Under the pieces are notes generated by a model. It searched no databases. It had not been told where the DNA came from and worked only from the letters and a program-made list of their open reading frames with translations. The position numbers were made by a program, and so were the translations under genes. From a virus, in IMG/VR virus record IMGVR_UViG_3300042471_000064, positions 1 through 26,720 of that record: a stretch of 26,720 bases of DNA. One strand, 5' to 3'. Below, in pieces: positions 1 to 26,720 of the stretch; the stretch's first letter is position 1; each line of letters opens with the position of its first letter.

Positions 1-195
1 CCCAACTTGTGGGTCAATTTCAACTCCGCCAATATGGTCATATCCAGCCAATTTATACCCCATTGTTGAGCCACCACCACAAATAAATGTGCCAAATACC
101 TTTAAATTATGTTTTTCTATTCCTTTTGCAGGGTAACCATCTGATAAATTCCAATTGTAAGGGAATTTATGGTCATTGTATTCATATTTAATCAT
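1..195 (-). CDS. DNA (cytosine-5) methyltransferase, N-terminal fragment cut by the window edge
   Basis: The first 65 codons are present, beginning at ATG 195-193 and still open at base 1. After about 30 residues comes VFGTFICGGGSTMGYKLAG, then GGVEIDP. This resembles motif I (FxGxGG, the S-adenosylmethionine-binding loop) and motif II (the acidic residue after the second strand) of C5 cytosine methyltransferases. The catalytic PC motif and target-recognition domain would lie outside the window. The start overlaps the end of the ParB-domain gene by 8 bases, so the two are probably co-translated. Phage C5 methyltransferases usually protect phage DNA from host restriction. The family call is fairly firm; specificity cannot be judged. 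The roughly 30-residue extension before motif I is longer than in minimal enzymes. Confidence 0.8.
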   Translation of the reverse strand, partial: MIKYEYNDHKFPYNWNLSDGYPAKGIEKHNLKVFGTFICGGGSTMGYKLAGYDHIGGVEIDPQVG

Positions 196-712
196 TGCCT
201 AAAAGTTTCCAAATAGCTTGTTCTGGTGTAGCTGCTATTTTATGTAATTGTTCTTTTACTAAATGATATTCATCTTCTGTATACTTTAAAGTTATAGTCA
301 TTGAATCACTTACATCATCAAGGCTTAATTCTTTATTTTGATCTGCATATCCACCAGCATCAAAATTTGGTATGTCAAGACCCCATTCGGTAAGTAATTG
401 CTCATCCCAATTGTTTGCAAGATCATCCCAATCCCACTCGCCATACCCTACGTTGTCTTTTACAATAAATTCTTTCTTTTGATCTTCAGTTAGTTCTTTA
501 GCTTGTTTTACAGGAACATCTTTAAGTCCAGCTTCAATACAAGCCTTTAGCCTCATATTACCTCCTAATACGATATTGTTCTCATCTATTACAATTGGTC
601 TAAGTTCAAGCATCTGTGGGAAGTCTTGAATTGACTTAACCAGCTTTTTAAACTTGTCATCCTTAATAATTCTTGGATTACTTGGGTTTGGTTTGATTTC
701 GTTGATGTTCAT
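188..712 (-). CDS. ParB/Sulfiredoxin-fold nuclease-like domain protein
   Basis: A protein of 174 residues. The first 70 or so residues match the ParB N-terminal fold: NPSNPR near the start, then PIVIDENNIVLGGNMRLKA and a GLKDVPV strand, corresponding to the ParB box that binds or hydrolyses nucleotides. The rest (about residues 75-174) is acidic and tryptophan-rich (GEWDWDDLANNW) and I do not recognise it. In phages such proteins often sit beside a DNA methyltransferase and upstream of terminase genes, and here the methyltransferase start overlaps its stop. A role in DNA modification or packaging is inferred from context only. The start codon overlaps the preceding stop (TAATG). Confidence 0.75.
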   Translation of the reverse strand: MNINEIKPNPSNPRIIKDDKFKKLVKSIQDFPQMLELRPIVIDENNIVLGGNMRLKACIEAGLKDVPVKQAKELTEDQKKEFIVKDNVGYGEWDWDDLANNWDEQLLTEWGLDIPNFDAGGYADQNKELSLDDVSDSMTITLKYTEDEYHLVKEQLHKIAATPEQAIWKLLGND

Positions 713-831
713 TATCTACCTTGATTTTTATAAGGTTTAACTGGTTTGTCTTTAGGACCAGATGTCTTTTTGTACTTTCCTGTCTTTCTTTTACCAAATG
801 TTACTTTGTTTCCGTTGCTAACTTTCGCCAT
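712..831 (-). CDS. Small basic phage protein (39 aa)
   Basis: ATG at 831, stop at 712-714, 39 residues. It begins MAKVSNGNKVTFGKRKTGK and is rich in lysine, arginine, proline and glycine, ending YKNQGR. It has no predicted fold; the charge suggests nucleic-acid binding. Its stop overlaps the ParB-domain start as TAATG, and its start lies within the end of the upstream small gene (14-base overlap). Small basic proteins of this appearance are common in Bacteroidota phages, but I can give no function. The tight coupling on both sides supports it being real. Confidence 0.6.
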   Translation of the reverse strand: MAKVSNGNKVTFGKRKTGKYKKTSGPKDKPVKPYKNQGR

Positions 832-985
832 ATTTATTTATTAAATCTGCCATATAATCAAATGCCTCTTCCTTAGTTTCTCCAAAAATATAGTGCGTAG
901 TGCCATCAATAACAAAAGAATAGCAAGAATATCCAGCTATTACCTCCTCTTTGCACGTTGCATATATGCTACTTATATCTTTCAA
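818..985 (-). CDS. Small hypothetical protein with probable TTG start (55 aa)
   Basis: An open frame of 55 codons runs from TTG at 985-983 to TAG at 820-818. The product would read MKDISSIYATCKEEVIAGYS, then a beta-rich middle (VIDGTTHYIFGE) and a helical end (EEAFDYMADLINKYG). The composition is protein-like and the frame fills the space between NinG and the small basic gene. The only in-frame ATG is far downstream and would leave about 10 residues, so a TTG (or ATA) start is needed. It overlaps NinG by 17 bases and the next gene by 14. Function unknown; the fold resembles small beta-beta-alpha proteins such as DUF-type inhibitors only vaguely. Confidence 0.5.
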   Translation of the reverse strand: MKDISSIYATCKEEVIAGYSCYSFVIDGTTHYIFGETKEEAFDYMADLINKYGES

Positions 986-1328
986 TTAATTCTATTAATT
1001 CTGCTCTTTGCCATTTCTTAAGCCTATTGTTAACCGCCTCAAACTCTAACTCTTTAACCGCTTTTTCGCCAATCCTTTCTACTAATCCGATTCGGTACAT
1101 TGCTTGATTTCCGTGTTTAAACATATTACATCCAGCACATTGTAAATGAATATTCCATTCGTTAAACCTTAAAGCCGAATAACCTTTAACAGTAAAGTAG
1201 TGTCCAGCTTGATTACCATTGTAGCTTCCACAACTAATACAAGGTAACCCTTCATCTCTTTTCCTTATGTAAGCATTAACTACCTTTTGGGTTTTTTCTA
1301 ACAACTTTGGTAAAGGTATCAATGGCAT
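969..1328 (-). CDS. ninG: NinG/Rap-type recombination endonuclease
   Basis: A protein of 119 residues, shorter than lambda NinG (about 200). Cysteine pairs C30/C33 and C64/C67 with histidines H43, H61 and H72 form a zinc-binding HNH-like core: CISCG, then AGHYFTVKG, then NIHLQCAGCNMFKHGN. The pattern matches the NinG/Rap family, whose members are structure-specific nucleases acting on recombination intermediates in the lambda Red pathway. This fits the Bet-type annealing protein at 4006-4725. N-terminal basic and coiled residues 1-28 (PLPKLLEKTQKVVNAYIRKR) also match the family. It ends in a charged helix. The gene follows a small DNA-binding-like gene with a 15-base gap. Confidence 0.85.
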   Translation of the reverse strand: MPLIPLPKLLEKTQKVVNAYIRKRDEGLPCISCGSYNGNQAGHYFTVKGYSALRFNEWNIHLQCAGCNMFKHGNQAMYRIGLVERIGEKAVKELEFEAVNNRLKKWQRAELIELIERYK

Positions 1329-1343
1329 AAAGCAAAATTAGGG

Positions 1344-1541
1344 TTACTTTTTCAATCTAACAACACATAATCTTTCATTATGTTTGTAGCGTTTCTTGTT
1401 TATTGGATTCATATAGGTCATAATCGTTTTGTAATCAGTATGTAAAAATCTAACTGCTTTAGCTATTGATCTAAATTCTATCTCCTCTTTTGTATCTAAA
1501 TAAATCAATCTTACCTCAATGTTGTTATCTATTCCTGTCAT
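1344..1541 (-). CDS. Small NUMOD1-like or helix-turn-helix hypothetical protein (65 aa)
   Basis: Sixty-five residues, basic. The segment VRLIYLDTKEEIEFRSIAKA followed by AVRFLHTDYKTIMTYM resembles the short strand plus helix-turn-helix of NUMOD1-type modules, which bind DNA and often accompany HNH nucleases. An HNH-like nuclease (NinG) is the next gene. This match is by eye and weak. The start codon overlaps the stop of the upstream membrane-protein gene (ATGA), indicating coupled translation. It could equally be an unrelated small phage regulator. Confidence 0.6.
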   Translation of the reverse strand: MTGIDNNIEVRLIYLDTKEEIEFRSIAKAVRFLHTDYKTIMTYMNPINKKRYKHNERLCVVRLKK

Positions 1542-1657
1542 CTCAATAATCGTTTTATTTCAAAGTATAAATGTGCAGTTAAATAAATGCAACAAGCTAA
1601 AGGAACTGATATCAGCATAAACTTTAGCAATTCATAAATAAATGTTAATTGTTTCAT
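1538..1657 (-). CDS. Small single-pass membrane protein (39 aa)
   Basis: ATG at 1657, TGA at 1540-1538, 39 residues. A hydrophobic helix spans about residues 12-32 (KFMLISVPLACCIYLTAHLY) with a basic tail (EIKRLLR), so the C-terminus would be cytoplasmic. It overlaps both neighbours by the ATGA arrangement, which is the main reason to believe it is a gene despite its size. Function unknown. It lies in the replication and recombination block, far from the lysis genes, so a role in membrane attachment or superinfection exclusion is only a guess. Confidence 0.6.
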   Translation of the reverse strand: MKQLTFIYELLKFMLISVPLACCIYLTAHLYFEIKRLLR

Positions 1658-2388
1658 AGTTGATTTTGTAAAAATAGGTACAAAGTATATCTTTTGCACT
1701 CGTTTTTAATAAATATTTCGTTATTTAATTTCTCCAAGTCTTTAGGTGTTTTAGCCGTTACCTTGTAATGTGCTATAATCTTTTTCTTTATCTGGTCAGC
1801 CTTCTTTTGGCTTAGATTCTCCTTATTTAGTTCCTTTCGTTTCCATAGTACATCAAAAGCCATCGTATTTAGTAACTCCCATCCTCTTTTAGCCGACTTA
1901 TCCCAATTTTCGTACAATGCCTCAATAATTTCATCATCTTGGATTTTAGGCACTTCTACTGGTTGCGGTTCTACATAAGTTTTTTGTCTTACTTGCAAAG
2001 CTATCGGCTTATAAGCAGCCATCACATCACCAAAGAATTTAGGGTTAAAAGTAATCGCTTTGTCTACTGAAAGTTTACCCATTGCGTAAAGTTCAAAAGC
2101 CACACCTAATTCTTTTAGTTTATAGTTTCCGTAATTCTTTATAACAAACTCACATAAAAACTGAAATAACTCTATTGTAGGTGTTTGACATCCGCTTAAA
2201 GCAATGCAAGTCTTTAGGTGTTCTTTTACCTCAATCGGTGAGCATCTACCAACACTCATAGTTTCTAATGCAGAAAAAATCTTTAATTCATCTGGTTCAA
2301 GTTTGTTATAGATTTTTAAGTGCATTAGCCTCTCGTTCAGCGTAAGAGAGTTTATGGATTGGGGTAATACTTCGGTTAATGATTTCAT
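1654..2388 (-). CDS. Hypothetical protein following the replication-organiser gene
   Basis: A protein of 244 residues, mostly helical. I recognise no domain. Residues about 50-135 contain a globular helical region (CSPIEVKEHLKTCIALSGC, then LGVAFELYAMGKLS). A proline-rich linker (YVEPQPVEVPKIQ) joins it to a basic helical C-terminus (KKADQIKKKIIAHYKVTAKT). The start at 2388 gives an 83-base out-of-frame overlap with the previous gene; an internal ATG at 2325 would cut this to 20 bases. Its place directly after a replication-initiator-like gene suggests a helicase-loader or replication accessory role by position, but no Walker motif is visible. Confidence 0.7.
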   Translation of the reverse strand: MKSLTEVLPQSINSLTLNERLMHLKIYNKLEPDELKIFSALETMSVGRCSPIEVKEHLKTCIALSGCQTPTIELFQFLCEFVIKNYGNYKLKELGVAFELYAMGKLSVDKAITFNPKFFGDVMAAYKPIALQVRQKTYVEPQPVEVPKIQDDEIIEALYENWDKSAKRGWELLNTMAFDVLWKRKELNKENLSQKKADQIKKKIIAHYKVTAKTPKDLEKLNNEIFIKNECKRYTLYLFLQNQL

Positions 2389-2956
2389 CGTTCCAAGATT
2401 TGTTGTTTAAAAAGGTTTCTGGGTTTTTACGGAATTGTTTGTCTTGTACTGATTGCTTGTAAAGGTCAAGATAATTCATCGCATTTTGCCTTTCTTCATC
2501 AGTTAATTTATTCCACTTCTTTTTTAGCTTTTGCTTATCGCCTATCTTTTTATCATATTCATTCCAAAACCATTCAAAATCTATATTTATATTTTCATTT
2601 ATAGTTATAGTTCTATTTTCAGTTTCAGTTTCCATATGCTTAGCATATGCTTCGCTAGTGCTTTCTTTTTTAGGTGATTTAGCGTTATTTCTTCTACTTT
2701 CACTAAATTTTTGCCTTCTAATAGTTTCATTATACATTCTATCGTTGTAGTATAAACCATCTTCAACTTTAAATTTATCCCAAATCTCATTATCATATGC
2801 TTTACATATGCTTAGCATATCCTTTTGAGTTAATTTACCTTTTTGATGTTGTAAGCACAAAAGTCGAATGTATTTACCGACCTGTTCATTATCCATTGTG
2901 AAAGTGCCACTAAGAAAATCGCTTGTGTAAAATAACACTGCTGGGTCTTTAGCCAT
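2306..2956 (-). CDS. Replication-organiser/primosomal-like protein (DUF1376-like N-terminus)
   Basis: With the ATG at 2956 the protein is 216 residues and begins MAKDPAVLFYTSDFLSGTFT, followed by MDNEQVGKYIRLLCLQHQKG. This is the winged-helix-like N-terminal pattern of phage replication organiser or DUF1376-type proteins, which bind origins and recruit helicase. The middle (about residues 95-135) is polar and low-complexity (TETENRTITINENINIDF). The C-terminal 80 residues form a helical domain (FEWFWNEYDKKIGDKQKLKK, then PETFLNNKSW) like those in DnaD/replisome-organiser proteins. An upstream ATG at 2983 is possible but would place the start within a hairpin. Repeated palindromes lie inside the coding sequence, recalling phages whose origin sits within the initiator gene. 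Confidence 0.72.
   Translation of the reverse strand: MAKDPAVLFYTSDFLSGTFTMDNEQVGKYIRLLCLQHQKGKLTQKDMLSICKAYDNEIWDKFKVEDGLYYNDRMYNETIRRQKFSESRRNNAKSPKKESTSEAYAKHMETETENRTITINENINIDFEWFWNEYDKKIGDKQKLKKKWNKLTDEERQNAMNYLDLYKQSVQDKQFRKNPETFLNNKSWNDEIINRSITPIHKLSYAEREANALKNL
2633..2821. repeat. Repeated 17-bp palindromes within the replication gene (candidate origin)
   Basis: The palindrome CATATGCTTAGCATATG occurs at 2633-2649. A second copy with one end base changed, CATATGCTTAGCATATC, is at 2805-2821, and a degenerate copy, CATATGCTTTACATATG, overlaps it at 2794-2810. The two good copies share the 15-mer ATATGCTTAGCATAT (2634-2648 and 2806-2820), yet are read in different frames (YAKHM in one, MLSIC in the other), so protein selection does not explain the repeat. 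On the low-coordinate side, 2583-2632 is very AT-rich with short tandem repeats, as in a DNA-unwinding element. Origin function is inferred. Confidence 0.5.
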
Positions 2957-2961
2957 AAAAT

Positions 2962-3014
2962 AAAAAAGGCTCTCGGCATCCACCCCAGTAGGATTAGGGT
3001 TTCAGCTTTGAGCC
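2962..3014 (-). promoter_or_regulatory. Possible attenuator or terminator hairpin before the replication gene
   Basis: On the minus strand GGCTC (3014-3010) can pair with GAGCC (2972-2968), followed at once by TTTTTT (2967-2962), six bases before the ATG at 2956. An inner pairing of ACCC with GGGT is possible in the long loop. The outer stem is only 5 bp, so this is a weak candidate for an intrinsic terminator or leader structure controlling entry into the replication gene. Confidence 0.3.
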
Positions 3015-3060
3015 AATAAGTTTGAGTTAGGATATCCTACATCCTTTGTACGAAGATAAC

Positions 3061-3255
3061 CTAATTAATTGAATACTGTGCTACTTGTTTTTTATTTTTT
3101 AGCTTAATAATGGTTGTTTTTATGTTCATACCATCATTTCTAAGGTCTGCTATTCGTGCTGCTAATCTAAAGCATCCGAACTTATTTAGGGCATCAATAG
3201 GGGTTAACTTTCTACCTTTATTTAGGTAGTTTGCAATTTGTGTTGTTTGGCTCAT
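3061..3255 (-). CDS. Winged-helix/HTH phage protein (HTH_39-like)
   Basis: Sixty-four residues. The order QIANYLNKGRKLTPIDALNK, then GCFRLAARIADLRNDGMNI, then a beta-wing (TTIIKLKNKKQVAQYSI) matches a common small phage helix-turn-helix family in which LTPxxAL and RLAARIxDLR are hallmark motifs. Such proteins are probably DNA-binding regulators or Xis-like architectural factors; the exact role is not known. It sits between the SSB-like gene and the replication gene, 52 bases downstream of the former. Recognition of the fold is firm; function is not. Confidence 0.8.
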   Translation of the reverse strand: MSQTTQIANYLNKGRKLTPIDALNKFGCFRLAARIADLRNDGMNIKTTIIKLKNKKQVAQYSIN

Positions 3256-3307
3256 AGTTATAGGTTTTAAATTTGCGCTTTACGTTATCGCCCAACGAGG
3301 GGTTGTT

Positions 3308-3580
3308 TTAGAATGGTAAATCATCTTCGCTTTCTTGTTGGTTTACGGCAAATTCCTTTTTAGCAGTTGGTGCATTGTAAGAAACTTGCTTACCTCTACC
3401 ACAATAGTTTTTCTTTGCTTTTTCTGCTCTTTCCTCTGGACTTTGGTTGTTCCATACTGTGTGCGTGTTTCCTTTGTCATCTGGTTGTTTAAGAAAGTCG
3501 GTAGCTACGTTTGCGTAACTTTTGCCGTTTTTAGCTTCTTTCCAGTTAATTTCCTCTTTGCAAATGTTTAATACAATCAT
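3308..3580 (-). CDS. Small SSB-like protein with acidic DDLPF C-terminal tip
   Basis: Ninety residues. The C-terminus ESEDDLPF matches the acidic tip of bacterial single-stranded DNA-binding proteins, which recruits replication and repair partners. The N-terminal part (MIVLNICKEEINWKEAKNGK, then SYANVATDF) has strands compatible with a reduced OB-fold, though it is shorter than standard SSB (about 110 residues before the tip). Its position two genes downstream of the Bet-type annealing protein suits a partner in single-strand annealing or replication. An alternative is that it is a small protein mimicking the SSB tip to bind host SSB partners. Confidence 0.6.
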   Translation of the reverse strand: MIVLNICKEEINWKEAKNGKSYANVATDFLKQPDDKGNTHTVWNNQSPEERAEKAKKNYCGRGKQVSYNAPTAKKEFAVNQQESEDDLPF

Positions 3581-3590
3581 TGTTTTTAAT

Positions 3591-3761
3591 TTAATGTTTA
3601 TTTAATTGTTCTTGTTCTAATGCTATTTCGTTTTGTCTATCTTGTTCTTTTTCTTCCTCATCTTCTTCTTCTTCTTCCCAATCGCAATGTTCCATACAAT
3701 CTGGACAAATGTCTATTTCTTCCATTGTGGTATGCGCTCCGCAGCAAGTTGAGTATGGCAT
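3591..3761 (-). CDS. Small zinc-ribbon-like acidic protein (56 aa)
   Basis: ATG at 3761, stop at 3593-3591, 56 residues. It starts MPYSTCCGAHTTMEEIDICP and continues DCMEHCDW, giving CC and CPDC pairs in a small zinc-knuckle arrangement. A glutamate-rich tract follows (WEEEEEDEEEKEQ), giving a strongly acidic tail. Similar tiny zinc-ribbon proteins are found in many phages without assigned function. The acidic tail could mimic DNA or bind a basic partner, but that is speculation. It lies 2 bases after the upstream stop and 10 bases before the SSB-like gene. Confidence 0.6.
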   Translation of the reverse strand: MPYSTCCGAHTTMEEIDICPDCMEHCDWEEEEEDEEEKEQDRQNEIALEQEQLNKH

Positions 3762-3763
3762 AA

Positions 3764-4009
3764 TTAATCGTTTAAATAGTTTTCAAATACCTCAAATTTA
3801 TCAGCTAACATTTGATAAGGAATGTAATCTCTTTTAGGTTGCTCTAATAACTCTGGAAAGTGTTTTTGTTTATGTAGTTTAAGTTTATACTTAGCTAAAT
3901 TTAATTGATGAATCATTTCACTTGCGTTTTGAGGATAGCTTGTTTCTACTTTGTAATTCCAGAACTTAACTGCTTCTCTTAAATCCCATAATTTATTTAA
4001 TGGTGTCAT
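3764..4009 (-). CDS. Hypothetical protein (81 aa) after the annealing protein
   Basis: Eighty-one residues, predicted mostly alpha-helical, with a repeated aromatic and basic character (LWDLREAVKFWNYKVETSYP, then LAKYKLKLHKQKHFPELL). I recognise no family. The ATG overlaps the Bet stop in an ATGA junction, so it is almost certainly translated together with the annealing protein. It is too short for a Red-type exonuclease. A small accessory role in recombination is possible from the coupling alone. Confidence 0.6.
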   Translation of the reverse strand: MTPLNKLWDLREAVKFWNYKVETSYPQNASEMIHQLNLAKYKLKLHKQKHFPELLEQPKRDYIPYQMLADKFEVFENYLND

Positions 4010-4725
4010 AAAGTTTGTTTTTTCTTGGTAAATAATTTAGTTACATCTTTAGTTGCAAGTTCGCTATTTAGTGCGTAAAGTTGACTTAATTCAGTAGTAT
4101 TTATGCACAAATCAATCGCTAACTCTAAGTCCTCTAAATTTTCGTGAGTCTTAATGTAAGCTGGGGTTTCCTCTGTTGATTGTGCCATTTCATCACCTGT
4201 GTAAAGACCGCTTAAATCTTGTGGGTAAGCCTTTCTCAAAGCTAATGCCTCTGCAACTTTACTTAACATTGTATGTGGCATCTTCGCCCATAAACCCATA
4301 GGTTTACCATCATTTGTTCTTTGGCAGTATTCATCCCAATAAGCCACACCTACTGATGCTTCATACCTTGTTTCGCCGTGAAACCTAAATACTGAAACCT
4401 TACAAGAAACTAACACACCATCAATTTCAGTAAAGATTGGTTCGCTTTGACCTCCATAGTTTCCGCTACGTTCAGCGATTACTCGGAAGCCATCAATACT
4501 TGTTTGGATTGTCATTTTTTTACCCCATCCATTTGGTGTTTTTACGTTTCTGTGGATGCAATAAATTTGTCTTGATAACGCATCAAGTCCTGTGCGTTGT
4601 GCTTGGTAAAGAAAGAGTTTTAGTTCATCAACTGTTGCCTCTGGAGCAATCTGTGATTTTACTAACTCTACTTGGTCTTTCGTGTACGAAAGTTGTGGCT
4701 TTTTAGCCAGTTGTTGGTCATTCAT
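4006..4725 (-). CDS. bet: Bet/RecT-type single-strand annealing protein
   Basis: A protein of 239 residues; lambda Bet has 261. The N-terminus YTKDQVELVKSQIAPEATVD, then ELKLFLYQAQRTGLDALSRQIYCI, is characteristic of the phage Bet family. It is followed by IQTSIDGFRVIAERSGNYGG, also conserved, and a C-terminal part with KMPHTMLSKVAEALALRKAY. These proteins anneal complementary single strands during phage recombination and repair. No partner 5'-3' exonuclease is visible in this window. The gene has its own near-consensus promoter at 4745-4776 and starts with a G-poor leader ending ACCAATATG, also seen before 6244 and 6079. Confidence 0.88.
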   Translation of the reverse strand: MNDQQLAKKPQLSYTKDQVELVKSQIAPEATVDELKLFLYQAQRTGLDALSRQIYCIHRNVKTPNGWGKKMTIQTSIDGFRVIAERSGNYGGQSEPIFTEIDGVLVSCKVSVFRFHGETRYEASVGVAYWDEYCQRTNDGKPMGLWAKMPHTMLSKVAEALALRKAYPQDLSGLYTGDEMAQSTEETPAYIKTHENLEDLELAIDLCINTTELSQLYALNSELATKDVTKLFTKKKQTL

Positions 4726-4744
4726 ATTGGTTGGTTTTAGAGTT

Positions 4745-4776
4745 TAAAATTAGGTACTTTAGTGTTAATAACCAAA
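4745..4776 (-). promoter_or_regulatory. Bacteroidota-type promoter for the Bet gene
   Basis: On the minus strand TTTG (4776-4773) is separated by 20 bases from TAATTTTA (4752-4745), one mismatch from the TTTG-N19-TAnnTTTG consensus of Bacteroidota housekeeping promoters. The predicted start of transcription would lie about 10-15 bases before the ATG at 4725. This is the best promoter match I found. Confidence 0.5.
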
Positions 4777-5214
4777 TTAAAGTAGCACATTTAGGTTGAA
4801 AATGTCGTTTTTTATGGTATCATCGAACTTATTTGATAGCTGACCCTTAATCTTGGATATTGAATGTAAAACTGTTGTTCTATCCCTATTAAACAATTTT
4901 GCTATTTCCTCGCCATTTAACTCCGTTTTTTCTTTAGTAAAATACATTGTCATTTGCCTTGCTAAAGTAACCTCCTCTCCTCTATATTTGGACATCATTT
5001 GTCCGTATTTAATTTGATAGTAATTGCATACTTTTTCGGCTATTTGAACTGCATACTCTTTTTGTTGTTCCTTGTCCATTCTTATTGTTTTTATGTTTAA
5101 ATAATGATCTAATAAATCCTTTAATCGGTTTATCTCTTTCTTTTGTTCTTTGTTCTTATCTCGCAAAATCTCTATTTCAAGTTCTGCCATATATGTCTTG
5201 TGGACTTCTCTCAT
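4777..5214 (-). CDS. DnaA domain IV-like DNA-binding protein with N-terminal coiled coil
   Basis: With ATG at 5214 (ATGA overlap with the previous stop) the protein is 145 residues; a longer start at 5247 is possible. Residues about 10-40 are a charged coiled coil (EIEILRDKNKEQKKEINRLK). Residues 55-125 align with the duplex-binding domain of DnaA: VCNYYQIKYGQMMSKYRGEE, then TLARQMTMYFTKEKT, then IAKLFNRDRTTVLHSI, where the DnaA signature is GRDHTTVxHA. The AAA+ ATPase is absent, so it can bind DnaA-box-like sites but not form an ATP-driven initiator. Likely roles are phage-origin recognition, competition with host DnaA, or transcription control; none is proven here. Confidence 0.8.
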   Translation of the reverse strand: MREVHKTYMAELEIEILRDKNKEQKKEINRLKDLLDHYLNIKTIRMDKEQQKEYAVQIAEKVCNYYQIKYGQMMSKYRGEEVTLARQMTMYFTKEKTELNGEEIAKLFNRDRTTVLHSISKIKGQLSNKFDDTIKNDIFNLNVLL

Positions 5215-5414
5215 AATGCTTCTATTTCTTTTTTTACTTCTATCCAAAATAATTTTGTTTCAGGCTGATAAACTGACATAATTGTATTCAATATTTCATC
5301 TACTGCTATTAATGCACATTGTTTAGCTACATAATATGTACAATGATGATATTCATCACCATTATTTGTAGACATTTTATCAAATAATTCTTCTGCCTTA
5401 TGTTTTGGTGTCAT
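5211..5414 (-). CDS. Small hypothetical protein (67 aa)
   Basis: Sixty-seven residues starting MTPKHKAEELFDKMSTNNGD, then CTYYVAKQCALIAVDEILNT, then ETKLFWIEVKKEIEAL. Two amphipathic helices surround a short polar loop. Short proteins with the pattern KAxELxxKM...AKxCALxxVDEIL are frequent in phages of Bacteroidota, with no known function. It ends in an ATGA junction with the DnaA-like gene and begins one base after the upstream stop (TAATATG). Composition and coupling support it as a gene. Confidence 0.65.
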   Translation of the reverse strand: MTPKHKAEELFDKMSTNNGDEYHHCTYYVAKQCALIAVDEILNTIMSVYQPETKLFWIEVKKEIEAL

Positions 5415-5415
5415 A

Positions 5416-5712
5416 TTAAAAATGTAAAAGGTTTATTGGTAACATAAAGTCCTCCGTTAAGGTATAAAGGTCTAAGATTAGATAATGGTAGCTTTTAAGG
5501 ATTCTACGCTGGATGTCATTCATCCTTGCTATTTTAATTAACAAGTCTTCTTCGCTAATCATTGTTCTTGTTGTGTCCAATCCCCTTCTCCATTCGGCAA
5601 GGTCAGCCTCAAATAGATTTTGCCTTCCTTGTGCTTGTTTTAGAAGTTCTAATAGCATTGTTGCTCTTTTGTGCAACTTCAGTTGTTTCTCTTGATAGAT
5701 TAGTTTGCTCAT
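5416..5712 (-). CDS. Hypothetical helical protein (98 aa)
   Basis: Ninety-eight residues, helical and leucine-rich: KRATMLLELLKQAQGRQNLF, then DLAEWRRGLDTTRTMISEED, then YHYLILDLYTLTEDFMLP. I recognise no family. Its first 34 codons overlap, in another frame, the polar tail of the RHH-like gene (104-base overlap). It ends TAATATG against the next gene. The overlapping part is well-formed helix here and low-complexity in the RHH frame, so this frame is probably the constrained one in the overlap. Confidence 0.6.
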   Translation of the reverse strand: MSKLIYQEKQLKLHKRATMLLELLKQAQGRQNLFEADLAEWRRGLDTTRTMISEEDLLIKIARMNDIQRRILKSYHYLILDLYTLTEDFMLPINLLHF

Positions 5713-5827
5713 ATTGTTTTAGGATTTTATAAACCAACTTACTAAGGGTTATGCCTTTTGTGTCGGCTTCGGTTTGTAGATTAGTCTTTATTTGTTGGCT
5801 GACTAATGTTGTTATTAGCGTTTTCAT
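5609..5827 (-). CDS. Ribbon-helix-helix-like small regulator
   Basis: Seventy-two residues. The first 40 (MKTLITTLVSQQIKTNLQTE, then ADTKGITLSKLVYKILKQYE) follow a ribbon-helix-helix plan: an N-terminal beta strand, helix A, a turn with GITLSKL, and helix B. Such dimers bind operators. The remaining 32 residues are serine-, threonine- and lysine-rich and fall entirely in the overlap with the next gene. The N-terminal part also overlaps the previous small gene by 47 bases. It is the only regulator-like gene near the operator region at 6316-6407 and is a candidate for binding it. Confidence 0.55.
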   Translation of the reverse strand: MKTLITTLVSQQIKTNLQTEADTKGITLSKLVYKILKQYEQTNLSRETTEVAQKSNNAIRTSKTSTRKAKSI

Positions 5828-5948
5828 AAATTGCGTTTATGCCTTCTGCAAGTTCTTTACAAGCTACAACTGTTTGCTTAGTATAGCCATCTGGCATTGT
5901 TTTTAATTGAGTTTCTAATGTGTAAATAAATGTTTCAATTGCGTTCAT
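5781..5948 (-). CDS. Small hypothetical protein (55 aa)
   Basis: ATG at 5948 and TAA at 5783-5781 give 55 residues: MNAIETFIYTLETQLKTMPD, then GYTKQTVVACKELAEGINAI, then a polar tail. It looks like two helices. It follows the upstream membrane gene after 2 bases and overlaps the RHH-like gene by 47 bases. No family recognised. The amino-acid composition is protein-like throughout, and without it there would be a gap in an otherwise gapless operon. Confidence 0.5.
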   Translation of the reverse strand: MNAIETFIYTLETQLKTMPDGYTKQTVVACKELAEGINAIYENANNNISQPTNKD

Positions 5949-5950
5949 AG

Positions 5951-6079
5951 TTAAATGTTTTGAAGGATTGCGGTAATTAAAAATGCGATTAATACAATGA
6001 TAAAAGCATACATTGGTTTGATACTTTCAGCTTGGTAGCGTTCGTTTGCTTTCTCTTGTGGAGTTTTTAGTCTGTTCAT
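5951..6079 (-). CDS. Small tail-anchored-like membrane protein (42 aa)
   Basis: ATG at 6079, TAA at 5953-5951, 42 residues. A charged N-terminus (MNRLKTPQEKANERYQAESI) is followed by one strong hydrophobic helix near the C-terminus (MYAFIIVLIAFLITAIL). The leader AACAACCAATATG matches those of 6244 and 4725. Function unknown; being in the first genes of the early operon, it may act on the host membrane at infection onset, but that is inferred from position only. Confidence 0.6.
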   Translation of the reverse strand: MNRLKTPQEKANERYQAESIKPMYAFIIVLIAFLITAILQNI

Positions 6080-6097
6080 ATTGGTTGTTTTGGTTTA

Positions 6098-6244
6098 TTA
6101 AATCATTTCAATTTGGTATCCTAAACTTAAATACTTATCAATTTTAAATTGTAGTATTTCTTGTGTAAATTCTGCAATTGGAATTAAGATTGTAACCCAG
6201 TTGTCAGTTCTTCCTTCTTTGTAGATTTTAAATGCTTTTTTCAT
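6098..6244 (-). CDS. First small gene of the early operon (48 aa)
   Basis: I choose the ATG at 6244 (MKKAFKIYKEGRTDNWVTIL) over the in-frame ATG at 6301. The shorter form begins after a promoter candidate at 6278-6306 and has the ACCAATATG leader shared with two other genes, and the extra 19 residues of the long form are unlike a protein start. The 48-residue product appears to be alpha-beta, ending FKIDKYLSLGYQIEMI, with the pattern of small phage proteins having two strands and a helix. Function unknown. Confidence 0.55.
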   Translation of the reverse strand: MKKAFKIYKEGRTDNWVTILIPIAEFTQEILQFKIDKYLSLGYQIEMI

Positions 6245-6277
6245 ATTGGTTTGTTTTAATACATCGAAGATAGGGCA

Positions 6278-6306
6278 TAAACTTATATCTTTATCAAACA
6301 AGGCAA
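6278..6306 (-). promoter_or_regulatory. Promoter candidate for the early operon
   Basis: On the minus strand TTG (6306-6304), an 18-base spacer, and TAAGTTTA (6285-6278) approximate the Bacteroidota TTTG / TAnnTTTG promoter with one mismatch in the -7 box. Transcription would start near 6270, leaving about 25-30 bases of leader before ATG 6244. It lies just downstream of the tandem terminators and operator-like repeats. Confidence 0.35.
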
Positions 6307-6315
6307 TTATTTTAA

Positions 6316-6407
6316 ATAAATGTGATGAACGGCAAATAATAAGGATAAATGGTATAATTTGACTTATAAGGGATAAATGTGTGTCAAATAGTGCGTTTTA
6401 TGACACA
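6316..6407. promoter_or_regulatory. Operator-like region with interleaved direct and inverted repeats
   Basis: This non-coding stretch holds three ATAAATG direct repeats at 6316, 6345 and 6373 (spacing 29 and 28 bases), two of them extended as GGATAAATG. It also holds two inverted repeats: ATTTGAC (6357-6363) with GTCAAAT (6383-6389), and TGTGTCA (6380-6386) with TGACACA (6401-6407). The two inverted repeats share bases 6383-6386. Such density in the only regulatory gap of the early region suggests an operator. The protein that binds is unknown. Confidence 0.45.
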
Positions 6408-6408
6408 T

Positions 6409-6442
6409 AAAAAACCACCCTAATAAGACTAAAAGGGTGGTT
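6409..6442 (-). terminator. Intrinsic terminator 2 of the late transcription unit
   Basis: On the minus strand AACCACCC pairs perfectly with GGGTGGTT across a 14-base loop (arms 6442-6435 and 6420-6413), followed by a T run. It is the second of two terminators in tandem, about 40 bases after the first, between the late genes and the early promoter region. Confidence 0.75.
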
Positions 6443-6479
6443 AAACCTAAGTTCTCCAATATGAAAGCCAAAGATATAT

Positions 6480-6507
6480 AAAAAACCCCACCTTTTTAGG
6501 GGTGAGG
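6480..6507 (-). terminator. Intrinsic terminator 1 of the late transcription unit
   Basis: On the minus strand CCTCACC (6507-6501) pairs with GGTGGGG (6492-6486) with one G-T wobble and an 8-base loop. Six Ts follow (6485-6480). It lies 17 bases after the stop of the HExxH gene, so it closes the late operon. Confidence 0.8.
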
Positions 6508-6523
6508 AACTATGAACCAACAA

Positions 6524-6793
6524 CTATTTAGAACCATCTTGCAATGGAGTATCGTTAGAATTGTCAACCATTCGGTAACCTTGCTGCCAAAGAACCTTAC
6601 ATAAAGTTACGCTTTTCTCTATAATGGCTTCTTCATCATCCATTGGATTGAGTATATGTAAGCACTCGTGCAACAGGATTTCAAGCTGCTTCTTGCCCTT
6701 TAGTCGTGAGTCAATATACACAACACCATCGCTTTCAGCAATGCCGTGTGCTTGTTCCCTACCTAATTTGCGATATATTACTTTAATCTTCAT
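6524..6793 (-). CDS. Small HExxH metallopeptidase-like protein
   Basis: Eighty-nine residues. The motif LLHECLHIL places H42, E43 and H46 in a zincin HExxH active site within a helix, preceded by VVYIDSRLKGKKQLEI (strand then helix) as in minimal ImmA/SprT-like metallopeptidases. A possible third ligand is E58 or E59 in DDEEAIIEK. It is shorter than ImmA proteins and has no other domain. It is the last late gene before two terminators and overlaps the preceding gene by 11 bases. Substrate unknown: possibilities include a host regulator or a phage structural protein. Confidence 0.65.
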   Translation of the reverse strand: MKIKVIYRKLGREQAHGIAESDGVVYIDSRLKGKKQLEILLHECLHILNPMDDEEAIIEKSVTLCKVLWQQGYRMVDNSNDTPLQDGSK

Positions 6794-6974
6794 CTTTCAT
6801 TAAAGCTAAGTCTGGTCTATCTATTTCTTTAAATATAAGTTTCTCGCCACCTCTTATCTTGCCTAAGGTTAACTTAATCTCTTGCTCTAAGTTGTGGAGT
6901 TCAATTAGTTTAGTAACTAACCATTGCTCTTGTTGTATTGGTGTCAATTTTGCAAAGTTTTTAGGGTATCTCAT
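6783..6974 (-). CDS. Small coiled-coil hypothetical protein (63 aa)
   Basis: The likely start is ATG 6974, one base after the phosphoesterase stop (TAATATG); an upstream ATG at 7034 lies inside that gene and is not favoured. The product is MRYPKNFAKLTPIQQEQWLV, then TKLIELHNLEQEIKLTLGKI, then an acidic end. The middle is a coiled coil. No family recognised. It overlaps the HExxH gene by 11 bases, so the three genes from 8016 to 6524 look like one translational unit. Confidence 0.6.
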   Translation of the reverse strand: MRYPKNFAKLTPIQQEQWLVTKLIELHNLEQEIKLTLGKIRGGEKLIFKEIDRPDLALMKDED

Positions 6975-6975
6975 A

Positions 6976-8016
6976 TTAGAAGATTTTGTTTTTATAGATT
7001 CTTTTATTTTGTACCGAATAGTAACCCTCAACATCCTTTTCTAATATCGCAAACCCTTGTGAGTAATTATCAACGTGCTTACAATATTCTACGTTTGGAT
7101 GCATAAGGTGTCCTGTGGTCCAGCAAGTAAATACCTCCTCATCAAATTGATTCTTGGTTGTATAAGATTGGACTTGATGAACGTGCGAAGCTATTGCCGA
7201 CTGCTTAACTCTATCATATAAAGTTTTAGCTGGATTTACACCGCTACCCCTTCTAAATGTTGTATCTCCGTGAATGATTGGTAATTTGCCAAACTTAACG
7301 TGGTCTATGTTCTTAATCGGAATAATGTTAAATGTGTTCAACATAAGTATTTCCTCAATCTCAAACTTGCCGTTTAACCCTAATAACTCTGGTGCTTTAG
7401 TTCGCATATACCTTTCATACCTAAATTCGTGATTAGCATCTAAATTATAATAAATAGGAATTAAAGGAAATGATGCTCTTATAAATCCAAGCATCTCAAT
7501 TATTGCCTCGTATTCTTCATCAAACTTTCTAACTCTTGGGTCTTTTTGGAAATCACTCAATTGATAAAAATCAACCAAATCTCCATTTATAAATAATGAA
7601 TCAATCTTCTGGTCCAGCAAGTATTTAAAACAAGCATCAATTGCCTTAGGGTCGTGGAATGGCACTTGTAGATCACTTATAAAACCCATCTTCTTAATTC
7701 CTATCGGCAAACAATAAACAACCTTTTCCTCTACCCAAGTAGGCGGTTGCACAAAGTGTGAGCCTGTACGTTTAAAATCTTCTATGAATTGCTTGTTTAC
7801 ACCTCTTACACTTTTAGTTTCTCCTGCCTTACCCCTGTAATATCTTATCAAGTATCTAACGTTTTCTTGATTGTCAAAGTGAGCCGATTGCTCCTTCATA
7901 ATCAAAGAAGCCAAAGTGTTAGATGGCATCCATTGTGGGTATTTGGCTAAATAGTCCAAGACTATCTGACCACTCATTGTGGTTTTGCTTCCGCCTTTGT
8001 TTTTTGTTGTTGCCAT
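6976..8016 (-). CDS. Calcineurin-like metallophosphoesterase with N-terminal helical domain
   Basis: A protein of 346 residues. About 90 N-terminal residues are helical and could be a DNA-binding or helix-turn-helix module (LDYLAKYPQWMPSNTLASLI). From residue 110 the metallophosphoesterase blocks appear in order: SDLQVPFHD (D115, H121), NGDLVD (D146), DANHEF (N195-H196), IHGD (H249-D251) and SHVH (H278, H280). The canonical DxH and GHxH are altered to DLQ and SHVH, so metal binding may differ. Such enzymes hydrolyse phosphomono- or diesters, possibly nucleic acid. A late-operon position after lysis genes is unusual, and the role is unclear. Confidence 0.8.
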   Translation of the reverse strand: MATTKNKGGSKTTMSGQIVLDYLAKYPQWMPSNTLASLIMKEQSAHFDNQENVRYLIRYYRGKAGETKSVRGVNKQFIEDFKRTGSHFVQPPTWVEEKVVYCLPIGIKKMGFISDLQVPFHDPKAIDACFKYLLDQKIDSLFINGDLVDFYQLSDFQKDPRVRKFDEEYEAIIEMLGFIRASFPLIPIYYNLDANHEFRYERYMRTKAPELLGLNGKFEIEEILMLNTFNIIPIKNIDHVKFGKLPIIHGDTTFRRGSGVNPAKTLYDRVKQSAIASHVHQVQSYTTKNQFDEEVFTCWTTGHLMHPNVEYCKHVDNYSQGFAILEKDVEGYYSVQNKRIYKNKIF

Positions 8017-8025
8017 AGGTTTATT

Positions 8026-8619
8026 TTAGGTTAGTGAGTTTAGTATCAAATCTGCTTCTTCTTCTCTGCGTTTGACTAATCCATCTAATCCATTTTCCCA
8101 GAGTCTTTTGCTTCTTTCTATCTGGTCGGCAATGCCCTCGTAATCCGCTTTTGCCACAAGGTCAACTATTGCCCTCATTTCCTTTCGACTATCGCCATCT
8201 AATTTGTTTCCTCTGTTATAAATCATAGAAACCAAAGCACCTCTTGTATCCTCGTTTAACGAATCAATCTCTGGATAAATCTCCTTTGTTAACTTGTAGT
8301 ATTTAGGTATCGACTTATTAACGAATACATCGTAGGCAAAATTGTATGGAATTCTAACTTGTAGAATTTCCCCTCTTAGCATTGATTTAACCGCCTCGCC
8401 TTTTATACCGACTACTTTTCTTAATGCGTGTAAGAAGTTTAAATTTAAGCCATCCCAATCGCTAAAGAATTTATTATCCCTAACCTCACTCAAATTGTAT
8501 CCTATTCCAATAACTACTCCGTTCTCGGTCAAGATAGGCTTTTGATATCTGCGTTCATAAACGGCTCTACCTCCGACCTCGTGTTTAATAATTAGTTCAA
8601 TAGCTTTCTTGGAGATCAT
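8026..8619 (-). CDS. Lysozyme-like muramidase (GH24-type fold)
   Basis: ATG at 8619 gives 197 residues (one base after the M15 stop, TAATATG); the upstream ATG at 8649 adds ten polar residues. Early residues AIELIIKHEVGG place the candidate catalytic glutamate at E14. VVIGIGYNLSE matches the TxGxGY region of phage lysozymes. ALVSMIYNRGNKLDGDSRKE and the C-terminal LVKRREEEADLIL are also lysozyme-like. It probably cleaves the glycan strands of host peptidoglycan at lysis. No signal peptide is visible, so release would depend on a holin. Confidence 0.75.
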   Translation of the reverse strand: MISKKAIELIIKHEVGGRAVYERRYQKPILTENGVVIGIGYNLSEVRDNKFFSDWDGLNLNFLHALRKVVGIKGEAVKSMLRGEILQVRIPYNFAYDVFVNKSIPKYYKLTKEIYPEIDSLNEDTRGALVSMIYNRGNKLDGDSRKEMRAIVDLVAKADYEGIADQIERSKRLWENGLDGLVKRREEEADLILNSLT

Positions 8620-8620
8620 A

Positions 8621-9085
8621 TTAGTAGTTTTGGTATGTTGTTTTACCATTTACCCTTACTGCTCTTAATAGTTGCTTTCTTTGTTTTCCTGTTGATTCAT
8701 AAGAAACGTGAACCCAATCTGGATTTTCTTTTGTACCAAACTCCCAGATCATCTGGTCAAAAACTAAATTGTCTTTAATGTAATCAAATACCATTTTGTT
8801 AGTTACACCGCTTGGTGAACCATCCATATCAATATCTATTGCCTCACCAGAACAATGCTGACTGGTTAATGAACCACCAATGCATTTATTGAGTTCTATA
8901 CTACGATAACCGCTTGATATGTGAATAGGGACTCCAAAGTGTAATCTAACAGGCTCAAATACTTTCTCGGCTAATAACTTAAAGTTCTCAATGTGTAATG
9001 GGATAGGCATATTGCTTATTCCGTTTCTCTTTGCTGATTCGCTACGAATAACCTCGCTTAGTGATAAGTGTTGTGATAGTTTCAT
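8621..9085 (-). CDS. Peptidase M15 family endolysin
   Basis: A protein of 154 residues matching M15-type zinc peptidases. FGVPIHISSGYRS holds the conserved arginine (R61). SQHCSGEAIDID gives zinc ligands H77 and D84, and DWVHVSY gives H126. The family cleaves peptide cross-links or stems of peptidoglycan, complementing the muramidase encoded next. No signal peptide or cell-wall-binding domain is visible. Its start overlaps the stop of a tiny membrane-protein gene (ATGA). Carrying a peptidase and a muramidase side by side is common in Bacteroidota phages. Confidence 0.88.
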   Translation of the reverse strand: MKLSQHLSLSEVIRSESAKRNGISNMPIPLHIENFKLLAEKVFEPVRLHFGVPIHISSGYRSIELNKCIGGSLTSQHCSGEAIDIDMDGSPSGVTNKMVFDYIKDNLVFDQMIWEFGTKENPDWVHVSYESTGKQRKQLLRAVRVNGKTTYQNY

Positions 9086-9168
9086 AATAAATTATAAATA
9101 AAATAAGTTAAAGCTATTATCCAAAAGATAAAGCCAATAATTAATGCTCGTTTTTCGTTATTCGGCAT
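9082..9168 (-). CDS. Tiny membrane protein (28 aa)
   Basis: ATG at 9168, TGA at 9084-9082: MPNNEKRALIIGFIFWIIAL then TYFIYNLL. One hydrophobic helix with a charged N-terminus. It overlaps the upstream holin-like gene by 11 bases and the endolysin by an ATGA junction. The coupling is the main support. It could assist the holin or set lysis timing; alternatively it is a chance frame. Confidence 0.45.
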   Translation of the reverse strand: MPNNEKRALIIGFIFWIIALTYFIYNLL

Positions 9169-9388
9169 CTTTCTTTGTTGAGAATTTGTCAATAGTGCTT
9201 GAACCCATTGCTGCTATACATATAGCCATAACTGCATCAACAAGTTTGTCGCTGGGTGCTACTTCTAAATGACTAAAAGAATTAGCCAATAAAGTAATAC
9301 ATAAAAACAACGCACTCAATAAAGCTATAACTCTCTTTGTGCTAATTGAACCCCTTTCATCGCTTAATAAATTTGCTATCCATTTCAT
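9158..9388 (-). CDS. Holin-like two-helix membrane protein
   Basis: Seventy-six residues. The start MKWIANLLSDERGSISTKRV resembles small phage proteins that begin with an amphipathic segment, followed by helix one (IALLSALFLCITLLANSF) and helix two (LVDAVMAICIAAMGSSTI) and a charged tail. Two membrane helices with both ends facing the same side fits a class II-type holin. It stands three bases from the spanin-like gene at 9390-9776 (TAATATG) and upstream of two endolysin genes. The holin call is inferred from topology and location, not from sequence identity. Confidence 0.6.
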   Translation of the reverse strand: MKWIANLLSDERGSISTKRVIALLSALFLCITLLANSFSHLEVAPSDKLVDAVMAICIAAMGSSTIDKFSTKKDAE

Positions 9389-9389
9389 A

Positions 9390-9776
9390 TTACTGTGTTT
9401 TAATAAGTACTAATGCCATAAACAATACTAAAGTCCATAACCTATTTATCCCTTTTTCTTTCTCAAAGGCTTCTTTGAACTCTTTGTCAATTCCTGTGGT
9501 TGGTTTAGTATTTTGGATATGATATCTGTAAATGTTGATTGTATCTTGCTTTTTACTAATTTGATTAATTGCTGAATCATAATATCTTGTTTTAGTTTGT
9601 AATGAATCTATTGTCTTTTTATAACCTAAATACAAAGCATTTATTTCTTTGCCTTGCTCAATGGTCATTATAACAACCGAATCTTGTTTAATTTTTTTTA
9701 TTATCGGGTATTGCGAGTAACTTGAAACTGATACCAGTATCATTACTAACACTATCCAAAGTTGCTTTGACTTCAC
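9390..9776 (-). CDS. Membrane protein with signal-like N-terminus, possible spanin component
   Basis: A protein of 128 residues with an N-terminal hydrophobic segment resembling a signal peptide (LWIVLVMILVSVSSYSQ), a long polar and coiled middle (IDSLQTKTRYYDSAINQISK), and a C-terminal hydrophobic helix (LWTLVLFMALVLI). The plan is a periplasmic coiled coil anchored at its C-terminus. It overlaps by 89 bases, out of frame, the lipoprotein gene at 9688-10014, a geometry like Rz/Rz1 spanin pairs. This makes it a candidate for disrupting the outer membrane at lysis, but no sequence homology was recognised. Confidence 0.55.
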   Translation of the reverse strand: MKSKQLWIVLVMILVSVSSYSQYPIIKKIKQDSVVIMTIEQGKEINALYLGYKKTIDSLQTKTRYYDSAINQISKKQDTINIYRYHIQNTKPTTGIDKEFKEAFEKEKGINRLWTLVLFMALVLIKTQ

Positions 9777-10014
9777 TTAATTCCGTTTTTAATGTTGTTA
9801 CCTCTGTTTTTAATTCCTTTATAGTTTCCACCGCCTTTTGTACCAACTCCGCTTCTTTTTTACTCGCCTTAGCTTGTACTTGTACCGACAAATCGTTCGT
9901 TTGGCTCACTTTATTCATTAACTTTTGGAACTCTATGTCCTCTTTTGTTTCCTCGCTTTGGTTTTGAGCAGATGCAGTACAACCCATTAAAAATATAAAT
10001 AATAAGTATTTCAT
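9688..10014 (-). CDS. Lipoprotein with coiled coil, possible outer-membrane spanin
   Basis: The N-terminus MKYLLFIFLMGCTASAQ has a lipobox-like LMGC with C12 as the lipidated residue; the sequence that follows is polar. Most of residues 25-90 are coiled coil (AELVQKAVETIKELKTEVTT, then LKTELSEVKATLDSV). An outer-membrane lipoprotein with a long coiled coil fits an o-spanin. It begins TAATG against the inner-membrane coiled-coil gene at 10014-10283, which would be the matching i-spanin. It is 108 residues, longer than Rz1-type proteins. Confidence 0.6.
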   Translation of the reverse strand: MKYLLFIFLMGCTASAQNQSEETKEDIEFQKLMNKVSQTNDLSVQVQAKASKKEAELVQKAVETIKELKTEVTTLKTELSEVKATLDSVSNDTGISFKLLAIPDNKKN

Positions 10015-10283
10015 TACTTAATAGATTGAATTTTACCTAAACTTTCAAGTGTGCTTAACTTAGCCGTTGCAGATGCCAAAGAGGAATCGCATCTCCTTAA
10101 TGCCACTTGCATAATGTCTACCTTTTCATCCAGCTTTTGCACCTTAACCGCTTGGCTTGTAATTTGGTCTTTAAACGTAGAACGTACATCAATATACAAA
10201 GCAGATATTCCACATAGAACGATAAATAAAGTAGCTACAACAGGATTCTTTGCGAAGTCCTTGAACGATACAGGTAATGCCAT
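10014..10283 (-). CDS. Inner-membrane coiled-coil protein, possible i-spanin
   Basis: Eighty-nine residues. An N-terminal helix (NPVVATLFIVLCGISALYID) would anchor it in the inner membrane with the remainder in the periplasm. Residues 35-85 form a coiled coil (VQKLDEKVDIMQVALRRC, then SSLASATAKLSTLESLGK). This is the plan of an Rz-type i-spanin, and the next gene is a coiled-coil lipoprotein. Its start is one base after the upstream stop (TAAAATG). Identification rests on topology and order only. Confidence 0.55.
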   Translation of the reverse strand: MALPVSFKDFAKNPVVATLFIVLCGISALYIDVRSTFKDQITSQAVKVQKLDEKVDIMQVALRRCDSSLASATAKLSTLESLGKIQSIK

Positions 10284-10284
10284 T

Positions 10285-10833
10285 TTAGAACAATTTTATA
10301 TAATAACCCAATGAATAATGATTTGTAGTTGCGTTTATCGTAAATAAGCCGTTTTTATCCGTTTTATACCCTAAACCAAGTCCTAAGCCTACTTTATTGT
10401 CAAATGCCCTTAAATCGCTTAAAACACCCAAATAAACCTCGCTTTTAGGCTTTGGAGTGATAGTCTTTGTAACGTAGATAGTTTTCTCGCTTATTTCAGC
10501 TTTGAAACTCCTTCCTTGAATCTTGTTATGTGAGATGGTATCTTGAATGTATGCGTATCCTAAAGAGTCTATGCGTATCGTATCGGAATACGAATAAACA
10601 CGGCTATAATCGGATAAAATCTTGATTGTATCGTGAACCTCATCTATCTTGTAGATTGTGTCTAAAACGACAAAAGGGATTGATTTCCCTTTGATAAACT
10701 TAGTAAAAGTTTTCTGTTGGTAAACTGTGTCAGTATCTACTATGACTGATGGTTGACCTATGTATGAAGATTTGTCCTTTATGAAAAGAAATACAATAAT
10801 AACCAATATCGCTATTACTATATTCTTGTACAT
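10285..10833 (-). CDS. Envelope protein with N-terminal membrane anchor and beta-rich C-terminus
   Basis: A protein of 182 residues. Residues 5-19 are a hydrophobic anchor (IVIAILVIIVFLFI). The middle alternates short strands with DT-rich turns (VDTDTVYQQKTFTKF, then IRIDSLGYAYIQDTI). The last 50 residues look like outer-membrane beta strands: VGLGLGLGYKTD, then LFTINATTNHYSLGYYIKLF, ending in phenylalanine. I do not recognise a family. It sits among lysis candidates and starts TAATG against the small holin-like gene. It might bridge both membranes, but no direct evidence shows this. Confidence 0.55.
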   Translation of the reverse strand: MYKNIVIAILVIIVFLFIKDKSSYIGQPSVIVDTDTVYQQKTFTKFIKGKSIPFVVLDTIYKIDEVHDTIKILSDYSRVYSYSDTIRIDSLGYAYIQDTISHNKIQGRSFKAEISEKTIYVTKTITPKPKSEVYLGVLSDLRAFDNKVGLGLGLGYKTDKNGLFTINATTNHYSLGYYIKLF

Positions 10834-11006
10834 TATTTAAATCTTTTAGCAGCCTTGATGTAATAACGAATGGCAAAAACACCTGAAATAATAGCAATCA
10901 AACTCGCTATAAGACTAACTACTGGTTGAACATTTACAACACCAATAAATGCGGATGTTCCGCTAACAATAGTTAATAAGTCCGATTGATTGCTATTATG
11001 TACCAT
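10833..11006 (-). CDS. Small membrane protein, holin-like (57 aa)
   Basis: ATG at 11006 and TAA at 10835-10833. The sequence has a polar start (MVHNSNQSDLLTIVSGTSAF) and hydrophobic stretches (IGVVNVQPVVSLIASLIAII, then SGVFAIRYY), ending in a basic tail (IKAAKRFK). The plan is one or two membrane helices with a basic C-terminus, like small phage holins. It starts and stops through TAATG junctions with both neighbours, so it is probably real. Holin function is inferred. Confidence 0.6.
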   Translation of the reverse strand: MVHNSNQSDLLTIVSGTSAFIGVVNVQPVVSLIASLIAIISGVFAIRYYIKAAKRFK

Positions 11007-11149
11007 TAGTCTTCTTTTACTTCTTGTGGTGGATTTTGCTCTTGTGCAATTTTGCCTAAATAACTTAAAATTGGATTAGCAAACTTTGCTGGAATCTCCA
11101 TTAAATAGGCTTCTAATTCTTTGATTTGTTCAGTCGTTAAGTTTATCAT
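11006..11149 (-). CDS. Small acidic protein at the head of the lysis block (47 aa)
   Basis: ATG at 11149, TAA at 11008-11006. The product (MINLTTEQIKELEAYLMEIP, then AKFANPILSYLGKIAQEQNP, then an acidic tail) looks like two helices. It joins the holin-like gene by TAATG. I recognise no family. A -7 promoter-like box lies just upstream (11167-11174), so it may be the first gene of a lysis transcript. Confidence 0.5.
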   Translation of the reverse strand: MINLTTEQIKELEAYLMEIPAKFANPILSYLGKIAQEQNPPQEVKED

Positions 11150-11166
11150 AGTTTTTATTTTATATA

Positions 11167-11174
11167 CAAATATA
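11167..11174 (-). promoter_or_regulatory. Possible -7 promoter box before the lysis block
   Basis: On the minus strand TATATTTG (11174-11167) matches the Bacteroidota TAnnTTTG -7 box, about 18 bases before the ATG at 11149. I see no TTTG at the expected distance upstream, so support is partial. Confidence 0.25.
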
Positions 11175-11192
11175 GTTAAATATTCAATTTAA

Positions 11193-11519
11193 TTACGGAT
11201 TCTGAAAAGGTAACGGCAATACAACAATAGGTGGGTTAACTTGATTCTCTATTTGTTGGTCTAAATTGAGGTCTAAAGCCTCTACATCTAAAGAAGCATC
11301 CAACCAACCACAAACGATGTCATAGGTTAAGTCCTCGTAAGGGATAAAGTTAGTAACGTCATCCTTTGAGAATGATTGAGAACCATAGACACTTGCTTGG
11401 TATTCTTTCTCGTTGATTGTTTCTTTTGCAAAGCGAGTCCAATGTGCGACAACAACGAAGTCAGTTAAATCACCATCTTGAGGAACGCAGTCTAATTGAT
11501 TAATGTACCAGTATTTCAT
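11193..11519 (-). CDS. Hypothetical protein downstream of the tail fibre (108 aa)
   Basis: A protein of 108 residues with strongly acidic, beta-type sequence: MKYWYINQLDCVPQDGDLTD, then FVVVAHWTRFAKETI, then LDVEALDLNLDQQIENQVNP, ending in a proline-rich tail. Proteins beginning MKYWYINQL or close variants follow the fibre gene in related phages, with no known role. A fibre-assembly or tail-decoration role is possible from position. It begins one base after the fibre stop (TAATATG). Confidence 0.65.
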   Translation of the reverse strand: MKYWYINQLDCVPQDGDLTDFVVVAHWTRFAKETINEKEYQASVYGSQSFSKDDVTNFIPYEDLTYDIVCGWLDASLDVEALDLNLDQQIENQVNPPIVVLPLPFQNP

Positions 11520-11520
11520 A

Positions 11521-14500
11521 TTATTTATTTAAAATTAATTGTTTTAATTCTTCTATTTGTGATTGTAAATCATTTATCTTTTGCTCGTGCTTTTGCCAAC
11601 CTGCAATTAAATGAAATGTAAATGCGGTTTTATCAACTTTCCAAGATTTATAATTTTCAGTTCCTAATAAACTTTTATCACTACCAACTGAAACTGCACC
11701 TTTGTATGTTTCATATAATTCTTGTGCAATGACTCCTATTTGTGGTTTATTTGATTCATCTTCTTTCCAAGAATATTCTCTAATTTTAGTTGTACTAAGT
11801 ATTTCAACAGATTTTTCTAAGTTAGAATCACCTATTATATTTTTTAAGTTAACATCTGAAGTTGAATTGAATCTTACTAAATTTGCGGCTCTGTTATAAT
11901 CAATACTACCTTTAGAAACAATACTTGTATTAACAGAAAATTCTGCAAGGAAATTATCTCCACTTGATACTGCACTCCATATCAATAATCCTTGTTGTCC
12001 TGAATTTGCATTTTTAAATGTAGGTCCAGCATCAGCACTATTTACGTGTAATATTGTATTTGCACCAGCTAATGTTGTAGAAGTACCAATACAAACAGCA
12101 CCCCCCGATGTGATTCTCATTCGTTCGGTAAATGTAGTTCCATCTGAAGTAGATATAGTACCAAATGTCATTATCGCATCTGAAGGATAAAATTGTCTTA
12201 ATTCATTAGATTGTATTCCAAACCCATATTTAAAATTATTATTTGCATCATACAATAATAATTTTTGAGCATTAACTCCACTACCTAAACTTAATAAAGA
12301 TTGAGGATTACTCGTTCCGATTCCAACGTTACCATTGTTTAAAATAACAAGTCTTGTATTACCATTTTGAGCATCACCTCCAGAAGCAGTTGAACATTTT
12401 ATAGCAAAATCTCCATCTACGTTTTGTTCAGTAAATATTCCCCAGTTTCTTCTATTAACACCTACTATTGAATTACTTAATAATATACCAGCACCTACCG
12501 AATTACCATCAGCAATAATTTGTGATTTTGGTCCTCTACCTGTTACACTACCAGAGAAAATTGCTGCACCAGAGCCATTTAGGCTCATTCTAAGAGTATT
12601 AGTGTTAGCATTACTAAATAATATACTACTTGTGTTAAATGCACCTAAAACTAAATCACCTTGAACCGCACCAGCTACAAAGTTATTATTAGCGGTAGCC
12701 ATACCAAGAGTAGCGTAATATGTATAAGAAAAATTATTTGATAAAGTAATAGCTGGAGCATTAGATATTAAAGCAAAGTGATTTGCATCGCTTGAACTAA
12801 ATATTGATAACCTACGATTAGCACTTGTATTACTTCCAATTCTTAAACTATCAGTTGCGTTATCCCAAAATAAACTATTTGTACCACTCAAAGTACCACC
12901 ACTTGTAGGGAACAATATTTGACCAGTTGTTAAGTTGCTTATTGAAGCACCGCCATTTACAGTTAAAGCCACACTTGGAGTTGCTCCATTGATTCCTACA
13001 AAGCCATTAGTAGCTACAAAGACACCAGAGTTACCATTCGTAACGATGTCTATTGTTCCGTTCTCGTAGTTTGTAATTCCTAAGTTATTTGCAGCACTAA
13101 AGTTAATACCAGCACCATCAGTTACAGTTGTACCACTTGTTGCAGTATGTAATCTTAATGATGTACTTGTTGAACCATATATGTCTATTCCTGTTCCGCT
13201 AACAGAAGGGTTTAAAGTATTTACACCAAAGTTTCCATTTTCTTTTAATGAAACAAATCCACTTTGATTAAGTAGAGTTAAGTTTCTTGCAGTTGCAGAA
13301 CCTAATTTTTCTGTTGAGATTAAGTTACCATAAGTAGAATCTATTGCGATTCCTATTCCGTTATAATTAGATGCACCTGTTTTAATTAATAAACCATATC
13401 CGCTATCTAAAGCAGAATCAGCACCTATTGTTGCATTAGGTACGCTTGTGTTAACCCCTAATCTATTTGTTGATGCATCGTAAATAAATCCAGCTTCCGA
13501 TGTTAAACTTGTTGGACCATCAAAATATGGCACTTGTCCGCTTGTACCACTACCAGTTATTCCTGTTATAGTCCAACTTCTATTTGCACTTAAATCGTAT
13601 GTTTCACCATTGATGGTTAATGTTCTTGATGTTGGTACATAAGCACTTAAATCACTTGCTAAAGCTAAAGTTCCACTTGATGCTGGGAATGTATAAGAAT
13701 AAGATGCTGCTGATTGAAATATCAATGATTGAGCATTAGAACTACCACTTAATTGTACGTTTAAACCATTAGTAATACCAGCAAGACTTGTATATCCAAC
13801 TAATCCAGAAAGAACACCATTTTTAAGGAGTAAACCAGATTCATTTCTAATAGCCTCGTTAAATGTTTTAGTTCCTGTAATTGTTTGCGTAGTACCTATT
13901 GTAACGTATGCACTCAAATCTGAAGGAACAACATAATCTGTCCCAGCAACCGCAGCAGTAATTACACCACTAACCGATTTAAGCATTGCATTAGCAACCT
14001 TTGATTGATAAATACTACCATCAGCACTATTTATTCTAAAGTTTTCAGCACCTAAAGTAATGATTGAGAAATCACCTTCAGCCGTAATGCTAAACGCACC
14101 TTCGTAGTTCCTTAAATTAGCAGCATTAGTGCTAAATAAAGCCAACCTAACACCATCTGTTCCTGTTATGCCAGAGTTAGCCGTATGAAGCCATAAGAAG
14201 GCACTTGTGCCATTATAAATGTCTAAGCCTGTATTAGGGTTTAAAATGTTTACCCCTAAATTACCAACCTCTGTTATTGAGATGTAACCGCTTTGGTTTA
14301 ACAAGGTTAAATTCCTCGCTGGTGCAGTTCCTAACTTTTCAGTAGCTATTAAATTTCCGTATGTTGAATCAGTACCGAATCCGATACCATTATAGTTTGC
14401 GTTATCATTTTTAAGTAACAAAGAGTAACCGCTATCAGTCCCAGCATTTGCTCCGATAGTTGCATTAGGAACTGAAGTGTTAACTCCAAGTCTATTCGTA

Positions 14501-15435
14501 GAAGCATCGTAGTTAAACGCTGCCTCACTTGTTATGCTTGTAGGACTATTAAAATAAGCAATTTGTGTACTATTTCCTATTCCTGTGATTGGGTCAGTTA
14601 TTGTGTTTTGCTTGTTATTAAACGTACTCCAATCCGTTGAACTTAACTTACCAGTATTTGTAGCCGAAGCCACTGGTAGGTTAAAAGTATGTGTATCACC
14701 ACTTGAAACGATAGCAAAGTTTGTTCCGCTTGTTCCTGTGGTTATAAATTGTGATTGATCTGTTAAGTTATTTAAAGAAACCATACCCTTAGATAGGGTA
14801 GTAACTACTTGACACAAATGACCATTTTCGGTATGCAAAGTAACTGTTCTACCATCTACATTTACATAGATTCTAATTGCTAATCTATCTGTTAAAGCTA
14901 AAGCACTTGTAGGAACAGGAATAGCAAAGTAATAAGGTGCTATAATAGTTCCTTGATTAATATACTCTGGAACTCCAACGCTACTACCTAATAAGGTAAA
15001 AGTTGAGCCATCGTACTTATAAAGTTCTGCATAGAAAAAAGGGTTTCCTGTGTTATTGTTTACACTAAAATAGAACTCACAATTAAAGTTACCGCCAGGA
15101 ATTGATAATACATCAGGGTCATTAGCATCCGTTAAATAACTCGCTACATATCCTGTTGTTGAAATAGCAATGTCAGTTCCAGCACCTATAATTGGTTCTT
15201 TATTTAACTCTTTATAATCTACTCCTCCTATTGTACCTTGTGAAACACTTGTGTTAAGATAGTAAGAAACCGAACTTCCACCACCACTTGATGTTGGAAA
15301 GTCAGCTAATGTACCATCACCTCGTACATATTGAGAAGCAGCACCATCTAAAGCGGTTATTACACCACTATTAGCCACTACTGGACCTTGTATATCCCTA
15401 ATCTTTGCTTCTCCTGTTACTTGTAATTGACTCAT
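11521..15435 (-). CDS. Tail fibre/spike with C-terminal Peptidase_S74 intramolecular chaperone
   Basis: The largest gene, 1304 residues. The N-terminal 250 residues probably attach to the tail and include SQYVRGDGTLADFPTSSGGG and a beta-sandwich-like region. The body is low-complexity beta-structure rich in glycine, serine, threonine and asparagine, with an imperfect internal duplication (residues about 282-460 and 625-805) and GNVGIGTSNP-type turns. The C-terminus (from about S1193) is an S74 chaperone: SDVNLKNI with candidate dyad S1193 and K1198, then IGVIAQELYE, then a trimeric coiled coil (INDLQSQIEELKQLI). The domain trimerises the fibre and then cleaves itself before S1193. It is the probable receptor-binding protein. 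Confidence 0.9.
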   Translation of the reverse strand: MSQLQVTGEAKIRDIQGPVVANSGVITALDGAASQYVRGDGTLADFPTSSGGGSSVSYYLNTSVSQGTIGGVDYKELNKEPIIGAGTDIAISTTGYVASYLTDANDPDVLSIPGGNFNCEFYFSVNNNTGNPFFYAELYKYDGSTFTLLGSSVGVPEYINQGTIIAPYYFAIPVPTSALALTDRLAIRIYVNVDGRTVTLHTENGHLCQVVTTLSKGMVSLNNLTDQSQFITTGTSGTNFAIVSSGDTHTFNLPVASATNTGKLSSTDWSTFNNKQNTITDPITGIGNSTQIAYFNSPTSITSEAAFNYDASTNRLGVNTSVPNATIGANAGTDSGYSLLLKNDNANYNGIGFGTDSTYGNLIATEKLGTAPARNLTLLNQSGYISITEVGNLGVNILNPNTGLDIYNGTSAFLWLHTANSGITGTDGVRLALFSTNAANLRNYEGAFSITAEGDFSIITLGAENFRINSADGSIYQSKVANAMLKSVSGVITAAVAGTDYVVPSDLSAYVTIGTTQTITGTKTFNEAIRNESGLLLKNGVLSGLVGYTSLAGITNGLNVQLSGSSNAQSLIFQSAASYSYTFPASSGTLALASDLSAYVPTSRTLTINGETYDLSANRSWTITGITGSGTSGQVPYFDGPTSLTSEAGFIYDASTNRLGVNTSVPNATIGADSALDSGYGLLIKTGASNYNGIGIAIDSTYGNLISTEKLGSATARNLTLLNQSGFVSLKENGNFGVNTLNPSVSGTGIDIYGSTSTSLRLHTATSGTTVTDGAGINFSAANNLGITNYENGTIDIVTNGNSGVFVATNGFVGINGATPSVALTVNGGASISNLTTGQILFPTSGGTLSGTNSLFWDNATDSLRIGSNTSANRRLSIFSSSDANHFALISNAPAITLSNNFSYTYYATLGMATANNNFVAGAVQGDLVLGAFNTSSILFSNANTNTLRMSLNGSGAAIFSGSVTGRGPKSQIIADGNSVGAGILLSNSIVGVNRRNWGIFTEQNVDGDFAIKCSTASGGDAQNGNTRLVILNNGNVGIGTSNPQSLLSLGSGVNAQKLLLYDANNNFKYGFGIQSNELRQFYPSDAIMTFGTISTSDGTTFTERMRITSGGAVCIGTSTTLAGANTILHVNSADAGPTFKNANSGQQGLLIWSAVSSGDNFLAEFSVNTSIVSKGSIDYNRAANLVRFNSTSDVNLKNIIGDSNLEKSVEILSTTKIREYSWKEDESNKPQIGVIAQELYETYKGAVSVGSDKSLLGTENYKSWKVDKTAFTFHLIAGWQKHEQKINDLQSQIEELKQLILNK
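13020..13562 (-). repeat. Internal fibre repeat, copy 2
   Basis: This segment encodes about 180 residues from ITGSGTSGQVPYFDGPTS onward, including DASTNRLGVNTSVPNATIG and ARNLTLLNQSG. It is the downstream copy of the segment at 14045-14590. Protein identity is high in the central blocks, while the codons differ at many third positions, so the duplication is old or has been diversified. Confidence 0.7.
14045..14590 (-). repeat. Internal fibre repeat, copy 1
   Basis: This segment encodes about 180 residues from ITGIGNSTQIAYFNSPTS onward. The blocks DASTNRLGVNTSVPNATIG and ARNLTLLNQSG recur about 343 residues later in copy 2 (13020-13562), with conserved order: asparagine-rich turn, GIGF/GIGI strand, DSTYGNLI, EKLG, NLTLLNQSG. 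It probably forms one structural unit of the fibre shaft. Confidence 0.7.
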
Positions 15436-15441
15436 AATATT

Positions 15442-16134
15442 TTATTGAAATAATCCTCTAATATATTCCCCAGCTGCTAATGCTCTACCAAAAGTAAGAA
15501 CTCCTGTCGCACTCACAAACTTCACATCATCTCCTGTTGGAACTCCTGTTGTTAAAATGTTTTGTGCATCCACACCACCTCTTGAAACGTAAAGACAAGC
15601 ATATCCAATCGTGTCCGCAAATGTTATTGATGTTTCTCCACCACTTGCCGTGTAACCTTTTGTTTTAACAGGGTTAGCACCTACGATAATAACACCGCTT
15701 GGGTCAACCTCCGTTCCTGTTGTATTGTAAGGTCCAGAACCTTGTAAACTTACATTGTAAGTAGCGACATCTCTAACAGGTGCGTTTATTGCTAAACTTG
15801 ATATATTACAAATTCCGTTAATAATTGTTAAACCATCAACTCCATTATCCACAACAAATTTAATTTCTATTGGTGTTCTTGATAACTGCTTTTCAAGCAT
15901 AAACAAATAAGAAAAGCCACTCAAAATAATCAAACCATCACAAGTTACATTCCAAGTAGCTACATCGTTCTTAAATTCTCTAAACCAAGCACTTGATTGG
16001 CTTGTTACCTCTTTTTGGTCTACGTTTACATTAAAAGCACAATTTGTACTACAAGCAAATGCAACATCCACCTCTGGGTCTACATCTGTCCTATGCCAAT
16101 AAAGCATTACGTTTTTTCCATTTACTGCTGCCAT
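15442..16134 (-). CDS. Tail tube-like protein with C-terminal beta domain
   Basis: A protein of 230 residues. The N-terminal 150 residues resemble TP901-1-type major tail proteins: NGKNVMLYWHRT, then NVNVDQKEVTSQSSAWFREF, then VATWNVTCDGLI, and further strands to VATYNVSLQGSGPY. A linker leads to a C-terminal beta domain (about 80 residues, from TKGYTASGGETSITF). It lies after the hub gene, where a minor tail or baseplate protein is expected, while a distinct tube protein already exists at 20811-21260. It may be a tube-like adaptor of the tail tip carrying the fibre, or a second tube subunit. Confidence 0.6.
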   Translation of the reverse strand: MAAVNGKNVMLYWHRTDVDPEVDVAFACSTNCAFNVNVDQKEVTSQSSAWFREFKNDVATWNVTCDGLIILSGFSYLFMLEKQLSRTPIEIKFVVDNGVDGLTIINGICNISSLAINAPVRDVATYNVSLQGSGPYNTTGTEVDPSGVIIVGANPVKTKGYTASGGETSITFADTIGYACLYVSRGGVDAQNILTTGVPTGDDVKFVSATGVLTFGRALAAGEYIRGLFQ

Positions 16135-16151
16135 ATTACAAATTTAATCAA

Positions 16152-18362
16152 TTATCCGAATGTTTCTAATATTTCCCCTGCTCCACTAATTCTATATGCT
16201 TGTGCATAAGTATCCGTAACCAAAACCTTCCACCAAATATTCGCACCATTAAATCCAACAATTAACAATTCACTTGTATAGAAAAAATCTCCAATTGAAG
16301 GAACTCCAATATCCTCTAAGTAAACAACATTACTTGTTAAAGGAGCAGCAAGTGCAGCCTCTTTAGTTAAATATCCATTAGACCTAAAGTGAGAATAACC
16401 TGTAACCTCCGTTGGCAAGTTATTACTATCGTAAATAGTTCTCATTGTTGTTTCTACATTCTCTGGATTGATGTCCAACAAAGTAGCCGTAATTACATCA
16501 TTAGGTAAATCTATTGTTGAATTACCTATTATGTAACTTTTATTTTCAACAGTTATTTGTGCTGGGTCAGTATCGGAAGCCGTTATTCTCATTGCACCGC
16601 TAAACCTTCCGTCAGTTGTTTCCATACTCATAAAAGAAGCATCCAAGTTAATTATGTTTTTATTTAAGCAGTTTGAATATTGCTTAACTACTAACTCACT
16701 TAAACTCCTATAAATATCTAATGGATATTCTTGTCTGTACCAATTCTTTAAGTTTAAACCACTTGCATCGCTTAAAAATCCTCTATATGTAAAGAAACCA
16801 TCGTTAATATCATTAAATCCTAAAGGCAAGTCAATATCTAAAACGTATTCATTTGTATCATTGATAAAACTTTCAGTTGTTACTTGCTTAAAGTATGTTT
16901 GAACAATTAATTGAAAATTACTTGCTTCAATAGATGCAACAGTTGATTTCCAATAAGGAGCAGGTGTATCACATAAAATTAATTCAATACTTAAATCACC
17001 TCCTATTGGTAATAAAGGCATAATTAACTCTAAATTTACTTTAGGGTCTGTTGCATCAAAAGGATAAAAATAATAATGGTCATTGAAAGTTGTAGCAACC
17101 CATTGCTTTTCATTATCTAAAAATACCGCACCACCAGCACCATCATCAACTAATATTTTAAGAATAAATAAAGCATCTGGTCCACTTGCAGGTACTCCTA
17201 ATCCAACAACATCCATAGTTAATTTTAATATATCACTTGTATTTACTTTAGGTAAATTTAAAGGACTAACATAAGCAACAACAGGATTAGTATTAGGATA
17301 TTGCATTATGAAAGAATTGTATCTTCTTTCTGGATATGGCTTTACATAAATTATACCATCTGAATTTCTTACTTCATTCCAAGAGAAAGCATTTCCTTCT
17401 GTTGGGCTTACTACTGTGTAATTCTTTAAGTCCCAGTTAGTTATGTAGTTATTAGGATATTCAATTACTTTATCAAATCTAATCTTGTTATAACCTTTTC
17501 TAATTAGCTTAAATTGGCTATTATCTACAAAGTATAAACCACTTGTGTTTGATGTAAAACCTTCAATATTTCCTGTTGATTCATAAATTGCATCATCAAA
17601 TATTGTTCCATTACTATTGTAAATAGTAGCATAATAAGAATCTTGTGCAAATTGCGTTAAAGGAACAATATAAAAGTTACCTTTTGCTTGGAATAATCTT
17701 GAACCAACCGACCTTACAATATTTGTTAATACTTCAAGACAATTTATTGCTTGTTGATTATCATTAACAAACGTTGCATAATTTATATATGATTGACCTA
17801 ATGTGTCAGCACTTGGGTCATCCGTTCTATTATCCATATTATCAGCGTAAAAACTTACACCACTAACAATATCATAATCTAAAGGATATTCTAACTTTAA
17901 CAAAGCAGTTTTTATGTAATAAATAGCCGTAAAAGTATCAACTAATGTTGTGTCATCACTAATAAAAAAAGGTATTCTTTCTAACATACCTAATCCATCA
18001 ATAGCATTAAAAGCTAATTGTTTTCTACCTGTGCTAAATGAATATTGAACATTATCGCTTAATATCCAACCTTGCCAATCTATATTATCACCACTTAAAA
18101 CTCTAACAAAATACTTTCTATCGTTTAATGTAGTGAAGTCTGGCATATTAGCCACATCATCGGTAACATCAATTGCAACACTTAAAGTGCTAACATAAAT
18201 AGGTTCAAAAGTATCATCACTTCTTGGAACATATTGTATTTGTAAGTTAATACAAGGATATTCTATTATTTCGCCATCGTAATCATCCTCATAAATATTT
18301 ACTACACTTGTAACATCCGATTTTGTTGCTGCCGTGATTCTATATTTTATTTCGTATGCCAT
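16152..18362 (-). CDS. Tail tip/hub protein (distal tail-associated)
   Basis: A protein of 736 residues following the tape measure and joined to it by TAATG. The first 130 residues (MAYEIKYRITAATKSDVTSV to FNAIDGLGMLE) are beta-rich, including NIDWQGWILSD and SFSTGRKQLAFNAIDGL, a layout seen in hub or baseplate proteins after the tape measure. The rest is a series of beta-rich and aspartate/asparagine-rich regions without a domain I can name. Its gene order supports a role as tail hub, tail-tip or lectin-like module, possibly combining Dit and Tal functions. Confidence 0.6.
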   Translation of the reverse strand: MAYEIKYRITAATKSDVTSVVNIYEDDYDGEIIEYPCINLQIQYVPRSDDTFEPIYVSTLSVAIDVTDDVANMPDFTTLNDRKYFVRVLSGDNIDWQGWILSDNVQYSFSTGRKQLAFNAIDGLGMLERIPFFISDDTTLVDTFTAIYYIKTALLKLEYPLDYDIVSGVSFYADNMDNRTDDPSADTLGQSYINYATFVNDNQQAINCLEVLTNIVRSVGSRLFQAKGNFYIVPLTQFAQDSYYATIYNSNGTIFDDAIYESTGNIEGFTSNTSGLYFVDNSQFKLIRKGYNKIRFDKVIEYPNNYITNWDLKNYTVVSPTEGNAFSWNEVRNSDGIIYVKPYPERRYNSFIMQYPNTNPVVAYVSPLNLPKVNTSDILKLTMDVVGLGVPASGPDALFILKILVDDGAGGAVFLDNEKQWVATTFNDHYYFYPFDATDPKVNLELIMPLLPIGGDLSIELILCDTPAPYWKSTVASIEASNFQLIVQTYFKQVTTESFINDTNEYVLDIDLPLGFNDINDGFFTYRGFLSDASGLNLKNWYRQEYPLDIYRSLSELVVKQYSNCLNKNIINLDASFMSMETTDGRFSGAMRITASDTDPAQITVENKSYIIGNSTIDLPNDVITATLLDINPENVETTMRTIYDSNNLPTEVTGYSHFRSNGYLTKEAALAAPLTSNVVYLEDIGVPSIGDFFYTSELLIVGFNGANIWWKVLVTDTYAQAYRISGAGEILETFG

Positions 18363-20122
18363 TAACCCCTAATTATATTTAATGAAGAATTAGACCTTTG
18401 CATTGCTAAAACTAAGTCTTGTCCTCTTAATACAAATTGACCATTAGAATTAACACTATTTGTCATATTTCCTGTATTAAACGAGGTTGGTTTAGTTTGA
18501 CCTAAATTAGTTGGTGCTAAATTTCTTGCAGCACCAAATGCAGAACTTAACGCACCTGTGGCAGCAAAAAGACCTTTCAATGCTGGGAAGGCTTCTAATA
18601 TAGCTTGGAATATTAATGCTTGAATAACGGCAGCAGCTATTTGTTTACCTATATTAGCAAACATATCACCAATGGCTTCTAATGGCTTTTGACCACTTTG
18701 CATAGCATCATACATTCCCATTAATGAGTTTGTTACACTACCAGAGATTGTATCAGCAAAATTTGTATATGACTTTCTTAAATCATCAATTCTCTTTTTT
18801 TCCGCTTCATCCGCATCAATAGCACTTTTATCTTTTTTAAATAAACCTTGCATATATGCACCAAAACCACTTTTATTAGATTGTTCTAATAAATCCTTAG
18901 CTTGTTTTTCAAAGAATGCTTTTCTTTTATCATCTTTTACACTTTTTTCTGATTCTAATTCAAATGTATCTAAAGGCTCTAATCCTATTGATTTCATTTT
19001 CTCCCTAAGAGCCTTCATTTTAGCTAACTCTAAATTAAGTTGCTTATTTTCTTCTCTTGCGTAGTTTACAATAGGAGAAGGACCTTTTTTTGTTCCAACT
19101 TTTGCATCTGGAGTTGGTATATCAGTTAAAGCATTAATTAACTCTAAATTCTTTTTCTTTGCAGTTGCAATATCTTTATCTATTTCTGCAAATCCTGCAT
19201 TAAAACCTTTTGTAACTCTTGCTCTTGCTTCTTCTGTTTTCTTCTTATTATAACCTTCGCTACCACCATAATTTGTTTTAACCTTAGATAAAGCATCATC
19301 TCTTTCTGCTTCTAATTTTCTACGTCTTGCATAAGCAGCATCTAAAACATCTTGTGTATTTTTTTCCTTACCAGCAAATTCCTCTTGTTTAGAAGCGACA
19401 TTAACTAAATGGATTAAATAAGCCTTATCTGTTTTTATTGTTGCTTCCTTTATAGCTGCATTGTCAGAATATAAAGACTTTAATCTTTTAAGTGCTTCTT
19501 GTTGTTGAGTAGGATTTCCACCAGAAATAACGTTTACTAAGTTTAATCCAACAGTTCTATTAGATTGCGCTTCTCCAACTATTTTATATATTTCCCCATT
19601 TAACTTGTTAAGTTCTTCTCTAAACTCTTTTAGTTTTTCAGTTGGTCCAATAAAAAATTCAGCTATTTCATCACTATAAGTTACTGCCAAAGAAGAAACA
19701 ACACCCAATGCAAGACCAATACCAGCAGGACCAGTTAAACCAGCAACCATTGCTTGTAAAGCTGTTCTTGAACTTCCAGTTTCTACTGTTAGTCTTTGGA
19801 ATGATTCTAATAAAGGGTTTAAGTTATTTGCAATACCAATAAATCCATAAGGAGCATCTTGTGCAACTCTTGATAAATTTGATAAAGCATTAGTTGCATC
19901 TGTTGTTGGTGCTTCTATTGAACTCATCCCTTGATTCAAAGATGTAATAGTAGCATTTAGATTATTAATTTGAGTATTCAAATAATTAATCTCTCCAACA
20001 TTAGTTGATTTCTTTAAAGCAGCTTCAAATTGTTTTAATAGATTTTGTGCTTTTATTAGCGAACTTTCAAAGTCGGTAGTATTAGCACCAATATTAATAT
20101 TTAAATCTATAATTTCTGCCAT
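18362..20122 (-). CDS. Short tail tape measure protein
   Basis: A protein of 586 residues, short for a tape measure (tail length scales with its length, so a short siphovirus tail is inferred). The N-terminus DLNINIGANTTDFESSLIKA and NLSRVAQDAPYGFIGIANNL are typical of Bacteroidota tape measures. Hydrophobic segments occur at about residues 125-150 (LTGPAGIGLALGVVSSLAV) and 490-530 (IAAAVIQALIFQAILEA), possibly inserted in the host membrane. Coiled-coil and lysine-rich segments fill the middle, and the C-terminus ends NSSLNIIRG. Position after the chaperone pair and before the hub confirms the call. Confidence 0.88.
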   Translation of the reverse strand: MAEIIDLNINIGANTTDFESSLIKAQNLLKQFEAALKKSTNVGEINYLNTQINNLNATITSLNQGMSSIEAPTTDATNALSNLSRVAQDAPYGFIGIANNLNPLLESFQRLTVETGSSRTALQAMVAGLTGPAGIGLALGVVSSLAVTYSDEIAEFFIGPTEKLKEFREELNKLNGEIYKIVGEAQSNRTVGLNLVNVISGGNPTQQQEALKRLKSLYSDNAAIKEATIKTDKAYLIHLVNVASKQEEFAGKEKNTQDVLDAAYARRRKLEAERDDALSKVKTNYGGSEGYNKKKTEEARARVTKGFNAGFAEIDKDIATAKKKNLELINALTDIPTPDAKVGTKKGPSPIVNYAREENKQLNLELAKMKALREKMKSIGLEPLDTFELESEKSVKDDKRKAFFEKQAKDLLEQSNKSGFGAYMQGLFKKDKSAIDADEAEKKRIDDLRKSYTNFADTISGSVTNSLMGMYDAMQSGQKPLEAIGDMFANIGKQIAAAVIQALIFQAILEAFPALKGLFAATGALSSAFGAARNLAPTNLGQTKPTSFNTGNMTNSVNSNGQFVLRGQDLVLAMQRSNSSLNIIRG

Positions 20123-20127
20123 CTTTG

Positions 20128-20469
20128 TTAATTTACTCCGTACAATTTAAGTGTTCTTGCCAATTGTTCATCAGTTATCATCACTCTTTCTTCATCAACA
20201 TCTACATCATCTATTTCTGGAATACTCCAAAAAGCCTTCATTGATTTTGGTGTTTTCTCGGTAGTAGAACTTAAATATACAATATAGGCAAGGTTTCTTG
20301 TCCTTGCCCATTCATTTAACTCGTTTCTTTCCTTACCTAAAACGATAATAGAAAAGTCCTTCCAAGTCATATCCCAAAATTCATTTGGTCTTATTCCACA
20401 TTCAGCAGCTTTTACTAAGATATCATCCCAGCTTAGCTTTGTTAGGCTTTTTTTTTTCTTCTTCTTTAT
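20128..20469 (-). CDS. Tail assembly chaperone frameshift extension (GT-type reading frame)
   Basis: This frame is open from 20469, just upstream of the A10 tract, to TAA at 20128, and encodes LTKLSWDDILVKAAECGIRP, then NEFWDMTWKDFSIIVLGKER, then a C-terminal region ending ARTLKLYGVN. The early segment is the hallmark of phage T-type chaperone extensions (SWDDxLxxAxxCGIxPxEFWxxT). Part of this sequence lies before the first ATG (20370), so an independent start would lose the conserved segment. Expression by frameshift from the gene at 20423-20797 is therefore likely. A fused product would be about 222 residues with a +1 shift. Confidence 0.7.
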   Translation of the reverse strand: MKKKKKKSLTKLSWDDILVKAAECGIRPNEFWDMTWKDFSIIVLGKERNELNEWARTRNLAYIVYLSSTTEKTPKSMKAFWSIPEIDDVDVDEERVMITDEQLARTLKLYGVN

Positions 20470-20797
20470 CTACACCTTTAATGGTATGGACTGTACTTTC
20501 AACGACATATTTTAAATAGTCAATTATTTGACCTTCTTCGCTAAAAATAGAACCCACTTCATCAATCCATTCACAAGCATCATCAATTGTGTACTCAACT
20601 GCTTCTTTTTTACTTACACAAGCAGATTTGTAACCAATATAAACAAGTTGAACTATAATGTCCAAACTTGTTTGAGCCGTTGAAAGAACTTTAAAGTACT
20701 CATCAATACCGATATTGTTTTGTTTAGTAAACTCACGCATTGCCCAAGTACCCCACTTTAGGTGGATTGTGTTGTTGTTAGTCTTTAATTCGAACAT
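20423..20797 (-). CDS. Tail assembly chaperone (G-type)
   Basis: A protein of 124 residues just upstream of the tape measure in the slot of tail assembly chaperones. The fold is helical (KWGTWAMREFTKQNNIGIDE, then YFKVLSTAQTSLDIIVQLVY, then DDACEWIDEV), and the C-terminus is charged (VDKEEEKKKPNKAKLG). The chaperone binds the tape measure so that tail tube can polymerise around it. The stop follows shortly after an A10 tract where a frameshift would produce a longer form. The family is recognised from position and general shape, not from exact motifs. Confidence 0.75.
   Translation of the reverse strand: MFELKTNNNTIHLKWGTWAMREFTKQNNIGIDEYFKVLSTAQTSLDIIVQLVYIGYKSACVSKKEAVEYTIDDACEWIDEVGSIFSEEGQIIDYLKYVVESTVHTIKGVDKEEEKKKPNKAKLG
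20448..20457 (-). promoter_or_regulatory. A10 frameshift or slippage site in the tail chaperone pair
   Basis: On the minus strand GAAGAAG is followed by ten As then GCC. Upstream frame: GAA AAA AAA AAG CCT. The conserved downstream frame is the +1 (or -2) frame. The -1 frame ends in TAA two codons after the tract, so classic -1 slippage would fail. Possible mechanisms are ribosomal +1 or -2 slippage, or RNA polymerase losing one A or adding two. Confidence 0.6.
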
Positions 20798-20810
20798 AGT
20801 TTTTTATTTA

Positions 20811-21260
20811 TTATACAGTTTCAGTTTGTGTAATAGGAGGTACACTTACTACGAAAGTTGCAGTAAATTTAACATCATCCTTATCAGCAGCATTAACATT
20901 AAAATTGCTAATGAATACTAATTGACCAGCACCACCATAAGTGATATCACCAGCAGTTGGAGCAGCTTTACCCATCTTAATTGCAAACAAAGTTTGAGCA
21001 GCGTGAACAGTATACAATTGTTGGTAACTATCCTTAGAAGGAGTACCTGTTTCATCAATTGCAAAACCTTCACACTCGAAAGATTGGTTAAAAGATTGAT
21101 TTGGAGTGTATTGGTCTCCACACTTAGAAGTTGCATCAATTGTTCCTAAAGTTGATGTCAAAGAGTTAGAAGTCAAACAAGCAACAGGCTTGAATGTTCC
21201 ATCATTGTTAATGTCAGCTAAGAGGATATAATCTCTACCGCTTACTTTTGTTTCTGCCAT
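20811..21260 (-). CDS. Major tail tube protein
   Basis: A protein of 149 residues beginning MAETKVSGRDYILLADINND. The pattern VACLTSNSLTSTLGTIDATS, then KCGDQYTPNQSFNQSFECEG, then VFISNFNVNAADKDDVKFTA and the ending VVSVPPITQTE follow the TP901-1-type tail tube family. It forms the hexameric rings of the tube. It precedes the chaperone gene by 13 bases. Its size and location fit the major tail protein; the tube-like gene at 15442-16134 may be a tip variant. Confidence 0.8.
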   Translation of the reverse strand: MAETKVSGRDYILLADINNDGTFKPVACLTSNSLTSTLGTIDATSKCGDQYTPNQSFNQSFECEGFAIDETGTPSKDSYQQLYTVHAAQTLFAIKMGKAAPTAGDITYGGAGQLVFISNFNVNAADKDDVKFTATFVVSVPPITQTETV

Positions 21261-21271
21261 TTTATTTAATT

Positions 21272-21679
21272 TTAATTTTGAGTTATGGTTATGTTATATG
21301 TTATTAATACTCTAAAAACGTTATCTAAAGGGTTTAAGCCATCTAAGTTTCTAATGCTTTCTACACTTAAACTTGAAGCAGTAAACCCATTTGATAGGGT
21401 TATAACTGAATCCGAGTTTATATCATTCAACACTAAATCGCTTATTGTTTCAGCACGTTTATATCCAAAGTTAGCATTTTTTGTAATAATATCAACTGTG
21501 ATTGAAATACTATTTGTATATCCAGCTTTGCCTTGTTCTTGACTTGCCGTTCTGCCAGTCATAACAATATACTCATCACCAGCACCCTCTGGAGCAAATC
21601 CATCGTAAACAACCAATCCACTTGCGCTTGTCAAGTTAGTATAAAACCACTTTTTAATCTCAATATTAGGATTTAACAT
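21272..21679 (-). CDS. Tail terminator/completion protein
   Basis: A protein of 135 residues placed between the gp10-like gene and the tail tube. Its layout (INIEIKKWFY-like helix at the start, then YDGFAPEGAGDEYIVMTGRT, then SITVDIITKNANFGYKRAET, ending VFRVLITYNITITQN) resembles DUF3168-type tail terminators with an N-terminal helix and beta sheet. They cap the tail and join it to the head. It overlaps the upstream gene by 14 bases. Identification is by context and fold. Confidence 0.65.
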   Translation of the reverse strand: MLNPNIEIKKWFYTNLTSASGLVVYDGFAPEGAGDEYIVMTGRTASQEQGKAGYTNSISITVDIITKNANFGYKRAETISDLVLNDINSDSVITLSNGFTASSLSVESIRNLDGLNPLDNVFRVLITYNITITQN

Positions 21680-22208
21680 TCTTTATTACGTTTAATATAT
21701 TCATTATCAAATTTGGTTTTTCAGCCTCAAACGCTGGTATTAAAAATGGTTGAGGTCTTATTCCCTTTCTTAATATACTAATAGCGATTGCATAAGCTAT
21801 TGATTTATCATTACCTCCACCTATTCCCTTTCTTCTTACCCATAATGTCAAAGCCTCAACCATATCTTTAAATGTACCAGCCTTTTTCCCTTTAAATCCA
21901 TTTGCCAATTCTTCAAATCCTTTTGGAATACTTACTTTACCACCTGTTCCAAACTCAACATAAGGAGCATAAGAAGCATTAGAGCCAACAGTAAAAACAT
22001 AACCTTTATCAACTTTTTGTTCTCTTAAGTAAATACTATTTCTTAATTGACCAAAGTTTACTGGAGCTAATCTTTTTGCACTACTTTGTATTTTTAATGC
22101 GGATGCGCTTATTTCATCTTTAATTCCTTCTTGAACTTTAGTATCTAAGGCATCTATTGCTTTCAATACATCCGATAAATTACCTATGTCAAAAGTAAAC
22201 CCAGCCAT
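21666..22208 (-). CDS. HK97 gp10-type tail-component protein
   Basis: A protein of 180 residues. The pattern EISASALKIQSSAKRLAPVN, then FGQLRNSIYL, then SNASYAPYVEFGTGG is characteristic of the HK97 gp10 family of neck or head-tail joining proteins. A longer C-terminal region contains WVRRKGIGGGNDKSIAYAIA and ends in RPQPFLIPAFEAEKPNLI, also typical. It starts TAATG against the adaptor gene. Confidence 0.85.
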   Translation of the reverse strand: MAGFTFDIGNLSDVLKAIDALDTKVQEGIKDEISASALKIQSSAKRLAPVNFGQLRNSIYLREQKVDKGYVFTVGSNASYAPYVEFGTGGKVSIPKGFEELANGFKGKKAGTFKDMVEALTLWVRRKGIGGGNDKSIAYAIAISILRKGIRPQPFLIPAFEAEKPNLIMNILNVIKNVKS

Positions 22209-22549
22209 TACTTGTAAATTATTAACTCCAAAAACCTATTTTGGTTCTCAACGTTCTTAATGGAATGTATCGTATATCTTGAACCTTCAACATCAACCTC
22301 GTAGGAATCGTTTATGTTAACCCCAAAACGAATATAAAGCCTATTTCTTTGGTCGAATTGTAATTCTGACTCTCCTATCTCACGAACTTGATTATCTGGT
22401 CTTAAATCACCCCAAACTGTGCTTTGTAGGGCAAATGTAGTAGTGAACCCACCTTGACCATCACTTGTTCTTGTTGGAGCATAGATTAAGACTTCACGAG
22501 TCATCGTGTTGGCATCAACGTAATTTGCTTTCGCTTTTCCTAACTTCAT
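22208..22549 (-). CDS. Head-tail adaptor (head-closure type)
   Basis: ATG at 22549 is chosen because it is one base after the previous stop (TAGTATG); an upstream ATG at 22624 would lie entirely within the connector gene. The product is 113 residues: TREVLIYAPTRTSDGQGGFT, then TVWGDLRPDN, then LYIRFGVNINDSYEVDVEG and YTIHSIKNVENQNRFLELI. This is the small beta-barrel head-tail joining family (SPP1 gp16-like) with its conserved W, R and G positions. It closes the capsid portal after packaging. Confidence 0.8.
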   Translation of the reverse strand: MKLGKAKANYVDANTMTREVLIYAPTRTSDGQGGFTTTFALQSTVWGDLRPDNQVREIGESELQFDQRNRLYIRFGVNINDSYEVDVEGSRYTIHSIKNVENQNRFLELIIYK

Positions 22550-22550
22550 A

Positions 22551-23093
22551 CTATAAAATTGGGGATATTCTTGTCCATCTTTGACACGCTTTCCAAGACT
22601 TCTCACAAATACCAGAATCACCATCTAATCCTCTATTCTCGTAGTCATAAGAGATTTGGTCTAATATGGCTAATTTAAGGTCTTTTGGGATAGTTGTGTA
22701 ACCAGCCTCATAAGTAGCCTTTAAGTTAGCATATCTTGGTGAAACTAATTTAGGGAACTCATTGCCTATCAATTGTAAGTTAGGTGTTGTAATTTCCAAT
22801 CCATCTTGCTCCATATCAAACAACTCAAATGTATCAATGTCAACTGGTCCGAATGGAATATCAAAATTGCCACTGATATTATAAAAATATGTAGTAATGT
22901 CCTTTGGTATCAAACTCAATCCTGTTGCCACTTCAATAGCTTCTCTTGCTTGTGTAATCATTAATGTAATCAAGGTATCTTCAGCACTTGTTGTAACACG
23001 GCAATACAATTTTGCCTCTGCTAAAGTAACTGGTTCTGTAATTGGTGCGATAGGAACGGCACTAAAGTCATTAATATAATTAGAATAAGACAT
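22551..23093 (-). CDS. gp6-type head-tail connector
   Basis: A protein of 180 residues. EPVTLAEAKLYCRVTTSAED, then TLITLMITQAREAIEVATGL, then SLIPKDITTYFY match phage gp6-like connector proteins (DNA packaging connector). The C-terminal YEAGYTTIPKDLKLAILDQI and SYDYENRG are also typical. It assembles a ring below the portal. A capsid-proximal terminator (23130-23157) lies upstream, so its expression depends on read-through or on a local promoter: TAATTTTG (23113-23106) resembles a -7 box but has no matching -33 box. Confidence 0.85.
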   Translation of the reverse strand: MSYSNYINDFSAVPIAPITEPVTLAEAKLYCRVTTSAEDTLITLMITQAREAIEVATGLSLIPKDITTYFYNISGNFDIPFGPVDIDTFELFDMEQDGLEITTPNLQLIGNEFPKLVSPRYANLKATYEAGYTTIPKDLKLAILDQISYDYENRGLDGDSGICEKSWKACQRWTRISPIL

Positions 23094-23129
23094 ATCCTTT
23101 TTTTACAAAATTACTTAATTTATTCCAAT

Positions 23130-23157
23130 AAAAAACCCCCACCGAATTGGTAGGGGT
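23130..23157 (-). terminator. Intrinsic terminator after the major capsid gene
   Basis: On the minus strand ACCCCTACC (23157-23149) pairs with GGTGGGGGT (23143-23135) over a 5-base loop, with one G-T wobble, followed by a T run (23135-23130). It lies 24 bases after the capsid stop. It probably boosts capsid message relative to the downstream connector and tail genes by partial termination. Confidence 0.8.
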
Positions 23158-23180
23158 CATTTATTTACTAAACCTTAGAA

Positions 23181-24269
23181 CTATGCGTTAATTGAAGCAT
23201 AGATAGCAGAAGTAGTCAACATTAAGTTGATGTCTTCGTAACACTCAATACGAGCAGTTACCAAGTTCTTCTGGAAGTTATCTCCATTCTCATAAGAGAA
23301 CTCAATAGCTAAACCTTCAACTTCAACTCTCTCTAAGTAGCTTGAATCAAAGATTAATACTTTGTCATTAGTTACCCAAGATGCAGAAATTACAGGAACT
23401 CCCCAGATTGTCATACCGCCGTTAGGGTTTACAATAACACTACCAGCACCAGCATAATAACCAGCAGCAATAGTTGCTTTCAATAATTTTCCCATTTGTT
23501 GTTGAGAAACTAAAGCGTAAGAAGGTACAAAGTTTGCAGCCTTTTGGTTACCGATATAATCTACTAATTGTAACAAATCGTTAGTTTCAGCAGTTGTAGT
23601 TGAACCTGTTGCAGCAGCAGATACAGTAGAGAAAAACGCAGCATTCTCAGCCTTGAAGAAATCTCTTTGTAACATTCTTGGTAATGTTTGAGTCAAGAAA
23701 GGTAAAGACTTCAACATTTGCTTAGAGAAAGTAGAGAAACCAGCAAGGTAGTCATTTACAACTTTAACTTCAGTCAAAGAGTAGTTGTTCTCACCTTTAT
23801 CAGAACCTTCAGTTTGAGCAGCGATGTTGTTAGTTAAACCAGCGTTCTCACGATAGTAAACATACAATCCAGTCTCACTTCTAACAGTAGGGATTAAATC
23901 TCTAAAGTTTAAACTTTGAGAAGGTTGGATAGCTGGGTTCGGAGCATAAGTTGCTTGAGAATCACCAGTTAAGTTACCACTTAAAGTCATTGTCTTAACA
24001 TCAGATAAGTCTAAACGGAATTTTCCGCTATTCTTTAAAGACTTTTCCATTGCTTCAAAGTTACCATCTAATTTCTCCATAATAACTTCATCCATAAATT
24101 TAACTTCTCTTTTAGCAGCTTTCTTTTGTGCAGCTAATTGTCCGTCAATTTGTTTTTGTAACTCGTCTTTTACAACAGTTACTTGTGCAGACACCTCTTT
24201 AATTTGGGCTTCTGCATTAGCTTGAAAACCTTTTAGGTTCTCAGCCATTTCGTTGATTAAATTTTCCAT
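23181..24269 (-). CDS. HK97-type major capsid protein
   Basis: A protein of 362 residues. Residues 1-90 are helical and charged (ENLINEMAENLKGFQANAEA, then VTVVKDELQKQIDGQLAAQK), a delta-domain-like scaffold removed by the prohead protease encoded just upstream. The remaining part has HK97-fold features (NFRDLIPTVRSETGLYVYYR, then SLTEVKVVNDYLAGFSTFSK, then PNGGMTIWGVPVISASWV, then LMLTTSAIYASIN). It forms the icosahedral shell. The gene is followed by a strong terminator. Confidence 0.92.
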   Translation of the reverse strand: MENLINEMAENLKGFQANAEAQIKEVSAQVTVVKDELQKQIDGQLAAQKKAAKREVKFMDEVIMEKLDGNFEAMEKSLKNSGKFRLDLSDVKTMTLSGNLTGDSQATYAPNPAIQPSQSLNFRDLIPTVRSETGLYVYYRENAGLTNNIAAQTEGSDKGENNYSLTEVKVVNDYLAGFSTFSKQMLKSLPFLTQTLPRMLQRDFFKAENAAFFSTVSAAATGSTTTAETNDLLQLVDYIGNQKAANFVPSYALVSQQQMGKLLKATIAAGYYAGAGSVIVNPNGGMTIWGVPVISASWVTNDKVLIFDSSYLERVEVEGLAIEFSYENGDNFQKNLVTARIECYEDINLMLTTSAIYASINA

Positions 24270-24271
24270 TT

Positions 24272-25015
24272 TTACTTTTTAAATAGATTGTTAAATTGCT
24301 TAATTGCCTTTAATACTTCTTCATTATTCTTTTCTTCAACTTCTGGTGTCGGCTCAATTGATGGCTCGGATTGAGTGATTGTTTCAGTAATTTCCAAACT
24401 TAATAATTCAGCTTGTATTTGTTTTATTTGAATCTCCATCAAAGCAAAGGTGTCATCTGTGAATGTACCACCTCTAAATGCCTTGATTAAGTTTTCTAAT
24501 CTTATTGATAAGTTTTCTTTAGTTTCTTTGAACTCACCCTTAAAACCCAATGTTGGTGTTTCTGGATTAGCACCCCAAAGAACCGCTGAACCTTCATATA
24601 GTTTTAACTCTGTAATTGTACGCACACCAGTCTTTTGGTTTACATCCGACTTTAACGTACTAAAACCGATAGAGTGTTGATTAATTAAACCAGCTTCATA
24701 TAACTTGATAGCATCTTCGCCACATTCAGTTTCTATTAAGTCAGTAACTGCAACAAGCATATCGCCTTCGATATACAATTCTTTAGGTTTACCCAAAGTG
24801 TGTGCCATATCAGCTTTATGGTCTACTAAAGACCAAATCATATTCTTGCCTTTTGGTCCACGTTCTTTGATAGTCTTGGTAAACGCTTCAGCAACGATAA
24901 TATCATTGTCTAAATCAACGTTTCCAATTCTTGACCAACACGCTTTTACTGTTCTTGATTCTGGCTCTATATCCAAAATCATATCATTGTAGCTTTTGTT
25001 TTCAATCTTACTCAT
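24272..25015 (-). CDS. HK97-type prohead protease (U35)
   Basis: A protein of 247 residues. Candidate catalytic residues are H66 in WSLVDHK and S115 in NQHSIGFS, as in HK97-type proteases; ITELKLYEGSAVLWGANPET is the family's C-terminal strand. The last 80 residues are acidic and polar (TPEVEEKNNEEVLKAIKQFN) and probably act as scaffold. It cleaves the capsid delta domain during maturation. Two bases separate it from the capsid gene. Confidence 0.9.
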   Translation of the reverse strand: MSKIENKSYNDMILDIEPESRTVKACWSRIGNVDLDNDIIVAEAFTKTIKERGPKGKNMIWSLVDHKADMAHTLGKPKELYIEGDMLVAVTDLIETECGEDAIKLYEAGLINQHSIGFSTLKSDVNQKTGVRTITELKLYEGSAVLWGANPETPTLGFKGEFKETKENLSIRLENLIKAFRGGTFTDDTFALMEIQIKQIQAELLSLEITETITQSEPSIEPTPEVEEKNNEEVLKAIKQFNNLFKK

Positions 25016-25037
25016 ATAACAAAGTTATTAATTTTTT

Positions 25038-25919
25038 TTAATCTGCTAACAAATCTCTTATTAAATTAGAAATTTGCATCAAAGCCACGTTATTTATTAG
25101 ATTCCAAACTAACCCCATATCACCTCTTGGTGGGTTATCTTGTAACCTTTTTGGCTTTCCATCTTCGCCTCTCACGGCTTCATAACCTAACGTACAACGG
25201 CAATTGATAACATCCCCAGCACTTCCACTTGGGTCGCAAGGATGTAACATTTGCTCAAAACCGCCGTACTTAGTCTTAACATTAAATTTTTCATCGTATG
25301 CTACTTTTATTCCATCCATATTAAAATGGTCAAACGCATCTGGTGGAACTCTCCTTGTTCTTGCATCTCTTGATGCTATCCACTCTTTCATAGTTACAAG
25401 ACCAGTTGCACTTACACCAATCATAGAACCATAATTTGCAGCTTTACCTGTTTCCGTTCTTGCTATCATCTCTGCTCTATAATCGGTTATACCAGCCGTT
25501 CTTAATAGCTTAATTGTTTCTGGTATTGTTAAACCTTCTTCAACTGACTTTATCAAGTATTGTTGAATCTGATTTTTAGTTGTTTGAGTTATTTCTTTAG
25601 CTACTTTATCTAATCCTTTTTGTTCTAAATAAGCTAACATAAGGTAAGTAAACAAATCAGTTTTATTATTCTTAAACTCCTCTGGTCCGTAATTACCTTT
25701 AACCGACTTAGAAACATTCTTCTCGGTAATTTGTGCCATCTTAACCCCCATTGCAATATGAAGGTTTTGGATGGTCTTTTTTATTCCTTTATCGCTTATA
25801 GCATTTAAATCTTGGGTATCGCAATAAGTATCCACTTGCCTTTGTAGTTCTTTCTTGAACTTTGGCGAATAGGTTTTTATTGCGTTTAAATATAGTTTCC
25901 TATAATCTTGCCAAATCAT
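25038..25919 (-). CDS. Mu F-like minor head protein
   Basis: A protein of 293 residues. The C-terminal half carries the Mu F domain: AEMIARTETGKAANYGSMIG, then WIASRDARTRRVPPDAFDHF, then HPCDPSGSAGDVINCRCTLG, with conserved cysteine and histidine. The N-terminal half is helical. These proteins take part in head morphogenesis and may be packaged. It starts TAATG against the small hypothetical gene and lies before the protease, matching the usual HK97/SPP1 head-gene order. Confidence 0.88.
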   Translation of the reverse strand: MIWQDYRKLYLNAIKTYSPKFKKELQRQVDTYCDTQDLNAISDKGIKKTIQNLHIAMGVKMAQITEKNVSKSVKGNYGPEEFKNNKTDLFTYLMLAYLEQKGLDKVAKEITQTTKNQIQQYLIKSVEEGLTIPETIKLLRTAGITDYRAEMIARTETGKAANYGSMIGVSATGLVTMKEWIASRDARTRRVPPDAFDHFNMDGIKVAYDEKFNVKTKYGGFEQMLHPCDPSGSAGDVINCRCTLGYEAVRGEDGKPKRLQDNPPRGDMGLVWNLINNVALMQISNLIRDLLAD

Positions 25920-26311
25920 TATGCATCTAATTTTTCAAGTAACTTACCAGCTGCATTAAATACATCTGTTTGACCTTGTTGACCAGCTCTTTGTCTTATA
26001 GCAATAAGTCCAGCTCTATCAACGTTTACAAAATCACTTGTATAAATGTAGTGCCAATGTTCTTTAGTTTCCATATCAGCGTTTGCATCAATGCCTAAAA
26101 ACCACTTACCATAAGCAGCCATTCCGTTTTCCTCAATGTATGCGTTCTCCTCACTTGAAGATGGTGGATTCCAACTTCTTGAACTAATTACTTTGCCTTG
26201 ACTTATTAATGAAGCTGCTTGTGTAATACCACTACGATTGATGCCTGTTGTTTTCTTGATTTCGCTTATTAACTGATTAGCTAACTCTACGAACTTTTGT
26301 ACGTTATTCAT
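25919..26311 (-). CDS. Hypothetical protein between portal and minor head genes
   Basis: A protein of 130 residues. It starts MNNVQKFVELANQLISEIKK, then GINRSGITQAASLI, and later has ENAYIEENGMAAYGKWFLGI and DVFNAAGKLLEKLDA. The order of short helices is protein-like but I recognise no family. The segment WNPPSSSEENAYIEENG resembles a loop in phage head accessory proteins only loosely. The start overlaps the portal end by 8 bases, and the stop overlaps the Mu F start (TAATG). A role in portal or head assembly is inferred from position. Confidence 0.6.
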   Translation of the reverse strand: MNNVQKFVELANQLISEIKKTTGINRSGITQAASLISQGKVISSRSWNPPSSSEENAYIEENGMAAYGKWFLGIDANADMETKEHWHYIYTSDFVNVDRAGLIAIRQRAGQQGQTDVFNAAGKLLEKLDA

Positions 26312-26720
26312 TTGGTATATTTAATGGTTGAAACTCATCTGGACTTTGTAAACTTGAAGGGATATATAGTTTCTCCATTTCAGCTTGGTCAACGTAATCA
26401 GGAATCTCTAATCCCATAATATCCATCTTTTGCTTAGGTGCAATCCACCACGCTTTATCTAACCATTCTACTTGCTCCGATTTGTTTGCTTCTAATTCTC
26501 CGTAAACAGTTGGGTCAAAGTCAACGTATATATCAGTTCCACGATAACCCCAATCAGAATGTAGTTTACGATTTAAGTTATCTCTAATACCTACTAACAA
26601 AGGAATTGCACAACGAACTGTCAATGCTTTCTCTCCTTCTCTTTGGTTGTTATAAGTCTTGTTGTCAGCATCATTTAATAATTGAGAAGGTACTCCGTAA
26701 ATGTTACAAAGTGCTTTCAT
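26304..26720 (-). CDS. HK97-type portal protein, C-terminal fragment cut by the window edge
   Basis: The frame is open to base 26720, so the ATG there is probably an internal codon; portals are about 400-450 residues and only 138 are seen. ALCNIYGVPSQLLNDADNKT, then TYNNQREGEKALTV, then CAIPLLVGIRDNLNRKLHSD match the C-terminal clip and wing of phage portal proteins, where the IxGVPxxLL motif is typical. The end is proline-rich (PDEFQPLNIP). The portal ring forms the DNA entry vertex, consistent with the following head genes. Confidence 0.82.
   Translation of the reverse strand: MKALCNIYGVPSQLLNDADNKTYNNQREGEKALTVRCAIPLLVGIRDNLNRKLHSDWGYRGTDIYVDFDPTVYGELEANKSEQVEWLDKAWWIAPKQKMDIMGLEIPDYVDQAEMEKLYIPSSLQSPDEFQPLNIPNE

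Follow-up and report, generated by a model that had tools for sequence, protein, structure and literature searches.

Introduction

Which of the repeats crowded in front of a phage early operon form its operator, and whose regulator would bind there? The window analysed here, meaning the whole stretch of 26,720 nucleotides, is a 26.7-kb uncultivated virus record whose main genes are oriented leftward. A gap separates two sets of genes. On its right, matches to portal, head protease, major head protein, tail and endolysin families were found; on its left are RecT-like, NinG-like, ParB-like, replication-initiator-like and DnaA-C genes. The gap, between an ORF end at 6524 and a start codon at 6244, contains two terminator-like hairpins followed by a repeat region. 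The window had no DNA-level match among annotated phages by blastn.

A preliminary description proposed that three ATAAATG copies and two inverted repeats in this gap form an operator for a dimeric regulator, perhaps an RHH-like or a DnaA-like protein. That an operator for a dimeric regulator precedes the early operon is very probably right, but the repeats and proteins chosen for it did not withstand the comparisons reported here. On sequence comparisons, we consider it likely that the region is a phage early promoter with an upstream operator for a LytTR regulator of the host, which would activate the early genes.

Results

The ATAAATG repeats are real but mostly not the functional unit

The repeats are exactly where the preliminary description placed them. 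ATAAATG occurs at 6316-6322, 6345-6351 and 6373-6379 (spacing 29 and 28 bases), and the inverted repeats TGTGTCA/TGACACA (6380-6386/6401-6407) and ATTTGAC/GTCAAAT (6357-6363/6383-6389) overlap in the four bases GTCA at 6383-6386. Their position between minus-strand terminator-like hairpins and the first early gene was also borne out (Table 1). Composition alone is unlikely to account for the triplet: none of 400 first-order Markov copies of the window had three same-strand heptamers within 64 bases, and only 6 of 20,000 simulated 223-base gaps had three or more. Over the whole window, over-representation of the heptamer is not clear (17 seen vs 12.1 expected); three further same-strand copies, spaced 16 and 55 bases, lie at 1567-1644 in short early ORFs.

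Table 1. Features of the gap and of the early region in the window.
Feature	Position	Strand	Basis
Entire near-invariant operator-promoter block, 90 bases	6264..6353	(-)	Alignment of 70 relatives
Operator half-site 1, ACCATTTAT; includes middle ATAAATG	6345..6353	(-)	Near-invariant in 70 aligned relatives
Operator half-site 2, GCCGTTCAT; start-to-start 20	6325..6333	(-)	Alignment of relatives
Extended operator, ACCATTTATCC-TTATTATTT-GCCGTTCATCACA	6321..6353	(-)	Closely similar sites in phages with other flanks
A/T-rich spacer with first ATAAATG (6316-6322; two-base overlap with extended operator)	6299..6322	(-)	Sequence, relatives
TTTG, candidate -33 element	6295..6298	(-)	Read from sequence, conserved; assignment inferred
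-7 box, TATCTTCG, 61 bases from start of half-site 2	6265..6272	(-)	Sequence
Module U, exchangeable upstream cassette with third ATAAATG and both inverted repeats	6356..6407	(-)	In 27/74 gap sequences
First early gene (MKKAFKIYKEGRTDN...), opens the leftward early operon	6098..6244	(-)	Start codon is our choice
First terminator-like hairpin, after late genes	6486..6507	(-)	Hairpin search
Second terminator-like hairpin, AACCACCCT...AGGGTGGTT, then T run	6407..6442	(-)	Inverted repeat I10 and T run read from sequence
DnaA domain-IV-like early protein; disfavoured as regulator	4777..5247	(-)	PF08299, E 3.4e-20; dissociation from site
Short RHH-like ORF; disfavoured as regulator	5609..5827	(-)	Pfam RHH unmatched at E<=1; blastp (insensitive) gave no relative in 27 loci

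Two scans of viral contigs, each yielding 80 loci, supplied the relatives; they overlapped in one locus and in many contigs. From 123 loci came 74 different gap sequences, after removal of 16 loci that lacked the downstream anchor. A common core was found in 70 of the 74 (up to three substitutions in the anchor pattern), and the four gaps without it (L024, L078, L079 and L080) stayed outside the alignment. The aligned sequences are near-invariant from the ACC at 6353 through the base after the -7 box, and the bases upstream are variable: sorted by our own regular expressions, the 74 gaps carry module U (27), module V (14), module W (4), a directly adjacent terminator (18), other sequence (7) or no core (4). 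Among the ATAAATG copies, only the second lies inside the near-invariant direct repeat. In one comparison of gap sequences, the third was found at its position only in L117 and L136; the first is missing from relatives with a shortened spacer. In these type-B relatives, the spacer at 6299..6322 is about one helical turn shorter, the repeat spacing is 21 and the operator-to-promoter distance is 52, about one turn less; the first ATAAATG is lost with the spacer and the promoter is kept.

The conserved unit is therefore not ATAAATG at 28-29 bases, as had been suggested, but the direct repeat ACCATTTAT-N11-GCCGTTCAT (6353-6325, minus strand), whose half-sites start 20 bases apart, about two helical turns. 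In most other phage clusters, half-site 2 reads ACCGTTCAT or similar. This operator is kept in the relatives along with the early promoter, the comparison on which the preliminary description had staked its repeats.

Could the RHH-like protein 5609-5827 bind the three ATAAATG copies and the inverted repeats as its operator? The presence of three exact heptamers and two dyads within 92 bases invites the idea, which we find scarcely credible: the third copy and the dyads are missing in most relatives that keep the promoter, and blastp (E<=1e-4) against 27 loci from other phages gave no match to the RHH-like ORF. The latter is a weak test, as this comparison also missed DnaA-C proteins later found by profile and, like the second blastp comparison described below, is insensitive to a diverged phage regulator. 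We rejected the triplet as operator, since copy 3 is seldom conserved and type-B relatives lack copy 1, and we do not favour the RHH-like protein, which had neither a Pfam match nor a blastp relative.

Upstream of the core, the module U dyad TGTGTCA-N14-TGACACA (6380-6407) is present in 27 of the 74 gaps, with 5-7 of its 7 pairs retained in 26 of the 27, and may be a further operator carried on an exchangeable cassette. Two gaps differ within the block. After the late terminators of L024, the usual block is replaced by another promoter cassette, with the dyad TTACAATATATTG(T/C)AA and a -7-like box; in L135, the block is shortened and then followed by another promoter cassette with the dyad TTACAATATATTG(T/C)AA and a -7-like box. 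Judged by their sequences, we read these cassettes as a natural early-promoter swap.

The operator is shared by different phages and phased to a Bacteroidota-type promoter

In almost all of the 70 aligned relatives the -7 box is TATCTTTG, and the TATCTTCG of the window is one mismatch from the consensus. TAnnTTTG is the -7 box consensus of flavobacterial sigma-A (PMC9723704, in excerpt), and by this box the promoter is of the Bacteroidota type. A search for E. coli-type sigma-70 promoters gave 4 vs 4.8 expected, and no Rfam RNA element matched the region at gathering scores; both candidates were rejected. From the -7 box and the company that the motif keeps, the phage host is probably a member of the Bacteroidota.

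Many phages that differ in other respects carry this operator, ACC[AG][TC]T[TC]AT twice with starts 20-21 bases apart. A viral pattern scan returned 108 stretches, including phages with different flanks, and a second spelling of the operator at least 120 viral stretches; a few of the pattern matches, such as L202, L211, L227, L228 and L235, resemble chance matches inside genes. The relaxed motif had 247 matches in 276 sequences vs 13 in reversed sequence, a figure that serves as a specificity check only, many of the loci having been selected by the motif. More than one match was found in six loci, and some phages have two or three sites. In L184 (about 5723-5799), two copies face away from each other across about 15 bases, an arrangement like that between divergent promoters. 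Compared with annotated phages, the 33-base consensus gave 9 records, all with E about 4, which we read as chance.

For distances, 203 distinct segments were grouped into 43 clusters, segments shorter than 110 bases being left out, and one representative was used per cluster; some of the 43 may represent chance matches within genes. Half-sites start 20 bases apart in 38 clusters and 21 in the other 5. These direct repeats of about 9 bases with a gap of 11 or 12 fit the arrangement of LytTR sites, which consist of 9-bp direct repeats with 10-13 bp between them and, in activators, mostly precede the -35 region (PMC11347149, in excerpt). Counting from the start of half-site 2, 26 of the 43 clusters have an exact TAnnTTTG at 25-100 bases, vs 1.7 expected from shuffles, and the distances fall into classes about one helical turn apart: 41-43 bases (10 clusters), 50-52 (5), 60-64 (10) and 72 (1). 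The phase coherence at 10.5 bp was 0.81, with none of 5000 uniform draws exceeding 0.59, and was still 0.81 without the four clusters of the window group; the best period was 10.0 (coherence 0.85). The operator is thus upstream of the -35/-33 element and phased to the promoter in these 26 clusters, and such helical phasing to the -7 box is as expected of an activator facing RNA polymerase. The promoter-proximal repeats of AgrA are centred near -60 (PMC4227749, in excerpt). Against an operator for a host LytTR regulator, the other 17 clusters have no exact -7 box, and that of the window is one base off.

The phasing bears on two alternatives. In the first, the region would be conserved promoter DNA with no dedicated regulator, consisting of a strong core promoter and an A/T-rich upstream element. 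The window group is indeed A/T-rich and conserved through to the -7 box, but other phages keep the half-sites, the 20-21 spacing and the phase of the box despite differing surrounding bases, and the motif also marks some host LytS/LytTR operons (see below); we regard this explanation as very improbable. In the second, the LytTR operator and the host regulator are the same, but binding would repress or delay early transcription, for example keeping the phage silent in some host states. The sign is unreadable from the motif alone, and the LytTR regulator CoxC is a repressor (PMC11347149, in excerpt). By contrast with the phage sites, however, the CoxC operator overlaps the -35 box (same excerpt); the phage half-sites lie clear of the core promoter, 41-72 bases before the -7 box, and are helically phased to it, which makes repression unlikely.

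The motif precedes some host LytS/LytTR operons

If the phage operator is read by a host LytTR regulator, does the motif also mark LytTR genes in bacteria? The strict pattern was found at one locus only in genome_contigs (84,980 species), L265 in a Saprospiraceae MAG, and this rarity of the phage spelling in bacterial genomes counts against a host LytTR regulator. At L265, the operator is upstream of an operon encoding a hydrolase-like protein, a LytS-like kinase and a Response_reg+LytTR protein (kinase and hydrolase named by eye). The hydrolase-like/LytS-like kinase/LytTR operon is conserved in three bacterial genomes (L265, L315 and L467), with the same operator and a -7-like box that starts 42 bases past half-site 2.

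A looser motif gave 39 matches in 395 Bacteroidota genomes vs 15 for the reversed pattern; 30 of the 39 were seen as loci, as were L320 and L321, and others, such as G059 and G014, were left out. At 6 of the 30 loci (G001, G159, G083, G177, G323 and G284; LytTR by PF04397), the motif starts 100-150 bases before the first gene of a LytS-like kinase and LytTR regulator operon. No control locus out of 15 preceded a kinase/LytTR operon, although one had a kinase-like match more than 1 kb away, and the difference of 6/30 vs 0/15 gives p=0.07 (one-sided, our own arithmetic). Density is a more suitable measure: nine arbitrary Bacteroidota genomes contained 81 LytTR matches in 33.8 Mb, and a site placed at random would have a probability of about 0.0004, by our arithmetic, of lying no more than 160 bases upstream of a LytTR match; in 15 Bacteroidota genomes that were profiled, LytTR matches ranged from 0 to 46 each. 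Three points weigh against the host LytTR reading here: the p value itself, the origin of three of the six loci (G083, G177 and G323) in a single genus, which we counted as one lineage, and the looser matches among the 395 genomes, most of which, of those inspected, are not before LytTR operons. Three further sites adjoin kinase or regulator relatives in a different layout, a second one in G001 lying 32 bases after a LytTR gene, that of G258 before a regulator-like gene but facing away from it, and that of G108 after a kinase-like gene.

A family scan returned 5 matches vs 2 in the control. One of the five is G410, an orthologous hydrolase-kinase-regulator operon with the operator in front (regulator 52% identical, by tblastn only); three others (G449, G431 and G421) do not precede LytTR operons. 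With two mismatches allowed, 150 genomes from the family of G001 gave 7 motif vs 5 control matches, barely above control, and these two scans also count against a host LytTR regulator. Besides G001, two matches from another scan were not before LytTR genes, and in 12 further-scanned genomes the site was found only in 3 already known, with 2 control matches. In all, the same site precedes LytTR regulator operons in seven genomes, and most of the looser matches inspected are elsewhere. The promoter geometry is partly shared: in G001, G159, G410 and G284, the distance from half-site 2 to a -7 box with 0 or 1 mismatch is exactly 42 bases, within the shortest phage class, but G083-type operons have no -7 box at 42, which again weighs against this reading.

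The phage operator also resembles a known LytTR site. DNA upstream of E. coli btsT contains ACCGCTTA-N13-ACCACTCA, with 0 mismatches to the octamer form ACC[AG][TC]T[TC]A, and we take this repeat to be the site of the LytTR protein BtsR (YehT). Like the phage site, it is a direct repeat, ACC[AG]CT[CT]A, and it shares the LytS/LytTR two-component logic; E. coli BtsR and the L265 regulator are 32% identical over a 244-position alignment. It differs in being spaced 21 start to start (most phage clusters 20), in having C at position 5 (most phage sites T), in lacking the T at position 9 of the second half, and in having a bacterial target gene.

DnaA-C does not follow the operator

The regulator is most likely the host's, because the phage records gave no LytTR match: PF04397 was found in 0 of 27 and 0 of 22 records with the site (48 distinct, G562 being in both), records that may be fragments. 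Such fragments could hide a LytTR gene, and blastp is insensitive to a diverged phage regulator; both points tell against a host origin.

Would a shared phage-encoded protein, above all the DnaA domain-IV-like one that the preliminary description had named, act on the repeats as an operator or replication origin? DnaA-C (PF08299) is found in 13 of the 27 motif records and in 11 of the 12 that are at least 26 kb long, an association that also counts against a host LytTR regulator, and a diverged shared protein could escape the blastp comparisons. The exception among the long records is G562 (35 kb), which has two sites. Conversely, L024 encodes a DnaA-C protein 92.5% identical to that of the window and lacks the operator, and seven divergent relatives (L073-L076, L078, L080 and L081) carry DnaA-C although their loci lack the site. 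DnaA-C is disfavoured as the regulator because it occurs without the site, and because the site occurs in G562, where DnaA-C was not found. Moreover, four DnaA-C proteins (from eight stretches) carry DHTTV vs the DRTTV of the window, yet the operator sites agree. The two or three sites of some phages and the divergent pair in L184 are unlike one origin, and blastp across 29 motif loci found no protein family in more than 15, the commonest looking like virion or packaging genes. We therefore consider a phage-encoded regulator of this kind quite unlikely.

The N-terminus of the protein at 4777-5247 looks charged and coiled-coil-like by eye, and its DnaA domain IV has DRTTV, where DHTTV is usual. 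The DnaA-box consensus is TTATnCACA. A DnaA-box array or origin is not supported, as the half-sites as read do not match this consensus and DnaA-C occurs without the site.

Discussion

What is the mechanism of early-gene control? From the computed conservation, phasing and sharing of the operator, from its motif in front of some LytS/LytTR operons and of E. coli btsT, and from the lack of a LytTR match in the phage records, we infer physical binding, activation as its sign, and the identity of host and regulator. A LytTR response regulator dimer would occupy the two half-sites ACC[AG][TC]T[TC]AT, a direct repeat at 20-21 start to start (6321-6353), and, once bound, would contact RNA polymerase at the TTTG/TAnnTTTG promoter (6265-6298) in a constant helical register. 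This contact would activate the early genes, which are transcribed leftward. The regulator would normally be the autoregulator of a host LytS-kinase/LytTR operon, and the early genes would thereby come to depend on the signalling state of the host. A further point against this host LytTR reading is that no regulator of an actual phage host is tied to the operator.

Among comparable systems, the early promoters of phage GIL01 resemble the present one in being phage promoters under control involving a host-type regulator (PMC6182141, in excerpt). That control is of the LexA type, and no direct-repeat LytTR site is known there. The LytTR regulatory systems of Streptococcus mutans share autoregulation and direct repeats 11-13 bases apart upstream of -35, but they are cellular operons, have a membrane protein rather than a kinase as partner, and place the repeats about 10 bases from -35 (PMC6193735, in excerpt). 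The precedent for phage use of a host response regulator comes from cyanophages S-PM2d and P-SSM2 (pstS), in which phage promoters are bound by host PhoB and transcription tracks the state of the host (PMC10976474, in excerpt). There, however, pho boxes serve a set of phosphate-response genes and not a shared early promoter, whereas here one early-promoter operator is found across many phage groups. Among the open-licence papers listed by our searches, none pairs LytTR with phage early promoters.

Taken more broadly, the chances are about even that one operator arose convergently in, or passed between, a wide set of uncultivated Bacteroidota phages of many genome types and ties their early genes to host LytS/LytTR signalling, so that the phage regulon is larger than the host's own. 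If so, the operator would provide a consensus for Bacteroidota LytTR regulators and a sequence tag for predicting hosts and regulation in uncultivated phages. A host two-component system would then read the early promoter of a large environmental phage group, linking phage commitment to host physiology, and these phages would sense a nutrient or stress signal of the host before committing to replication.
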